A stretch of 64,000 nt of DNA from Flavobacteriia bacterium 40-80 (GTDB taxonomy: Bacteria; Bacteroidota; Bacteroidia; Flavobacteriales_D; Crocinitomicaceae): contig MKVF01000010.1 of assembly GCA_001899145.1 (NCBI GenBank), forward strand, positions 62,001-126,000, in the 5' to 3' direction. The notes beneath the pieces were generated by a model that was not told the origin of the DNA, made no database searches, and saw only the letters and a list, made by a program, of their open reading frames with translations. The position numbers and the translations under genes were made by a program. Below, one piece after another: positions 1-64,000 of this stretch. Position 1 is the first letter of the stretch; every line of letters begins with the position of its first letter.

Positions 1-979
1 CTTTGAACTTGGAGCCTTTTTCCACCTGATAAGATCCGTCTTCGTTCTTCACATAATCTCCATCCTCATCTTTTACCAGTGTTCCCGGAGCATCATAAAA
101 AGATTGAAGCAGCCCTGAAATCACCCCGATATTATTCTCTTTTCCGGATAAAATTTCTCCGGAACTATTCCTGATCGGAGGTGTCGGAACCAATAACTTC
201 TGAAAATCAATTGCGGCTGTAATTTTATTGTATTGGTCTAAATTAGCTGTATATGCAGCACCTAATTTCAGATTCATCGGCAAAAAATCTTTTCGGGATA
301 AGTCCACATCTGAATAAGCAACTTTATTACCAATATTATTTAATGTTAATCCTACCGCAATATTTCCTTTTTTCCCAAACCACTCAATATCCTTATTATT
401 GTAAGCAAAGGAAACATCTGTAGCTCCTGCGATCCCGGCTTTTGACTGTGCCCCAGGAGTAACATAGCCTCCTGTCAGATTCGAGTAAGCAAACTTACCA
501 TTGATACCAATGCTGAAATAATCAGATAATTTAAAAGCATATCCTGCAAATAAAGCAAATTCAGAAGGACGGTCTTCACGGATAAAACCTCCGCTGTTAT
601 CTGTAAAAGTGATATTACCAAGACTGAAAAATCTCAATCCTCCTCCTACAGCATGACGCTTTCCTATCCTTTTATATCCTGAAACATCTGATAAGTGCAT
701 ATCATTTGTTAATTCTCTTAGCCATGGTGTATAGGAAATTCCTATTTCCAGATCTTCTTTCGCGAAATTCAGCATCGCTGTATTCCAGTACAAAGAATTT
801 GCATTCGGACTTAAAGCCGTACCTGCATCTCCCATCGCACCTGCTCTGGAATCTGTATTAATTCCCAGAAATGGCATAGAGGTTGTTATAGAATTTAACT
901 GAAGATCAGAAACTTTTAGCTGACCAAAAGAGAACGATGAGCTTGCTATCGAAAGTAAAATTAAAATTTTCTTATTCAT
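1..979 (-). CDS. porV: PorV (LptO), type IX secretion outer-membrane shuttle protein, 3' end cut by window
   Basis: The visible 326 codons start at the ATG at 979 with a signal peptide (MNKKILILLSIASSSFSFGQ) followed by an N-terminal stretch typical of PorV: SRAGAMGDAGTALSPNANSLYWN, then alternating beta-strand sequence of an outer-membrane barrel. In the type IX secretion system PorV collects substrates at the SprA translocon and carries them to the PorU sortase. porU lies directly upstream on the same strand (59 bp gap), the standard porU-porV arrangement in Flavobacteriia. The C-terminus lies beyond base 1. Identification rests on family recognition plus context and is firm. Confidence 0.9.
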   Translation of the reverse strand, partial: MNKKILILLSIASSSFSFGQLKVSDLQLNSITTSMPFLGINTDSRAGAMGDAGTALSPNANSLYWNTAMLNFAKEDLEIGISYTPWLRELTNDMHLSDVSGYKRIGKRHAVGGGLRFFSLGNITFTDNSGGFIREDRPSEFALFAGYAFKLSDYFSIGINGKFAYSNLTGGYVTPGAQSKAGIAGATDVSFAYNNKDIEWFGKKGNIAVGLTLNNIGNKVAYSDVDLSRKDFLPMNLKLGAAYTANLDQYNKITAAIDFQKLLVPTPPIRNSSGEILSGKENNIGVISGLLQSFYDAPGTLVKDEDGDYVKNEDGSYQVEKGSKFK

Positions 980-1004
980 GAATTTAGATTACAATAAGAG
1001 TTTG

Positions 1005-1012
1005 CAAATATA
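1005..1012 (-). promoter_or_regulatory. Possible -7 box (TATATTTG) in front of porV
   Basis: Read on the minus strand the porU-porV gap holds TATATTTG, an exact match to the Bacteroidota TAnnTTTG box, about 25 bases before the porV start. No TTG at the right upstream distance is visible, so it may only be a weak internal promoter or chance. Confidence 0.3.
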
Positions 1013-1038
1013 CGCAAAACGTCTTTTTTAAAGATATA

Positions 1039-4000
1039 TTATTTCAACAAAACTAATTTCTCCGTTTTTTTGGCAACATCTCCGGAAGAATTCTTTACTG
1101 TCAGCGTATATACGTACACACCTTTTGCCAGCTGATCCCCAAAATCATCCCGTCCGTCCCAGTGGATTCCGTCAGAACGGAAACCGGAAGTCTGAACATA
1201 CGAATTAATTGTCTTTACCAGCTTCCCTGAGACTGTAAAAATCTGTATCTGAGACTCTAATAATTCTTCAAACTGATTATGTTCAAAGAAAAAATTCGTG
1301 CTGGTCGTAAACGGATTCGGATAATTAAGCACATGGCTTAAGGCCAACTCCTGTTTTTTGGCAACAACAAAATCCATTAAATATTCAGCAGAATTATTAT
1401 TCACATCCCATGCTTTAATTTTTAAAGTATGCTTTCCTTCCTTCAGGTCTTTCATCTGGTAAGAGATTTTTCCGGATTGGTAAGAATCCAGATCTGCGAT
1501 GTAATAATTATTCAAGATGATGGGACTAGCTTCATCTCCGTCCAGAACCAGGCTTATATCGTGTCCTATTCCGTTACCGACAGCATTAATTCCATAATCA
1601 TCTTTCAGCTTCGCAATAAACTTAGGATTTTCGCTGGTCAGTCCTCCATTCACAAAACGCTCGTCATTCATATAAGCTTCTATAACCGGAGGTATATTAT
1701 CCTGGATCCCGTTCGGATCAACTCCGCCCACAGTAATTGAGGTTTCCGCACCTCCGGCATCTATCACATCATTATCAGCGTAATAAGAAATTTTTCCTTT
1801 TCCAAACTGATAGTTTATATCTTTTGGAACAATAAAAGAAAACTCAAACTTTCCGTTAACTACGGAAACATTTCCCTTATACAATACATTATTTTGAGAA
1901 TAAAAATCCAGTACGGTCGTTTTTCCCGCCTTTTGTCCCAATGTCTTATTCAGTTTTTCCTTATCAAAAACACTTGGTATGATAGTACCGTTAAATGAGT
2001 TCATCAGCACGCCGGAAGCATCTGTAATATGCCCTTTTACAGTAATTTTTGAAAGTGCTTTTAAAGTATCAATATTAGAATTCGCAATTTCCACTCCGTT
2101 CAGAGAGTCAGTAACAATCTTCCATTTTGGGAGCACCAGCCGCAGTGCAGGATCCCCGATCAGCATAAAGCTTCGTTTATTATCACTGGAAGAAGCCCCG
2201 TTTTTCGTCATTTTAAAAATCTGGCCAAAACTCAGTGGCTTATAAGCCGCATCTCTCAAAAATACAGCATTATAAAAGTTAGTATCAACATCCGTATTTA
2301 CATTGTAGAATATAGAACGGGTAGTTGTCATTAATGCTACCGCACCACCATTCGGGTTCAGCAGGCTGACTGTCCCGGCAGATTCAATGCGGGGATCATC
2401 CGCACGCGTAAAATCACAAGTCGCGGATACAAATAAATGAAGCTTATCCGGATTCGACCAGTTTTTAATCTGCTCTAGTGTTATAAATCGTTCCTGTCCT
2501 GCTCCCTTTACTCCTCCGTGTCCAACGTAAGAAATAAGCAGGCATCCCTCTTCTATTTTCCTGTTAATATCATTTTCCATTTCGGGGAAACGAATTCCTC
2601 CCGCTGTTATTTGCTGTGGATATGCATCCGCATAAATCTTTGTCGCTATCATTTCCGGATGGCCATTTTTCACTTTATTATATACGTATTCACAATCACC
2701 TGTAATAAAAACATCCTCAGCGTCTGCTATAAGCGTATATTTCAGTCTCCAGTCTCCATGCGTCGAAACGGAGTTATATAAATTATGGAGATAACTTTCT
2801 GTTTTTCTCAGCAAAATTTCCGCTTCCTCATTTGTACTTACCACCATTCTTCCTACTCCCATATCCAGCTTATCCGAAGGATTGAAAGCTTCCGCGTCAT
2901 CAAGCACCACAAAAAAATCATCCGATGTAAAAGCAGAAATCGAAGTTTCTGAATTCTCTGCTTGATAGGAAAGTACATAGCTTTCTCCTTCTACAATGCT
3001 TCTCGGGTCGTAATGGCCATTACCGAATAAAATCAGATTTTCAGGGATCAGATCAGAATTTCCGGCTCCCCGTTCATAAAACATTTTCGCAAAGAAGCGG
3101 ATTCCGACAGGATCCGGCTGACCACCCGAAAATTCATTATAAACCTGTTTTGTCGTCACAACGTGGACACTCTCGCCATCATTCCTGTGTAAATCGGCTA
3201 ATCTGTTCGCGTATGTTAAAAATTTCGGATGCGTAACAATAAGTATATCCGCGTAAGGCAGCGCATGAAGATTCTGAGGATATACCTCCTCCACAAAAGT
3301 CGGGCTTAAATAACCGGAAGGAGTGAAAACTACAAACTCTCTGATAGTATCCGCCAGTGAGTTAAATGAATAATCCGTACCGGAATGCTGCCCGTTCATT
3401 CGCACAGGAGCGGTTCTGCTTGTAACATCCCAGACTTCAGCATTCGGAGCAACATTACCGATTACATACTTATTGACATTTCCGGCACCAACATTATCCG
3501 TAGTCCTGAAATACATGGTACTTCCTGATAATACCAATTGGCGTTTGGCAAAGATCTCAATTTTATCAAGATATGTAAGTACACTTGGATTTGATCTGTT
3601 CACTGTTATTTTGATATTAACGGAAGAAGTATTCGGAGTAAAGGTCATTTTTTTCTCGTCTCTGACATAGGAATCTTCGCTGGAAATCAAAAGTGAATAA
3701 GTATTCAGCAGATTATTATTGTAGTAGAACCTGATAGAGCTCCCGGGAAACATGTTCTGTGCTGCATAAGAAATGTAAAGATTTGCAGGAGAAGTAATAA
3801 AATCAGGTATTGAAAAATTGAATGTCTTGGTAAGCTCACTATCAAATTCTTCTCCATAAAAACGTTGTCCGGCTTTCAGAAGATTTCTTTGCTCACTTTC
3901 ATGTATCAGTGAATAATCGTACGAAGTAATCGTAGCTGTTTCGGTCAAATTCTGTGTCTGTGATGAGATTCTGAGCGGTGGTTCAGAAGAGGAAATACAA

Positions 4001-4827
4001 ATAAAGTAATACGTATTATTTGTGTACGGATTCAAATCCCTTCTGTACACATTATCCGTATAGCTCCATTTGGAGGCACTATACGCATGAAAGAGAATAT
4101 AATCATTGTCATCAAAAATACCATCCGATTCTCCGGAAACAAAAATCGGGTTTTTCACCAGATCATCCGGCCGGTAAACACTATTCTTTACAGGCAATCT
4201 TCCGGTAGCATTACCATATATATTAATATGCTGAGGATTCAGGCCGGAAACATTCACCCCTATAGAGGAAAGAAATGCTTTATCTATTTTATAAACCCCG
4301 TCTCTGGCAATGCTTATCTTATACCATTTTTTGGAAGGATCACCCAATACAGAACTTGCAACGAAACTTTTCGGTTTAAATGGCAGAGGCACTACCGTAA
4401 CTGAATAGGTGAATTTAGTGATTTTTTTCACCTGTCCATTCTCCAAAACCAGGGGAACTCCCTGCAGAACGCTTTGCTCTGATCCATTCCCGGCAGCCTT
4501 ATATATATGGAACACCGGAGACGAAGGAATAAATTGAGAATAAGCCGAAAGGAACTTTACCTCTTCTGAAGATAGAGAAGCTGTTTCATACGCTTCTACT
4601 TTCAAAGAAGGTTCTCCGTTAAATGTCTCTTTGATCTTTTTTGAATAATAAGGAACCTCATTCAACAATTGACATGACTCACAATTAGGAATAACTACTG
4701 TTTGTTCATCCTTGTTTATTTTATACGGCGATTTCCAAATAATTTCCTGAGACTTAACCTCTGTTTGAGAAAATGCAAAACCGCTGAAAAAAACAGCAAA
4801 AATATAAAAGGTCAGTTTTTTTATCAT
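1039..4827 (-). CDS. porU: PorU, C25-family sortase of the type IX secretion system
   Basis: A 1262-residue protein with signal peptide (ending near AFS-Q21). It has a gingipain-like C25 peptidase domain in the middle: the catalytic dyad is visible as His770 in SYVGHGG and Cys804 in FVSATCDF. The C-terminus (about 1165-1262) has an FlgD/CTD-like fold with YPNPF near its start. PorU cleaves the C-terminal signal of exported proteins on the cell surface and joins them to lipopolysaccharide. Length and domain order fit the PorU family. It is followed by porV and lies divergently from the sprF-like gene at 5008. A gldJ gene is 1.2 kb away, as in Flavobacterium genomes where gldJ, porU and porV are neighbours. 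Confidence 0.93.
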   Translation of the reverse strand: MIKKLTFYIFAVFFSGFAFSQTEVKSQEIIWKSPYKINKDEQTVVIPNCESCQLLNEVPYYSKKIKETFNGEPSLKVEAYETASLSSEEVKFLSAYSQFIPSSPVFHIYKAAGNGSEQSVLQGVPLVLENGQVKKITKFTYSVTVVPLPFKPKSFVASSVLGDPSKKWYKISIARDGVYKIDKAFLSSIGVNVSGLNPQHINIYGNATGRLPVKNSVYRPDDLVKNPIFVSGESDGIFDDNDYILFHAYSASKWSYTDNVYRRDLNPYTNNTYYFICISSSEPPLRISSQTQNLTETATITSYDYSLIHESEQRNLLKAGQRFYGEEFDSELTKTFNFSIPDFITSPANLYISYAAQNMFPGSSIRFYYNNNLLNTYSLLISSEDSYVRDEKKMTFTPNTSSVNIKITVNRSNPSVLTYLDKIEIFAKRQLVLSGSTMYFRTTDNVGAGNVNKYVIGNVAPNAEVWDVTSRTAPVRMNGQHSGTDYSFNSLADTIREFVVFTPSGYLSPTFVEEVYPQNLHALPYADILIVTHPKFLTYANRLADLHRNDGESVHVVTTKQVYNEFSGGQPDPVGIRFFAKMFYERGAGNSDLIPENLILFGNGHYDPRSIVEGESYVLSYQAENSETSISAFTSDDFFVVLDDAEAFNPSDKLDMGVGRMVVSTNEEAEILLRKTESYLHNLYNSVSTHGDWRLKYTLIADAEDVFITGDCEYVYNKVKNGHPEMIATKIYADAYPQQITAGGIRFPEMENDINRKIEEGCLLISYVGHGGVKGAGQERFITLEQIKNWSNPDKLHLFVSATCDFTRADDPRIESAGTVSLLNPNGGAVALMTTTRSIFYNVNTDVDTNFYNAVFLRDAAYKPLSFGQIFKMTKNGASSSDNKRSFMLIGDPALRLVLPKWKIVTDSLNGVEIANSNIDTLKALSKITVKGHITDASGVLMNSFNGTIIPSVFDKEKLNKTLGQKAGKTTVLDFYSQNNVLYKGNVSVVNGKFEFSFIVPKDINYQFGKGKISYYADNDVIDAGGAETSITVGGVDPNGIQDNIPPVIEAYMNDERFVNGGLTSENPKFIAKLKDDYGINAVGNGIGHDISLVLDGDEASPIILNNYYIADLDSYQSGKISYQMKDLKEGKHTLKIKAWDVNNNSAEYLMDFVVAKKQELALSHVLNYPNPFTTSTNFFFEHNQFEELLESQIQIFTVSGKLVKTINSYVQTSGFRSDGIHWDGRDDFGDQLAKGVYVYTLTVKNSSGDVAKKTEKLVLLK

Positions 4828-5007
4828 ATTAGGGTTCTTATTGAATAATTACAGACAAATATCGACAATAATCAATCCAGTAACGCAAAATACAGACGAA
4901 TATTATGTGCAAAAAATTACCCCGTGTGCTCTATTTATTATTTTTTTTGTAACATTGTGAGTAATATTTCGTTTCAATTAGTACAAATTTGCTTTTATTC
5001 AATTTGG

Positions 5008-5982
5008 ATGAAAAATAATAAATACCTATTAGTCATTGTGTTTAGCGTATTGTTCTGCTTACAGGATGTATTCGGACAAGATCCGACATTTACGCAGTTT
5101 TATGCTAACCCGCTCTATCTGAATCCGGCTTTTGCGGGAACAGCCAGATGTGCAAGATTTAATGCTAACTACAGAAATCAATGGCCGAACTTATCTGCTA
5201 ATTATGTCACATACAGTGCTTCTTATGACCAGTTTTTCGAAGGAATAAGCGGGGGTATCGGTGTTTTAATGACGCATGACCAGCAAGGTTCAGGAACAAT
5301 CAATACCTCTATGCTTGGATTGGTGTATTCCTATCATTTAAAGGTTTCAAGAAAATCCTCTCTTATTTTCGGGGTAAGAGCAGCCTGGTATCAGAAATTC
5401 CTTGATTGGGACAAGCTGACATTCGGAGATATGATTGACCCGAGAAGAGGTTTTATCTATGCGACAGGAGACGTTCCGAGAGGGCCTTCAAGAGGATTCT
5501 TCGATGCGTCGGCAGGTGCTCTGTTCTTTAACCAGTACTTTTTCGCCGGAGTAGCCGTTCACCATTTGAATATGCCTGACGAATCCATTATTAAAGGTGT
5601 TAAGTCCAGATTACCGATGCGATATACTGCGCATGCAGGAGCCGAGATCAAACTGGGTGCTGCTTCAAAATATGCAAATCCCGTATCTATAATGCCAAAC
5701 GTGATATTCCAGTACCAGCAGGGCTTTATGGAGATCAATGTCGGTACTTATATTAAGTATAATATCTTTACCGCCGGTGCGTGGTTCAGAAATAAAGATG
5801 CTTTCATTCTTACTATGGGACTGAATACCGGAGGCTTCAGACTGGGTTACAGCTATGACGTAACTGTATCCAAACTGAATAACAATAATTCCGGAGGATC
5901 TCACGAAGTATCTTTAGGTTACACAATTCCTTGTAAAAAGAAATCAAAACAGTGGAGAACTATTTCCTGTCCGTCTTTCTAA
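5008..5982 (+). CDS. PorP/SprF family type IX secretion membrane protein (first copy)
   Basis: 324 residues from the ATG at 5008. I chose this start because it gives a clean signal peptide (MKNNKYLLVIVFSVLFCLQ...VFG-QDP); an earlier in-frame start would put 28 odd residues in front. The mature N-terminus QDPTFTQFYANPLYLNPAFAG is the hallmark of the PorP/SprF family, followed by a predicted outer-membrane barrel. Family members anchor or help secrete type IX substrates, for example SprF with the adhesin SprB. No adhesin gene is adjacent, so the partner is unknown. gldJ follows after 71 bp and may be cotranscribed, although gldJ also has a candidate promoter. Confidence 0.88.
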   Translation: MKNNKYLLVIVFSVLFCLQDVFGQDPTFTQFYANPLYLNPAFAGTARCARFNANYRNQWPNLSANYVTYSASYDQFFEGISGGIGVLMTHDQQGSGTINTSMLGLVYSYHLKVSRKSSLIFGVRAAWYQKFLDWDKLTFGDMIDPRRGFIYATGDVPRGPSRGFFDASAGALFFNQYFFAGVAVHHLNMPDESIIKGVKSRLPMRYTAHAGAEIKLGAASKYANPVSIMPNVIFQYQQGFMEINVGTYIKYNIFTAGAWFRNKDAFILTMGLNTGGFRLGYSYDVTVSKLNNNNSGGSHEVSLGYTIPCKKKSKQWRTISCPSF

Positions 5983-6027
5983 TAATAAAATTGTAACCAA
6001 AAAGATTATTTAACGTTAATATTATTG

Positions 6028-6035
6028 TATTTTTG
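6028..6035 (+). promoter_or_regulatory. Candidate -7 box upstream of gldJ
   Basis: TATTTTTG matches TAnnTTTG 19 bases before the gldJ ATG. No TTG box stands at the usual distance upstream, so support is partial. Confidence 0.3.
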
Positions 6036-6053
6036 AAAAGTCAAATTAGGCAT

Positions 6054-8147
6054 ATGAAAATTTTAAAGCTTTTATCTTTATCATTTGTTGCTTCCATGAT
6101 GTTCTCTTGTGCAAGAGAATATTCCAACGCAACAGGATGGGAATACAACAATCCGAACAACGGCGGATTTCAGAAATTCCCTTTTCTAGACCAAGAGACC
6201 GGGCCAGGTTTGGTTTTGGTTGAAGGTGGTACATTCACCATGGGTAGAAGTGAACAGGATGTAATGTTCGATAATAACAACCGCCCTGCTCGTGTAACTG
6301 TGTCTTCATTTTATATGGATCAGACAGAGGTTACGAATTTCCATTGGCTGGAGTACTTATACTGGATCAACCGTGTATATGGCGAAACATATCCGATGGT
6401 ATATAAAAATGCGTTGCCTGATACGCTTTGCTGGAGATCTCCTTTAGCTTTTAATGAAAAATATGTTGATTATTACCTGCGTCACCCTGCATACAGAGAA
6501 TATCCTGTAGTCGGAGTTTCATGGTTACAGGTAAATGACTTCTGTAAATGGAGAACTGACCGGGTTAACGAATACATTATGATACGTGAAGGTATTATGG
6601 AACCTAATCTTGGGCAAAATAACGCTGATGTATTCGATACTGAAGCTTATTTAGCAGGGCAATATGGTGCGGAAGAAGGAAAAGAAGGAACTGTTAGAAA
6701 TCTACAGAATCTGGATCCTTCAAAAGCAAACGGAAAAACATTAGGAAAACGTATCGTGAGAATGGAAGATGGTATTTTATTACCACGATACCGACTCCCG
6801 ACTGAGGCAGAATGGGAATTTGCATCTTATGGACTGATCGGAAATCTTGATCCTAATTCAGAAGTTATACGTGAAAGAAAACTTTATCCGTGGAATGGAC
6901 ACTGGGTGCGTATGGATGAAGGGAATTTCCAGGGAGAAATCAGAGCAAACTTCGTTAGAGGCCGCGGTGACTACATGGGAGTTGCAGGCCACTTGAACGA
7001 CGGAGCGGATGTTACGGCTCCTGTTACAGCTTACTGGCCAAATGATTATGGGCTATATAATATGGCAGGTAACGTATCAGAATGGGTAATGGATGTTTAC
7101 CGTCCTTTAACTTCCGAAGATTTTGATGAGTTCAGACCATTCAGAGGAAATGTATTCAAAACAAAGCAATTGAATAATGCTGGTGAAATAGATCAGAAAA
7201 TCGGTGCTGTGATGTACGATGTTCACGGATTAAAAGAATATGTCAATGAATTTGAACGTATCCGTTTCCAACGTATTTCTGCGAAGCAACATGATTTAAC
7301 AGATACATTGATCCCTACCGGAATTAAAATGCAGATTCAGTCCCGGAATTCATCCAAAACGGTAACGGGAAGTTCTCCTGACCCTGTTTATGAATCCAGA
7401 AGAGTTAAAGCTTCTAAAAAAGCTTCAACAAATGCGAATCCGGATGATTCAACACAGGTAGCTGTTCTTGATCCCGGAAAAGACGAAGTGGAGCTTGATT
7501 TATTATCACAAATAAATGTACTATTAGATTCTGCAGTATCATTGAAGAACCAGAAGTTTGACCTGGAAGCATCTGAACTTGTAGAAAATGAAATTATTAA
7601 TGGTTTATTTGCTGATGCTTTAAGAGAAGGTATTGATTATGAATATGACTACGAGATCATTACTATATTAAGACAAGGATTTGCTTCTTATATCATCAAC
7701 ACTCCGGGTAAATTAAAATACAGAAATGTTGTTGAGGAAGAAAACATCGGTCGTCTGAACTATAGAAAATCTGACTACATCGATTATTTAGATGGCGATT
7801 TAGAATCTTCAATTTTCTACAATAGCGACGATGTGAAAAATCAGATTAGTCAGGGACAAAGAGACGCTAACCTGATCATGTACCAAAATGAATTCGAATC
7901 AAATTATTTAGATGGTTCCGAATTTAAAGGAAGCGGTTCTACATCATGGCCATCTACTATGATCTCCGACAGAGCAAGAGTTTACAAAGGAGGTTCATGG
8001 AAAGACAGAGCATACTGGTTAGTCGGCTCCAACAGAAGGTATCTGGATGAAGAAAAATCTACAGCCACCATTGGATTCCGATGTGCAATGGATCGTGTCG
8101 GCAGCCCTACCGGGTTAAATTACTACGGTAAAAAAAGTAAAAAATAA
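6054..8147 (+). CDS. gldJ: GldJ, gliding motility / type IX secretion lipoprotein
   Basis: 697 residues from ATG 6054. The signal ends in a lipobox (MFSC, Cys19), so the protein is lipid-anchored. Residues about 50-350 carry the N-terminal part of a formylglycine-generating-enzyme/sulfatase-modifying fold (GGTFTMG, DQTEVTN, PVVGVSW, RLPTEAEWEFA, NMAGNVSEWV), and the fold's last segment (RVYKGGSWKDRAYW ... GFRCAMD) reappears only near the C-terminus. In between is an insertion of roughly 270 residues with polar, low-conservation sequence. GldJ is needed for gliding and stabilises the GldK/GldL/GldM/GldN motor complex in Flavobacterium. The sister lipoprotein GldK has the same fold, but the porU/porV neighbourhood and the split fold favour GldJ. 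Confidence 0.88.
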   Translation: MKILKLLSLSFVASMMFSCAREYSNATGWEYNNPNNGGFQKFPFLDQETGPGLVLVEGGTFTMGRSEQDVMFDNNNRPARVTVSSFYMDQTEVTNFHWLEYLYWINRVYGETYPMVYKNALPDTLCWRSPLAFNEKYVDYYLRHPAYREYPVVGVSWLQVNDFCKWRTDRVNEYIMIREGIMEPNLGQNNADVFDTEAYLAGQYGAEEGKEGTVRNLQNLDPSKANGKTLGKRIVRMEDGILLPRYRLPTEAEWEFASYGLIGNLDPNSEVIRERKLYPWNGHWVRMDEGNFQGEIRANFVRGRGDYMGVAGHLNDGADVTAPVTAYWPNDYGLYNMAGNVSEWVMDVYRPLTSEDFDEFRPFRGNVFKTKQLNNAGEIDQKIGAVMYDVHGLKEYVNEFERIRFQRISAKQHDLTDTLIPTGIKMQIQSRNSSKTVTGSSPDPVYESRRVKASKKASTNANPDDSTQVAVLDPGKDEVELDLLSQINVLLDSAVSLKNQKFDLEASELVENEIINGLFADALREGIDYEYDYEIITILRQGFASYIINTPGKLKYRNVVEEENIGRLNYRKSDYIDYLDGDLESSIFYNSDDVKNQISQGQRDANLIMYQNEFESNYLDGSEFKGSGSTSWPSTMISDRARVYKGGSWKDRAYWLVGSNRRYLDEEKSTATIGFRCAMDRVGSPTGLNYYGKKSKK

Positions 8148-8166
8148 TTTTAAATAATTAATTTAG

Positions 8167-8192
8167 ACCCATCCACAAGGATGGGTTTTTTT
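8167..8192 (+). terminator. Rho-independent terminator after gldJ, abutting murF
   Basis: An 8-bp perfect stem (ACCCATCC/GGATGGGT) with loop ACAA is followed by seven Ts at 8186-8192. The murF ATG starts at the very next base. It should end gldJ transcripts or regulate read-through into murF. Confidence 0.8.
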
Positions 8193-9482
8193 ATGGAAAA
8201 AATTTACGCGAAATTCTTAGATTGCTCAGGTGTTTCTACCGACACAAGAACTATCGGGCAAGACAATCTGTTTATTTGTCTGAAAGGGCAAAATTTTAAC
8301 GGAAACCTTTTTGCCGGAGATGCAGTTCAAAAAGGTGCCAAATATGTCCTGATAGACGAAAAGGAATACGAGATTGAAGGAAAGACGATCTTAGTTGACG
8401 ACTGCCTGAAAACACTGCAGGAGCTGGCAAAATATCACCGGAGCAAGTTTAAAATACCTGTTATAGGTATTACGGGCAGCAATGGTAAAACAACAACTAA
8501 AGAACTTACTGCTCATCTCCTGTCTTCATCCTACAATACTCTTTTTACAAAAGGAAATCTGAATAACCATATCGGTGTTCCGCTGACATTACTGCTTTTA
8601 AAAAAAGAACATCAGATCGCGATCATAGAAATGGGAGCTAATCACCCTGACGATATAAAAGAATTATGTGCTATCGCGAAACCTGATTACGGAATTATAA
8701 GCAATATAGGAAAAGCTCATCTCCAGGGATTCAAAAACATAGAAGGTGTGATAAGAACAAAAACAGATTTATATAGATCTGTAGCTAATAACAAGGGAAC
8801 GTTGTTTGTCAATTTTGACGACGTGATCCTCAAAAATAATGTTCCAGATCAAACCACTACTGTTTATTACAGCGGAGCAGGCAACAATGTTGCAGAAATA
8901 AAAGGAGAACTCATCCGATTAACTCCGTTTATTCACTTCAAATGGCGGAATCAAAGCTATGAAAGCCCGGAACTTATTACTCAGATTATCGGAGAATATA
9001 ACTTTTACAATCTCTTGGCAGCTATTACTGTTGCGAATTATTTCAATGTTCATTCCGATTTAATCAATAAAGGGATTGAAACCTACAGAAATGAAAATAA
9101 TCGCTCACAATTGACCCGAACGGAGAGAAATGAGCTTATAATGGATGCCTATAATGCTAATCCATCCAGTATGCACTCAGCCATTTCCAGCTTTTCAAAA
9201 ATAGAACGTTCTAACAAATTAATGATCCTTGGGGATATGTTCGAATTAGGAGATGAATCACAGGAAGAGCACAGGATCATTATTGAAATGGCTGGAAGAA
9301 CGAATATCGCCACTTATTTTATTGGTAAGAATTTTTACGATTTAAAAGGTGATAAAACCAACTTCTTTGAATCAAAAGACGATTTCATTAATTATATAAA
9401 GGTACTTTCGCTGAATGACTATTTGATTTTACTTAAAGGATCCAGGGGAATTGCACTTGAAAACTTGGTATCTTTCTTGTAA
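8193..9482 (+). CDS. murF: UDP-N-acetylmuramoyl-tripeptide--D-alanyl-D-alanine ligase
   Basis: 429 residues from ATG 8193. MurF adds D-Ala-D-Ala to UDP-MurNAc-tripeptide, the last cytoplasmic step of the peptidoglycan precursor. The ATP-binding P-loop is visible (GITGSNGKTTTKE), as are the central Mur-ligase motifs (MGANHPDDI, NIGKAHLQGF) and the C-terminal domain motifs DAYNANPSSM and LILKGSRG-like LLKGSRG. An in-frame ATG at 8181 lies inside the terminator stem and gives a poor start (MGFF), so I prefer 8193. The start sits directly after a terminator T-tract, leaving no leader of its own, so expression probably depends on read-through or an internal upstream promoter. Confidence 0.93.
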   Translation: MEKIYAKFLDCSGVSTDTRTIGQDNLFICLKGQNFNGNLFAGDAVQKGAKYVLIDEKEYEIEGKTILVDDCLKTLQELAKYHRSKFKIPVIGITGSNGKTTTKELTAHLLSSSYNTLFTKGNLNNHIGVPLTLLLLKKEHQIAIIEMGANHPDDIKELCAIAKPDYGIISNIGKAHLQGFKNIEGVIRTKTDLYRSVANNKGTLFVNFDDVILKNNVPDQTTTVYYSGAGNNVAEIKGELIRLTPFIHFKWRNQSYESPELITQIIGEYNFYNLLAAITVANYFNVHSDLINKGIETYRNENNRSQLTRTERNELIMDAYNANPSSMHSAISSFSKIERSNKLMILGDMFELGDESQEEHRIIIEMAGRTNIATYFIGKNFYDLKGDKTNFFESKDDFINYIKVLSLNDYLILLKGSRGIALENLVSFL

Positions 9483-9488
9483 AGAAAA

Positions 9489-9513
9489 AAGGAGTGCATT
9501 GTATTCACTCCTT
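9489..9513. terminator. Bidirectional terminator between murF and the sprF-like gene
   Basis: AAGGAGTG (9489-9496) pairs with CACTCCTT (9506-9513) over a 9-base loop. It lies between two convergent genes; read on the minus strand it is followed by a strong T-run, on the plus strand by a weaker one. Confidence 0.75.
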
Positions 9514-9537
9514 CTCTATTTATATAATTTCTATCTG

Positions 9538-10587
9538 TTAAATCTTAGATCTTCTTCCGGCGTAACCTTTTGTCAAGCCGTATTTAAGGAATACTTCAAA
9601 ACCTCCTCTGGCGTTAGATACCACATTTAAAGTTGAAATATTTACGTCATAAGCCACACCTAGCGTAAAGTCTTCCCATTCAAACATTGCTTTGGCAACT
9701 AAAGCGTCCATATTTCTGTAAAACAATCCTAAAGACAGGTAAGTACCTTTATTGAATCCGGTAATGGATGAAAGATTCTGAAACATATAGCGTCCGTATG
9801 TTCCGACTAAAATCTCTTTAGCCGGCCCCTGATGCTGATAATAGATTGCAGGCATCAAAGAAAAATTAGTGCTCTGAAAACCGATCAATGCCGTTGCAAA
9901 AACGGAAAATCTCATGTACAGCCTGTCGTCATTTGTATTAATGAATGAATAATTAGGCTTACTTAAGTGATAAACAGCAAAACCTGCCGTAAACTGCCGT
10001 GAATCATTTCTTGTCATGTAAGACTCTCCTGAACGGTATCTGTAAACCATACCGGCACCCACGTCCATATAGGAAAAACGATCTGTCATAAAGTACTCAT
10101 TAGAAGGCATGGAAGGATCATATCCCAAGCCATCAAACTGGTTTCCCCATCTTCCGGCACCCGTATTAATATAACGGTTACCAAAACCTCCGTAGATAGC
10201 AGCTCCTAAAGTACTTTTCCTGTTTAAAATCAAATGGTAGCCGAAATGTACATTCGCATTTGTAGTAGAAATCTTTGCATCTCCGGCCTGATCATTAAAA
10301 AAATTAAGTCCTAACGCGAAAATACCTTTCTTTTGACGCTTATTTTCATTCAACCTTGCATCAAAAGAAGCAGCAATTGTGTTATAAGGAGTTGCAACGG
10401 CTTTCCATTGTGTTCTGAAATTCACAATAGCCGTGACAGGGTTATCAATTCCAACCAAAGCGGGATTTAATGTCAGGGGAGAATAATACATTTGCGAGAA
10501 ATGAACATCCTGAGCTTTTACATTCGAAACATTCATAAACACCGCAAATAAACCTATTCCTAAAATTTTACGTAAAGTAACATTCAT
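9538..10587 (-). CDS. PorP/SprF family type IX secretion membrane protein (second copy)
   Basis: 349 residues from ATG 10587, giving a signal peptide that ends at ...VKA-QDV; an upstream in-frame ATG at 10605 would add six residues. The mature start QDVHFSQMYYSPLTLNPALVG has the family signature, and the rest reads as amphipathic strands of an outer-membrane barrel ending in a glycine-rich repeat-poor tail. It is a paralogue of the gene at 5008 but clearly diverged from it. PorP/SprF proteins act with type IX substrates or the motor ring. It stands as a single gene, convergent with murF, so its partner cannot be inferred from context. Confidence 0.86.
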   Translation of the reverse strand: MNVTLRKILGIGLFAVFMNVSNVKAQDVHFSQMYYSPLTLNPALVGIDNPVTAIVNFRTQWKAVATPYNTIAASFDARLNENKRQKKGIFALGLNFFNDQAGDAKISTTNANVHFGYHLILNRKSTLGAAIYGGFGNRYINTGAGRWGNQFDGLGYDPSMPSNEYFMTDRFSYMDVGAGMVYRYRSGESYMTRNDSRQFTAGFAVYHLSKPNYSFINTNDDRLYMRFSVFATALIGFQSTNFSLMPAIYYQHQGPAKEILVGTYGRYMFQNLSSITGFNKGTYLSLGLFYRNMDALVAKAMFEWEDFTLGVAYDVNISTLNVVSNARGGFEVFLKYGLTKGYAGRRSKI

Positions 10588-10703
10588 AGTTAAGCACATA
10601 AGCAATTCAATTCAGTAAAATTAAGCATTTTTATACATCTTGAGAAAATTAAATAATAAAAATTAAAAAAGAAATGTTCAATTAACAGGTACTATTAAAC
10701 ATT

Positions 10704-11348
10704 TTACAGATTATCAACTAAATTTTTATTCTCCATTACCCATAATGCAAGGCTGTTATTCCTGGCATCCAATTCCAGTTTTTTACAAATTCTGGAACGG
10801 TAATTTTCAACTGTTTTAACGCTTATAAATAATACATCTGAAATTTCTTTACTTGTCTTTTTTTGTGAGATTTGCTTTAAAATATTGACCTCCGTTGAAG
10901 AAAGAAGCTCATTTAATACCACTATTTTATCCCGGAAAACATCTTTTGTATTGTTTGCGTTGACGTAATTGATCTCTTTTGACAGAAAAATCTTGTCTTC
11001 AAGAACAGCTTTAATACATTCAATTAAATCTTCTGATGTATTTTCCTTTAAAATATATCCTTTTGCACCGTTAAGGATTGCCAGCTTCACCAGCTCAACC
11101 TCATTGTGCATTGTCAGCAGAATCTTTTTTACACTCTTATTTTTCAAATGCTTGCACACTATTATGCCGTCTTTCCCCGGCATCGTGACATCCAGGATTA
11201 CAACGTCCGCTTCATGGTCATTGAAATAATAAAGAACATCGTCTCCATTTGAAAATGAAATTATCTCCACATCATTGAAAGAATTCCTGATCAGTAATTC
11301 TAAACCGGCTCTGAATATAGAATGATCGTCCGCAAGTACAATTCTCAT
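10704..11348 (-). CDS. NarL/FixJ-type response regulator
   Basis: 214 residues. A receiver domain (acidic pair ADD at 6-8, phospho-acceptor Asp53 in VVILDVTMPG, Lys near 104) is followed by a LuxR-type helix-turn-helix (STEVNILKQISQKKTSKEISDVLFISVKTVENYRSRI). It should bind DNA after phosphorylation by the sensor kinase whose gene overlaps it by 4 bases upstream. Target genes are not evident from the sequence. Confidence 0.9.
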   Translation of the reverse strand: MRIVLADDHSIFRAGLELLIRNSFNDVEIISFSNGDDVLYYFNDHEADVVILDVTMPGKDGIIVCKHLKNKSVKKILLTMHNEVELVKLAILNGAKGYILKENTSEDLIECIKAVLEDKIFLSKEINYVNANNTKDVFRDKIVVLNELLSSTEVNILKQISQKKTSKEISDVLFISVKTVENYRSRICKKLELDARNNSLALWVMENKNLVDNL

Positions 11349-13318
11349 AAAATCTTAATCTTAAAAACCATTTTGAATCCCTGATTCGTATTTGTCTCCA
11401 CAATGCTTTTACTGTTCAGTAATTTCAACCTCTCCTGAATTATTTTTAATCCGATCCCGGCGTCATTCGCTCTTCGTTCAACAATTCCCTTTCCGTTATC
11501 CATATATTTCACCTTCACGTATTCCTCAGAAATTCTGATGATTACTTTTAGTGCTGTAGCTTCCGAATGCTTTAACGTATTGTTGATGTTTTCCTGAATA
11601 ATTCTGTAGATATTAAATTGCTGCTGGGCATCTAAAAAATTATCTGCTTCATCATCAATTTCCTGAGTACAAACTAACGGCGTATGTCTGGAAACATTAT
11701 CCAGCAGAGAAATTAAGGATCGCTTCAACCCCAGATTGGACAGCGAGCTCGGATATAATTTGTGGGAAAGTGTTCGTGTCTTCTGGATCAGATGGCTGAA
11801 ATCCTCATTCAGGCTGGCATTATCCAGTGTTTTATCTTTCGACAACAAATCAAATTTTGTTTTCATAATTGACAATGTCTGCCCTATATCATCATGAAGG
11901 TCAGCGCCAATCCTCACCCTTTCCTGATCAATGCTGTCCAGCAGCTGATTGGAAAACTCCTGTTGCTTTTTCTTAAGCTTATTGGAATAAACCAGATAAA
12001 CAATTAAAACGACAATGATCATGAAAAACACCACAATGACATAAATAGCCAGCGTCCGGGATTTATTTAATTCATATTTATCCGTCAGTAACTTCTTCTC
12101 TATTTTCGTCTTTTCAAGGCTTAGCTCTAATTTCTCATTGTTATTAATAGCCTCTATTTCTGCAATCTTAACCTGGACATTTTCTTTATTGATCGAATCG
12201 GTCAACGCTATATATTTCTTATAATAAAAAATTGCTGAATCTTTTAGCCCGTTCTTTTCAAAATAAGAAGCATATAAATCATACAAGCTGCTCGTTGGCG
12301 GAATATCGTTTCTTTCCAGATGCAGATTATACAAGTCAATATGATGTTTCATCTTTTTTAAATCCCCTACTCCTTCATAGCATAACGCTTTCAGTTCCTC
12401 TATCTCCGTCTGAAAGATCGTCGGGCTGTCGTGAGAGAAAAAATAGACAGAATCAATATACTTCAAAGCTTCCTTATACTTTTTCTGCTTTTCCCTGATA
12501 ATCGCGATATTTAAAAGTCCGGCAATTAAATTCTGCTTATATGGACTTTTCCTGTTCATCTTAATGATTTCTTGGAAATATTTTTCCGCTTTTTCAAAGC
12601 GCCCCAATTCAACATTGACATATCCCAAATTATTAAGAATACTGCCTCTCAGCCGGTAATGATAGCTTTCCGTTAACCTGTATGCTTCTTCAAAATGTCC
12701 TATTGCACTCTCCCATTTCCCGTTTCCAAGCATGATTAAGCCAATGTTATTTTGCAAATAGGAAATATGGTATTTATGCCCTGTTTTTCGGGCTATGCTT
12801 AATCCTTTGGAATAATTCTTAAAACTTTCTACCTGCTGCCCTTTCGAATCATAGAAGATTCCAAAAGCATTATAAGTTTCGATCTGATTGATTTTAAAAT
12901 CTTTTTTTATTGCTTCGTTCAATATAAAATTTAACTCTTCTAAAATCTTCTTATCATTTTGTTGTCCGAACAATAAATAGTTTTTATGTAGCCTCGTCGT
13001 CAGCTCAATTGACTCAGCACCTATGGATTTCGCTAAATTCAAAGAACTGTCAAAATAAATCTTTGCTTTTTTACTTTCCCCGATTAACGAAAAGAAATCA
13101 CCGTAATAACGATAAATTTCCGCCAGGTCTGATTGCCTGTTATACTTTACAGCACAGGCTTTTACATATTCATAATCTATATTTACTTTCCGGAGATCAA
13201 AATCTCTTATAAATTTCAGATTCCGTACTCTTTTCGTATAATCATTCGGCAAGCCTTCTGATAAAACAAAACCATAAAAAGAAAACAGGAGCAGAAATCC
13301 GACGAAAATTGATCGCAT
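11345..13318 (-). CDS. TPR-repeat sensor histidine kinase (HisKA_3 type)
   Basis: 657 residues: signal peptide, a periplasmic run of tetratricopeptide repeats (about 60-380), coiled coil, one membrane helix (about 423-443), then a dimerisation/phospho-acceptor domain with His475 in ADLHDDIGQ, and an HATPase_c domain at the end (NINNTLKHSEA, YMDNGKGI, GIGLKIIQERLK). This is the classic partner of a LuxR-type regulator. The kinase stop and the regulator start overlap, so the two are made as a pair. TPR kinases of this design are common in Bacteroidota; the signal sensed is unknown. Confidence 0.9.
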   Translation of the reverse strand: MRSIFVGFLLLFSFYGFVLSEGLPNDYTKRVRNLKFIRDFDLRKVNIDYEYVKACAVKYNRQSDLAEIYRYYGDFFSLIGESKKAKIYFDSSLNLAKSIGAESIELTTRLHKNYLLFGQQNDKKILEELNFILNEAIKKDFKINQIETYNAFGIFYDSKGQQVESFKNYSKGLSIARKTGHKYHISYLQNNIGLIMLGNGKWESAIGHFEEAYRLTESYHYRLRGSILNNLGYVNVELGRFEKAEKYFQEIIKMNRKSPYKQNLIAGLLNIAIIREKQKKYKEALKYIDSVYFFSHDSPTIFQTEIEELKALCYEGVGDLKKMKHHIDLYNLHLERNDIPPTSSLYDLYASYFEKNGLKDSAIFYYKKYIALTDSINKENVQVKIAEIEAINNNEKLELSLEKTKIEKKLLTDKYELNKSRTLAIYVIVVFFMIIVVLIVYLVYSNKLKKKQQEFSNQLLDSIDQERVRIGADLHDDIGQTLSIMKTKFDLLSKDKTLDNASLNEDFSHLIQKTRTLSHKLYPSSLSNLGLKRSLISLLDNVSRHTPLVCTQEIDDEADNFLDAQQQFNIYRIIQENINNTLKHSEATALKVIIRISEEYVKVKYMDNGKGIVERRANDAGIGLKIIQERLKLLNSKSIVETNTNQGFKMVFKIKIL

Positions 13319-13384
13319 TATGATGTAAAACAGAATTATCTACAAAATACGTCAAAAAAAATACCATTTAAAAATCAAATTTGA

Positions 13385-13392
13385 TATATTTG
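13385..13392 (+). promoter_or_regulatory. Candidate -7 box for the DinB-like gene
   Basis: TATATTTG, exact TAnnTTTG match, 13 bases before the ATG at 13406, in the gap divergent from the sensor kinase gene. No convincing TTG upstream. Confidence 0.35.
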
Positions 13393-13405
13393 GTAAAAAA
13401 ATTTC

Positions 13406-13993
13406 ATGAAATCAGAAACACTCCTCCATGAAGTAAAGTTAATCACACAAACCGGCGTCGAATTTGTCAAAAAAAAACTCTCACATCTTGCTCCAAATCA
13501 AATCAACTGGAAACCCAATTCTGATTCCTGGAACATTTCTGAAATTCTCGCTCACCTGAACACTTACACCAAATTCTACAACAAAGCCATTTCAGAACGC
13601 CTGCAAACAACCAGACACACTACTCCTACAGATTTTTTCATTTCCTCTCCCCTTGGCAAATCAGCCTGGAACGGAATGAAATTAGGCAAGCAAAAGAATA
13701 TCAAACGCAGGTTTAAATCCCCGAAAAACTTCAACCCCACTTATACGGAAGGTTTAATCAGTGAAAATCCGGTAGAGGAATATATCCAGCTGCAAAATGA
13801 TTTCCTTGGAATCGTGGAAGAAGCCAAAAACTTTAACTTGCGAAAAGTGAAAACAGGCCTTTCCATCAGTAAAATTGTAAAGCTGCGTCTTGGTGATGTC
13901 CTGTTATTTATAGCTTATCACAATGAACGGCACATTCAGCAGATCCTGAACCTGTTACAAAACACAAATTTCCCGGAAAAAAGTTATGAGTAA
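13406..13993 (+). CDS. DinB superfamily protein
   Basis: 195 residues, all-helical. The pattern NQINWKPNSDSWNISEILAHLNTY near the N-terminus and YHNERHIQQILNL near the C-terminus match the DinB/YfiT-like four-helix fold, in which His residues (here His58-region LAHL, and the pair in HNERH) bind a metal. Such proteins are often thiol-dependent transferases, but the substrate cannot be told from sequence. The next gene starts 8 bases before this one stops, so they form an operon. Confidence 0.75.
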   Translation: MKSETLLHEVKLITQTGVEFVKKKLSHLAPNQINWKPNSDSWNISEILAHLNTYTKFYNKAISERLQTTRHTTPTDFFISSPLGKSAWNGMKLGKQKNIKRRFKSPKNFNPTYTEGLISENPVEEYIQLQNDFLGIVEEAKNFNLRKVKTGLSISKIVKLRLGDVLLFIAYHNERHIQQILNLLQNTNFPEKSYE

Positions 13994-14729
13994 AACCTTG
14001 TTTTGCAGAGTGGCTTGCTCTCCTGTCCGAAGTGAAGCAAAAGATAGCTCGGAGATGGTTTCACAAGTGCTTTTCGGTGAGCTTGTAACGCTGGTTCAGA
14101 AAACAGAAAAATGGATTTTGATAAAATCGCTTGAAGACGGTTATGAAGGATTCGCAGATCCCAAGCAATACATAGAAATTACTGAAACAGAAAAAGACAG
14201 CTGGCTAGCGCTCCGAAAACGTTATTTCTCTTTTATTATCCTAAAAACCAGCAGAGGCCTTCTTACACTTCCTCCCGGATGTTTTTCAGCACCGGCTTTT
14301 TCCTTACAGCAACAACACTACGAAATCACTGAGAGGCAAAAAGAATTTCCGGATTGGAAAGCATTTGCCAACAGCTTTTTAAATACTTCTTACCTATGGG
14401 GCGGGCGTTCTCATTATGGCATTGATTGCTCAGGATTTACCCAACAGGTAATGCGTTTCAGATGCACAGAGCTGCCGAGAGATGCTTCACAACAGGTACT
14501 GCACGGCAATCCGGTTACTTTTGAACAAAGAGCTGCAGGAGACATCGCCTTCTTTCATAATGCGAACACTAAAATTACTCATGTGGGAATTTTAGTGGAA
14601 AACGATAAGATCATTCATGCTTCAGGGTTTGTCAAAGAAGATACCTTTACTCAGGAAGGAATTATCTGTTCCGAAACAAAACAGCTGACACATTTTTTAA
14701 ACTCTATCAAAAATTTCAAGGGCCGATAA
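13986..14729 (+). CDS. NlpC/P60 family cysteine peptidase with SH3-like domain
   Basis: 247 residues. N-terminal about 1-65 resembles a bacterial SH3 domain (VSQVLFGELVTLVQKTEKWILIK, GYEGFAD). The C-terminal domain holds the NlpC/P60 triad: Cys148 in GIDCSGF, His199 in THVGIL and His211 in IIHASG. Family members cut the D-gamma-Glu-diaminopimelate bond of murein peptides. No signal peptide is visible, so it may act on imported or cytoplasmic muropeptides in recycling, as do related YkfC-type enzymes. It overlaps the DinB-like gene by 8 bases. Confidence 0.87.
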   Translation: MSKTLFCRVACSPVRSEAKDSSEMVSQVLFGELVTLVQKTEKWILIKSLEDGYEGFADPKQYIEITETEKDSWLALRKRYFSFIILKTSRGLLTLPPGCFSAPAFSLQQQHYEITERQKEFPDWKAFANSFLNTSYLWGGRSHYGIDCSGFTQQVMRFRCTELPRDASQQVLHGNPVTFEQRAAGDIAFFHNANTKITHVGILVENDKIIHASGFVKEDTFTQEGIICSETKQLTHFLNSIKNFKGR

Positions 14730-14746
14730 TTTCACGCTCATTAAAA

Positions 14747-14776
14747 TTGGAATTTATCAATAAAAAGCTAACTTTA
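14747..14776 (+). promoter_or_regulatory. Predicted promoter of glyA
   Basis: TTG at 14747-14749, a 19-base spacer, then TAACTTTA at 14769-14776 (one mismatch to TAnnTTTG). The implied start is about 45 bases before the ATG at 14828. Confidence 0.5.
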
Positions 14777-14827
14777 CCCGCATTATTTTACTGACTTAGT
14801 TCAGTGATTTTCAAATACAGTTTATCT

Positions 14828-16102
14828 ATGGGAAAAGATCGTGAAATTTTTGATTTAATCGAAAAAGAAAAACAAAGACAATTACATGGTGTTGAACTAA
14901 TTGCTTCTGAAAACTTTGTCAGTGAAGATGTCATGAAAGCAATGGGTTCTGTGCTTACGAATAAATATGCCGAAGGCCTTCCGGGGAAAAGATATTACGG
15001 TGGTTGTGAAGTAGTGGATCAGGTAGAACAGCTCGCGATCGACAGACTTTGCAAGCTTTTCGGAGCTACCTGGGCAAATGTGCAGCCACATTCGGGAGCA
15101 CAAGCTAATGCAGCTGTTTTTCTCGCTTGCCTTCAGCCCGGTGATAAAGTTTTGGGATTCGATCTATCCCATGGCGGGCATCTCACTCATGGTTCTCCTG
15201 TCAATTTTTCAGGAAAATTATACCAGCCGTTTTTTTACGGTGTTAATAAAGAGACCGGACGCGTTGATTATGATGTTTTAGAAGAAGTTGCCCGAAGAGA
15301 AAAACCAAAACTGATCATCTGCGGCGCCTCTGCTTATTCCAGAGACTGGGATTATGCACGGATTCGGAAAACAGCGGACGAGATCGGAGCGCTGATCCTT
15401 GCTGATATTTCACATCCTGCCGGACTGATTGCTACCGGACTGCTGAACGATCCTCTGGAACACTGCCACATTATTACGACGACAACTCACAAAACGCTGA
15501 GAGGCCCTCGAGGAGGAGTAATTATGATGCGCCACAACTTTGACAATCCTTTCGGATTAAAATGGAACAACGGAAATCTTAAATCCATGGCAGCACTTCT
15601 GGATGCAGCCGTATTCCCGGGAATTCAGGGCGGACCGCTGGAGCACGTTATTGCGGCAAAAGCAGTTGCTTTTGGTGAAGCGCTCACAGATGAATACAAA
15701 GCATACATGAAACAAGTGCAGAAAAATGCGGCTGTCATGGCAGATGAATTCACAAAATCAGGCTATAAAGTTATTTCCGGAGGGACAGATAACCACAGCA
15801 TGCTGATTGACCTGAGAAGCAAAGGCGTTACAGGAAAAGATGCTGAAAATACACTTGTAAAAGCAGATATTACCATCAATAAAAACATGGTCCCTTTTGA
15901 CACGGAATCTCCGTTTGTCACATCAGGAATCCGTGTTGGTACAGCAGCAATAACCACTCGCGGGTTAAAAGAAGATCACATTGTCCAAATCGTAAAATGG
16001 ATCGACCGTGTTTTAAGCGATATTAATGATGAAAATACGATTAACAGCGTAAGAAGCGAAGTTAACCAGCTGATGAGCGGATTTCCGTTATTTCAGATGT
16101 AA
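14828..16102 (+). CDS. glyA: Serine hydroxymethyltransferase
   Basis: 424 residues from ATG 14828; an in-frame GTG at 14804 would add eight residues not usual in the family. GlyA interconverts serine and glycine with tetrahydrofolate and feeds one-carbon units. The opening ([17 protein letters not shown]), the glycine-rich substrate region ([13 protein letters not shown]) and the pyridoxal-phosphate lysine Lys222 in [14 protein letters not shown] are all present. Full family length. It has its own predicted promoter and terminator and so is probably a single-gene unit. Confidence 0.97.
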
Positions 16103-16123
16103 TTAGTGAGATTTAACACAACT

Positions 16124-16180
16124 AAAAGCGGGAATGTTTCTTCCATCCGGAATGCCGGATACAGGAAATGTTCCCGTTTT
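16124..16180 (+). terminator. Compound hairpin terminator after glyA
   Basis: The outer arms AAAAGCGGGAATGTTTC and GAAATGTTCCCGTTTT pair along their length with one bulged G and two wobbles, and enclose a second hairpin ATCCGG/CCGGAT. The 3' arm ends in TTTT. Confidence 0.65.
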
Positions 16181-16341
16181 ATAATTTAGCTCCTCTCCGA
16201 TCCGTTCTCCTGATTTATAAAAAACACGCCGCCAGCCGTTGGCTGTTCACTATTTTTCAAAGTAAACCTGCCATTTTATTTAGATTGTTTTTATATTTAC
16301 GGGCGATTTAAAGTTTTATATAAACTACTCAAAAAACATAA

Positions 16342-18567
<2,226 letters not shown>

Positions 18568-18587
18568 TTTTCAGAATATAACAGAGG

Positions 18588-18620
18588 AAAAGGAGAAGTG
18601 AGAGATCATATTCTCCTTTT
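18588..18620 (+). terminator. Terminator after isocitrate dehydrogenase
   Basis: AAAAGGAGAA (18588-18597) and TTCTCCTTTT (18611-18620) form a 10-bp stem with 13-base loop, ending in a run of six Ts. Confidence 0.8.
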
Positions 18621-18655
18621 TTGTATTTTTAGCTAAAACTATTTTATAAGATCTC

Positions 18656-19123
18656 ATGATTAAAAGGATACTGTTTTTGAACTTGATGCTCCTGCTAAGC
18701 ATAGGCTTTACCTTTTCCCAGAAAGATAAAATAAAGATTGATAACGATATTGTTCTTGTCAACAATATACCGGTTTTTAAGCTGAAGACATTTCAAATGC
18801 AGACATTCACTCTTTATGATCTGAATGATACAAAGCTTGCGATCTTCAATTGCCTGGATTACTACGATTCCAAAGAAATTTCCAGTGGAAATCCGAAAGG
18901 CCGTGTTGTTTATTTTGATGTTACTTTCCTGAATGACGATACAGACAAATGCGAGATTCCCTGCAACGGCTTCAAAAAACAGCTGGCACAATACATCCAG
19001 GAATACGGATTAGTCAAAGAAGGTAAGCTGGACGAAACAGCAGTCAAGCAGTTCGTCAAAATTCACGGGAATAAATTCTCCGATGTCCGAAACAGATCTA
19101 CCACGATAATCATACAGAGATAG
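18656..19123 (+). CDS. Secreted protein of unknown function
   Basis: 155 residues with a signal peptide (MIKRILFLNLMLLLSIGFTFS-Q). I do not recognise the family. The mature part is hydrophilic, with one Cys pair near the middle (KCEIPC, spacing CxxxC) and a third Cys in IFNCLDYY. The start is 3 bases in front of the yigZ-like gene's TTG start after the stop, so it is transcribed with the yigZ run. It may act in the periplasm. Confidence 0.7.
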   Translation: MIKRILFLNLMLLLSIGFTFSQKDKIKIDNDIVLVNNIPVFKLKTFQMQTFTLYDLNDTKLAIFNCLDYYDSKEISSGNPKGRVVYFDVTFLNDDTDKCEIPCNGFKKQLAQYIQEYGLVKEGKLDETAVKQFVKIHGNKFSDVRNRSTTIIIQR

Positions 19124-19126
19124 AAG

Positions 19127-19738
19127 TTGGCAGGTACCGATACGTATTTAACGCTAAAAGCTCCCTGCGAAGGTCTTTACAAAGAAAAAGGCTCCAAATT
19201 CATCGCAATTGCAGTTCCCTGTCATTCGGAGGAAGAGGCAAAAAGCTATCTGCAAATGTGGCGTAAGGAACATCATCAATCGCGGCATGTCTGTTATGCC
19301 TATCGCTTTGGTTTGGATAAAAATATCTACCGTGCCAATGATGACGGAGAACCTTCCAATAGTGCAGGCCAACCGATTTTAGGACAAATCCAGTCTGCAG
19401 ATCTGACCAATGTACTGATCGGAGTGATCCGCTATTTCGGAGGTACCAAACTCGGTGTAGGAGGATTAATACACGCTTACAAAACAGCAGCGAAAGAAGC
19501 TATTGATAACGGAGAAATCATTGAAAAAAAAGTATTTCAGAATTTCCGGCTTAACTTCCAGTACGACGTACTCCCCGAGATCATGTCCATTTGTAAGCAG
19601 ATGGATTTCCAGCAATCCGGGCAGCAGTTTGATATTCAATGCTCGCTGGATATTGCGGTTCCACTTGATAAGGTGGAAATGCTCAAAGAAAAAACCCAAT
19701 TTATTACTTTAGAATTTATTGATTTAGGAATATACTAA
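19127..19738 (+). CDS. YigZ/IMPACT family protein
   Basis: 203 residues starting with TTG at 19127; no ATG or GTG lies near the conserved N-terminus, so this rare start is the likely one. The core motif RHVCYAYRFG ... NDDGEPSNSAGQPIL ... IRYFGGTKLGVGGLIHAYKTAA is diagnostic of the UPF0029/IMPACT family, with a short C-terminal ferredoxin-like domain. The family binds to translation-related partners in eukaryotes; the bacterial role is unclear. It follows the secreted protein gene by 3 bases and its stop overlaps the start of the next gene (TAATG). Confidence 0.88.
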   Translation: MAGTDTYLTLKAPCEGLYKEKGSKFIAIAVPCHSEEEAKSYLQMWRKEHHQSRHVCYAYRFGLDKNIYRANDDGEPSNSAGQPILGQIQSADLTNVLIGVIRYFGGTKLGVGGLIHAYKTAAKEAIDNGEIIEKKVFQNFRLNFQYDVLPEIMSICKQMDFQQSGQQFDIQCSLDIAVPLDKVEMLKEKTQFITLEFIDLGIY

Positions 19739-20661
19739 TGGAATTACTCAAACAATTAATCGCTGTCAGCGGTGCTTCCGGAGATGAAAGCAGGATAAAA
19801 CAATTTATTCTTGATTATGTCAGAACAAGCAGTTCCGAATGGAAAGTTCAGCCACAGATCATTGACGGAAAAGAGTTTCAGGACACATTTATTCTGATTT
19901 TCGGACAGCCTCGCACAGCTATCTATGCACATACGGACACGATCGGCTTTTCAGTAGCTTACGAACGGGAACTTTACAAGATCGGAGGACCGAAATGCGA
20001 GGATGGTTACGAGCTGGTAGGAAGTGATGATCACGGCCCGATTGAGACAGAGCTGATGGTCATTGAGCATGAAAATGGTTCCCGCTCTTATGAATACGTT
20101 TTTGACAGAGAAATTGAACGGGGTACGATCCTGACGTTCAAACCAAATTTTACGGAAACGGAAACTTTTATCCAGTCACCTTACCTGGATAATCGTCTGG
20201 GTGTATGGAATGTACTGAAAGTCGCAGAAACACTTGAAAACGGTGCGATTGTTTTCTCTACTTACGAGGAACACGGCGGCAACAGCGTGGGCTTCTGTGC
20301 CCGCTACCTGTATGAAAAATACAGCATCCGGCAGGCACTGATCAGTGATATCACATGGGTGACAGAAGGCGTTCCGCACGGGAAAGGTGTTGCAATTTCC
20401 ATGCGGGACAGTATGATTCCGCGCAGGTCTTATTTGAACCGTATTCTCGATCTGGCAAAAGCCTCGGGAATTGATTTTCAGCTGGAAGTGGAAAATGCCG
20501 GCGGAAGCGATGGAAGCGCGCTGCAGAAATCAGATCTGCTCATCGACTGGTGCTTTATCGGCGCACCGGAAGATAACGTACATTCTCCTCACGAAACAGT
20601 GTATAAATATGACATTATGTGCATGGTGGAATTATATAAGTATTTAATGAAACACTTATGA
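19738..20661 (+). CDS. M42/M20-like metallopeptidase
   Basis: 307 residues. The metal-binding pattern of the M42 (tetrahedral aminopeptidase/glucanase-like) clan is visible in order: HTD at residues about 63-65, YLDNRLG near 150, the acidic catalytic pair in TYEEHGGNSVGF near 179, an Asp in LISDITWV near 206 and a final His in VHSPHE near 290. It is shorter than most M42 enzymes, and lacks an obvious signal peptide, so it probably trims peptides in the cytoplasm. Substrate preference is not visible. It overlaps both neighbours by 1 and 4 bases. Confidence 0.78.
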   Translation: MELLKQLIAVSGASGDESRIKQFILDYVRTSSSEWKVQPQIIDGKEFQDTFILIFGQPRTAIYAHTDTIGFSVAYERELYKIGGPKCEDGYELVGSDDHGPIETELMVIEHENGSRSYEYVFDREIERGTILTFKPNFTETETFIQSPYLDNRLGVWNVLKVAETLENGAIVFSTYEEHGGNSVGFCARYLYEKYSIRQALISDITWVTEGVPHGKGVAISMRDSMIPRRSYLNRILDLAKASGIDFQLEVENAGGSDGSALQKSDLLIDWCFIGAPEDNVHSPHETVYKYDIMCMVELYKYLMKHL

Positions 20662-21722
20662 CAATGATTTTTAACAATTTGAAAGTCGTTGAGCTGGCAA
20701 GCGTTCTTGCCGGACCATCCGTAGGTATGTTTTTCGCGGAACTTGGAGCACAAGTGATAAAGGTGGAGCACCCGGAACATCCGGATGTTACACGCTCCTG
20801 GAAAATTGCTTCAGAGAATAAAGAAGAATCTGCTTCGGCCTATTTTTCAAGCATCAATTATAAAAAAGAATACATTCATCTAAATCTGAACAAGGAAAAT
20901 GACCATTTTCAGCTAATCGAATTACTGAAAGACACAGACATACTGCTCACTAACTTCAAAAAAGGAGATGTTGAAAAATTCAATCTGACGGATGATCTTC
21001 TTCTTGAGGTAAATCCACGGTTGATACACGGAAAAATATCCGGATTCGGCTCGGATTCCGACCGTGTAGCTTACGATCTGATCCTCCAGGCTGAAACAGG
21101 ATTCATGTCTATGAATGGAACAGAAGACAGCGGACCAGTCAAAATGCCGGTCGCGTTGATTGATGTCCTTGCCGCACACCAGCTGAAAGAAGGAATTCTA
21201 TGTGCTTTGCTGGAACGTCATCAAACCGGAAGAGGAAAAGCCGTAGAAGTATCTCTTTACGATGCTGCCGTATGCAGCCTTGTCAATCAGGCATCTGTTT
21301 TTCTAATGGAGCAAAAGGTGCCTCAGCGCATCGGAAGTAAACATCCCGGCATTGCACCTTACGGAGAACTCTTTACCACAAAAGATGCCGGCTTTATCAC
21401 TTTTGCTATCGGCAGCGACCAGCAGTTCAGGAAGCTTCTCTCCTATTTGCAATTAAAAGAAATAACAGAAGATGAACGCTTTTCCAGTAATCAGAACAGA
21501 GTAAAAAACCGGGCTGTCCTCGCCTCCTTTCTTGAAAAGAAAATAAAAGATCTGAACAGTTCCGAAATTCTGAACTGGGCACTGGAGCAGCATGTTCCAT
21601 GCGGAAAGATCAAATCTCTGGATGAAGTTTTCTCAGAACCACAGGCAAAGTGTCTTATCCGCGAAGAAAACATCAACGGAAAAGCAACCAAACGTGTAAC
21701 CAGCATTGCTTTCAACTTATGA
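20658..21722 (+). CDS. CaiB/BaiF family (class III) CoA-transferase
   Basis: 354 residues. The N-terminal LKVVELASVLAGPSVGMFFAELGAQVIKVE is the standard opening of class III CoA-transferases. The catalytic Asp is expected in the segment MPVALIDVLAAHQLKEG (around residue 165), before the conserved RGKAVEVSLYDAA. These enzymes move CoA between organic acids such as carnitine, oxalate or bile-acid derivatives. The substrate cannot be inferred; no acyl-CoA dehydrogenase or hydratase is adjacent. It overlaps the peptidase by 4 bases and the GNAT gene by 4 bases. Confidence 0.88.
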   Translation: MTMIFNNLKVVELASVLAGPSVGMFFAELGAQVIKVEHPEHPDVTRSWKIASENKEESASAYFSSINYKKEYIHLNLNKENDHFQLIELLKDTDILLTNFKKGDVEKFNLTDDLLLEVNPRLIHGKISGFGSDSDRVAYDLILQAETGFMSMNGTEDSGPVKMPVALIDVLAAHQLKEGILCALLERHQTGRGKAVEVSLYDAAVCSLVNQASVFLMEQKVPQRIGSKHPGIAPYGELFTTKDAGFITFAIGSDQQFRKLLSYLQLKEITEDERFSSNQNRVKNRAVLASFLEKKIKDLNSSEILNWALEQHVPCGKIKSLDEVFSEPQAKCLIREENINGKATKRVTSIAFNL

Positions 21723-22153
21723 TTGAGATCAGAAGTCCAAAAACAACAGCAGAATGGGAAGCCTATTATGACCTTCGCTACCGTATTCTCCGGCAGCCAT
21801 GGAATCAGCCCAGAAGCAGCGCCATTACCCCTGAAGATAGAAATGCAGCTCATTTCGCACTTTTCGAAGATCACCTGTTAAAAGCAGTTGCCAGAGTTGA
21901 TTTTATGGAAAAAGAAAGAAAGATCCAGGTACGTTTTGTTGCGGTAGAAGCCGACGTTCAGGGCAAAGGCTACGGTAAAAAGCTCATGAAAGCTGTCGAA
22001 CAATTTGCCTCAGAGAACAATATTCCCGATATTATTCTCGAAGCCAGGGAAAATGCAGTTCCCTTTTATCTTTCATTGGGCTATGTCCTTACCAATCAGG
22101 GAAAACTACTCTTTGAAAGCATTCCGCATTTCTGGATGGAAAAGAAAATCTGA
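21719..22153 (+). CDS. GNAT family N-acetyltransferase
   Basis: 144 residues from ATG 21719, which overlaps the CoA-transferase stop (ATGA). A longer in-frame reading would run back into that gene and is not needed. The acetyl-CoA binding motif is clear: VRFVAVEADVQGKGYGKKLMKAVEQFA, followed by LEARENAVPFYLSLGY. Substrate unknown. It is the last gene of the yigZ run; the 171 bases after it hold a short hairpin TGAAAC/GTTTCA at 22180-22197 and nothing else I can identify. Confidence 0.85.
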   Translation: MIEIRSPKTTAEWEAYYDLRYRILRQPWNQPRSSAITPEDRNAAHFALFEDHLLKAVARVDFMEKERKIQVRFVAVEADVQGKGYGKKLMKAVEQFASENNIPDIILEARENAVPFYLSLGYVLTNQGKLLFESIPHFWMEKKI

Positions 22154-22324
22154 AACATCTACTTTATCCATATTGTCTCTGAAACCATATAGTTTCATAA
22201 AGAAAACCGGCTTTAAAAGAAAGTTCCGGGCGAAAAACCTTTACAAGATTTTCGGATGTCAATAGAAAAAGTAATCAATAAAATCGTATTTTAGCTTCGC
22301 TGAACACCTAAAACTCGAAATAAA

Positions 22325-22837
22325 ATGAAAACGAGCTTATTAATTTTCTCAGGATTACTGATTTTTTTCAGCTGTTCTCCAGCCAAAAATGATTCTGATA
22401 TTTTTTTAATCGCAAAACAAGATTCGAAAAACGGCTTATTTGGCTATTACAATCAAAAAAATGAAAAAGTGCTCGGAGATTACCCCATGGTCTTCACTGA
22501 TACACTGATTGATTTTGCAATTATCTATGACAGTGAATTTATCATGATCGGAAAGGACGGAAAAGTTCTTCATACCATTTACCCGTTCGAAAACGGACCG
22601 GATTATGAAAGTGAAGGAACAATGCGGATTGTCAAAGACGGACTGATCGGTTATATCAACAGCCGGACTGCAGAAGTCATAGTAAAACCGCAATATGAAT
22701 GTGCTTTTCCTTTTGAAGACGGACTTGCGAAGGTCAGTCTGAACTGTCAGAAAATAAAGCACGAAAATGATGAGCATACCGAGTTACAGTCGCAGGAGTG
22801 GTTTTACATTGACCGGACAGGCAAAAGAGTAAACTAA
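22325..22837 (+). CDS. WG-repeat lipoprotein
   Basis: 170 residues with a lipoprotein signal (LLIFFSC, Cys17). The rest contains two or three degenerate WG/KWG-type repeats (GLFGYYNQKNEKVLGDYPMVF; DGLIGYINSRTAEVIVKPQYECAFPFEDGLAKV; EWFYIDRTGKRV). Such beta-strand repeats are common in surface or periplasmic proteins of Bacteroidota with no agreed function. It is followed 7 bases later by an NAD(P)-binding protein gene. Confidence 0.75.
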   Translation: MKTSLLIFSGLLIFFSCSPAKNDSDIFLIAKQDSKNGLFGYYNQKNEKVLGDYPMVFTDTLIDFAIIYDSEFIMIGKDGKVLHTIYPFENGPDYESEGTMRIVKDGLIGYINSRTAEVIVKPQYECAFPFEDGLAKVSLNCQKIKHENDEHTELQSQEWFYIDRTGKRVN

Positions 22838-22844
22838 ATCAGTC

Positions 22845-23498
22845 ATGAAAACTGCGATCATTCTCGGAAGTACAGGACTGACCGGTCAGGAGCTTCTGAA
22901 ACAGCTTCTGGATGATATTGGTTATAGCCGGATCATCGTTTTGAACCGTTCAAAAAAGGCGCCGGAGCATCCCAAGCTGACAGAAATTATTACTGATTTT
23001 AAATCAACGGTTGATCTGTCTTCATTTGAAAAAATTGATACTGTTTTTTCCTGCCTGGGAACTACCCGAAAAAAAACACCTGATCTGGAAGCTTACAGGG
23101 AAATTGAGGTCGGAATACCTTACAGAACAGCGGAAGAGGCGCTGAAAAAAGGACTAAATTCCTTCCATTTCATCTCCTCGATCGGAGCAAACTCCAACTC
23201 TTCCAACTTCTATCAAAAAATAAAAGGAGAAGCAGAAAATTCTTTGCAATCGCTAAAAATTCCCCGGCTCTATATCTATCAGCCGGGAATGTTACGAGGT
23301 GACAGAAAAGAATTTCGTTTCCTGGAAAAGCTTGCGGTTCCGCTCGTTATATTAGCCGATTTGTTTTTAAGAGGAAGGGCTGCCAAATACCATTCAGTGC
23401 ATGTAAAAGACCTGGCACAATCAATGATCCGGAACGACAAAAAAGCAAAAGAATCAGGAACTCAGTACGTTTTTTATTCTAATTTTATTGGACATTAA
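22845..23498 (+). CDS. NAD(P)-binding Rossmann-fold protein (HTATIP2-like)
   Basis: 217 residues. The dinucleotide motif GSTGLTGQELLKQLL starts at residue 8, followed by VFSCLGTTRKKTPDLEAYREIEVGIPYRTAEEALKKG and FHFISSIGANSNS, all typical of the HTATIP2/YwnB-like branch of atypical short-chain dehydrogenases. The reaction is unknown. It lies between a WG-repeat lipoprotein and pirin with gaps of 7 and 9 bases, probably one transcript. Confidence 0.82.
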   Translation: MKTAIILGSTGLTGQELLKQLLDDIGYSRIIVLNRSKKAPEHPKLTEIITDFKSTVDLSSFEKIDTVFSCLGTTRKKTPDLEAYREIEVGIPYRTAEEALKKGLNSFHFISSIGANSNSSNFYQKIKGEAENSLQSLKIPRLYIYQPGMLRGDRKEFRFLEKLAVPLVILADLFLRGRAAKYHSVHVKDLAQSMIRNDKKAKESGTQYVFYSNFIGH

Positions 23499-23507
23499 AA
23501 CAACAAT

Positions 23508-24386
23508 ATGTCAAACATAGATTTTATTTTCCCTGAAAAAGCGGCAGATATCGGAAATTTTCTGGTAGGGAGACTGCTTCCCTTTCGTCAGAAAAGAAAT
23601 ATCGGCCCATTTGTCTTCATCGATCACATGGGACCAGCTACGCTTTCCAAGGGCGAAAATCTGGAAGTTGGCCCGCATCCGCATATCGGGCTTTCCACAC
23701 TTACCTTCTTGTTTGAAGGTGCCATTATGCACCGTGATTCCATAGGAAATGAAATTGTTATTGAACCCGGTGCAGTAAACTGGATGACTGCAGGAAAAGG
23801 CGTTGCTCATTCCGAGCGTACTCCTGATTATCTGAAAGAGAAGGAGAAAAAACTGCATGGATTACAAATCTGGGTAGCGCTTCCGAAGGAGCTGGAACAA
23901 TGCGAGCCCAGCTTTTATCATATTGATGCAGAAGACTTACCGGCCTGGGAAGAAAACGGTGTGAAATATAAGCTGATTGCAGGAGAAGTTCTCGGGAAAA
24001 AATCTCCTGTTCCAGTACACAGCCCACTCTATCTGATCGAATTAGTTGTAGAGCAGCCGACTTCTTTCAACTTTGAAAATAAGCTCTTTGGTGAGAGCGG
24101 CCTCTATGTATTAGAAGGCGGGATCGCTCACCAGGAGCAAGAATTCGGAGAAAAGCAAATTTTAATTACTAAAGAGGCACACCTGTGTTCTTTTGAGGTA
24201 CGTCAACCTTCTAAGATTTACTTATTCGGAGGGGAACCTTTTGAAGAGGAACGTTTTATTTTCTGGAATTTTGTTTCGAGCTCCAAAGAAACTATTGACA
24301 AAGCAAAAGAGGACTGGAAAAATCATCGTTTTGCGAAAGTCAAAAATGATGATGATTACGTTCCTTTACCGGAACCCAGGCTATAA
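23508..24386 (+). CDS. Pirin family protein
   Basis: 292 residues, a bicupin. The N-terminal cupin holds the pirin metal ligands (PFVFIDHMGPA, GPHPHIGLSTLTFLFEGAIMHRDS and, after it, MTAGKGVAHSER), and the C-terminal half carries the second pirin domain. Bacterial pirins have been linked to quercetinase activity and to control of pyruvate metabolism; the role here is open. Followed by about 107 bases without a gene, which include only a short palindrome CCCGATCGGG at 24396-24405. Confidence 0.9.
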   Translation: MSNIDFIFPEKAADIGNFLVGRLLPFRQKRNIGPFVFIDHMGPATLSKGENLEVGPHPHIGLSTLTFLFEGAIMHRDSIGNEIVIEPGAVNWMTAGKGVAHSERTPDYLKEKEKKLHGLQIWVALPKELEQCEPSFYHIDAEDLPAWEENGVKYKLIAGEVLGKKSPVPVHSPLYLIELVVEQPTSFNFENKLFGESGLYVLEGGIAHQEQEFGEKQILITKEAHLCSFEVRQPSKIYLFGGEPFEEERFIFWNFVSSSKETIDKAKEDWKNHRFAKVKNDDDYVPLPEPRL

Positions 24387-24493
24387 GCAGCAACCCGATC
24401 GGGAAATTTCAGTTCAGCGAAACAATCGTATTCAGGTTTCAGGGATTTTCCAACGGTTTAAATCATCGATACGTTTACAACTGTAAAACTGAT

Positions 24494-24910
24494 ATGAATA
24501 CCTTCGGAAAATTTTTATTTATACCTGTCCTATCCATCATTCTCAGTGCCTGCTGCAAATGTATAGAGGACATAAAATATTCAGATACCCTGCTTCTTGA
24601 AAATTTCTCTGCAAATAACATTGAGAATCCCACGCTGATTTACAGTAAAAGCGGAACAACACTGGATACACTTACTTTAATTTCCGATACCGTAAATTAT
24701 GGTGCAAATATCCTTCAGTTATCAGCACCACAGCCATTAGACTATCAAAAAGACTGGACTATAACAATAAATGATTCAACCAGCTATAAAATTACAAATT
24801 TTAAGCTGAAAAAAGGAACTGCTTCGTGTTGTAACGGAATCACATTTTTATCTTCGTATGAGGTCAACGGTGTTTCTTTTTCAGGACATAAAGTAACCAT
24901 TACGAAATGA
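24494..24910 (+). CDS. Putative lipoprotein of unknown function
   Basis: 138 residues from ATG 24494. Signal with lipobox LSAC (Cys20), then three further Cys near the N-terminus (CCKC) and a CC pair near residue 112 (TASCCNGI). The mature region reads as a small beta-rich domain. No family recognised. The CC/CKC cluster could form disulfides in the periplasm. No close partner gene. Confidence 0.62.
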   Translation: MNTFGKFLFIPVLSIILSACCKCIEDIKYSDTLLLENFSANNIENPTLIYSKSGTTLDTLTLISDTVNYGANILQLSAPQPLDYQKDWTITINDSTSYKITNFKLKKGTASCCNGITFLSSYEVNGVSFSGHKVTITK

Positions 24911-24921
24911 TTATTTCGTAA
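24900..24921 (+). terminator. Hairpin spanning the stop codon of the lipoprotein gene
   Basis: TTACGAAAT (24900-24908) and ATTTCGTAA (24913-24921) are perfectly complementary around a 4-base loop that contains most of the TGA stop. A T-rich stretch follows about 15 bases later. It may terminate or stabilise the transcript. Confidence 0.4.
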
Positions 24922-24984
24922 ATAGCCGGTGTTATTATTTTTCTTATCCATAACGGCATCTTATCGATAGCTAATTAAATTTAA

Positions 24985-24992
24985 TATATTTG
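24985..24992 (+). promoter_or_regulatory. Candidate -7 box for the membrane protein gene at 25007
   Basis: TATATTTG, exact TAnnTTTG match, 14 bases before the ATG. No clear TTG at -33. Confidence 0.35.
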
Positions 24993-25006
24993 AGAAAAAA
25001 TTACTT

Positions 25007-25864
25007 ATGACTATTGGAACAAACTACTCCTTTTCGGGCAAATTCGAATTTCCTCGTTTATTAATCGGAACACTTATCGGGATCGCTGTTGCTATCGGGC
25101 TTGGCGCTCTCTACGGGTTTCTGTCAGATTTAAACCCTATTATTTATCTGAATATCTTAATTATCGCAGTAATAGCCGCATGTATTGCAGGAAGCATTAA
25201 AATTGTCTCTGAATTCGGAAAGAACAGGAATGTAACTGTTAATATAATAATAGGCCTGCTGTTCGGTATTGTAGCGTGGTATTCCGGATGGTGCTTTTAT
25301 CTTGCGAAATATTTCGGGATTAATTTTTTCTCCGCTTTATTTCAGCCGGTTTCCTCAATAGATTTTATTATCTTATTCTCTAAATTCCAGTCTATTTCTA
25401 TTGGGAGATTCGGAAGATCATCCGGTAGCCTACAGCTTTCAGGAATTGTGCTTCAGCTATTCTATCTCGTTGAATTTGCAATCTTCCTGATTCCGGTTTT
25501 CATAGTAAAAAAACCTTCTTATTATAATGAGGAACTCAATCGTTTTTATAAAGAAGACCAGCGATTTGCAATCGTTACTGATGAATTTCTCAATAAGTTC
25601 AATGAGGCGCTACCGGGACAATATAAATTTCTCAATGAATTAACTTTCTATAAAAAGATCAAAGACCTGCCGGCGATGGGTGGTGCTCCTGCGATCGAGC
25701 TGGAATTTAATCATCTGGACGGAGTTAACGATCACGGGATTTTGACGCTGAAAAAAGGAACTGTAAAAATTGACAAGAAAAATGTTGATCTGCAAAAAAC
25801 GAAGGTACTCGTAAAAGATGTGTATATTGATCAGGAAACATTAGCTGCTTTATTGAATAGCTGA
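25007..25864 (+). CDS. Membrane protein of unknown function with cytoplasmic tail
   Basis: 285 residues. Four hydrophobic helices are seen at about 18-42, 45-65, 75-95 and 140-160, then a polar C-terminal half of about 120 residues with alternating charged residues that looks folded and cytosolic. I do not recognise a family. Preceded by a possible promoter and followed by 157 bases before the MATE gene. Confidence 0.65.
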   Translation: MTIGTNYSFSGKFEFPRLLIGTLIGIAVAIGLGALYGFLSDLNPIIYLNILIIAVIAACIAGSIKIVSEFGKNRNVTVNIIIGLLFGIVAWYSGWCFYLAKYFGINFFSALFQPVSSIDFIILFSKFQSISIGRFGRSSGSLQLSGIVLQLFYLVEFAIFLIPVFIVKKPSYYNEELNRFYKEDQRFAIVTDEFLNKFNEALPGQYKFLNELTFYKKIKDLPAMGGAPAIELEFNHLDGVNDHGILTLKKGTVKIDKKNVDLQKTKVLVKDVYIDQETLAALLNS

Positions 25865-25961
25865 TTTTAATTTGTCCGCAAAAGATTAAAATTATCTCAT
25901 TATAAATTACTGCTTTACAAAGCCTATTTTAAGGCTGTGGCCGGTTATCTTTACCGCGAAA

Positions 25962-25992
25962 TTTGATCTTGATCCAAACAAAGTTATCTTTG
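25962..25992 (+). promoter_or_regulatory. Promoter of the MATE-fmt operon
   Basis: TTTG at 25962-25965, 19-base spacer, TATCTTTG at 25985-25992: a full match to the Bacteroidota promoter. The ATG follows 30 bases later. Confidence 0.7.
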
Positions 25993-26021
25993 CAGCACGG
26001 TCAATGAACAAAATACGGTAA

Positions 26022-27350
26022 ATGCTCGATTTAAAATTTTCAACAATACTAAAAGTTGCCATTCCTTTAATGTTTTCGAGCTTTGTCCAATCTTTGGTAT
26101 TGCTTACAGATGCAGCTTTTTTAAGCCGTTATTCCACATTGGCTTATGATGCCAATGGGAATGCAGGCTTACTTTATGTCACGTTTTTTTCTGCCATGTT
26201 CGGAATGAGCGACGGAAGCCAGATTCTTATTGCACGACGTATCGGAGAAAACAAATTTTCAGAAATAGGAACTATCTTCCGGACAAATATCCTGGTATTA
26301 TCATTTTTAGCCCTGCTGTTTTTTTCCTGCATACAATTGTTTGGAGCATCTGTGATTCCTTATTTTACCAACAATAAAGAGCTGGCACAGGCGCAGGTCG
26401 AATTTCTGAATATCCGCTCCATAGCTTTATTGTTTGCTGTCATTACGCTGAGCATTGAATCTTACTTTTTCGCCATCGGAAAAACATGGATCGTTCTGCT
26501 CGGGGCAGGTATTATCGCCATAACCAATATATTTCTCGCAAAATTATTGATCTTCGGTAATAGCTGGATCGAAGGAAAAGGGCTGGAAGGGGCTGCCATG
26601 GCATCTACTATTGCAGAAAGTCTCGGAATGTTATATTTCATCCTTGCTGTTTTCCTTCACAACAAGCGAATGACCTATTCTATTTTCGATAAAATAAAGA
26701 TTCGCCTCACAGATCTGAAGAATGCACTAAAAGTGGGATCACCGCTTTTTTTTCAGTCTTTTCTCGCCTTGGCGACATGGACTGTATTTTTCACCTGGAT
26801 AGAAAATATGGGCACGGATGAGCTGACGATCTCACAAAATATCCGGAGCTTATATTTTCTGGCCTTTATTCCTGTTTACGGTTTTGCCTACACGACAAAA
26901 ACCTACATTTCCCAATATCTTGGGAATAATAAGCCGGATAGCCTTAAGATAATACAGTTCAGAATCATTTTATTGTCTGTTCTGTTTATGCTCGTATTTT
27001 TCCATGGAGCATTTCTTTATCCGGAAACACTTATCCGCCTGATCAATCCACATGAGCAATATGTCCAGGCAAGCGCTGAAATTCTGACTTTTGTGTCCGC
27101 TTCTATTTTTATTTTCAGTATCTCCAGTGTCTTTTTACAAACTATCAGCGGGTCAGGAAATACCACTATTACTTTTCTGATAGAATTCTTAGGATGCCTT
27201 GTTTACATTATCTATGCATATATCGTATTGAAGGTGCTTCGAGCGGATATTTTTTGGGTTTGGTCGATTGAATATGTTTATTTTTCGGCAATGCTTATTA
27301 TGACGATAATATATTTGAAGTTTTTTAACTGGAGAAATAAAAAAATATGA
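26022..27350 (+). CDS. MATE family multidrug/cation exporter
   Basis: 442 residues with twelve predicted membrane helices and the usual two-lobed MATE layout (KVAIPLMFSSFVQSLVLLTDAAFLSRYS at the start; KVGSPLFFQSFLALATWTVFF at the start of the second half). MATE proteins export cationic compounds using Na+ or H+. The substrate is not visible. Its last bases overlap the fmt start by 4 (ATGA), which places fmt in the same transcript. Confidence 0.88.
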   Translation: MLDLKFSTILKVAIPLMFSSFVQSLVLLTDAAFLSRYSTLAYDANGNAGLLYVTFFSAMFGMSDGSQILIARRIGENKFSEIGTIFRTNILVLSFLALLFFSCIQLFGASVIPYFTNNKELAQAQVEFLNIRSIALLFAVITLSIESYFFAIGKTWIVLLGAGIIAITNIFLAKLLIFGNSWIEGKGLEGAAMASTIAESLGMLYFILAVFLHNKRMTYSIFDKIKIRLTDLKNALKVGSPLFFQSFLALATWTVFFTWIENMGTDELTISQNIRSLYFLAFIPVYGFAYTTKTYISQYLGNNKPDSLKIIQFRIILLSVLFMLVFFHGAFLYPETLIRLINPHEQYVQASAEILTFVSASIFIFSISSVFLQTISGSGNTTITFLIEFLGCLVYIIYAYIVLKVLRADIFWVWSIEYVYFSAMLIMTIIYLKFFNWRNKKI

Positions 27351-28303
27351 CACAAGATATTCGCATTGTTTTCATGGGTACTCCTGATTTTGCAGCAGGA
27401 ATATTAAAGGAACTTATTGATACCAACCACCAGGTAGTCGGGATTGTTACAGCACCTGATAAGCCGGCAGGACGGGGACAGCAACTCTCCAAAAGCGCCG
27501 TAAAAAGCTATTCCGAAGACCTGGGAATACCGTTATTACAGCCAACCAATCTGAAAGACGAAAGTTTTATCCGTGAATTAGGGCAGCTCAATGCTGATTT
27601 ATTTATTGTTGTCGCTTTCAGGATGCTTCCTGAAATTGTCTGGTCAATGCCTCCGAAAGGTACTATCAATCTTCACGCATCGCTGTTGCCTCAATACCGT
27701 GGAGCAGCACCTATTAACTGGGCGATTGTAAACGGGGAGAAAACGACAGGTGTCACTACCTTCTTCATTGAGAAAGAAATTGATACCGGCCTTATTTTAG
27801 CTAAAGAAGAGGTTGCTGTTTCAGAAAATATGACAGCCGGAGAACTCCATGATGCACTACTGGAAACAGGGAAAAAATTAATTATCCACAGTGTTGCCAT
27901 GATCGCAACAGGAGATTTTACGAAAATACCACAGGAATCACTGGTAACCGGTGAGCTGAAAACTGCACCGAAAATCTTTAAAAACGATTGTAAGATCAAC
28001 TGGGAGCAGCCGGCAGCAACTGTCCATAATTTTATCAGAGGTTTCTCTCCGTATCCGGCAGCATGGACAACGTTCAATTTCGAATCTAAAAATGAACAAA
28101 AATCCGTAAAGCTTTTCAGGACAAGAAAAACAGATAAGAAAGTGGAGAACAACACACTGTTAATACTTACAAAAGAGGAAATCCTGATTCCGTGCCGGGA
28201 TTTCTACCTGGAAATACTCGAATTACAGCCGGAAGGAAAGAAAAAAATGCTGGCAAAAGAATTCATTGCAGGTTACAGATCAGAGAAAATTAGCATTATT
28301 TAG
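27347..28303 (+). CDS. fmt: Methionyl-tRNA formyltransferase
   Basis: 318 residues. Fmt adds a formyl group to initiator Met-tRNA. The folate-binding and catalytic features are present: FMGTPDFAAGIL at the N-terminus, TAPDKPAGRGQQL, NLHASLLPQYRGAAPINWAI, and the C-terminal OB-like domain that binds tRNA (INWEQPAATVHNFIRGFSPYPAAW). It overlaps the MATE gene by 4 bases; no def gene is near. Confidence 0.95.
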   Translation: MTQDIRIVFMGTPDFAAGILKELIDTNHQVVGIVTAPDKPAGRGQQLSKSAVKSYSEDLGIPLLQPTNLKDESFIRELGQLNADLFIVVAFRMLPEIVWSMPPKGTINLHASLLPQYRGAAPINWAIVNGEKTTGVTTFFIEKEIDTGLILAKEEVAVSENMTAGELHDALLETGKKLIIHSVAMIATGDFTKIPQESLVTGELKTAPKIFKNDCKINWEQPAATVHNFIRGFSPYPAAWTTFNFESKNEQKSVKLFRTRKTDKKVENNTLLILTKEEILIPCRDFYLEILELQPEGKKKMLAKEFIAGYRSEKISII

Positions 28304-28456
28304 TAAAATAATTCAACTAATTTCTCACAATTAAAAAAAATCACAAAACCAATTAATAAACTGAATTTAAGAGACTTAACTTAAAAAACATTGCTTACAC
28401 ATCAGGAAACTGTGGAAAAACCTTAAAAATTACCTGTAAAAGATTTATTCAAGTGC

Positions 28457-28486
28457 TTTGAAAGTTCAGATATTCAACTATATTTG
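28457..28486 (+). promoter_or_regulatory. Promoter of the HU gene
   Basis: TTTG (28457-28460), an 18-base spacer and TATATTTG (28479-28486) match the Bacteroidota consensus exactly. The ATG is 33 bases downstream. The 215-base gap between fmt and HU holds nothing else recognisable apart from A-rich sequence. Confidence 0.75.
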
Positions 28487-28518
28487 TTTGACGTAAACAA
28501 TTGATAATTATATAAACT

Positions 28519-28791
28519 ATGAACAAAGCGGAATTAATCGATGCTATCGCAAACGAGTCTGGTTTGACAAAAACAGACGCTAAAAAAGCTCTAGATGGTT
28601 TCATCTCAGCTGTTGGTAAATCTTTAAAAGGTGGTGATAAAATTTCTTTAGTTGGTTTCGGTACTTTCTCTGTTTCTGAAAGAGCAGCTAGAACTGGTAG
28701 AAATCCAAGAACTAAAACTGAAATTAAAATCCCTGCTAAAAAAGTTGTAAGATTTAAATCAGGTTCAGAATTATCTGGAAGCGTAAACTAA
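28519..28791 (+). CDS. hup: HU family DNA-binding protein
   Basis: 90 residues, the usual HU length. MNKAELIDAIANESGLTKTDAKKALDGF forms the dimer helices; GFGTFSVSERAARTGRNPRT is the beta-arm that binds DNA, with the conserved GRNPRT and Pro. HU shapes the nucleoid. The codon choice differs from neighbours (many GGT, GCT, TCT and few synonymous variants), as expected of a highly expressed gene. Strong own promoter and terminator. Confidence 0.97.
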   Translation: MNKAELIDAIANESGLTKTDAKKALDGFISAVGKSLKGGDKISLVGFGTFSVSERAARTGRNPRTKTEIKIPAKKVVRFKSGSELSGSVN

Positions 28792-28814
28792 TAGTTCGCA
28801 TTGATTGAAAAATT

Positions 28815-28845
28815 AAAGGTTGTCAATTTTTGACAACCTTTTTTG
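28815..28845. terminator. Terminator after HU, likely bidirectional
   Basis: AAAGGTTGTCA (28815-28825) and TGACAACCTTT (28831-28841) form an 11-bp perfect stem followed by Ts. On the opposite strand the stem is also followed by a T-rich stretch and could end the czcA transcript 130 bases away. Confidence 0.85.
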
Positions 28846-28969
28846 TTATAATAAAGAGATATAGGATGTTTTTTGAAACTTATCCTGTACCATTCTCATA
28901 TTCAGCCTGATCATAAGTAGCCAATAAGAAACAAAAATTTCTGAGATCAGTTTTTAATTTTCCCGGGAA

Positions 28970-31900
28970 TTATTCCACTCTCTTTGAAATATTATTTTTA
29001 TTCAGCCACCAATACAAAGGTGGTATCAATATCGGTGCAAAGAGTAAAGTGCTTGTCAGCCCTCCAATGATAACGGTTGCCAATGGCCTTTGAACATCGG
29101 AGCCGATCCCCTTTGAAATTGCTGCAGGAATAAGTCCTAAAATAGCTAATATCAAAATGGAAAGAATTGCCCTCAATTGTTCTTTTGATGTTTGTTGGAT
29201 CAGTGGTCGAGAAATGGAATTATTAAATGTTGCCCTGTTCAATGCAGAAACCAATAATACACCTGCCATTACTGATATTCCGAAAATGGAGACAAAACCA
29301 ACGCCTGCCGAAACATTAAAATAATATCCACGAATGAGTAAAGCAACGATTCCACCTCCAAGAGCAAACAAAACACAGCTTGTTGTTATCAGGGTATGTT
29401 TGAAATTTTTGTAAAGCATAAAGAGAAATACAACAACCATTATCAGCGTTAACGGAATGGTCAGCGCTAATTGTTTTCCCGCTCGCCCCAGGTTTTCATA
29501 TTGTCCCCCATAAATTATTTCATAACCTTTCGGTATGCTGATTTCACTTTCAATTCTCTTTTGCAGCCCTTTTACAAAACCGCCCTGGTCTATACCCCTG
29601 ATATTAGTTCGCACCGTTACCATTCGCTTGTTGTTGTAACGATAAATATTGGTTTGACCTTCCACAAAATTGATTTCAGCTAATTGCTCCATTGGAATTA
29701 AAGAACCATTGACAGAAGGCACTAACAGCTTTTTGATTTCGTCAATATTGTTTCTGAATTGGGGCAAATAACGAATGATAATATCATAGCGTTTTGTTCC
29801 GTCATATAACACGGAAATGTTTTTACCGCCTATGGCAGTTTCGATCATATTCTGAATATCAGAAATATTGATGCCGTAACGGGCTGCATTTTCACGGTTT
29901 ATTTTAATAGCCAATTGTTCCTGCGTTCCTTCCTGTTCAATATTTACGCCTTCGCTACCCTTCATTGATTTTACGATGTTGGAAATACTGTCTGCCTTGC
30001 TTCTCATTAGTATCAAATCATCTCCTACAATGGAAACGGCAAGGTCGGCAGCACTTCCTGTAACGATTTCCATTACCTGGTCAATGATCGGCTGCCCTGA
30101 TGTAAATTTTACACCTGGTAATTCTCGTTCTAATTCGGTAAGGATTTGCTTTACCAGCTCTTTTTTCGAAATGGTATCACTCCACAGCTGATAATCTTTT
30201 AATCCAACCAAAATTTCATTTCGGTTTGAAGGGAAAGGATCTGTGCCGTCATCGTTTCTGCCTGTTTGCGTAATAACAAAATCTATTTGCGGGTATTTGG
30301 AAATAATACTGCGAATTTCCGGCGCGTACTTGGCATTTTCCTGTATGGTAATTCCAGCAGGAAAGTTACCACGAATAAAAATAGAGCCTTCGTCCAGTTC
30401 GGGTAAAAATTCTGTTCCTAATTTCAGCCCGGACGAAATGAGTAACAAGACTATTCCAAAACCAAAGAGAACTGTTTTTTTGTAATGTTTTAAAAGTTTG
30501 GCAAGTGTTTTTGAATAACCGATTTCTAAAAATTCAAGAACCCTGTTTTTATGTTCTTTAAACGGTTTATCGGGGTTTGAAATAACTTTATTGTAAACAA
30601 ATGAAATCAATACAGGGATCAATGTCAATGCAGCAACCATGGAGCCGATAACTGCAAACGCCAATGTCAAAGCCATAGGTGAAAACAATTTGCCTTCAAC
30701 TCTTGTCATCAAAAGGATTGGCATGTAAGCCAAAATGATAATGGTAACGGAAAAGAAAATTTCCCGCCCGACTTCTTGTGCGGAAAGCAATGTAATATGC
30801 ACAATTCCATTTTTCTTTTCTTCAGGTGTAGCTATCCTGTATTTTCTAATCAGGTGTTCAGTCATTACCACTGCTCCATCCACAATTATTCCAAAATCAA
30901 TAGCACCCAATGAAAGTAGGTTGGCAGGGATACCCGTAAAACGCATAATGATAAAAGCGAAAAGCAATGAAAAAGGGATAGTGAGCGCTACGACTAAGGC
31001 GCTTCGCACGCTTCCCAGAAAGAAAATCAAGATAATAACCACGATGCTAACGCCTTCAAACAACGTTTTTCCTACTGTATTCAGAGAATGGTCAATCAAA
31101 AAACTACGGTTATAAAGCGTTCTGATTTTTACGCCTTCGGGTAACTCGTGCTCTTGTAAATCGGCAATATGTTGCTTTAATTCCGCCAATACTTCACTTG
31201 GGTTCTCGTATCTGCGAAGCAAAACAACTCCTTCCACTCCGTTGTTTACGTTTATATTGTCATTGGTAACAGTGTAGCCCAACACTCCGCTTGGCGGTGG
31301 CGGTGTTATTTCCACGCTTGCCACATCACGGACAAAAACAGGAACTCCGTTGTCAGATTTTAAAACAATGTTTTCAATGTCTTTTTCATTTTTAATTGCT
31401 CCCAACCCACGAACGGCAAAGCCCTGACCGCCCCGCTCCAAAATATTTCCGCCTGTGTTCTGGTTATTTGCTGCTATCGCATTTTCTACTTCTGAAATGG
31501 TAAGGTTATATTTACGAAGTTTATCAGGAGAAGTGAGAATATGCAATTGTTTTAAAGGTCCGCCAAAAGTTACGATATCTGCTACTCCTGCGGTTTGCAG
31601 TAAATAGGGTTTTATTACCCAGTCCTGTAAATCTCTTATCTGTATGGGAGAAAAGGTCGGCGGTGCTTCTACTACATAACGAAGAATTTCGCCCACGGCT
31701 GTGGATAAAGGTGCAAGCTCCGGCGATACGCTTTCGGGTAGCTCGGCTGTTGCTAAACGCTCCAGAACTTGCTGCCTTGCAAAATAATCGTTTGTACCGT
31801 CTTTGAAAGTCAGCTGAACAACGGATAATCCAAAAATAGTTCTGCTTCGGCGGTCTAATACATTGGGTGTATTTTGTAATGCTCTTTCAATGGGAACGGT

Positions 31901-32095
31901 TACCTGCTGCTCTACTTCTTCAGCTGCCCGGCCCTGATATTGTGCGACAACAATTACATTAGTATCGGCAATATCGGGATAGGCCTCAATTTTGAGCTTT
32001 GTGAAACAATAATAACCTGCAGCCATTAACACTATGCTGATGCCAACTACAAGCCAGCGGTTTTTAAGCGAAAATATCAAAAGTTGTTTAATCAT
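28970..32095 (-). CDS. czcA: CzcA-type heavy-metal efflux RND pump
   Basis: 1041 residues, the inner-membrane proton-driven pump of a tripartite exporter, with twelve predicted membrane helices and two large periplasmic loops. In the fourth helix Asp400, Asp406 and Glu413 (AIDFGIIVDGAVVMTEH) have exactly the spacing of the proton-relay residues described for CzcA, and the DFG..DGA pattern is that of the Co/Zn/Cd-Ni branch rather than of the Cu/Ag pump CusA. So divalent cations such as Zn, Cd, Co or Ni are the likely substrates. It is the last gene of the czcCBA operon; 91 bases with an inverted repeat separate it from czcB. Confidence 0.9.
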   Translation of the reverse strand: MIKQLLIFSLKNRWLVVGISIVLMAAGYYCFTKLKIEAYPDIADTNVIVVAQYQGRAAEEVEQQVTVPIERALQNTPNVLDRRSRTIFGLSVVQLTFKDGTNDYFARQQVLERLATAELPESVSPELAPLSTAVGEILRYVVEAPPTFSPIQIRDLQDWVIKPYLLQTAGVADIVTFGGPLKQLHILTSPDKLRKYNLTISEVENAIAANNQNTGGNILERGGQGFAVRGLGAIKNEKDIENIVLKSDNGVPVFVRDVASVEITPPPPSGVLGYTVTNDNINVNNGVEGVVLLRRYENPSEVLAELKQHIADLQEHELPEGVKIRTLYNRSFLIDHSLNTVGKTLFEGVSIVVIILIFFLGSVRSALVVALTIPFSLLFAFIIMRFTGIPANLLSLGAIDFGIIVDGAVVMTEHLIRKYRIATPEEKKNGIVHITLLSAQEVGREIFFSVTIIILAYMPILLMTRVEGKLFSPMALTLAFAVIGSMVAALTLIPVLISFVYNKVISNPDKPFKEHKNRVLEFLEIGYSKTLAKLLKHYKKTVLFGFGIVLLLISSGLKLGTEFLPELDEGSIFIRGNFPAGITIQENAKYAPEIRSIISKYPQIDFVITQTGRNDDGTDPFPSNRNEILVGLKDYQLWSDTISKKELVKQILTELERELPGVKFTSGQPIIDQVMEIVTGSAADLAVSIVGDDLILMRSKADSISNIVKSMKGSEGVNIEQEGTQEQLAIKINRENAARYGINISDIQNMIETAIGGKNISVLYDGTKRYDIIIRYLPQFRNNIDEIKKLLVPSVNGSLIPMEQLAEINFVEGQTNIYRYNNKRMVTVRTNIRGIDQGGFVKGLQKRIESEISIPKGYEIIYGGQYENLGRAGKQLALTIPLTLIMVVVFLFMLYKNFKHTLITTSCVLFALGGGIVALLIRGYYFNVSAGVGFVSIFGISVMAGVLLVSALNRATFNNSISRPLIQQTSKEQLRAILSILILAILGLIPAAISKGIGSDVQRPLATVIIGGLTSTLLFAPILIPPLYWWLNKNNISKRVE

Positions 32096-32100
32096 CTTTT

Positions 32101-32166
32101 TTAGTTATGAATGATGAAGTCTACGTGAGTTTGCTATTTGATTGGTATTTGTTCAATCATAACTAA
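32101..32166. repeat. Inverted repeat in the czcB-czcA gap
   Basis: TTAGTTATGA (32101-32110) and TCATAACTAA (32157-32166) are perfect 10-base inverted copies framing 46 bases. The left arm is part of AGTTATGAATGATGA, which recurs with one change inside the kinase gene at 34786-34800. Looks like a small palindromic repeat unit. Confidence 0.55.
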
Positions 32167-32186
32167 TCACTTGTAATTCATAATTT

Positions 32187-33218
32187 TTAATATCCAAATG
32201 ATAGCCCTTTGAGCTGTATTACGCCTTCAATAGCGATTTCCTCTCCGTTATTCAATCCGCTGAATACAATTATTCTTTCACCAAGCTGTTGCCCCGTCTG
32301 AATTTCCCTGCATTCAAAACTTGCACCGGGTTCGTTTCGGGATTCATTAGCAGATTTTTTTACAAACACATAACTTTTTCCCTGCACAGTTACTAACGAA
32401 TTTTTACTGATGCTGATAAAATTTCCTTCACTTAAGCTGAATGAAACATTGGCAAACATTCCTGCTTTAAGCTTACTTGATGAATTGTTTACGCTGATGC
32501 GGACTTTTACCATTCGTGTTGCATTGTCCACCACATCGGCAATAGCATCAATCCTGCCTGTAAACGTTTCATTCGGGAAAGAGGTGAACAAAATATTGCA
32601 GGAGCTTCCTTGTTCGATTCTGCTGATTTGATTTTCGGGAATATCACAAATTAAATAAGCCGTTCCCGCTTTTGCTTTCCGTAAAACGTCGGGCGCAAAG
32701 CCTCCCGAAATTAATTTTACTTCATGTTCTGTTAAAGCAGCTTTTTCATTAGCAAGATTGGTTTGTTCCATACTCAATGCTGTCTGTACATTTAATAGAT
32801 CCTGTCCTGTGGCTGCTCCGTGCAGCTGCAAATCTTTTGTGCGTTCTAATTCAATTTGCTTTTGTCTGATGTTGACATTTTGAATTTGGCTGATGTTGAT
32901 TTGATGTTGCATTAGCTGTGTGTAACTGCTTGCCAGATCCGGATTTTCAAACAATACAATATTTTGATTTGCTCCTTCTCCTGATGCCAAAATAGTAGCG
33001 GCAATTTTTGCAGGTGCAGTAAGCGCTGCTGTCAGATTGCTGTTGCTCACTTTCTCCGTTTTGAAAAATGAACGGGTTTCTGCATTAGGAAAAAATATGG
33101 TTTGTCCGTTATTGCTGACTACAGGAGCTGTATTTTTTTCTTCCTGCTTTTTCTCTTTACTTCCGCAAGAAGTAAGAAGCAAGAGGATTAAGAATAGGTA
33201 AGGTATGTTTTTCATCAT
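32187..33218 (-). CDS. czcB: CzcB-type periplasmic adaptor lipoprotein
   Basis: 343 residues, with lipobox LLTSC (Cys18 counting the first Met), so anchored in the inner membrane. A coiled-coil hairpin (about 100-165: SYTQLMQHQINISQIQ ... NVQTALSMEQTNLANEK) is flanked by lipoyl-like and beta-barrel segments (GTAYLICDIPENQISRIEQGSS; DNATRMVKVRISVNNSSSKLKAGMFANV), the membrane fusion protein layout. It joins the pump to the outer-membrane channel. Overlaps the czcC stop by 4 bases. Confidence 0.88.
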   Translation of the reverse strand: MMKNIPYLFLILLLLTSCGSKEKKQEEKNTAPVVSNNGQTIFFPNAETRSFFKTEKVSNSNLTAALTAPAKIAATILASGEGANQNIVLFENPDLASSYTQLMQHQINISQIQNVNIRQKQIELERTKDLQLHGAATGQDLLNVQTALSMEQTNLANEKAALTEHEVKLISGGFAPDVLRKAKAGTAYLICDIPENQISRIEQGSSCNILFTSFPNETFTGRIDAIADVVDNATRMVKVRISVNNSSSKLKAGMFANVSFSLSEGNFISISKNSLVTVQGKSYVFVKKSANESRNEPGASFECREIQTGQQLGERIIVFSGLNNGEEIAIEGVIQLKGLSFGY

Positions 33219-34471
33219 TGTGCTAATTGATTTATTAAACCTGTTGCGTAAAGCAGTTGAATGTAGCTTTGGCGGTATTGCTGCAAAGCCGCATAGTATT
33301 GTTGCTGTGTTTCCAACCAGCCACGCTGTGCTTCCAGAAAATCTATAATAGTTGTTCCTCCTTTGAGATAAGTGTATTTTACATTATCTAAAATGGTTTG
33401 GGATTGCTCTAACACAGTTTGGAAGTTCTGAACGTTTTGCTGTTGCAGCTGATAGCTTGCATAAGTGGTTTTTATTTCGGTTTGCAGCTGGCTTTGTATA
33501 GTGAAAAGCTGCTGTTCCGCCTGCTGTTTCAACAGATATGATTTTTTTATTTCACCCTGATTGCGGTTGAAAACAGGCAAATCAATAGTGGCATAAATGC
33601 CAAAATAAGGAATGGTGTTTTGCGGATTATAGATAAAACCCAATTCGGGTTGTGGAAATGCAAGCGACTTTTGCAGCTTTATATTGCTGTTTGAAACTTC
33701 AATCAATGATTTGGCTGTAAGAATGTCGCTGCGGCTTTGCAATGATTGTGCAAGTAAGCTGTCTATATTTGCAGGAATACTGAAAAGAAAATTATCGGCA
33801 GTATCAATGCTTACATTGTCCTGAATGCCTAACAAAAATTTCAATTCATTTTGTCGGTTAATGACTTCCTGTAAAGCTGTTTTGTATTGAATGGCATATT
33901 GTTTTGACAATAGTTCGGTACGAAACAGATCGGTTTGTGTAATGACCTGATTTTTGTAACGGAGTTGGTTAGTAATTACAAGGCTGTCAATATTGCTTTT
34001 TGCAGTGAGCAGAATATCTAACTGCTTTTGAGCGGTCCATACTTCTAACCACTTTTCGGCAACATCTGCATATAAATTACGTTCCCTTTCGGTATAGTTC
34101 TTCTCTGCAAACGCAACATTTTTATTGGCTACATCAATTTTGTATTTGCGTTGTCCCGCGATTTGAAAGGATTTTGTTAGTTGCCACCATACCTGACGGT
34201 TTTTCCCGTTATACCAACTGGTATTTGCAGGGAAGTGTGAAGGCTGCATTAATTGTATGGTCTGGTTATTTAAAACAAGATTAGGACGAAGTTTAGCGGT
34301 GATAATGTCAGTTTGTGCAATACTTACATTCAGCTGCTCTGTTTTTAAAACAAGGTTGTTTACCCGTGCTGTTTGCAGGGCTTGCTGCAAAGTGTAGTTA
34401 GTTTGTGCACTTGCGGTGAGGCAGTACAATACACAAAGAATTGAAAATGTATATCGGAGACGGAAATGCAT
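33215..34471 (-). CDS. czcC: CzcC/TolC-type outer-membrane efflux channel
   Basis: 418 residues from ATG 34471, giving a signal peptide MHFRLRYTFSILCVLYCLTASA-QTN. A TTG 27 bases upstream is in frame but lies in an inverted repeat and adds a poor leader. The sequence has two outer-membrane-efflux repeats with long coiled helices (YTLQQALQTARVNNLVLKTEQLNV; ANIDSLLAQSLQSRSDILTAKSLIEVSNS). It forms the exit duct of the tripartite metal pump. First gene of the czcCBA run after the kinase gene, gap 98 bases. Confidence 0.88.
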   Translation of the reverse strand: MHFRLRYTFSILCVLYCLTASAQTNYTLQQALQTARVNNLVLKTEQLNVSIAQTDIITAKLRPNLVLNNQTIQLMQPSHFPANTSWYNGKNRQVWWQLTKSFQIAGQRKYKIDVANKNVAFAEKNYTERERNLYADVAEKWLEVWTAQKQLDILLTAKSNIDSLVITNQLRYKNQVITQTDLFRTELLSKQYAIQYKTALQEVINRQNELKFLLGIQDNVSIDTADNFLFSIPANIDSLLAQSLQSRSDILTAKSLIEVSNSNIKLQKSLAFPQPELGFIYNPQNTIPYFGIYATIDLPVFNRNQGEIKKSYLLKQQAEQQLFTIQSQLQTEIKTTYASYQLQQQNVQNFQTVLEQSQTILDNVKYTYLKGGTTIIDFLEAQRGWLETQQQYYAALQQYRQSYIQLLYATGLINQLAQ

Positions 34472-34498
34472 TGTACCTGAATCATTAATCAGGTACAA
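34471..34498. promoter_or_regulatory. Perfect inverted repeat touching the czcC start codon
   Basis: TTGTACCTGA (34471-34480) and TCAGGTACAA (34489-34498) are perfectly complementary around an 8-base centre. On the minus strand the second arm ends on the A of the czcC ATG. It could be an operator for a dimeric regulator or an RNA hairpin controlling czcC translation. Confidence 0.6.
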
Positions 34499-34569
34499 AA
34501 GTCTGCTTACTCCTTTAAAAGGGCCGTTAGAGAAGCAACAGAAAAAAATTAGAATTTTGTTAGAAAGGG

Positions 34570-35955
34570 TTATATGGGCAATAACTCCACGACAAAAACT
34601 GCTCCCTGATTTTTTTTAGACAGGACGCTGACAGTACCTTTATGTAAAGCGATGATCTTTTGTGTGAGCGAAAGTCCAATACCGTTACCATCTGCATGTT
34701 TCTTGTTCTCTCCCCGATAAAACGGAGTGAAGATATTTTTTAAATCGGTTTCGGAAATACCAACTCCCTTGTCTGTGAAGCTAAGAGTTATGAATGATAA
34801 ATTATGAACTGCAGACTGATTAAATGAAATAAAAACGGTACAACTTTTATCCGATGAAAATTTGCATCCGTTTTCAAACAGGTTGGCAAAAGCCACTTTC
34901 AAAAGGTATTCGTTACCGTTCACGGATATTTGATTATCGTTTTCAAAATCATTTTCAAAATGAATATCAATTTTATAATCAGGGTTTGCTTGTTGCACCT
35001 GTTGCCGCGCATCCAACAACACCTCATCAATGCGAATTGGTTTAAAAGCAATTTCGGAAGGATCGTAACTCGCTTTAGCCAAATCCAGCAAACTGTTTGA
35101 AAGGCGAACTAATTTTTTTGCATCGTTCAAGGCGTTTTGAAGAGCTGTTTTATATTCCGCAATAGTCCGGTCTTTGTTGACTGAAAGTTCCAGCTCGGTA
35201 ATAATGGCTGCAAGAGGCGTCCGCAGTTCATGTGAAATATTAGAAACAAAATTCTTCTGGGCATCAAAAGAATTTTCAAGGCGGTTCAGCATTTCGTTAA
35301 ATGTATTTGCCAGCTCTGAAAGTTCATCCTTGCTGCCGTTACTCGTTAAACGTAAATCAAGATTTGTAGCAGAAATGTTTGCTGCTTTCTCAGTCATTTC
35401 CTTTACAGGCTCAAATGCTTTCTTCGAAAAAAAACGCCCTGCTATGTAGATGAATAAAATGGAAATGATAAAAACAATAATACAGTTTTTAAATAAACTA
35501 TCCAGTTTATTGTAACCGTGTTGGTCATAAGCTGTGGCGATAATTATAAAATTTTTACCCTGAAATTCATATCGTAAGCCAACTACCTGCCAATCTTCCT
35601 GATAAAAATTAATCTTCACTTTTTTGTTTATTTCATCTATCATTTGCTTGGTCTCTCTTACAAAATCAATATCAACGGCATCATGATATAACAAGGTAAA
35701 TGCTGTATCATAAATAGCTACTTCAACCTCATTTAAAATTTTTCTGTTATTATGATAGATGTCCTGCAAGGTTTTTTTTTCAACCCTGGCATTAAAAAAA
35801 AGATTGGCTTTTGTGAGGGCTTCTTTTTTCAGCAGCGCATAAAATTCTTTTTCCCGATTTTCTTTTGCACTATAATAAATAACGGCTGCAAATGCTAATA
35901 AAATAGTAGCAGTAATGAGCGTAAATAATATGGTAAGCCGTGTCCGTATCTTCAT
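34570..35955 (-). CDS. Sensor histidine kinase of the metal-efflux operon (CzcS/CusS-like)
   Basis: 461 residues: membrane helix at about 8-28, periplasmic loop of about 125 residues, second helix at 158-176, HAMP, then HisKA with His242 in FVSNISHELRTPLAA and HATPase_c (NLFENGCKFS; DKGVGISETDL; GNGIGLSLTQK). The loop probably senses metal in the periplasm, judging by the efflux genes behind it. A short segment VHNLSFIT just before the DKGVG box is encoded by a repeat-like stretch (34786-34811). Gap to the next gene czcC is 98 bases, with an inverted repeat. Confidence 0.9.
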   Translation of the reverse strand: MKIRTRLTILFTLITATILLAFAAVIYYSAKENREKEFYALLKKEALTKANLFFNARVEKKTLQDIYHNNRKILNEVEVAIYDTAFTLLYHDAVDIDFVRETKQMIDEINKKVKINFYQEDWQVVGLRYEFQGKNFIIIATAYDQHGYNKLDSLFKNCIIVFIISILFIYIAGRFFSKKAFEPVKEMTEKAANISATNLDLRLTSNGSKDELSELANTFNEMLNRLENSFDAQKNFVSNISHELRTPLAAIITELELSVNKDRTIAEYKTALQNALNDAKKLVRLSNSLLDLAKASYDPSEIAFKPIRIDEVLLDARQQVQQANPDYKIDIHFENDFENDNQISVNGNEYLLKVAFANLFENGCKFSSDKSCTVFISFNQSAVHNLSFITLSFTDKGVGISETDLKNIFTPFYRGENKKHADGNGIGLSLTQKIIALHKGTVSVLSKKNQGAVFVVELLPI

Positions 35956-35963
35956 TTCGAATT

Positions 35964-36332
35964 TCAGATTGTTGATTTCGGATTGTTTGCTTTAGCAGTT
36001 GTTCCGGCTGCTGTGAAAATGGCTCTGAGCTCATCGGCTTCTTTCAACAAACCTTTCGGCCTCCCTGTCTCCATCAGATTGGCTTCTACAATTAATTCAG
36101 GCCAAAACAAGGTTTCATCTCTCTCCTCTTCAACAATTGTAATTTTTGAAATAAAATCGGCTGAACTTCTTGCTCTGCGAGCTGCACGATAATTTACAGC
36201 CACCGAAGAGCCTGAACGTATAATTTGATTGCCCATCATAGGCTCTGCTTTTGTATTCGGTATCTCTTCCACCAATTTTATTATTCTTAAAGCAAATTGT
36301 TTTGTTCTGCATTTTAATTCTTCCTTCGTCAT
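35964..36332 (-). CDS. Four-helix bundle protein (23S rRNA intervening-sequence protein family)
   Basis: 122 residues from ATG 36332 (a GTG at 36344 is also in frame). The pattern FALRIIKLVEEIPNTKAEPMMGNQIIRSGSSVAVNYRAARRARSSADFISKITIVEEERDETLFWPELI is that of the small helical bundle family first seen in intervening sequences of 23S rRNA genes. Free-standing copies are common in Bacteroidota; function is unknown. Here it stands between the regulator gene (51 bases away) and the kinase gene (8 bases away), all on the same strand, so it is coexpressed with the metal-sensing pair. Confidence 0.85.
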   Translation of the reverse strand: MTKEELKCRTKQFALRIIKLVEEIPNTKAEPMMGNQIIRSGSSVAVNYRAARRARSSADFISKITIVEEERDETLFWPELIVEANLMETGRPKGLLKEADELRAIFTAAGTTAKANNPKSTI

Positions 36333-36383
36333 ATTTCCGATCACTAATGTTTTAATTCAGATTTTAAAATCCGCTCTCCGCGA

Positions 36384-37067
36384 TCACAAATCCGCCTTCA
36401 GTATAAAGCCCATGCCCGATTTGGTCCGAATAAGTTTTTTATCAAAATCCCTGTCGATTTTTTTTCTCAAATAATTGATGTAAACATCAATGAAGTTAGT
36501 ACCTGTATCAAAATGAGTATTCCAGACTTTTTCCGCAATTTCTACTCGTGAAAGGACTCTTTCAGGATTTTGAACCAAATATTGCAAGAGATTAAACTCT
36601 TTGGGAGTAAGGTTTATTTCATTTCCATCTCTCTTTACGATTTTTGTATGCAGATTCATTTCAAGGCCTGCATATTTTAAAATATTGCCTGTGTTAGTGG
36701 TTGTTTTTCCGTTTCGCTTTAATAATACACGAATGCGAACCAGCAATTCCCTCATTTCAAAAGGCTTTACAAGGTAGTCGTCTGCTCCTGCATCAAAACC
36801 TTCTACTTTATCGTCAGTTGTACCCAATGCCGTAAGCATAATGATAGGTGTATCAGGTTTACTTTCCCGGATTTGCCTGCACAGGTCAAGCCCGTCCATC
36901 TTCGGCAGAATAATGTCGGTGATGATCAGGTCATAATGATTTTGCAATGCTAATTTCTTACCTGAAAGCCCGTCATACGCCAAAGTCAAGGTAAATCCCT
37001 GCTCTTCCAAACCCCGTTGTATGAGTTCGGCCACTCTTTGGTCGTCTTCTATGATTAGAATATTCAT
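36384..37067 (-). CDS. OmpR/PhoB-type response regulator of the metal-efflux operon
   Basis: 227 residues from the ATG at 37067 (the preceding ATG at 37070 is equally possible). The receiver has Asp51 in DLIITDIILPKMDG and Lys in YLVKPFEM; the C-terminal winged helix (NLTPKEFNLLQYLVQNPERVLSRVEIAEKVW, TNFIDVYINYLRKKID) is the OmpR type. It probably switches on the czcCBA genes downstream on the same strand. First gene of the run; about 186 bases with a terminator for the preceding operon separate it from the beta-mannosidase gene. Confidence 0.92.
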   Translation of the reverse strand: MNILIIEDDQRVAELIQRGLEEQGFTLTLAYDGLSGKKLALQNHYDLIITDIILPKMDGLDLCRQIRESKPDTPIIMLTALGTTDDKVEGFDAGADDYLVKPFEMRELLVRIRVLLKRNGKTTTNTGNILKYAGLEMNLHTKIVKRDGNEINLTPKEFNLLQYLVQNPERVLSRVEIAEKVWNTHFDTGTNFIDVYINYLRKKIDRDFDKKLIRTKSGMGFILKADL

Positions 37068-37200
37068 CATTGCAAAGTTACAATTTACTCCCCTTGTTTT
37101 TAAGTCCGTGATTGTTTTACAATTCAATTTTGAGATTGTTATGTTCATTGTAGAAAAACAATGTCAGAACAGAATATTATATGCTCTTTAATTTTCAGAT

Positions 37201-37227
37201 AAACCACTGCTTTTAGCCCAGTGATTT
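37201..37227 (-). terminator. Terminator of the dapF-mannosidase operon
   Basis: On the minus strand AAATCACTG (37227-37219) pairs with CAGTGGTTT (37209-37201) with one U-G pair and a 9-base loop. A modest T-rich stretch follows. It stands between the mannosidase stop and the regulator gene. Confidence 0.5.
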
Positions 37228-37253
37228 ATTTTATAATACATAAAAATAAAAAA

Positions 37254-39728
37254 TCACAGCTTTTTGATAATGACCTCCTCTTTTGCAGGTAACGTTCCTG
37301 TAAATTCCATTAATACCGTCTGGATTCCAGGTAATAAGTGTAAGAAATTCTCCCTCAAATGAATTGTTCCGTTTTCCGAAGTTATCCAGACATAAGCAGC
37401 CACATTTTTCACACGCAGACGGACTGCTGCAATTCCCTGTTCTACAAATTCCACGCTTTCCACTTCCACGACTGATTTATCCCTCTTAAAAAAATGCTCA
37501 TTGTGAATGAATGAACGATAATGCTGTTTCCCTCCAACTGTCCACTCAAAATTTATAAGATAAGCTTTTCTTTTTTTCAGACGAGATGGTAGCATAATTT
37601 CTTTCTTTTCGTAAGAAGCTAAAGAAGTAAGCAACTCTTTCGTATGGATCTTTCTGCCTTTTAGATCGTAGATTTTATATCTGACTTCTACCGGAATATT
37701 TTCTTTATACTCGCTAAACAGCCAGTACCTGAACGAATTCCCTTCTAAATTCCGCAATAAAGCAAGTTGTTCAAAATCGTTTTTTACACGATAATGCAAG
37801 GCTTTCCAGTTTCCGTAATAATCAATGCCTGACCAGGACGAAACCGGCCAGCAATCGTTGATCTGCCAGTACAAAGTTCCCGCACAACGAGGATACTGCA
37901 ACCGATGGCTCGCAATTGCCAGACCAACCGCTTCTGCTTGTGTCAGTTGGGATAAGTAAATAAAATCCTCAAAATTTTTGGGCTTTCCAAAGAGCTTTTC
38001 TGTCTGCTTCAGGATCATAGCATTCCCTACATATGACTTTTGGTGTTGTTTGATAACCTCTGATTCCAGATTCCAGTCTTTTTTCTCACTGACTTTCAGC
38101 AGTGTACTGTATTCAGGAAATGACTGAAAACCATATTCGGCATTAAACCTTCCCGATTTTTTCGCAAAAGCCTCTATCGGGTCGCTTCCGTGCCAGACAC
38201 CCCAATAATGCTGGGTTCCGTGCTTGTACCACTCATCTTTACCCCAATGACTTAAAGGTGATGTATGCTCAAACGGTACTGTCGTCCATTGTTTCACAGC
38301 AGCCGGCATCAGGGTCTGGAACAGCTTTTTATAATTTTCATCAAACTGTTCCTGCGTTTGATTGTCAATGTTGTATTGCTGCTTAAATCCCCAGTACTTT
38401 CCGGCGACCATCACTTCGTTATTCCCGTTGAAAAGAGCGATATTCGGATGTGCGGAAATTCTTGGGATCTGATAATCCAGCTCATTTTTCACCAGACTTA
38501 AAAAAGCATCATCTGCCGGATATAATGCACAGGCAAACATGAAATCCTGCCAGATCAGAATGCCTTTTTTCGCACAATAACGATAAAAGAAATCGGGCAA
38601 ATAATAACCGCCGCCCCAGATGCGGATCATATTAAAATTAGCTGCCACACATGCGTCAATCAATGAAGCCATACGTTGCTCATCAACGGTTGAAAGAAAA
38701 ACATCCTGAGGGACATAATCACCTCCTTTGCAAAAAATACGTTCATTGTTCCAGTGAATTTCAAAAGATGTTCCATACTGATCGGCCTGCTGCACAATTT
38801 TTTTAGTAGAAATCCCAAAGTAAAAATCCGGTTGGTCCCCCACCTGTGTCGTTCCTTCATATACTTTCAATTCTCCTTCATACAGTTGCTGCTGCCCCAC
38901 CCCAAACGGCCAGTATAATTGCGGATTTTCTATTTTAAAATGAAACCGGACGACATTCCCGTCCACCTCAGTCTTATACGGATGAATGAACTGATTTTGA
39001 ATCGAAATTTCCTGATTCGGCGAATAAGCGAGTATAACATTCAACAGTAAATCAGCAGCATTTTCAGTTATTTCAAGCGTCTGAACAGAAGCCTGTTCGA
39101 CTTTGTTCACGTTATACATTTCAATAAAAGCGGGTGCATTTAAACCAATCGTATTCATACGCAACGACCAGTCCCAGCCAAACTGAAACTGCGGTTTCCG
39201 TGTCATGGAAGACACTCTGACGGAATCATGAACATCATTCGGGGCAGGAAATTTAACTTTCAGCTCCTGGTATGCCTCCTTATGATAATTGACAGGAGAA
39301 ACAAAGTGCAGTTTTATTGTATTGGTTCCTTCTTTCAGTAATTTCTTTATCGAAAACCGGTACGGAATAAAAGCTGAAGCTGTTTTCCCCACTTCATGAT
39401 CATTGATAAAAACAGTCGCATACGTATCAATATTTTCAAAGTGAAGATCTATAAAATCATTGTGCAGATCCGCTTCGGAAATCAGAAACTGTGTTTCGAA
39501 AATCCAGTCTTCCTGTTCAATCCATAAGTATTTTGATTCATTTAATCCATAAAACGGATCCGGAAGCACCTTGTTTTTAAACAATGCTTCCTGAACGGAT
39601 CCTTTTTCACCCAGCTCGTATTCTTTATCTGTATCCAACTGATGAAATGTCCATTGAAGTGGTGCCTGAGAAAATGAGCCGGCAGCTGATGTAATCATAA
39701 CAAGTAAACTCAGCAGCTTTCCCTTCAT
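37254..39728 (-). CDS. Beta-mannosidase, glycoside hydrolase family 2
   Basis: 824 residues with signal peptide (MKGKLLSLLVMITSAAGSFS-Q), so exported. N-terminal jelly-roll (about 25-200), immunoglobulin-like domain, and TIM barrel with the acid/base Glu438 in NIALFNGNNEVM and nucleophile Glu531 in FNAEYGFQSFPEY. The order and motifs fit GH2 beta-mannosidases, which remove terminal beta-linked mannose from oligosaccharides. It lies at the end of a cell-wall and lysine-biosynthesis operon, 7 bases after mltG, so the pairing is unexpected. Confidence 0.88.
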   Translation of the reverse strand: MKGKLLSLLVMITSAAGSFSQAPLQWTFHQLDTDKEYELGEKGSVQEALFKNKVLPDPFYGLNESKYLWIEQEDWIFETQFLISEADLHNDFIDLHFENIDTYATVFINDHEVGKTASAFIPYRFSIKKLLKEGTNTIKLHFVSPVNYHKEAYQELKVKFPAPNDVHDSVRVSSMTRKPQFQFGWDWSLRMNTIGLNAPAFIEMYNVNKVEQASVQTLEITENAADLLLNVILAYSPNQEISIQNQFIHPYKTEVDGNVVRFHFKIENPQLYWPFGVGQQQLYEGELKVYEGTTQVGDQPDFYFGISTKKIVQQADQYGTSFEIHWNNERIFCKGGDYVPQDVFLSTVDEQRMASLIDACVAANFNMIRIWGGGYYLPDFFYRYCAKKGILIWQDFMFACALYPADDAFLSLVKNELDYQIPRISAHPNIALFNGNNEVMVAGKYWGFKQQYNIDNQTQEQFDENYKKLFQTLMPAAVKQWTTVPFEHTSPLSHWGKDEWYKHGTQHYWGVWHGSDPIEAFAKKSGRFNAEYGFQSFPEYSTLLKVSEKKDWNLESEVIKQHQKSYVGNAMILKQTEKLFGKPKNFEDFIYLSQLTQAEAVGLAIASHRLQYPRCAGTLYWQINDCWPVSSWSGIDYYGNWKALHYRVKNDFEQLALLRNLEGNSFRYWLFSEYKENIPVEVRYKIYDLKGRKIHTKELLTSLASYEKKEIMLPSRLKKRKAYLINFEWTVGGKQHYRSFIHNEHFFKRDKSVVEVESVEFVEQGIAAVRLRVKNVAAYVWITSENGTIHLRENFLHLLPGIQTVLMEFTGTLPAKEEVIIKKL

Positions 39729-39735
39729 CTGTTCG

Positions 39736-40803
39736 TTATTTCTGAATCGATTTTATCCATTTCTGATAGGCTTCCGCATATTTCTGATGTACAGCGTAAT
39801 CCTTGGAAAAATTATGTGTGTAGGTGAAATCAGGTTTAGCACACATATATAAATAATTATTCTGATCGGGATTCAGAACCGCATCTACAACACCTGCAGG
39901 CGGAAAATTGATTGGTCCCGGAGGTAGTCCTGCATATTTATAAGTATTATACGGACAGTCAATGTCTCTGTGTACATAATTAAGCACCTGCACACCATCT
40001 AATTGATTTCCCCAGCAAAATTTAAAGGTCGGATCGGATTGTAATTTCATTCCTATCTTCAGACGATTCATGTATAAGCGAGCAATAACCGGCCATTCAA
40101 CAGGCACGATGCTTTGCTCTCCGTAAACAATACTTGCCAGAGTAACCACCTGAGAAGGAGAAGAATATCCTAAAGCATTCATTTTTTCTTTTCTGGCATC
40201 GTTCCAGAATTCTTTAAATTCTCTCGCCATGCGGGCAACAAAATGCTTTGGATCCGTATCCCAGAAAAAACGGTAAGAATCAGGAATAAACAATGCCGGA
40301 AGCTGCTGGCTGGTAAAGCCATATTTAGACAGCACCTCTTCTCCGGAAATATACTCCATCAGCTCAGAGCTGTCGCACATCAGCGATTTGGAAACTTTCC
40401 CGCACATATCACCAATCGTTTTACAGTTATCAAAAGAAACGATCACCTCCACTTCTGCGTTACCATTTCCCTGAGCGTTTTCAGTAAATCCGTTGATCAG
40501 ATTCCTGATCGGTGTCTTTGACGCAATAATATATTTTCCGGTAGCAATTTTACCTGCAGAAAAATTTTTCATGGAAGCCATTCTGTCGAAGAAAAACTCT
40601 GATTTAATAATATGTTCATTTATCAACTGCTTCTTCAATCCTTCCAGCCCCTGTTCTTTAACTACATACAGCTCTACCTCGCTGTCATTATCCGTAACAA
40701 TCCGGTTCAGAATAAATTCTTTCAGCTGCCCACGAAAAATATAGCCCAGCAGAACTATTAATACAAGCACCAGAAGTATAACTAACTTTCCTTTTTTAAA
40801 CAT
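39736..40803 (-). CDS. mltG: Endolytic murein transglycosylase MltG
   Basis: 355 residues from ATG 40803, an N-terminal membrane anchor (LVILLVLVLIVLLGYIF), LysM-like region, then the YceG domain with LASIVYGEQS, INRL-like LYMNRLKIGMKLQSDPTFKF and GLPPGPI. MltG cuts nascent glycan strands and limits their length. In Escherichia coli the motif reads LASIVEKET; here the first Glu is Tyr and only the second acidic position is kept, which I take as the catalytic Glu in this lineage. It overlaps the GNAT gene by 22 bases. Confidence 0.9.
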   Translation of the reverse strand: MFKKGKLVILLVLVLIVLLGYIFRGQLKEFILNRIVTDNDSEVELYVVKEQGLEGLKKQLINEHIIKSEFFFDRMASMKNFSAGKIATGKYIIASKTPIRNLINGFTENAQGNGNAEVEVIVSFDNCKTIGDMCGKVSKSLMCDSSELMEYISGEEVLSKYGFTSQQLPALFIPDSYRFFWDTDPKHFVARMAREFKEFWNDARKEKMNALGYSSPSQVVTLASIVYGEQSIVPVEWPVIARLYMNRLKIGMKLQSDPTFKFCWGNQLDGVQVLNYVHRDIDCPYNTYKYAGLPPGPINFPPAGVVDAVLNPDQNNYLYMCAKPDFTYTHNFSKDYAVHQKYAEAYQKWIKSIQK

Positions 40804-41309
40804 AGTTGATAAATTCGTTCGTCCACCCATTTATTCTTATCCTTAAACCATTCTTTCCGGGATCCCGTTAATTGAAATCCGGCTTTTTCGAACAGCCTGA
40901 TACTTTCTTCATTATCCTCCAGGATAGAAGCCGAAAGATTGTGAAATGCCAGAATCTGAACAGCATATTCTTTCAGCAGCTCCAGCGCTTCCGCAGCATA
41001 TCCCTTTTTCCGTTCAGAATATTCACCGATCAATATTCCGATAGTTGCGCGCTCATGCCTGAAATTTGCATCATACAGATCCAGTGTTCCTATGGCTTCA
41101 TCCGTTTCATTCAGGCAGATCATTAACCGTAATTCTCCCGATTGCCTGAAATTCTGGATATTATCAATATATGCCAAAATGGTATGCAATGAATACGGAG
41201 CTTCGGTTCCCGTTACTCTCCAGTTATTCACATCATTTTCCCAGACTACGACCTTCGTCGCGTCTTTCGTCTCAATCGGCCGAAGATAAATCCGTTCTCC
41301 TTTCAGCAT
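40782..41309 (-). CDS. RimJ/RimL-like GNAT acetyltransferase
   Basis: 175 residues. It begins MLKGERIYLRPIETKDATKVVVWENDVNNW, as in the RimJ/RimL and SpeG branch, and has the acetyl-CoA loop IGILIGEYSERKKGYAAEALELLKEYA and LSASILEDNEESIRLFEKAGF. Substrate unknown: a ribosomal protein, polyamine or small amine. It overlaps mltG at its 3' end by 22 bases and follows the next upstream gene by 1 base, so all are cotranslated. Confidence 0.87.
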   Translation of the reverse strand: MLKGERIYLRPIETKDATKVVVWENDVNNWRVTGTEAPYSLHTILAYIDNIQNFRQSGELRLMICLNETDEAIGTLDLYDANFRHERATIGILIGEYSERKKGYAAEALELLKEYAVQILAFHNLSASILEDNEESIRLFEKAGFQLTGSRKEWFKDKNKWVDERIYQLCLKKES

Positions 41310-41310
41310 T

Positions 41311-41802
41311 TTAATATTGATTTATATGTGCCAAAATCTGCTCTGCATCATATTCAAGGATTCCCTTATAGTTATCCGGCAGATAAATACCTTCCACTTC
41401 TAAAGTTCCGTGAATTGTTTCTAAAGTTAAAAGTAAATCCTTTAATATACCACCTTTCTGTCCCGGAAATAATAGATTATTAATCGGCATAAGACAGCTG
41501 AACTGATGGAATTTCGCAGAGGTCAGGCGGTCAAATACATCGGTCACTTCTTTCAGATTCAAATCAATGCCTTTCAGGCCTACACTCAGAAACGGGATTT
41601 TTTTCTGCTGAACCATTCTCCATATTTTTTCCGGATCTTCAGAAACATCTTTCCCGTTCCATTTCAGGCTGAAATATTTTTCCCCGGCTTTTAAGCCTAT
41701 ATGAGGCGGGATTTTATCCGCATTAAAAATCCACAGCGCGTTTTCAGCAGCAGGGAACCGATCTATCTGATTTATATTTTTAAAAATAAAACTATACGAC
41801 AT
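41311..41802 (-). CDS. Conserved-looking protein of unknown function in the dapF operon
   Basis: 163 residues from ATG 41802 (an upstream in-frame start at 41817 lies inside dapF). No signal peptide, no membrane helix; mixed alpha/beta composition. A stretch such as FLSVGLKGIDLNLKEVTDVFDRL, and the ending DAEQILAHINQY, look globular. I do not recognise a family. It overlaps dapF by 11 bases and is followed 1 base later by the GNAT gene, which places it in a cell-envelope operon. Confidence 0.7.
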   Translation of the reverse strand: MSYSFIFKNINQIDRFPAAENALWIFNADKIPPHIGLKAGEKYFSLKWNGKDVSEDPEKIWRMVQQKKIPFLSVGLKGIDLNLKEVTDVFDRLTSAKFHQFSCLMPINNLLFPGQKGGILKDLLLTLETIHGTLEVEGIYLPDNYKGILEYDAEQILAHINQY

Positions 41803-42577
41803 CACACGTCCCTTCAAAAACTTCCATTGCCGGGCCGATCAGCCAGACATCACTAAATGAACTATTCTTATTAAATCTAACTTCCAGCTGTCCTCCTTTC
41901 GTTTGCACAATAATACGCTGTAGCCCTTCCAGCTTGTTCTTTACGGCAAAAGAAAGCGCAGCGGCTGTTACTCCGGTTCCGCAGGAAAGCGTTTCGTCCT
42001 CAACACCTCTTTCATAGGTATAAACCTTTATTGTGTCCGGAGCAATCTGCTCTGCAAGATTCACATTAATTCCTTCCGTGCTGTAAGTATCACTATACCT
42101 GACAGATTTACCGAAATCAACCACGTTTTCTTTATCAATGTCCTCAACATATTTTATATAATGAGGAGAACCGGTATTCATTTCAAAAATATCATTACTG
42201 ATTGTTCTGACTTCCCTGACGTCTTTCATTTTCAGAAATACCTGCCCGTCTGAAATAGTGGCTTCATGCGAGCCGTCGATCGCCATAAAAGAGGCTTTGT
42301 TTCCTTTCACCAAACCAACTTCTTTTGCAAACATCACCGAACATCTCGCCCCGTTTCCGCAAAAGCTCTTCGTACCATCCGCATTATAATAGTCCATTTC
42401 GAAATCAAAACCGTCCGTGCTGTTTATTTTGATCAAACCGTCCGCTCCTATCCCGAACCTGCGGTCACACAAATGTCTTATCTGATTTACCGTCAGACCG
42501 CTATATTTTGAATCGCTGTTATCAATCATGATAAAATCGTTCCCTGTGCCCTGATATTTATGAAAAAACAACTTCAT
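41792..42577 (-). CDS. dapF: Diaminopimelate epimerase
   Basis: 261 residues. DapF turns LL- into meso-diaminopimelate for lysine and peptidoglycan. Both catalytic cysteines are present: Cys73 in KSFCGNGARC and Cys198 in TLSCGTGVTA, along with the substrate motif YNADGT. First gene of the operon dapF-unknown-GNAT-mltG-mannosidase, divergent from the ELWxxDGT protein gene. The 93 bases between the two divergent starts hold no box matching TAnnTTTG. Confidence 0.95.
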   Translation of the reverse strand: MKLFFHKYQGTGNDFIMIDNSDSKYSGLTVNQIRHLCDRRFGIGADGLIKINSTDGFDFEMDYYNADGTKSFCGNGARCSVMFAKEVGLVKGNKASFMAIDGSHEATISDGQVFLKMKDVREVRTISNDIFEMNTGSPHYIKYVEDIDKENVVDFGKSVRYSDTYSTEGINVNLAEQIAPDTIKVYTYERGVEDETLSCGTGVTAAALSFAVKNKLEGLQRIIVQTKGGQLEVRFNKNSSFSDVWLIGPAMEVFEGTCDVV

Positions 42578-42670
42578 ATACTGCTAATAACAAATGTTAA
42601 AATTACAAAGAAAAATCAACTCATCCGCTAATATAAGCGTTCTACAACTAAACCTTTAAAACTAAATAAC

Positions 42671-44245
42671 ATGAAAAAAGCTTTTTACACAATAGCTGTG
42701 TCTCTATTTTCCATTTCTTTTTCGAGCTCACAGAATTTAGCGGTGCTGAAAGATATTAATCCTTCCGGAGATGCCGCCCCCGGCAATTTTGTTGAGTTCA
42801 ACAACAAAGTGATCTTTTCCGCAAGCGGATCCAATGGTCACGAACTCTGGATCACAGACGGAACCACTGCCGGAACCCAGGAACTCAAAGACATTAATAC
42901 CAACGGAGACGCTTATCCGGCTAATTTTACGGTTTTCGGGAACAAATTACTATTTTCCGCTACCGACAGCAACAACGACACGGAGTTATGGATAACGGAC
43001 GGGACCAGCGCAGGAACAACCCTGTTGAAAAACATCAATGCTTCCGCCTCTTCATTTCCGGCCAATTTTATTGTTTTCAATAACAAAGTTTTCTTTACGG
43101 CCGATGATGGAACAAACGGCAAAGAGATCTGGATCTCAGACGGAACTGCTGCAGGCACCAGTTTATTCACGGATCTTACTCCGGGTAATACAGGCAGCTT
43201 TGCCAACAGCTTTACCATTGTAAACAATAAACTCTACTTTGCAGGGATGGATGCCAATCATCATTTTGACCTGTATGTGACAAACGGAACAAGTGCCGGC
43301 ACGCAGATCATTACGACACCAAACGCTCCTAACGGTTCGAATCCTTACAACCTGATCGGGTTAGGTAATAAATTAATTTTCAACGGCTCTGATGATGTAA
43401 ATGGCGATGAGCTTTTTATGTATGACGGAACTATTATTTCTATTTTAAATGACATCCTCAGCGGAACAGGATCCAGTAACACAACACAGCTCGGAATTTA
43501 TAACAATGAATTGTATTTTTCCTCTACCAACGGAACTTCCTATAATATTTACAAAACAGACGGAACTGTTACCGGAACAGTACAAGTGACCAATCACACC
43601 GGATTGTCAAGTCCTGTTTCCCAGGCATTTTTTGAAAACAATTTTCTTCACTATGTGTACGCGGATGCCAATAACGTAAAAAAATTAAACCGCCTGGATC
43701 TAACGACTATGACGGACGTTTCTTACTATAATAATACAAGTGCTTTTTTCAGTCCTGCAGGATTTAAAAAAATCAATAATACTATTTATTTCGTTTCAAA
43801 CGATTCGCTTTACTCCATGTTATTGTATAAAATAAATGATGTTTCCGGTTTTGATTTCGAAGCGGTTATGCCAAACGATTCTATACAGTATTCCTTCACA
43901 AATACACTGAATTTATTTCTTCTTAACGGAAAAATACTTGCTTCCGGAAATTTTGATAATGATTACGGACATGAAATTTACATTATTGACAACATTGGTG
44001 TAATAAATACTTTAAATATAGAGGAAAAGAATTTCAGCGTTTATCCTAATCCGGTGATTAACGAGCTGACGATTTCAGGAGATACTGAATTTACATTCAA
44101 CGTACTTTCAGGTGACGGACGCCGGATAATGACTTCAGACAATTCCGCCCTGCAGCATACTGTCAATGTGGATCATTTACAGTCCGGAATTTATTTCATT
44201 AACATAGAAAACAACCCAAAGACTATTAAATTTATAAAACTGTAA
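42671..44245 (+). CDS. Secreted ELWxxDGT-repeat protein with type IX sorting tail
   Basis: 524 residues, signal peptide (MKKAFYTIAVSLFSISFSSS-Q). About seven repeats of 45-50 residues carry variants of ELWITDGTTAGTQEL (also EIWISDGT, DLYVTNGT, ELFMYDGT), which read as beta-propeller blades. The C-terminal 75 residues (FSVYPNPVINELTIS ... LQSGIYFINI...IKFIKL) are a type A type-IX sorting domain, so the protein is exported by the PorU/PorV machinery encoded at the start of the window. Function unknown, likely surface-bound. It has its own terminator. Confidence 0.9.
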   Translation: MKKAFYTIAVSLFSISFSSSQNLAVLKDINPSGDAAPGNFVEFNNKVIFSASGSNGHELWITDGTTAGTQELKDINTNGDAYPANFTVFGNKLLFSATDSNNDTELWITDGTSAGTTLLKNINASASSFPANFIVFNNKVFFTADDGTNGKEIWISDGTAAGTSLFTDLTPGNTGSFANSFTIVNNKLYFAGMDANHHFDLYVTNGTSAGTQIITTPNAPNGSNPYNLIGLGNKLIFNGSDDVNGDELFMYDGTIISILNDILSGTGSSNTTQLGIYNNELYFSSTNGTSYNIYKTDGTVTGTVQVTNHTGLSSPVSQAFFENNFLHYVYADANNVKKLNRLDLTTMTDVSYYNNTSAFFSPAGFKKINNTIYFVSNDSLYSMLLYKINDVSGFDFEAVMPNDSIQYSFTNTLNLFLLNGKILASGNFDNDYGHEIYIIDNIGVINTLNIEEKNFSVYPNPVINELTISGDTEFTFNVLSGDGRRIMTSDNSALQHTVNVDHLQSGIYFINIENNPKTIKFIKL

Positions 44246-44298
44246 CTGAAATTTTGTCAGTTTATCCGATTTTTTTTCAGTTCCAACTGCTAAAAAGG

Positions 44299-44326
44299 AA
44301 AGGTTGCCCGAAATGGCAACCTTTTT
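44299..44326 (+). terminator. Terminator after the ELWxxDGT protein gene
   Basis: AAAGGTTGCC (44299-44308) and GGCAACCTTT (44315-44324) form a 10-bp stem with loop CGAAAT and a five-T tail. Confidence 0.85.
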
Positions 44327-44403
44327 GATTTCACAGATATAACATTTATTTTAGACTTGAATTTGTAATTTTTGAAAGTTCTAAACGTTAATCTCAAAAA
44401 ATA

Positions 44404-45876
44404 ATGGATATGAATAAAAATTTAAAAAATTTTGGTTTGGGAGTCCTCGGTGGAATTATTCCATTGGGTGTTTATTTATCCGTTAGTATGTTTAGTGGTA
44501 CGCACGGCAGTACTTCCGAAAGAATTTTAGCGGATAATCAATACATCAGAAAGGCGAATTACACAGAAACAGCACCGCTTGTTCCTGATTTTGTGGACGC
44601 ATCGGAAAACAGTGTCCAGTCGGTGGTCCATGTCACGACAAAAGTTGTCCGGACGCAGGTACAAAGAGATCCTTTCTTTGAATTCTTCTATGGTCCGGGA
44701 GCCGGCGGAAGAGAATTTAAGCAATACGGATCAGGTTCGGGATCAGGAGTAATCGTTTCTCAGGACGGCTATATTGTAACCAACAACCACGTTATCGCGG
44801 AAGCGAGTGAAATTGAGGTAATCCTGAATGACAATTCTAAATATACTGCAAAGATCATCGGTACAGACCCATCTACGGATCTGGCAGTTATTAAGATCGA
44901 TGCTAAAAATCTCCGTCCGATGATCATCGGTAACAGTGATGATCTGAAAATCGGTGAATGGGTTTTAGCAGTGGGCAATCCTTTCAATCTTACAAATACC
45001 GTTACGGCTGGTATTGTGAGCGCTAAAGCCAGAAACATCAACATCATAGACAAAAACAATCAGAATATTCCGATCGAATCGTTCATCCAGACGGATGCTG
45101 CCGTAAATCCGGGGAACAGCGGAGGCGCACTGGTAAACACACGTGGTGAGCTCGTAGGAATAAACACTGCCATAGCTTCACAAACAGGAAGCTACACCGG
45201 ATATTCTTTCGCTATTCCTGCAAACCTGATGGTAAAAGTCATGAGCGACCTGATTGACTTTGGTATTGTTCAGCGCGGTTTTCTTGGTGTTCAGATTTCC
45301 GATATTTCCCAGGAACTGAAAGAAAAAGAGAATCTTAAAACGACACGCGGTGTATATGTCGGTACTGTTACAGACGGTGGCGGCGCTGAAAAAGCAGGAA
45401 TCAAAAACGGAGACGTGATTACAAAGATCAACGGAAAAGACGTAACTTCTGTTGCCGCATTACAGGAAGAAATCGGCAAAAAACGCCCTGGAGACAAAGT
45501 TGCCGTGACTATTCTTAACTCTAGAGGAGAAGAGCAAGTAAAAGAAGTAGTACTAAGAAACAGTAAAGGCGATACAAAGCTGGTGGACAAGGAAATACTT
45601 TCAAAATCGTATGCGCTGGGAGCAACTTTCGAGCCGCTTTCTGATAAGGAGCTGAAAGAGTACAATACAACTTATGGTGTAAAGATTTCTTCTTTATCAC
45701 CGGGTAAATTAAAATCCTTAGGTCTGGAAGAAGGTATGATCATCACCAAAATCAACGAAACACCTGTGAAATCCGTCGAGCAGCTGACAGCGGAGCTTAA
45801 CAAAAAAAGCGGAGGTGTTCTGCTTGAAATTACCGGTAAAAACGGCCGCAAGGATTACGTTGGCTTCGGTTTATAA
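44404..45876 (+). CDS. DegQ/HtrA-type periplasmic serine protease
   Basis: 490 residues. A single N-terminal hydrophobic stretch (FGLGVLGGIIPLGVYLSVSMF) exports or anchors it. The trypsin-like triad is His129 (TNNHVI), Asp159 (STDLAVIKID) and Ser239 (NPGNSGGALVN), and two PDZ domains follow (about 285-385 and 400-490), the first with the peptide loop RGFLGVQI. It degrades or refolds misfolded envelope proteins. An ATG at 44410 is an equally good start. Followed by a perfect palindrome, then rpoD. Confidence 0.92.
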   Translation: MDMNKNLKNFGLGVLGGIIPLGVYLSVSMFSGTHGSTSERILADNQYIRKANYTETAPLVPDFVDASENSVQSVVHVTTKVVRTQVQRDPFFEFFYGPGAGGREFKQYGSGSGSGVIVSQDGYIVTNNHVIAEASEIEVILNDNSKYTAKIIGTDPSTDLAVIKIDAKNLRPMIIGNSDDLKIGEWVLAVGNPFNLTNTVTAGIVSAKARNINIIDKNNQNIPIESFIQTDAAVNPGNSGGALVNTRGELVGINTAIASQTGSYTGYSFAIPANLMVKVMSDLIDFGIVQRGFLGVQISDISQELKEKENLKTTRGVYVGTVTDGGGAEKAGIKNGDVITKINGKDVTSVAALQEEIGKKRPGDKVAVTILNSRGEEQVKEVVLRNSKGDTKLVDKEILSKSYALGATFEPLSDKELKEYNTTYGVKISSLSPGKLKSLGLEEGMIITKINETPVKSVEQLTAELNKKSGGVLLEITGKNGRKDYVGFGL

Positions 45877-45897
45877 AATTAATTTTCTTATTACCTG

Positions 45898-45929
45898 GTA
45901 TTGAAGCGTAAATATTTACGCTTCAATAC
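45898..45929. terminator. 32-bp perfect palindrome after the DegQ gene
   Basis: The arm GTATTGAAGCGTAAAT is followed directly by its exact reverse complement, with no spacer. As RNA it would fold into a long hairpin with a tight AT tip. The tail CTTTGTT is only weakly T-rich, so it is a possible terminator or an operator-type site. Confidence 0.6.
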
Positions 45930-45993
45930 TTTGTTCTGATTAGGCACAGATTTTGATAGTGAATATCTTTATCCACTTTTCAGAACATTTTTT

Positions 45994-46023
45994 TTGAAAG
46001 TCCGTAAAAATAGTGTAAATTTG
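45994..46023 (+). promoter_or_regulatory. Promoter of rpoD
   Basis: TTG (45994-45996), a 19-base spacer and TAAATTTG (46016-46023) match the promoter that this kind of sigma factor is known to read. The ATG is 40 bases downstream. Confidence 0.75.
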
Positions 46024-46063
46024 CACCCGGTTTATTTTCTAAAAGATAATTTTCTATTAATAA

Positions 46064-46930
46064 ATGAGACAGCTCAAAATCACCAAATCGATTACCAATC
46101 GTGAGAGTCAATCCCTTGACAAATACTTGCAGGATATTGGTAAAGAGGAATTAATTTCCGCAGAAGAAGAAGTTGAATTAGCACGAAAAATAAAACAAGG
46201 TGACCAGCGAGCTTTAGAAAAGCTAACCCGTGCCAACCTCCGTTTCGTAGTTTCTGTTGCAAAACAATATCAAAATCAGGGATTAACACTTCCTGACCTT
46301 ATCAATGAAGGAAACCTGGGTCTGATAAAAGCAGCACAAAAATTTGACGAAACCCGTGGTTTTAAGTTCATCTCGTATGCCGTATGGTGGATTCGTCAGT
46401 CGATTCTGCAGGCATTGGCTGAGCAGGCGCGTATTGTTCGTTTACCTCTGAATCAGGTAGGTTCATTAAATAAGATCAACAAAGCTTTTTCTAAATTAGA
46501 GCAGGAATTTGAGCGTCCGCCTTCAGCTGAAGAGCTGGCAGAAGCGCTGGAAGTTCCGGAAGATAAGATCAAGGAAAGCCTTAATGTATCCGGCCGTCAC
46601 GTATCGATGGATGCACCACTCTCTTCTTCAGAAGACGGAGGTACATTGATGGATGTTATGCCGAACACGGACACACCACGGGCAGACCATTCTCTGATGG
46701 CAGAATCCCTGCAAAAAGAAATTGAACGTTCGTTAAGCACACTGACAGATAAAGAACGAGAGATCATCCGCCTGTTCTTCGGGATCGGAATGAACCACGG
46801 ACTGACACTGGAAGAGATCGGCTCTAAATTCAATCTGACACGGGAACGCGTAAGGCAGATCAAAGAAAAGGCGATCCGCAGGCTCCGACACACGTCGAGA
46901 AACAAACTTTTAAAATCTTACTTAGGATAA
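46064..46930 (+). CDS. rpoD: Primary sigma factor RpoD/SigA, short Bacteroidota type
   Basis: 288 residues, without region 1.1 and the large spacer of the Escherichia coli protein. It starts with [22 protein letters not shown], then regions 1.2-2 ([40 protein letters not shown]), region 3 and the region 4 helix-turn-helix ([30 protein letters not shown]). This is the vegetative sigma factor of Bacteroidota, which reads TTG/TAnnTTTG promoters. Several such promoters, including that of rpoD itself, are visible in the window. Confidence 0.96.
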
Positions 46931-46936
46931 TGATAC

Positions 46937-46968
46937 AACGGCTCTATACTTTTTGAGCCGTTTTTTTT
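46937..46968 (+). terminator. Terminator after rpoD
   Basis: AACGGCTC (46937-46944) pairs with GAGCCGTT (46955-46962); eight Ts at 46961-46968. Confidence 0.88.
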
Positions 46969-47009
46969 AATACATACATCTAAAAAATAAATTAATAATC
47001 TAAACGGGA

Positions 47010-48461
47010 ATGGAATCTTTAAACGGTTACGAAAGTGAACTTAATGCTCATGTAAAAAGAGAAAGAGCGGCTGTTGTTTTAGCTTCTAAAACAGGTGAAT
47101 TGCTTTATGACAAAGGAATTGAGCTTGTTTTATTCAGAAATCACTTGTTAGACACTACAATTTCTGAAATTCTGAATCTGCATGAATATGCTAAAAAAGT
47201 AGTAAACAAGCCAATTGACATCTTTACAACTTCCGGACTGGCAGAAGAGCTGTATGAAATGGACCTTGCTCCTGCAAAAATTGATATCGGGAAATTAGCA
47301 AATGAATGGCTGATCTCATCCGGTAAATACACTTCCAAAAGAGAATTTTTAGAAGAAAAGCTGCAAAGCTACGCTAAAAGCTCCATCAAGGGAATTGAAC
47401 CAAGAGATGTTGTTCTTTATGGCTTCGGGCGTATCGGGCGTTTAGCGGCAAGAGAGCTGATCAAACAGGCAGGAAAAGGACAGCAGTTGCGTTTAAGAGC
47501 TATTGTAACCCGTGGTAACGCGGACGCAGATATCATCAAAAGAGCTTCTTTATTGAAAAATGATTCTGTTCACGGCGCTTTCAAAGGAACTGTAATTGAA
47601 GATCTGGAAAACAAATCACTGATTATCAACGGACAGATCGTTCACATGATCCATGCTGATAATCCTGAAGATATTGACTACACTGCCTATGGAATCAATA
47701 ACGCATTGATCATTGATAATACGGGAGTCTTCACCAACAGAGAAGCATTAAGCAGACATTTACAGGCAAAAGGTGCTGCGAAAGTTTTACTGACAGCTCC
47801 GGGGAAAGAAGTTCCGAACATTGTTTACGGGCTGAACCAAAATACACTGGATCTGGAAAACGAGAACATTTATTCTGCGGCTTCCTGTACCACCAACGCG
47901 ATCTCTCCGATCTTAAAAGTGATCAACGACAAATTCGGCATCGTAAAAGGTCATATTGAAACAGTTCACGCATACACGAATGACCAGAACTTGCTGGATA
48001 ATATGCACAAAAAACCGAGAAGAGGCCGTTCTGCTGCTATTAACATGGTTATTACTTCTACAGGAGCAGGCTCTGCCGTTACTAAGGTTATTCCTGACCT
48101 GAAAGACAAATTAACTGCGAACGCGGTACGTGTACCGACTCCAAATGGCTCACTGGCTATTCTGAGCTTAAATATAAAAGGAACAACGAATGTAGCCGAG
48201 ATCAATGCTGCAATTAAAGATGCCGCGTTAAATGGTGACCTGGTAAACCAGATTTACTATTCATTCGATCCGGAGCTGGTATCGAATGATATCATTGGCA
48301 ATACCTGCTGTTCCGTATTCGATTCTAATGCAACAATCGTTTCTCCGGACGGTTCCAACATCGTGCTTTACACATGGTATGACAATGAATTCGGATATAC
48401 AAAACAGGTGATCCGCCTTGCTAAGTATATTTCTAAAGTACGTCGTTTGTTATATTACTAA
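47010..48461 (+). CDS. gap: Glyceraldehyde-3-phosphate dehydrogenase, long form
   Basis: 483 residues, about 150 longer than the standard enzyme. The first 130 residues (helical, no known motif) precede a normal NAD-binding domain opening VVLYGFGRIGRLAARELI. The catalytic Cys293 is in SAASCTTNAI, and TSTGAGSAVTKVIPDLKDKLTANAVRVPTPNGS, NEFGY follow. Long GAPDHs of this type are known in Bacteroidota and gamma-proteobacteria and may work in the gluconeogenic direction. It carries its own terminator. Confidence 0.93.
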   Translation: MESLNGYESELNAHVKRERAAVVLASKTGELLYDKGIELVLFRNHLLDTTISEILNLHEYAKKVVNKPIDIFTTSGLAEELYEMDLAPAKIDIGKLANEWLISSGKYTSKREFLEEKLQSYAKSSIKGIEPRDVVLYGFGRIGRLAARELIKQAGKGQQLRLRAIVTRGNADADIIKRASLLKNDSVHGAFKGTVIEDLENKSLIINGQIVHMIHADNPEDIDYTAYGINNALIIDNTGVFTNREALSRHLQAKGAAKVLLTAPGKEVPNIVYGLNQNTLDLENENIYSAASCTTNAISPILKVINDKFGIVKGHIETVHAYTNDQNLLDNMHKKPRRGRSAAINMVITSTGAGSAVTKVIPDLKDKLTANAVRVPTPNGSLAILSLNIKGTTNVAEINAAIKDAALNGDLVNQIYYSFDPELVSNDIIGNTCCSVFDSNATIVSPDGSNIVLYTWYDNEFGYTKQVIRLAKYISKVRRLLYY

Positions 48462-48486
48462 GAAACAGTTTAAAAACATACAAAGG

Positions 48487-48514
48487 AAACGCGATCTTAA
48501 AGGTCGCGTTTTTT
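48487..48514 (+). terminator. Terminator after gap
   Basis: AAACGCGATC (48487-48496) pairs with GGTCGCGTTT (48502-48511) with one wobble pair and a 5-base loop; six Ts at 48509-48514. Confidence 0.85.
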
Positions 48515-48602
48515 CATGTGCCCTGTCTGCAGTTTAAATCTTCTCTCTCTTTTCGATCTATATTCCAGAAATTGGATTTTGACTTCTTATAATTCAGAAA
48601 AA

Positions 48603-48671
48603 CAGGTATTTCTACCTGAAAAAAAACAGGTAAAAATACTGGTATTGTTGTTTTATTTTTCAGGTAATTTG
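48603..48671 (+). promoter_or_regulatory. Cluster of CAGGTA boxes and weak promoter before the heme protein gene
   Basis: CAGGTA occurs at 48603, 48627 and 48661, its inverse TACCTG at 48613, and CTGGTA at 48639. The first and second form CAGGTA-4-TACCTG. TTG at 48645-48647 and TAATTTG at 48665-48671 resemble a promoter lacking one base. The boxes overlap it, as an operator would. Confidence 0.45.
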
Positions 48672-48698
48672 CGGGAAATAAACTAAATATTATTACGT

Positions 48699-50165
48699 AT
48701 GAAAAACAAGTTTTCTCTGCTTACATTAGCTGCAATAGCAGTTTTTGTATTATTCGTCTTTATCCGCTGTAACTCTTCCGGAGCTAACAAAGATTACCTG
48801 AGCAGTAACATAACCCTGCCGACAACACTTTGCATTGCCAACCCGTCATGGTTTCCACACAGTCAGACACCACCGCCTGAAGAAGGAAAGAACAGCCCGT
48901 TCGCTAAAACAACCAGCACCAATGAAATATTCCACCAATGGTCCTGGCAGAAATTTCTCTGGTTAACTAAACCTGCAAGTGAGAGAGACAATACTCCGTT
49001 ATTTCTCAGGGATAAAGAAATAGATCAGATTGACACACTTATGAATATAATTTCCCCTGATAAGAAATTAGTGCTTAACGGCTATACCCAGGCAGGCAGC
49101 GATCATGCTATGCTAAAAACAAATCCGGGATATGGCGGCAAAAGTGATACGGTATATTATTCAATTCACATGAACAGGGAAATGTATAAACATACCGTCA
49201 GATTCACGAACATTATAAAATCGGATACCTCTCGTTACCTGGATAATACTTTCGCCTTTCCCGTAGGTTCCCTGGAGTTAAAAGCAGCATGGGTTTCCGT
49301 TGATGCAATTCCGGCATTCAAACAACGTTTATATTACATCACTACCGCCTCAATTTCGGGTGATAAAGGAAAAACATATACGAATAAAAGAGTCGCGCTT
49401 ATAGGTATGCACATAGTCGGAGTAGTCGAAAATCACCCTGAATTTATCTGGGCAACTTTTGAGCACGATGATATAGCACCTAACTACAACTGGAAAGATA
49501 ATCTGGCGGAAAGTAAATCCGAAAAGCTGTTGTTTAAGTCAGGAAGCACATCAGGTATAGATGGGATTGATTTCAATACGGTGACTAAATATGGGAAAGA
49601 TCCATATCACGTATTTGATCTTTTTCAATACGGAGTTCCACGACAGAAAGGTGGAGCATTCATGGAGACTTCCAGCTCCGGAGAAGTCAATTTTAATAAT
49701 ATTGACGGGATTAACAAGTGTGTCAAAGAGAACCTGAAAGATGTCTGGAAAAATTATTTCTACAACGGTTCTATCTGGCTGGATATGGACGGTAAAGATG
49801 CCGCACAGCAAAAAGACCTTATCTGTCGATTAGGAAAGGATATCCAGAAAGCCACTCCGGGAAGCTACGCGCGTGGCAGCTTAAACTGTTCAAATGTCAC
49901 GATGGAAAGCTTTACACAAACCTTTAAAAAGGATATAAACAACATCAACGCAGGAAATCTGGCCAATTGTTTTTCATGCCATTCAGGAACCATAAAGAAA
50001 GATTCAGATCCTGATCTGCCACCGCAATATTACCGGTCTCCTCTTTATGTTAGCCATATATTCCAAGGTTATCTGCAGGAACAGATCGGTTATTCGAAAG
50101 CTAAAATTGAACAATTCAGAACAGCGGAAGAGAAACAGATTTTATTTGACTTTAAGAATAAATAA
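48699..50165 (+). CDS. Exported single-heme c-type protein of unknown function
   Basis: 488 residues with an N-terminal hydrophobic signal (AAIAVFVLFVFIRC); Cys24 could serve as a lipidation site, although the lipobox is poor. One heme-binding motif CFSCH sits near the end (Cys424, Cys427, His428). The middle contains RVALIGMHIVGVVENHPEFIWATFEHDD, a well-defined block I associate with uncharacterised cytochrome-like proteins. It may be a periplasmic redox protein. No partner oxidase or dehydrogenase is next to it. Own terminator; upstream CAGGTA boxes suggest regulation. Confidence 0.75.
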   Translation: MKNKFSLLTLAAIAVFVLFVFIRCNSSGANKDYLSSNITLPTTLCIANPSWFPHSQTPPPEEGKNSPFAKTTSTNEIFHQWSWQKFLWLTKPASERDNTPLFLRDKEIDQIDTLMNIISPDKKLVLNGYTQAGSDHAMLKTNPGYGGKSDTVYYSIHMNREMYKHTVRFTNIIKSDTSRYLDNTFAFPVGSLELKAAWVSVDAIPAFKQRLYYITTASISGDKGKTYTNKRVALIGMHIVGVVENHPEFIWATFEHDDIAPNYNWKDNLAESKSEKLLFKSGSTSGIDGIDFNTVTKYGKDPYHVFDLFQYGVPRQKGGAFMETSSSGEVNFNNIDGINKCVKENLKDVWKNYFYNGSIWLDMDGKDAAQQKDLICRLGKDIQKATPGSYARGSLNCSNVTMESFTQTFKKDINNINAGNLANCFSCHSGTIKKDSDPDLPPQYYRSPLYVSHIFQGYLQEQIGYSKAKIEQFRTAEEKQILFDFKNK

Positions 50166-50223
50166 TTCAGCATAAGCCTGCCTGCCTCTTACAACTTTCA
50201 CCACCAACAATCAGAATAAAAGC

Positions 50224-50257
50224 AAAAGGGGCTGCTGTTTTCAGCGGTCCCTTTTTT
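50224..50257. terminator. Terminator between heme protein gene and SiaB-like gene
   Basis: AAAAGGGGCTGCTG (50224-50237) pairs with CAGCGGTCCCTTTT (50242-50255) with two wobbles around TTTT, flanked by T-runs on both strands. Lies between convergent genes. Confidence 0.75.
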
Positions 50258-50332
50258 GATTGAAAAGATTTTCGTTATAACTCTACTTTCTTATCTAAAA
50301 TTAAATCTCAATCGGGTAACAGGAAAATGTGC

Positions 50333-50878
50333 TTATACTTCAAACTCCATAGAGAAAATCAGATGCCCGGCCTCAAGCGGCTTAAATGAATATTTTAACG
50401 GTGTATCGCAATTTAAACGGATGGATACAAATCCTATTCCGAAGCCCGTAGTATTGCTGACGATCGAACGTTTCATCAGTTCATGAAACCGGGAAGAAAG
50501 TTCTTCCTTGTTCAATTCATTCAGCTCATCTATTTTGGAGCTTAGTGAAATTCTTCCGGAAACAGGAATAATATTCGAAACAGAAACGGTAATCTTATCT
50601 TCCTTGACACATACAATCAAGCCTCCCACATCCAATGCAGTGGATTTTCCATGTTTATTAATATTTGAAATGGCTTCACTGACCGAAGCAAACACTTTTC
50701 TGGCAACAGAATAACTGAACTTCAATTCTAACAGGCGCTTCTCGATAATCTCCGTCAGGCGGTAAACGAAATCCTCCTGAAAATATCCGAAATGACGGAT
50801 CAATACCTGCTCCTTCTCCTGTCCGGATAACTGTGTATCAAACCAGCTGCTGAAAGCCTCATTTAACTTACTGTCCAT
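50333..50878 (-). CDS. SiaB family (DUF6272) putative kinase
   Basis: 181 residues. Sequence such as RKVFASVSEAISNINKHGKSTALDVGG and SNTTGFGIGFVSIRLN resembles a compact GHKL-like fold of the SiaB type, known from Bacteroidota and from the SiaABCD system of Pseudomonas. The N-box-like Asn-Asn-Lys (ISNINKHG) is visible, and a shortened GFG loop. A role in phosphorylating a partner protein is plausible, but no SiaC-like partner is adjacent. It overlaps the stop of the YkgJ-like gene by 1 base. Confidence 0.68.
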   Translation of the reverse strand: MDSKLNEAFSSWFDTQLSGQEKEQVLIRHFGYFQEDFVYRLTEIIEKRLLELKFSYSVARKVFASVSEAISNINKHGKSTALDVGGLIVCVKEDKITVSVSNIIPVSGRISLSSKIDELNELNKEELSSRFHELMKRSIVSNTTGFGIGFVSIRLNCDTPLKYSFKPLEAGHLIFSMEFEV

Positions 50879-51366
50879 TACTGCATTTTAGTTTTCAAAT
50901 TAGCTACTATCTGTGAAACGCCGGGGCAAATCTCTGTATTTTTCAAAGTCAGATTTAAAATCTGGTACATATTTTTTCTGTCCGTATGCGGATATTCACG
51001 ACAGGCTAACGGGCGATCTTCATAAATAAAGCAGGTATTGTCTGACAAATTCAGAAAATGACAGGGAGACGATTGAAGCACATAATCCTTATCTTCATCA
51101 ACACGCAGATATGCTGCTATAAATTGTGTTTCGGACATCCTCAGCCGCTTTGAAATTCGCTTGATATCAACATCTCTGAAAATAGGGCTGGTTGTTTTAC
51201 AGCAATTGGCACAGGCGAGGCAGTCCGTTTTACGGAAAACAAGCTCATGTTGCAGGTGAAATTCCTGATCTAATATTCTGTGATTCGCTTTTTTCAATTT
51301 CTGAAAAAACTTTTTGTTCTCAGGAAGTTCATTTTTAGCTTTTTCTAACCAGCTTTTGTATTTCAT
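50878..51366 (-). CDS. YkgJ-family cysteine cluster protein
   Basis: 162 residues. The cluster CLACANCCKTT, then CHFLN, NTCFIYEDRPLACREYP and ICPG are the eight-cysteine pattern of YkgJ proteins, thought to bind zinc or iron. The role is unknown. It is translationally linked to the SiaB-like gene (TAATG junction) and divergent from the membrane protein gene at 51460. Confidence 0.85.
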   Translation of the reverse strand: MKYKSWLEKAKNELPENKKFFQKLKKANHRILDQEFHLQHELVFRKTDCLACANCCKTTSPIFRDVDIKRISKRLRMSETQFIAAYLRVDEDKDYVLQSSPCHFLNLSDNTCFIYEDRPLACREYPHTDRKNMYQILNLTLKNTEICPGVSQIVANLKTKMQ

Positions 51367-51407
51367 ATTACAAGTTTACGGAGATATTTGAATTTTAGAT
51401 TGAAAAA

Positions 51408-51439
51408 TTGAAAATTACCAATCGGAAGAATTATCTTTG
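51408..51439 (+). promoter_or_regulatory. Promoter of the 51460-54788 gene run
   Basis: TTG (51408-51410), 21-base spacer, TATCTTTG (51432-51439): good match to the Bacteroidota promoter, 20 bases before the ATG. Confidence 0.6.
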
Positions 51440-51459
51440 TTTGTATTCAAAATCAAATT

Positions 51460-51957
51460 ATGAAGTGGCTGTTGCGTTTTCCATTGATAATTACCCTGAT
51501 CTTCCAGCTGACTATCCTTATTTTGCTGACGAAGGATATTATTTTTCTGGCTACCGCAACTAAATTATTACTGTTTTCCGCTTCATTTATAAGCGTCTGC
51601 ATTGCCTGTTACGCTTCTCTCACTCAAACTAAAACCAGGCAGACAATTCAATGGCTGCTTGCAGCGGGCCTTGTATTCCTTATAATAATCAAAGTATTTT
51701 TCAAAGCTGACCTTCCCGAATGGTGGATCCTGCTCTCTGTCCTGTTTATCCAGGTACATTTTTACCTGGACGCTTATTTTCAGAAAGGAGCTTCCCGGAC
51801 TTTATTCGCCGTTTTCGGAGGAGCAATCTTACTCTCGGTTATTTTCACGTATTTCGGGCATATCCGGCTACCGGAAGAATACATTTTATTAATCTTAGCC
51901 ATCTACTCTTTCTGGAGTATAATTTCTGTCCTAAAAACAATAAAGAACCATGCTTAA
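51460..51957 (+). CDS. Small integral membrane protein of unknown function
   Basis: 165 residues with five predicted membrane helices (about 5-25, 30-52, 62-82, 85-105 and 110-165 in two parts) and no recognisable motif. It is the first gene of a run that ends with a GH114-like lipoprotein; the next start overlaps its end by 8 bases. Confidence 0.7.
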   Translation: MKWLLRFPLIITLIFQLTILILLTKDIIFLATATKLLLFSASFISVCIACYASLTQTKTRQTIQWLLAAGLVFLIIIKVFFKADLPEWWILLSVLFIQVHFYLDAYFQKGASRTLFAVFGGAILLSVIFTYFGHIRLPEEYILLILAIYSFWSIISVLKTIKNHA

Positions 51958-53323
51958 AAAAATTTTTCTTTCCCTGTTTTTAACCGCACAGCTTCCGCTT
52001 TTCGGACAGGTCTTCAAAGGAGACTGGTACGGGAATCTGGATGCAGGTTATAAGATTCCGCTGATTTTACATATACAGGAAATCAAAAAAAACAAATACA
52101 GTGCGACACTTGACAGCCCTTCTCAAAAACGATCAGGGCTTTCTGCCAGCGAGGTGAAAGCAAAAAAAGACAGTATTTTTATTCAGTTCAAAGATCTCGG
52201 AATCGAATACAGGGCAAAAGCTGTCAGTGATGGACTGGACGGGACGTTCAGGCAGATGGGAATGAGCTTTCCTCTGAAATTAGTTGCCGATAAGTCCGTG
52301 ATCAATACGGAGCCGCCCAAACGTCCACAGCATCCGAAACCTCCTTTTTCTTACAAAACAGAAGAAGTGACTTTTGAAAACACACAAGATCAGATCACGC
52401 TTTCCGGGACACTCACTTATCCTGCTGAAGGCAATAACTTTAAGGCAGTTGTTTTAGTTACCGGCTCAGGACCTCAGAACCGGGATGAAGAATTATTTGA
52501 TCACAAACCGTTCTTAGTAATTGCCGATTACCTGACAAAAAACGGAATCGCAGTATTGCGCTACGATGACAGGGGTGTCGGGAAATCAAAAGGCAATTTC
52601 TCCGAAGCAACAGTTTACAATTTCAAAAATGATGCGGAAGCAGCCGTAAATTACCTCAAAACACTTTCTTTTATTGATAAAAATCAGGTAGGTGTTATCG
52701 GTCATTCAGAAGGAGGAATGGTCGCTGAAATACTCGCTGCCCAGGAACCTCAGGTCATCAGTTTTGCCATCTTACTGGCTGGCCCGGCAATTCCTATAAG
52801 TGAACTGATGATCCAGCAAAATAAAGACATCCTGACGCTCAGCAAAGCTCCTCAGCAGGAAATTGATATTTACCTGAACAATATGAAGCTGCTTTATGCA
52901 AAACTAAAAGCAGAAGAAAACTGTGACAGCAAATGTCTGCTGGAGTTCATGAAAAGTAACTTTCCTGATTTCAATGAAAAAATGATGCAGTATTCCATGC
53001 TTGCAAAACAAACAGAAGGAAAATGGTTTAAGGAATTCATCAAATTTGATCCGCAGGTTTACCTTGAAAAAATAACGATTCCCGTTCTTGCGCTCAACGG
53101 AGACAAAGATATACAGGTAGAAGGAAAATCCAACCTGGCAGCCGTGGATGCAGGACTCGAAAAAGCAGGGAACCAATACTATAAGACTTTTTTATATCCG
53201 AAGCTCAACCATCTTTTCCAGCCGTGTGAAACGGGAGCAGTCGGAGAATACCAGCAAATAGAAATTACATTTTCAGAAAAAGTGCTGGAAGATATTGTTA
53301 AATGGATAAATACACTCAGATAA
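51950..53323 (+). CDS. Exported alpha/beta hydrolase
   Basis: 457 residues with signal peptide (MLKKIFLSLFLTAQLPLFG-QVF). The N-terminal part (about 20-120) is a beta-rich domain (GDWYGNLDAGYKIPLILHIQE), followed by a serine hydrolase domain starting near 135. The nucleophile Ser sits in GVIGHSEGGMVAE; LRYDDRGVGKS is the usual strand-turn before it, and the final His is in YPKLNHLF. Esterases of this kind cleave small acyl or peptide bonds. Its stop overlaps the msrA start (TAATG). Confidence 0.85.
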   Translation: MLKKIFLSLFLTAQLPLFGQVFKGDWYGNLDAGYKIPLILHIQEIKKNKYSATLDSPSQKRSGLSASEVKAKKDSIFIQFKDLGIEYRAKAVSDGLDGTFRQMGMSFPLKLVADKSVINTEPPKRPQHPKPPFSYKTEEVTFENTQDQITLSGTLTYPAEGNNFKAVVLVTGSGPQNRDEELFDHKPFLVIADYLTKNGIAVLRYDDRGVGKSKGNFSEATVYNFKNDAEAAVNYLKTLSFIDKNQVGVIGHSEGGMVAEILAAQEPQVISFAILLAGPAIPISELMIQQNKDILTLSKAPQQEIDIYLNNMKLLYAKLKAEENCDSKCLLEFMKSNFPDFNEKMMQYSMLAKQTEGKWFKEFIKFDPQVYLEKITIPVLALNGDKDIQVEGKSNLAAVDAGLEKAGNQYYKTFLYPKLNHLFQPCETGAVGEYQQIEITFSEKVLEDIVKWINTLR

Positions 53324-53853
53324 TGACACAGGAGGCAACATTCGGAGCAGGCTGTTTCTGGTGCGTGGAGCACTGCTTCAAACTTTTAAAAGGAGTGATT
53401 GACGTAAAACCGGGATATGCAGGAGGACATTCAGAAAATCCGACGTATGAAGAAGTATGCACGGGAACCACCGGGCATGTGGAAGTCGTCCGGATCACGT
53501 TTGATCCTGCACAGATCAGCTATACGGAATTACTTGAAGTATTCTGGTTTGTTCATAACCCAACGCACCTGAATCGTCAGGGAAATGATATCGGCACACA
53601 GTACCGTTCTGTAGTTTTCTACCATAATGAAGAGCAAAGGGCAATTGCCGAAGCTTATCTCGAAAAGCTTAAAGCATCAAAGATCTGGGACGACCCGATT
53701 GTTACAGCTATAGAGCCACTAACGACTTATTATGAAGCGGAAAACTACCATCATGATTATGTCATCCACCACCCGGAAAATCAATACTGCCAGATGATTG
53801 TGAAGCCGAAGATCGAGAAATTTAAAACTGTATTTCAAAATCAATTAAAATGA
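53323..53853 (+). CDS. msrA: Peptide methionine sulfoxide reductase MsrA
   Basis: 176 residues from ATG 53323, which overlaps the hydrolase stop by 1 base; an earlier in-frame start is inside that gene. The active site GAGCFWCVE has nucleophile Cys11 and the conserved Trp, followed by GYAGGHSENPTYEEVCTGTTGHVEVVRI and GNDIGTQYRS. It repairs oxidised methionine. The 3' end overlaps the next gene by 4 bases. Probably responds to oxidative damage, given two exported or membrane neighbours. Confidence 0.95.
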   Translation: MTQEATFGAGCFWCVEHCFKLLKGVIDVKPGYAGGHSENPTYEEVCTGTTGHVEVVRITFDPAQISYTELLEVFWFVHNPTHLNRQGNDIGTQYRSVVFYHNEEQRAIAEAYLEKLKASKIWDDPIVTAIEPLTTYYEAENYHHDYVIHHPENQYCQMIVKPKIEKFKTVFQNQLK

Positions 53854-54788
53854 AACTTTTTTTATATTCCATCTCATTTATACTTCTGTTTTTAAGTTGT
53901 AAAAAAGAACAAAAAACCGCTGAGGCAGCCGCAAAAATGCAGGAATTCGTCATGAACATTTCCACTTATTGTAAAGCGGATAATCCTGATTTTCTCATTA
54001 TTCCTCAAAACGGGATTCAGCTGGCATTCAACAATGCTAATATAGAAGAAGGTTTTCACAGTGGGTTTATGAATGCTGTTGACGGATTTGGTGTGGAAGA
54101 AATTTTCTACAATGGGAAATATAAAGTGGACAATGAGCGGCTTGATATGCTTCAACAGCTAAAAACCCAAAAACCGATCCTGGTATCTGACTATGTAAAG
54201 GATGACAGCAATATTTCTGACGATATTGAAAAAAATTCAGGTAATAATTTCCTGTGCTTTCCTCGCTCAAAAGACAATTATTACTACACCCGGATCCCTG
54301 ATGTTGTAATAAACGAAAACACAAATGATATTACGCAACTCTCGGAAGCTAAGAATTTTCTTTATCTGTTAAACCCTGAGAATTACAACTCTAAAAGTGA
54401 GTATCTGAATGCTCTAAAAGCCACCAATTTTGACATTATCCTGATCGATTTGTTCTTTAACGATGAAGAACTAACAAGCACGGATATTGCATCTTTGAAA
54501 ACAAAAACAAACGGCGGCAAACGATTGGTGATCGCTTACATGAATATCGGTTCCGCGGAAAATTACCGCTATTACTGGAAAAGCGACTGGAAGCTTCACC
54601 AACCTTCCTGGCTGAAAAAAAAATATCCGGGATACAAAGATGAATTTTATGTCGCGTTCTGGGATCCGGAATGGCAGAATATCATTTACGGCAGTGATGC
54701 TTCTTATGTAAAGAAGATCATCAATGCCGGCTTTGACGGAACGTATCTTGACAATGTAGAAGCATATTATTTCCTTTACAACAAATAA
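53850..54788 (+). CDS. Lipoprotein with GH114-like TIM-barrel (polygalactosaminidase-like)
   Basis: 312 residues, lipobox FLSC (Cys17). The C-terminal half (IDLFFNDEELTSTDIASLKTK, VIAYMNIGSAENYRYYW, FWDPEWQNIIYG, INAGFDGTYLDNVEAY) is the end of a family 114 / MJ1477-type barrel: GSAE, DPEW and the closing YLDNVEAY motif are diagnostic. Such enzymes may cleave alpha-1,4 galactosamine polymers. It is anchored at the cell envelope, in an operon with msrA, and reads 4 bases into its end. Confidence 0.82.
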   Translation: MKLFLYSISFILLFLSCKKEQKTAEAAAKMQEFVMNISTYCKADNPDFLIIPQNGIQLAFNNANIEEGFHSGFMNAVDGFGVEEIFYNGKYKVDNERLDMLQQLKTQKPILVSDYVKDDSNISDDIEKNSGNNFLCFPRSKDNYYYTRIPDVVINENTNDITQLSEAKNFLYLLNPENYNSKSEYLNALKATNFDIILIDLFFNDEELTSTDIASLKTKTNGGKRLVIAYMNIGSAENYRYYWKSDWKLHQPSWLKKKYPGYKDEFYVAFWDPEWQNIIYGSDASYVKKIINAGFDGTYLDNVEAYYFLYNK

Positions 54789-54790
54789 AA

Positions 54791-55303
54791 TCAGTTCCTG
54801 AATTTCCGTTTAAACCGTTTTTTATGATGTGTATAATGGATCTGCTGGTTATGATCCAGTGAGATAATACTGATATTACCATCCACTTCCAGAACAGCCA
54901 GCTTCACATCATCCACCCGTTCCACTCCGTGCTCGCGGATTACTTCCAGCAGCTCTTCCGGTGTTATTTCCTCCTGATGAAGCGCCCGGAGATCTGTTTT
55001 CCCATCTTTTATTAATACACATGGCTCTTCCTCCACCAAATCCCTGATCTTTTTATTTCTGAACATCAGGCGTTTCAATACAAAGTTAGCTGCAAACAAT
55101 ACCAAAGCAGCTGTCAATCCTCCCTGTAAGCTGGTATTCTCACCTACCATGGCATTCTGAACGGCGTTAGAAATCAATAGCAGCAAAATCACATCCCCGG
55201 CATTCAGCTGTGACAGCTGGTTTTTGCCAAACAATCTCAGGCATACTAACATAAACGCGTAAACAGCAAGACTTCTAAGAGTAACATCTATCAGCGGATC
55301 CAT
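54791..55303 (-). CDS. DUF421 (YetF-like) membrane protein
   Basis: 170 residues from ATG 55303 (an earlier in-frame start at 55339 would add 12 residues). Three N-terminal helices (RSLAVYAFMLVCLRLFG, GDVILLLLISNAVQNAMVG, LTAALVLFAANFVLKRL), then a soluble C-terminal domain EEPCVLIKDGKTDLRALHQEEITPEELLEVIREHGVERVDDVKLAVLEVDGNISI. This is the standard DUF421 layout; the function is unknown. It is convergent with the GH114-like gene and divergent from the his operon leader. Confidence 0.88.
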   Translation of the reverse strand: MDPLIDVTLRSLAVYAFMLVCLRLFGKNQLSQLNAGDVILLLLISNAVQNAMVGENTSLQGGLTAALVLFAANFVLKRLMFRNKKIRDLVEEEPCVLIKDGKTDLRALHQEEITPEELLEVIREHGVERVDDVKLAVLEVDGNISIISLDHNQQIHYTHHKKRFKRKFRN

Positions 55304-55342
55304 ATGTTTTATTTTATACGAGTATAGATAAAAAATCAATAG

Positions 55343-55375
55343 TTGATACGCATTCTACATTTTTTATTACTTTTG
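55343..55375 (+). promoter_or_regulatory. Promoter of the histidine operon
   Basis: TTG (55343-55345), 22-base spacer, TACTTTTG (55368-55375), an exact TAnnTTTG match. The expected transcript start is about 12 bases before the leader peptide ATG. Confidence 0.65.
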
Positions 55376-55393
55376 CCCCAAAGAAAGAAAAAA

Positions 55394-55456
55394 ATGAAAT
55401 TCACGTCTTTGCATCATCATCACCATCATTCTTGCACTCAGGCGAGCTGGTCGTGA
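55394..55456 (+). CDS. hisL: Histidine operon leader peptide
   Basis: A 20-codon reading frame, ATG 55394 to TGA 55456. After Met-Lys-Phe-Thr-Ser-Leu come six His codons in a row (CAT x3, CAC, CAT x2, 55412-55429), then SCTQASWS. Such a run in an open frame directly before hisG, under a good promoter, is the signature of a ribosome-stalling leader. When charged His-tRNA is scarce, the ribosome pauses on these codons. The start is preceded by an A-rich stretch typical of initiation in Bacteroidota. Confidence 0.88.
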   Translation: MKFTSLHHHHHHSCTQASWS

Positions 55457-55512
55457 TATATGTAAATTCATAAAAATATTACAAACCGTCTGAGTAAATC
55501 AGGCGGTTTTTT
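55404..55512 (+). promoter_or_regulatory. Transcription attenuator of the his operon (alternative helices)
   Basis: Four segments can pair in turn. Segment 1 CGTCT (55404-55408) pairs with AGGCG (55440-55444). Segment 2 ACTCAGGCG (55436-55444) pairs with segment 3 CGTCTGAGT (55487-55495), 9 bp with one wobble: the antiterminator. Segment 3 (55483-55493) pairs with segment 4 (55499-55509): the terminator. Helices 2:3 and 3:4 exclude each other. A ribosome stalled at the His codons leaves segment 2 free and lets 2:3 form; one that reaches the stop covers segment 2 and lets the terminator form. Confidence 0.82.
55483..55512 (+). terminator. Attenuator terminator hairpin
   Basis: AAACCGTCTGA (55483-55493) and TCAGGCGGTTT (55499-55509) form an 11-bp stem with one U-G pair, loop GTAAA, and Ts to 55512. 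It lies 61 bases before hisG. Confidence 0.88.
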
Positions 55513-55569
55513 CATTTCTATCATTTCCGTTCCGGTTTACTCAGACTCAAAAAATCAAAATTGACAGAG

Positions 55570-56427
55570 ATGAGTAAATTAAAAATTGCAGTACAGAAAA
55601 GCGGACGGTTAAGTGAAAAATCCCTGCAATTATTCGAAGAATGCGGCATAAAGACTTCCAACGGAACACGAAAACTCAAAGCCGAAGCATCAAATTTCCC
55701 GGTAGAATTTCTTTTCCTTCGTGACGATGATATTCCGCAATACGTAGAACAAGGCGTTGCAGATATCGGAATAATCGGCGAAAATGAAATATGGGAACAA
55801 AACAAAAACATCCGGATCATTCAGAAATTAGGATTTGCCGGCTGTAAAATGTCTCTGGCAATTCCGAAAGATGAAAATTATACCGGAATTAATTTCTTTA
55901 AAAACAAACGTATCGCCACGTCCTACCCGAATATTCTGACCCACTTTTTTTCAGAGAAAAACATTGCTGTTTCTATCGAGAAACTAAGTGGCAGCGTTGA
56001 AATTGCAACTGGAATTGGTTTGGCCGACGGTATTTTTGATATTGTCAGTACGGGAAGCACCCTATTGATGAACGGTTTAAAAGAAGTGGAAGTCATTACA
56101 AAAAGTGAAGCAGTGCTGATCTCTACTCCTTCTCTCCCACCCGACCGGAAGGAAATTTTAGAAAGGATCCTTTTTAGGATCAATGCCGTTAAACAAGGTT
56201 CCTCCAATAAATACATCCTGCTAAATGCTCCAAACGAATCTCTGGACGCTATTTCCGGTTTACTTCCCGGAATGAAATCACCGACGATATTGCCACTGGC
56301 AGAACCGGGTTGGAGCAGCTTACACTCCGTTGTTCAGGAAGAACAATTCTGGGATATAATCGACCAGCTGAAAAAGTTAGGTGCACAAGGAATATTAGTA
56401 TTACCAATCGAAAAAATGGTTATTTGA
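55570..56427 (+). CDS. hisG: ATP phosphoribosyltransferase, long form
   Basis: 285 residues from ATG 55570; an in-frame TTG at 55561 adds three residues. HisG joins ATP and PRPP, the first and feedback-inhibited step of histidine synthesis. The opening KLKIAVQKSGRLSEKSLQLFEECGIK, substrate loop IATSYPNILTHFF, the PRPP loop ATGIGLADGIFDIVSTGSTL, and a C-terminal regulatory domain (about 210-285) of the long form are present. First gene of the operon, after the attenuator. The hisD start follows 2 bases after its stop. Confidence 0.95.
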   Translation: MSKLKIAVQKSGRLSEKSLQLFEECGIKTSNGTRKLKAEASNFPVEFLFLRDDDIPQYVEQGVADIGIIGENEIWEQNKNIRIIQKLGFAGCKMSLAIPKDENYTGINFFKNKRIATSYPNILTHFFSEKNIAVSIEKLSGSVEIATGIGLADGIFDIVSTGSTLLMNGLKEVEVITKSEAVLISTPSLPPDRKEILERILFRINAVKQGSSNKYILLNAPNESLDAISGLLPGMKSPTILPLAEPGWSSLHSVVQEEQFWDIIDQLKKLGAQGILVLPIEKMVI

Positions 56428-56429
56428 TT

Positions 56430-57719
56430 ATGAAAACATATTTATACCCGGCTAAAAGCGAATGGTTTGATTTAATCAAACGCCCTGTAATGAATCTGAG
56501 CGACCTTTTTCCCGTCGTGCAATCAGTTTTTAATGCTGTACAACAAAGCGGAGATAATGCTCTCAAAGAGCTGACACTAAAATTTGACAAGGTACAATTA
56601 ACGCAACTCGCCGTTAGTCCGAAAGAGTTTCAAACTGCCATGAAAATAGTGTCTGAAGAATTAAAAAAGGCCATTCAGGTTGCATACAATAACATTCTCA
56701 CATTTCACGAATCACAGCGTGAAACGATCCAGGAAATTACAACGACAGATGGTGTCATCTGCTGGAGAGAAAGTCGTGCTATCGAAAAAGTCGGATTCTA
56801 CATTCCCGGAGGAACCGCTCCTCTCTTCTCTACTGTCTTAATGCTCGGAATCCCCGCAAAAATCGCCGGGTGTAAAGAGCTTGTTTTATGCACACCTCCT
56901 GATGCAAACGGCAATATTCACCCTGCTATTTTATACACCGCAGAACTTATTGGGATTACATCTGTTTTTAAAATCGGGGGAAGCCAGGCAATTGGAGCAC
57001 TGAGTTTCGGAACAGAATGTGTTCCCAAAGTTGATAAAATTTACGGTCCGGGAAATCAATACGTCATGGCAGCAAAGCAATTAGCTCAAAATTACGGCAT
57101 TGCTATTGATATGCCTGCCGGGCCAAGTGAAGTGGTAGTGATCGCTGATGAAACAGCTATTCCCGCTTTTGTTGCGGCCGATTTGTTATCGCAGGCAGAA
57201 CACGGAACGGACAGCCAGGTGATTTTACTAACCAATTCTGAAAAAGTCGCCGATAATATTTCAAAAGAAATCGATTTCCAATTAGAAAAATTACCCCGAA
57301 AAGAATTAGCCGGTTCATCTCTGAACAACAGCAAAGTCATTGTCTTTAAATCCATTGAAGAATGTCTGGAATTTAGCAATTTATATGCTCCGGAACATTT
57401 AATTCTTGCAGTAGCTAATCAACGGTTTTATACAGGGAAAATCAGTAATGCCGGTTCTGTATTTCTCGGAAATTACAGTTGTGAAAGTGCCGGAGATTAC
57501 GCCAGTGGAACCAATCATACGCTGCCCACTAACGGTTATGCCAAAGCATATAGCGGCGTTTCATTGGATAGTTTCGTAAAAAAAATAACCTTTCAGGAAG
57601 TCAGCGAAACCGGAATTCAGAATATTGGAAAAGCAATCGAACTGATGGCGGAAGCAGAGCAATTAGATGCACATAAAAATGCTGTGACTATCCGGTTAAA
57701 TTATTTATCAAAACACTAA
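56430..57719 (+). CDS. hisD: Histidinol dehydrogenase
   Basis: 429 residues from ATG 56430. HisD oxidises histidinol to histidine in two NAD-dependent steps. The signature VGFYIPGGTAPLFSTVLMLGIPAKIAGCKE and KIYGPGNQYVMAAKQ, with the zinc ligands in LSQAEHGTDSQ and later GTNHTLPT, are present. Length is normal. It follows hisG after 2 bases. Confidence 0.97.
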   Translation: MKTYLYPAKSEWFDLIKRPVMNLSDLFPVVQSVFNAVQQSGDNALKELTLKFDKVQLTQLAVSPKEFQTAMKIVSEELKKAIQVAYNNILTFHESQRETIQEITTTDGVICWRESRAIEKVGFYIPGGTAPLFSTVLMLGIPAKIAGCKELVLCTPPDANGNIHPAILYTAELIGITSVFKIGGSQAIGALSFGTECVPKVDKIYGPGNQYVMAAKQLAQNYGIAIDMPAGPSEVVVIADETAIPAFVAADLLSQAEHGTDSQVILLTNSEKVADNISKEIDFQLEKLPRKELAGSSLNNSKVIVFKSIEECLEFSNLYAPEHLILAVANQRFYTGKISNAGSVFLGNYSCESAGDYASGTNHTLPTNGYAKAYSGVSLDSFVKKITFQEVSETGIQNIGKAIELMAEAEQLDAHKNAVTIRLNYLSKH

Positions 57720-57722
57720 ATT

Positions 57723-58739
57723 ATGATTCAGCAACTTGTCAGAAAAAACATTCGAAATCTTGTACCCTACAGCAGTGCACGTGATGAATTTAAGGGAAAT
57801 GATGCGGTTTTTTTAGATGCAAATGAAAATCCGTTTGGGAAACTCAACCGCTACCCGGATCCTTACCAGCGGGAGCTGAAATTTTTGCTCTCAGAAGAAA
57901 AAAACATTCCGGAAAACAACATTTTTATCGGGAACGGAAGTGACGAAGTCATTGATTTGACGCTGCGGATTTTTTGTGAACCACAACAGGATAAAATACT
58001 CATCTGCCCTCCTACTTACGGCATGTACGAAGTAAGTGCGGACATCAATAACATCAAAACAATTAAAGTACCATTGACAGACGATTTTCAATTAGATATT
58101 CCAACTGTTTTAGAGAGAATAAAAACAGAACCCGTAAAAGTCGTTTTTCTTTGTTCTCCGAATAATCCAACAGGGAACTCCCTGAATGACATTGATGTGC
58201 TACTTGAAAAATTCAACGGAATTGTTGTAGTGGATGAAGCGTACATTGACTTCAGTGAACGACAATCGTATCTTCGGAAAATAAAAGACTATCCCAATCT
58301 GATTGTTTCTCAAACTTTCAGCAAAGCGTGGGGATTGGCTGGTGCACGTGTCGGATTGGCTTATGCAACAGAAGAAATTATTGCAGTTTTCAATCGTGTA
58401 AAGCCTCCTTACAACATCAGTCAACTCAACCAGCAGGCAGCGATCGAAACATTGAAAAACAAGCCGGAATTTAAACAGAATCTCACCACTATTCTTTCTG
58501 AAAGAAAACGACTTGCTGATGAATTACAGCAGCTCGATTTTATTCAGAAAATCTATGCGACAGATGCAAATTTCATACTCGTAAAGATTCCGGATGCGAC
58601 AGAAGTCTACCAGCAATTAGTCTGTCAAAGAATCATTACCCGAAACAGAAGCTCTGTCATTTCTGACTGTATCCGGATTACAATCGGAACGCCGGAAGAA
58701 AACGATTTATTAATTAACGAATTAAAAAAACACTCATGA
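57723..58739 (+). CDS. hisC: Histidinol-phosphate aminotransferase
   Basis: 338 residues. PLP enzyme that converts imidazole acetol-phosphate to histidinol-phosphate. The lysine that holds PLP is in [43 protein letters not shown] and VVDEAYIDF match the family. It follows hisD by 3 bases and overlaps hisB by 4 bases. Confidence 0.95.
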
Positions 58740-59827
58740 AAAAAGTACTTTTTATCGACCGGGATGGCATATTAATCATTGAACCGCCAGTTGATTTTCA
58801 GGTGGACAGTCTGGAAAAACTGGAGTTCTATCCCTGTGTTTTTCAATACCTGTCGAAAATAGCTGTGGAACTGGATTATGAACTGGTAATGGTCACCAAT
58901 CAGGATGGGTTGGGAACTGATTCCTTTCCGGAAGAAACATTCTGGCCGGCACAAAACAAACTGATTCAGGCGTTCAAAAATGAAGGGATTGAATTTTCAG
59001 AAATACTGATAGACAAATCATTTCCACACGAAAATTTACCGACACGAAAACCCGGAACAGGTATGCTCCTGCATTATCAAAAGGGAAATTACGACTTGGA
59101 AAATTCCTATGTAATCGGTGATCGGCTGACCGATGTGCAACTGGCGAAAAATCTGGGTGCAAAAGCTATATTTATCGGAAAAGAGGAATGTCAGGATGCA
59201 GCAATTACCACGTTAAACTGGAGTGACATCTATACGTTTCTATCTTCTCAACCACGAAAAGGAAAGGTTGTCCGAAGAACAAAAGAAACCGATATTTCCA
59301 TTGAAATAAACCTTGACGGAACAGGAAAGAGTACGATTTCAACCGGTTTAGCTTTCTTTGACCACATGCTGGAACAAATAGCCAAACATGGGAAAATAGA
59401 TTTAAGCATTACAGTAGATGGAGACTTACAAGTGGATGAACATCATACAGTTGAAGATACTGCTTTGGCTCTGGGAGAAACTTTTCTTCAGGCGCTTGGA
59501 AGTAAAAAAGGAATTGAACGTTATGGCTTTTTATTACCAATGGATGACTGCCTTGCTCAGGTAGCCATTGATTTAGGAGGTCGCCCTTGGATTGTTTGGG
59601 ATGCGGAATTTAAACGTGAAAAGATTGGAGATGTACCAACGGAATTGTTTTTTCACTTTTTCAAATCGTTTAGCGACACAGCCAAATGCAATTTAAACAT
59701 CAAAGCTGAAGGAACAAACGAGCACCACAAAATAGAAGCCATCTTTAAAGCATTTGCAAAAGCTATCAAAATGGCCGTTCAGAAAACCGGAGATTTTTCC
59801 ATCCCAAGCACAAAAGGAATACTATGA
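58736..59827 (+). CDS. hisB: Bifunctional histidinol-phosphatase / imidazoleglycerol-phosphate dehydratase
   Basis: 363 residues, a natural fusion. The first about 165 residues are a HAD phosphatase ([13 protein letters not shown] with Asp8 and Asp10; [29 protein letters not shown]). From about 180 the dehydratase follows with its duplicated metal sites ([45 protein letters not shown]). The fused form is also known in enterobacteria and in Bacteroidota. Overlaps hisC and hisH by 4 bases each. Confidence 0.96.
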
Positions 59828-60408
59828 TTGCAATTATTGATTACAACGCAGGCAATACGACTTCTGTTAAAAATGCCATCGAACGACTGGGATTTCCCGC
59901 TATTGTTACCAACGATCCTGAACGTATTAAACGTGCGGATAAGGTGATTTTTCCCGGTGTTGGCGAAGCGAGTACCGCAATGAAATTTCTGAAAGAAAAG
60001 CAACTGGATAAAGTAATTACTTCTTTGAAACAGCCCGTTTTAGGAATCTGTCTCGGTCAACAGCTCTTGTGCAGTTTTTCAGAGGAAGGAACCACCGAAT
60101 GCCTGGGGATTTTCCCTGTGAATGTCAAATGTTTTCCTGCAACTGATTTAGTACCTCACATTGGATGGAACAATTTACAGAATATGAAATCCGGATTATT
60201 TGAAGAAATACAAATAACAGATGATGTATATTTTGTTCACAGCTACTATGCGGAATTAAGTGATTATACCATAGCGACATGTGATTATATTTTACCTTAC
60301 AGCGCAGCAATGAAAAAAGACAATTTTTATGCCGTTCAGTTTCATCCTGAAAAATCAGCTACGGTCGGAGAACAGATTTTGAGAAACTTTTTGGTCAATA
60401 CTGAATGA
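59824..60408 (+). CDS. hisH: Imidazoleglycerol-phosphate synthase, glutaminase subunit
   Basis: 194 residues, class I glutamine amidotransferase that supplies ammonia to HisF. The nucleophile Cys76 is in [13 protein letters not shown], and His and Glu of the triad are in AVQFHPEKS near 178-182. It overlaps hisB by 4 bases. Unlike other junctions in the operon, the next gene is 93 bases away, across a tandem repeat. Confidence 0.95.
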
Positions 60409-60424
60409 TGAGTATTGAATAATG

Positions 60425-60495
60425 GATGGGTATGCCCATCAAATTCAAAATTCAAAATTCAAAATTCAAAATTCAAAATTCAAAATTCAAAATTC
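60425..60495. repeat. Hairpin and heptamer tandem repeat between hisH and hisA
   Basis: First a hairpin GATGGG-TATG-CCCATC (60425-60440), then about eight direct copies of AAAATTC, 60441-60495 (the first is one base short). The array ends five to seven As before the hisA ATG at 60502. Confidence 0.9.
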
Positions 60496-60501
60496 AAAAA
60501 A

Positions 60502-61221
60502 ATGAAAATTATACCCGCAATAGACATCATCAACGGAAAGTGTGTCCGCCTGACGAAAGGTGACTACAGCCAACAAAAAACATACAACGAACATCCGCTG
60601 GAAGTGGCAAGACAATTTGAAGATGCAGGCCTCTCCTACTTGCATTTAGTAGATCTGGACGGAGCAAAAAACGGAAAAATCACCAATTACAAAGTATTGG
60701 AAACGCTTGCTTCAAAAACAACACTTCAAATTGATTTTGGTGGCGGCCTGAAAACAGATGCCGATCTGAAAATTGCTTTTGAAAGCGGGGCCAGACAAGT
60801 GACCGGAGGTAGTATTGCTGTTAAAAATCCGGAACTTTTTGAAAACTGGATAACACAATATGGAGGAGAGAAAATTATTCTTGGATCGGATGTAATTGAT
60901 GGAAAAATAGCAACCAATGCCTGGCAGTCGAGTTCTGAAAAAAACGTGCTGGAGTTTATCGCTGATTATTTAAGCAAAGGTATTCTGTACACGATCTGCA
61001 CGGACGTTTCAAAAGACGGAATGCTGCAAGGACCGTCAACAGAACTGTATCGATCCATTTTAGAGCATACACCTGAAATAAAACTCATTGCAAGTGGCGG
61101 AATAGCAACCCTTTCTGATGTAATAACCATGCAGGAAATCGGCTGTGAAGGTGTCATTATCGGAAAAGCCATTTATGAAAATAAAATCAGTTTAAAAGAA
61201 CTAAGTCAACTTGTATGTTAA
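60502..61221 (+). CDS. hisA: Phosphoribosylformimino-AICAR isomerase (ProFAR isomerase)
   Basis: 239 residues from ATG 60502. I reject the longer in-frame start at 60415 because it would translate the heptamer repeat into junk. [22 protein letters not shown] has catalytic Asp8 and the classic opening, [15 protein letters not shown] the phosphate loop, and [14 protein letters not shown] the second half with its catalytic Asp. It is a half-barrel duplication like HisF. Overlaps hisF by 7 bases. Confidence 0.95.
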
Positions 61222-61973
61222 AGAAACGAATCATTCCCTGCCTGGATATCAAAGATGGAAGAACCGTCAAAGGAGTCAATTTTACAGAACTTCGTGATGC
61301 CGGAGATCCGGTAGAACTGGCAAAACGTTATGTGCAGGAAGGTGCGGACGAACTGGTGTTTCTGGATATTACAGCAACGGTAGAAAAACGAAAAACACTG
61401 ACGGAATTGATCGAACGAATTGCCAGAGAAATCAATATTCCGTTTACGGTTGGCGGTGGCATCAACTCGTTGGAAGATGCCAAAGCTGTAATCAATGCAG
61501 GTGCAGATAAAGTCAGCATCAATTCCTCTGCTGTAAAAAATCCGGAACTGATTACCCAGATTGCACAGGAATTTGGCAATCAGTGTGTCGTTGTTGCCAT
61601 TGATTTTAAATCGGATGAAGGTGGTGATTTTGTTTATGTGAAAGGTGGTTCTGAAAAAACAAACCTAAAACTGCTCGATTGGGCAAAAGAAGTCGTATTA
61701 CTTGGAGCTGGAGAAATTTTATTGACTTCCATGAATCACGACGGAACGAAAAATGGCTTCTCGCTTGAACAAGTTGCTTTATTGAGCAGTGAACTGTCTA
61801 TTCCCGTGATTGCATCAGGCGGTGCAGGAAAAACGGAACATTTCATTGAATTATTTCAACAAACACAAGCAAGCGCAGGATTGGCAGCCAGTATTTTTCA
61901 CTTTGAAGAAATTACGATCGGCGATTTAAAACAAGAATTGTCAAATCATAAAATCCAGGTAAGATGTCTGTAA
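61215..61973 (+). CDS. hisF: Imidazoleglycerol-phosphate synthase, cyclase subunit
   Basis: 252 residues. Cyclises with ammonia from HisH to imidazoleglycerol-phosphate and [28 protein letters not shown] (catalytic Asp11), [37 protein letters not shown] (Asp near 130) and [11 protein letters not shown] match the family. Overlaps hisA by 7 and hisIE by 10 bases. Confidence 0.96.
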
Positions 61974-62572
61974 ATTTCAGTAAATCAGTATTAATTCCCG
62001 TAATCATTCAGGACGAAACAACGTTGCAGGTGCTGATGCTGGGATACATGAACGAAGAAGCTTTTGAAAAAACAAAAGCTGAAGGAAAAGTCACGTTTTT
62101 CAGCCGAAGTAAAAACCGTTTGTGGACAAAAGGCGAAACATCCGGAAACTTTTTATGGGTAAAAAGCATCGCCATCGACTGCGATCAGGATACCATTCTC
62201 ATCAAGGCGAAACCGGAAGGAGTCGTTTGTCACACAGGAACAACTTCCTGCTTCAATAACGACCAGTCAAAAGGTTTTGTTTATCAGCTGCAACAAATCA
62301 TTTCCGATAAAATCGGCAGTAATGACGAACATTCTTACACCAATAAATTATTCCGAAGAGGAATCAATAAAGTTGCCCAAAAAGTAGGTGAAGAAGCGGT
62401 TGAAGTGGTTATTGAAGCAAAAGATAACAACGATGAGCTATTCAAAAATGAAGCAGCGGATTTACTGTATCATTATTTGATTTTATTGGAAGCAAAAGGG
62501 GTTAGATTGGAAGATATTGAAGAGGTGTTGAAGGGAAGGAATGGGATTAAAAAGAAAGCCCGAAAGACGTAA
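61964..62572 (+). CDS. hisIE: Bifunctional phosphoribosyl-AMP cyclohydrolase / phosphoribosyl-ATP pyrophosphatase
   Basis: 202 residues. N-terminal PRA-CH domain with [38 protein letters not shown] and the zinc site DCDQDT...[10 protein letters not shown]-terminal PRA-PH domain from about 110 ([30 protein letters not shown]...[17 protein letters not shown]). Carries out steps 2 and 3 of histidine synthesis. Last gene of the run; no clear terminator before the convergent gene 27 bases on. Confidence 0.96.
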
Positions 62573-62599
62573 ATGATTTATGAAACGTTCTTTAATATC

Positions 62600-63322
62600 T
62601 CAATCAGCTATAGCTTGAATTACTTCCCAACCAATTGTGTTCACATTTTTATAGTTATCAATCTTTAGCTCAAAACTGGTCGTAGAATGAGGTGGGAATA
62701 TTTCGTAAATCGTGTAATCTGCGCTGCCTAATTCGGTTCTTGTTTTACTGTAATATGTAACTCTGACTACTGCATCTTTATATGTTGCAACTGTCGCTGT
62801 ATTTTTTATTATTCCGTGGACATTAATTTTATTCCCCCAAAAGTTTTCTTCGTATTTACCATCAGCAGCTAAAAAATTGGTTGGCTGCGAACGCTCAATT
62901 TCCTCTACTGTCATTACTTTTTCCTGATAGGTACTCTCATCACCAGCAGTCTCGTAACCACTACCTCTATTCATATCGTCAAAAATTATACGCCCACAAA
63001 TGATTACTATGAGAATAATTACAACAACTACGATTATTTTACCAACGTTACTTTTCTTTTTAATTGTAGGAGCTACAATATTCTTAGTCTCTGTCTGTTT
63101 GGTTTGTTTGTTTATAGGTGGTGGTGTTTGTTCCTTATTAAATGGTGGTGGAGTTGTTATCTTAAATAATTCTTTCAATTCGTCAATTTTTTCAGCAGTC
63201 GTCCAGTCTGACAAGCCTTCGCACCATATTGGAGTATCTTTATTTATTCGTTTTTCTTTTAAGATTTCAATGTCAAAGGGTCCTTGTTGCTCTGTTCCGT
63301 TATGCGTATAATATTTTTTCAT
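62600..63322 (-). CDS. GYF_2-domain membrane protein of unknown function
   Basis: 240 residues from ATG 63322 (a TTG two codons upstream is less likely). The first about 55 residues are a GYF_2/DUF4339 domain (KKYYTHNGTEQQGPFDIEILKEKRINKDTPIWCEGLSDWTTAEKI). A Pro- and Thr/Lys-rich linker leads to a single membrane helix near 92-113 (VGKIIVVVVIILIVIICGRII), then an extracytoplasmic beta-rich domain (NKINVHGIIKNTATVATYKDAVVRVTYYSKTRTE) that resembles an FxLYD-type adhesion/stability fold. Function unknown. Confidence 0.75.
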   Translation of the reverse strand: MKKYYTHNGTEQQGPFDIEILKEKRINKDTPIWCEGLSDWTTAEKIDELKELFKITTPPPFNKEQTPPPINKQTKQTETKNIVAPTIKKKSNVGKIIVVVVIILIVIICGRIIFDDMNRGSGYETAGDESTYQEKVMTVEEIERSQPTNFLAADGKYEENFWGNKINVHGIIKNTATVATYKDAVVRVTYYSKTRTELGSADYTIYEIFPPHSTTSFELKIDNYKNVNTIGWEVIQAIAD

Positions 63323-63431
63323 CTTCAATGATTAATCACACCAGAAGCCTTTAACACCTTTTGCATCAAAGGATCTGATTGTTTTTACTTAAAAAATCCT
63401 ATATACCTTAATTACAATAAATTCCTAAAAA

Positions 63432-64000
63432 CTATTCGTAAATTTTCAGAGTATCCAATAATTCTGTTTTATAATTATAGATATCATCTACAGAATGTAA
63501 CAACTTCTTTTCACCATTATCCTTTCCATTGTTAAACAACTCAAGGTACTTATTTGAAGAATTAAAATGAAGCCTGCAAATAGGTTTCCTGTTATTATCA
63601 TCTAATAATATTCCAAAATACGATTGTGTATCACGAAAAGCAATTCTCGAAGCTGAAAGCTGTTCCCTTAAAATTGCCTTTACAATCTGAGAACCTTCGA
63701 TCTCTTCCTCTGTAGTGATAAACTTGGGAAGTTCAGTACTATTATCATCAATCGGATTAATTTCTTCTGCTGATTTTGATGGTAAAGACTCATTTATGTT
63801 CAATGCATTCTTAAGCCTGAAACTTATCGATTCATTAATCGAATTTGCAAAAGCCTTTTTTGTATATTCTCTAAACGTTGCTAATCTGGATGCTGTTATC
63901 GATTTATCAAAAAACCTACTTACCAGAAGTTTGGTTATTTCATCAGAAGGATCCTGAATTTCTTTCTCAAACTCATTTCTGATCGCTTTAATGTATTTCA
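63432..64000 (-). CDS. C-terminal part of a type I/IV restriction endonuclease-like protein (COG4748-type), 5' end outside window
   Basis: 189 codons are visible and the frame is open to the window edge. The end segment TTEEEIEGSQIVKAILREQLSASRIAFRDTQSYFGILLDDNNRKPICRLHFNSSNKYLELFN, and the earlier IRNEFEKEIQDPSDEITKLLVSRFFDKSITAS ... EYTKKAFANSINESISFRLKNAL, match the C-terminal part of proteins annotated as type I restriction R-subunit N-terminal-like or predicted type IV restriction endonucleases. An apparent TTG start at 63803 is only an internal codon. The nuclease domain would lie outside the window. Confidence 0.72.
   Translation of the reverse strand, partial: KYIKAIRNEFEKEIQDPSDEITKLLVSRFFDKSITASRLATFREYTKKAFANSINESISFRLKNALNINESLPSKSAEEINPIDDNSTELPKFITTEEEIEGSQIVKAILREQLSASRIAFRDTQSYFGILLDDNNRKPICRLHFNSSNKYLELFNNGKDNGEKKLLHSVDDIYNYKTELLDTLKIYE

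Follow-up and report, generated by a model that had tools for sequence, protein, structure and literature searches.

The region upstream of the histidine operon in this Bacteroidota genome raises the question of whether a short reading frame rich in His codons, and an intrinsic terminator that follows it, together control the operon. Both are located between hisG and a divergent minus-strand ORF (start near 55309) that has no NCBIfam match. Our answer, with a probability of roughly 0.9, is that the element is a ribosome-mediated transcription attenuator of the his operon, one that would respond to histidine in the cell. This reading is strongly supported by conservation of the element, by covariation of its helices and by modelling of ribosome positions. 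The features are collected in Table 1, numbered by position in the window, the 64-kb stretch of DNA that was analysed.

Table 1. The his leader, its alternative RNA segments and the operon behind it, in window coordinates
Feature	Position	Strand	Remark
-33 element TTG	55343-55345	+	Bacteroidota-type promoter; 22 nt 5' of -7 box
-7 element TACTTTTG (TAnnTTTG)	55368-55375	+	recurs in homologous leaders
Leader ORF, MKFTSLHHHHHHSCTQASWS then stop (20 codons)	55394-55456	+	orthologous His-run ORF in 71/80 hisG loci
Six consecutive His control codons	55412-55429	+	homologues have 3-6 His; CAT and CAC both used
Protector (anti-antiterminator) hairpin	55408-55466	+	apex CTTGC 55431-55435 with GCGAG 55442-55446
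Segment 2, antiterminator 5' strand ACTCAGGCG	55436-55444	+	pairs with segment 3
Segment 3 CGTCTGAGT	55487-55495	+	common to antiterminator, terminator and 3:5 helix
Intrinsic terminator (segments 3:4)	55483-55512	+	stem 55483-55493 / 55499-55509; T-run to 55512
Segment 5 TTTACTCAGAC	55536-55546	+	complementary to 55488-55498 and to hisG start 55571-55578
Segment 6, TGAGTAAAT of hisG start (AUGAGUAAA)	55571-55579	+	exact repeat in terminator region 55491-55499
hisG, first gene of operon (ATG 55570)	55570-56427	+	TIGR00070 and TIGR03455 above cut-off
hisD, hisC, hisB (bifunctional), hisH, hisA, hisF, hisIE	56430-62572	+	each above NCBIfam cut-off

The original prediction for this locus described a Bacteroidota-type promoter followed by a 20-codon frame with six His codons in a row, and both are indeed present. 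The -33 TTG element was called from the Bacteroidota promoter consensus, and the -7 motif TAnnTTTG occurs at most 50 nt upstream in 97 of 140 homologous leaders where 4.2 are expected, with a TTG located 14-27 nt from the box in 60 of these 97 promoters. Transcription is predicted to begin just 5' of the leader ORF. The 12-nt pattern CAYCAYCAYCAY has three overlapping matches in the 64-kb window, all of them inside the His run, as compared to 0.05 expected from shuffling, and the leader RNA (55380-55515) folds with a z-score of -4.2. The terminator is located 60 nt 5' of a complete hisGDCBHAF(IE) operon. In regards to the operon itself (56310-62572), HisB is a bifunctional histidinol-phosphatase/IGP dehydratase and HisIE is fused, and there is a short tandem repeat between hisH and hisA (60410-60505) that is readable as protein in one frame.

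Conservation was analyzed in 80 loci of other genomes that were obtained by searching GTDB genome contigs with HisG. A short His-run ORF together with a CGTCTGA-type terminator is present 5' of hisG in 71 of these loci, so the expectation that relatives would keep the His run was borne out. The leader peptides have a consensus close to M..x.LHHHH(F)H(T)CxQA(S/R), their His codons vary synonymously (CAT 299, CAC 32), and gaps in the first 50 columns of the alignment (A1) keep the frame, the one single-column gap run being an insertion in locus L057. This frame conservation suggests that the leader is translated. Gln-Ala is nearly always encoded by CAGGCG, as expected if selection acts there on RNA pairing and not on the peptide. 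The exceptions among the 80 loci include one at a contig end (L047), one with a stretch of N (L027), three that have a different conserved leader (L006, L012 and L015), and L076. The latter locus keeps the terminator and is missing the His leader, either because the sensor was lost naturally or because the assembly is chimeric. The different leader of the three loci is located ~170 nt 5' of hisG with a shared ACCC..GGGTGTTATT hairpin that adjoins hisG, and showed neither a His leader nor an Rfam match.

The alternative helices were evaluated in the same alignment. In the window, helix 2:3 consists of nine pairs including one G-U, and helix 3:4 forms an 11-bp terminator stem that runs into the T-run, both as originally predicted. 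Both helices also covary among relatives. Specifically, 95.5% of the helix 3:4 cells in alignment A1 are paired, with four pairs changed on both sides and 30 cells that have both sides changed versus 8.1 in shuffles, and 86.8% of the helix 2:3 cells are paired, with 24 such double changes versus 11.2, although these cell counts overstate the number of independent events since the loci were selected for a similar hisG and include many related rows. Segment 2 additionally prefers its own segment 3 over that of other loci (mean -12.1 versus -10.6 kcal/mol), with 0 of 5000 permutations as good in a test that uses no fixed pair columns. One proposed pairing did not survive the comparison, namely that of a segment 1 (55404-55408) with 55440-55444, for which 32.9% of cells are paired among 72 aligned loci, a value that falls within the 29-38% given by slid controls. 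The role of anti-antiterminator falls instead to a long hairpin that uses the run of His codons as its 5' strand and extends across the stop codon with its 3' strand. The apex of this hairpin is paired in 84.1% of cells and conceals part of segment 2. The folding z-score of this protector hairpin is below -1 in 71 of 72 homologues and below -2 in 62 of them, with a mean of -3.3. Note that the hairpin is seen by per-sequence folding, and that RNAalifold on alignment A1 recovered the terminator alone.

The dependence of these helices on translation was modelled by folding, for every leader, the RNA between the front edge of the ribosome (first A-site base + 13) and the terminator loop, with segment 4 not yet made. 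With the ribosome at any of the first three His codons, the probability of the antiterminator, P(2:3), has a mean of 0.98 and exceeds 0.5 in all 72 loci. Across these loci it is 0.93 at the fourth His, falls to a median of 0.08 when no ribosome is present and drops to 0 at the stop codon, with the last value resulting from geometry and from the assumed ribosome footprint. The corresponding values in the window are 0.93 for His1 through His5, 0.38 at His6, 0.27 without a ribosome and 0 at the stop. In this folding model a ribosome at the control codons frees segment 2 and a ribosome at the stop codon hides it, which agrees with what had been claimed from the placement of the stop codon, the latter half again following from the assumed footprint. 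The modelled on/off behavior is as expected of an attenuator, including default termination without leader translation.

The locus has the parts of a classical attenuator, which are a His-rich leader ORF in front of a biosynthetic operon, an intrinsic terminator, and a covarying antiterminator that is exclusive with it. When His-tRNA is scarce, a ribosome would stall at the first His codons and open the hairpin whose 5' strand these codons form, leaving segment 2 free. Pairing of 2:3 would then block the terminator and allow transcription of hisGDCBHAF(IE). Without leader translation the long hairpin would hide segment 2, making termination the default.

The spacer between terminator and hisG contains additional complementarity that involves segment 3 and that was not part of the original prediction. 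The terminator loop, TGAGTAAA, is a copy of the hisG start (aTGAGTAAA). Segment 5 is perfectly complementary to segment 3 plus this loop (GTCTGAGTAAA, 55488-55498), and the left part of segment 5 is complementary to the hisG start. Counting G-U as a pair, 10 or more of the 13 positions of 3:5 are paired in 52 of 71 loci, versus 10% of shuffled spacers. For 5:6 in the same register, 7 or more of 9 positions are paired in 44 of these loci. The two helices occur together in 38 of the 71 loci as compared to 4.4% of shuffled spacers, and in 20 of 26 dereplicated loci from an independent whole-genome sample as compared to 7% in shuffles. Segment 5 also follows its own partners. Among 38 dereplicated loci, permuted partners were as good in 0 of 5000 trials for 3:5 and in 2 of 5000 for 5:6, and for the 26 independent loci these numbers were 0 and 3 of 5000. 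When the independent set was parsed with a poorer search pattern for the hisG start, which yielded 11 loci, 3:5 beat permutation and 5:6 did not. At the level of individual loci, segment 5 tracks the hisG start where the loop differs (L010, L011, L022, L080 and L139), and it tracks segment 3 in loci where segment 3 becomes GTTTGAG (L042, L072 and L139). Comparison of the loci supports both the 3:5 and the 5:6 pairing.

This tracking across lineages, together with the position of segment 5, mostly 13-24 nt 5' of the AUG, argues against a plain transcription attenuator in which segments 5 and 6 are non-regulatory and in which the loop resembles the hisG start through shared ancestry or because AUGAGUAAA starts are common. 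We consider such a plain attenuator unlikely, even though most Dysgonomonadaceae and Bacteroidales loci work without segments 5 and 6, and even though equilibrium folding does not favor 3:5 in the full-length RNA. Specifically, the read-through RNA folds as 3:4 plus 5:6, with P(5:6) averaging 0.77-0.79 in the 38 loci and reaching 0.94-0.95 in the window, so that in this model the hisG start is concealed as long as the terminator hairpin is present. Full-length RNA adopts this fold at equilibrium whatever the ribosome position, and 5:6 is favored over 3:5 when segment 2 is free. The 3:5 helix becomes more probable (mean 0.65) solely if neither segment 4 nor segment 2 is available, and this gain is not seen in the window. 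Since equilibrium favors 5:6, a second layer of control needs kinetic folding to operate in the direction proposed here. Segment 5 also cannot alter the termination event in cis, as it is transcribed after the terminator.

Our tentative proposal, for which the odds are in our estimate nearly balanced, is a dual-level histidine switch in which one leader sets both transcription termination and hisG translation. Under histidine-replete conditions the terminator would form and segment 5 would be free to pair with the hisG start, so that leaked transcripts would translate hisG poorly. When segment 3 is outside of the terminator, its loop, as a copy of the hisG start, could capture segment 5. The loop would thus compete with the hisG start for the anti-start segment and relay the state of segment 3 to a start codon located 60-80 nt downstream, and during starvation 3:5 would be a short-lived open state that arises through folding kinetics. 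The direction and strength of hisG translational control by segments 5 and 6 are inferred. If they act as proposed, a single RNA would couple ribosome position both to termination and to start-codon access by means of a start-imitating loop. A trans-acting role of the released leader RNA was set aside, since such a role would expose the hisG start at high histidine, which is the wrong direction.

The distribution of His leaders was analyzed further in 100 hisG upstream regions from 198 genomes that are spread over the phylum. A short ORF with clustered His codons is present in 69 of the 100 regions, versus 1 on the reverse strand and 1.9 in shuffles, indicating that about two thirds of the sampled Bacteroidota hisG regions have a His-codon leader that is unannotated by Rfam. 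Families f14-f16, f18-f20, f26 and f29 of this sample showed no detectable leader. The terminators differ in sequence among families, with CGTCTGAG or CGTTTGAG in f5, f6 and part of f35, GGCTTACC in f4 and the similar GGCTTGCC in part of f8, CCCCGGC in f17 and part of f35, and other sequences in f7. In family f24, all 16 of 16 loci have a leader with 4-11 His codons that starts a few nt after the -7 box where this box is clear, and none showed a detectable intrinsic terminator between leader and hisG, the spacer being unstructured and G-poor. We view it as possible, at slightly less than even chances, that a dual-level switch belongs to a phylum-wide pattern in which the His leader is kept and the output part is swapped, with f24 seemingly lacking an intrinsic terminator.

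Regulation in f24 is possibly Rho-dependent or translational attenuation, and this family is what lends weight to an explanation of the window locus in which the His-rich ORF is translated and acts through Rho or translational coupling and not through an intrinsic terminator. Such a route is very improbable for the window, given that the window and 71 homologues keep an 11-bp terminator with a T-run under strong covariation, and that segment 2 is tuned to segment 3. As to details of f24 (loci L190-L198 and L212-L218), most leaders have 9-11 His codons and often a GTG start located 4-5 nt after TAnnTTTG, making them near-leaderless, and the spacers of 57-83 nt contain ~5% G and do not fold. Type-A spacers contain 11.5% G, so the depletion is stronger in f24, and it may partly reflect the G-poor start regions of the phylum.

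Returning to the ribosome-mediated attenuator, no Rfam family recognizes the element at its gathering score. The best sub-threshold match in the window is RF00514 His_leader at 26.6 bits of the 49 needed, and with 14 other loci this family reached at best 33.9 bits (L131), also below 49. A histidine-binding riboswitch or His T-box, in place of a ribosome sensor, is a thought prompted by some Firmicutes his operons that use T-boxes (PMC9413887). It has hardly any likelihood for this locus, as no Rfam T-box or riboswitch matches in the window at gathering score and as the conserved feature is a His reading frame in which indels keep the frame and His codons vary synonymously. Finally, a chance combination of a His run with a terminator that is unrelated to it and ends the upstream region, conceivable inasmuch as such terminators are common in Bacteroidota, is refuted by conservation (71/80 loci, and 69/100 in the phylum sample), by 2:3 and 3:4 covariation, by ribosome-position folding and by the window-unique His run, leaving it practically no probability. 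When this genome was searched with covariance model R1 for attenuators of other amino acids, the weaker matches that were inspected (at most 32 bits) are plain terminators downstream of genes, and for this reason only strong R1 matches are meaningful.

The abstract of Vitreschak et al. 2004 (FEMS Microbiol Lett 234:357) reportedly mentions attenuators in Bacteroidetes/Chlorobi, and that study may already have predicted some his attenuators of Bacteroidota. The class of mechanism is a classical one. The element is like the enterobacterial his attenuator (hisL, RF00514) in having a His-codon run in a short leader ORF, exclusive antiterminator and terminator helices, the same stop placement and hisG as first gene (PMC1183508 and general knowledge). 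However, it has three alternative helices without the extra hairpin described there (PMC1183508), its His codons constitute the 5' strand of the protector, its loop copies the hisG start, and it has an anti-start segment 5. The earlier assertion that this locus follows the enterobacterial principle holds for the logic, with no sequence relation at the threshold of RF00514. The simple 1:2, 2:3, 3:4 arrangement is shared with E. coli trpL, from which the element differs in the amino acid sensed, in segments 5 and 6, and in a very short 5' UTR with a Bacteroidota promoter.

Regarding reports outside of the enterobacteria, a 2010 study stated that, to its authors' knowledge, only in Proteobacteria and Actinobacteria had leader-peptide systems been demonstrated (PMC2965389), and a 2022 comparison named his RNA attenuators for Proteobacteria and added some in Firmicutes (PMC9413887). 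The latter, in the Bacillus cereus group, Eubacteriales and Erysipelotrichales, are alike in having a His-run leader with terminator and antiterminator but belong to a different phylum (PMC9413887). In the same phylum as our locus, a transcription start map of Flavobacterium psychrophilum gave clues to leader-peptide attenuation at amino-acid operons; the proposed mechanism is the same, and the main text of that study names neither the his operon nor a structure (PMC9723704). The Bacteroid-trp RNA motif (RF01692) is a candidate cis-regulatory RNA of Bacteroidetes that is listed as not a riboswitch (PMC2864571). It also shares the phylum but had no match in this whole genome at E up to 1. Extra pairing segments such as 5 and 6 that reach the hisG start were not found described in the searchable literature. 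A Bacteroidota his attenuator in which the control codons also serve as the strand of the protector, and in which the terminator loop would imitate the hisG start, appears to be new and is well supported by the sequence comparisons.

Two minor observations concern the genome and the phylum sample. Despite a complete his operon, this genome (G000, 99.7% complete) has no match to IlvD (PF00920) or to homoserine dehydrogenase (PF00742), indicating that the organism is probably auxotrophic for several other amino acids. Lastly, in family f3 (L119-L123) the His codons form a hairpin, for example CATCGCC/GGCGATATG, and the terminator-like sequences are weak and A+T-rich.
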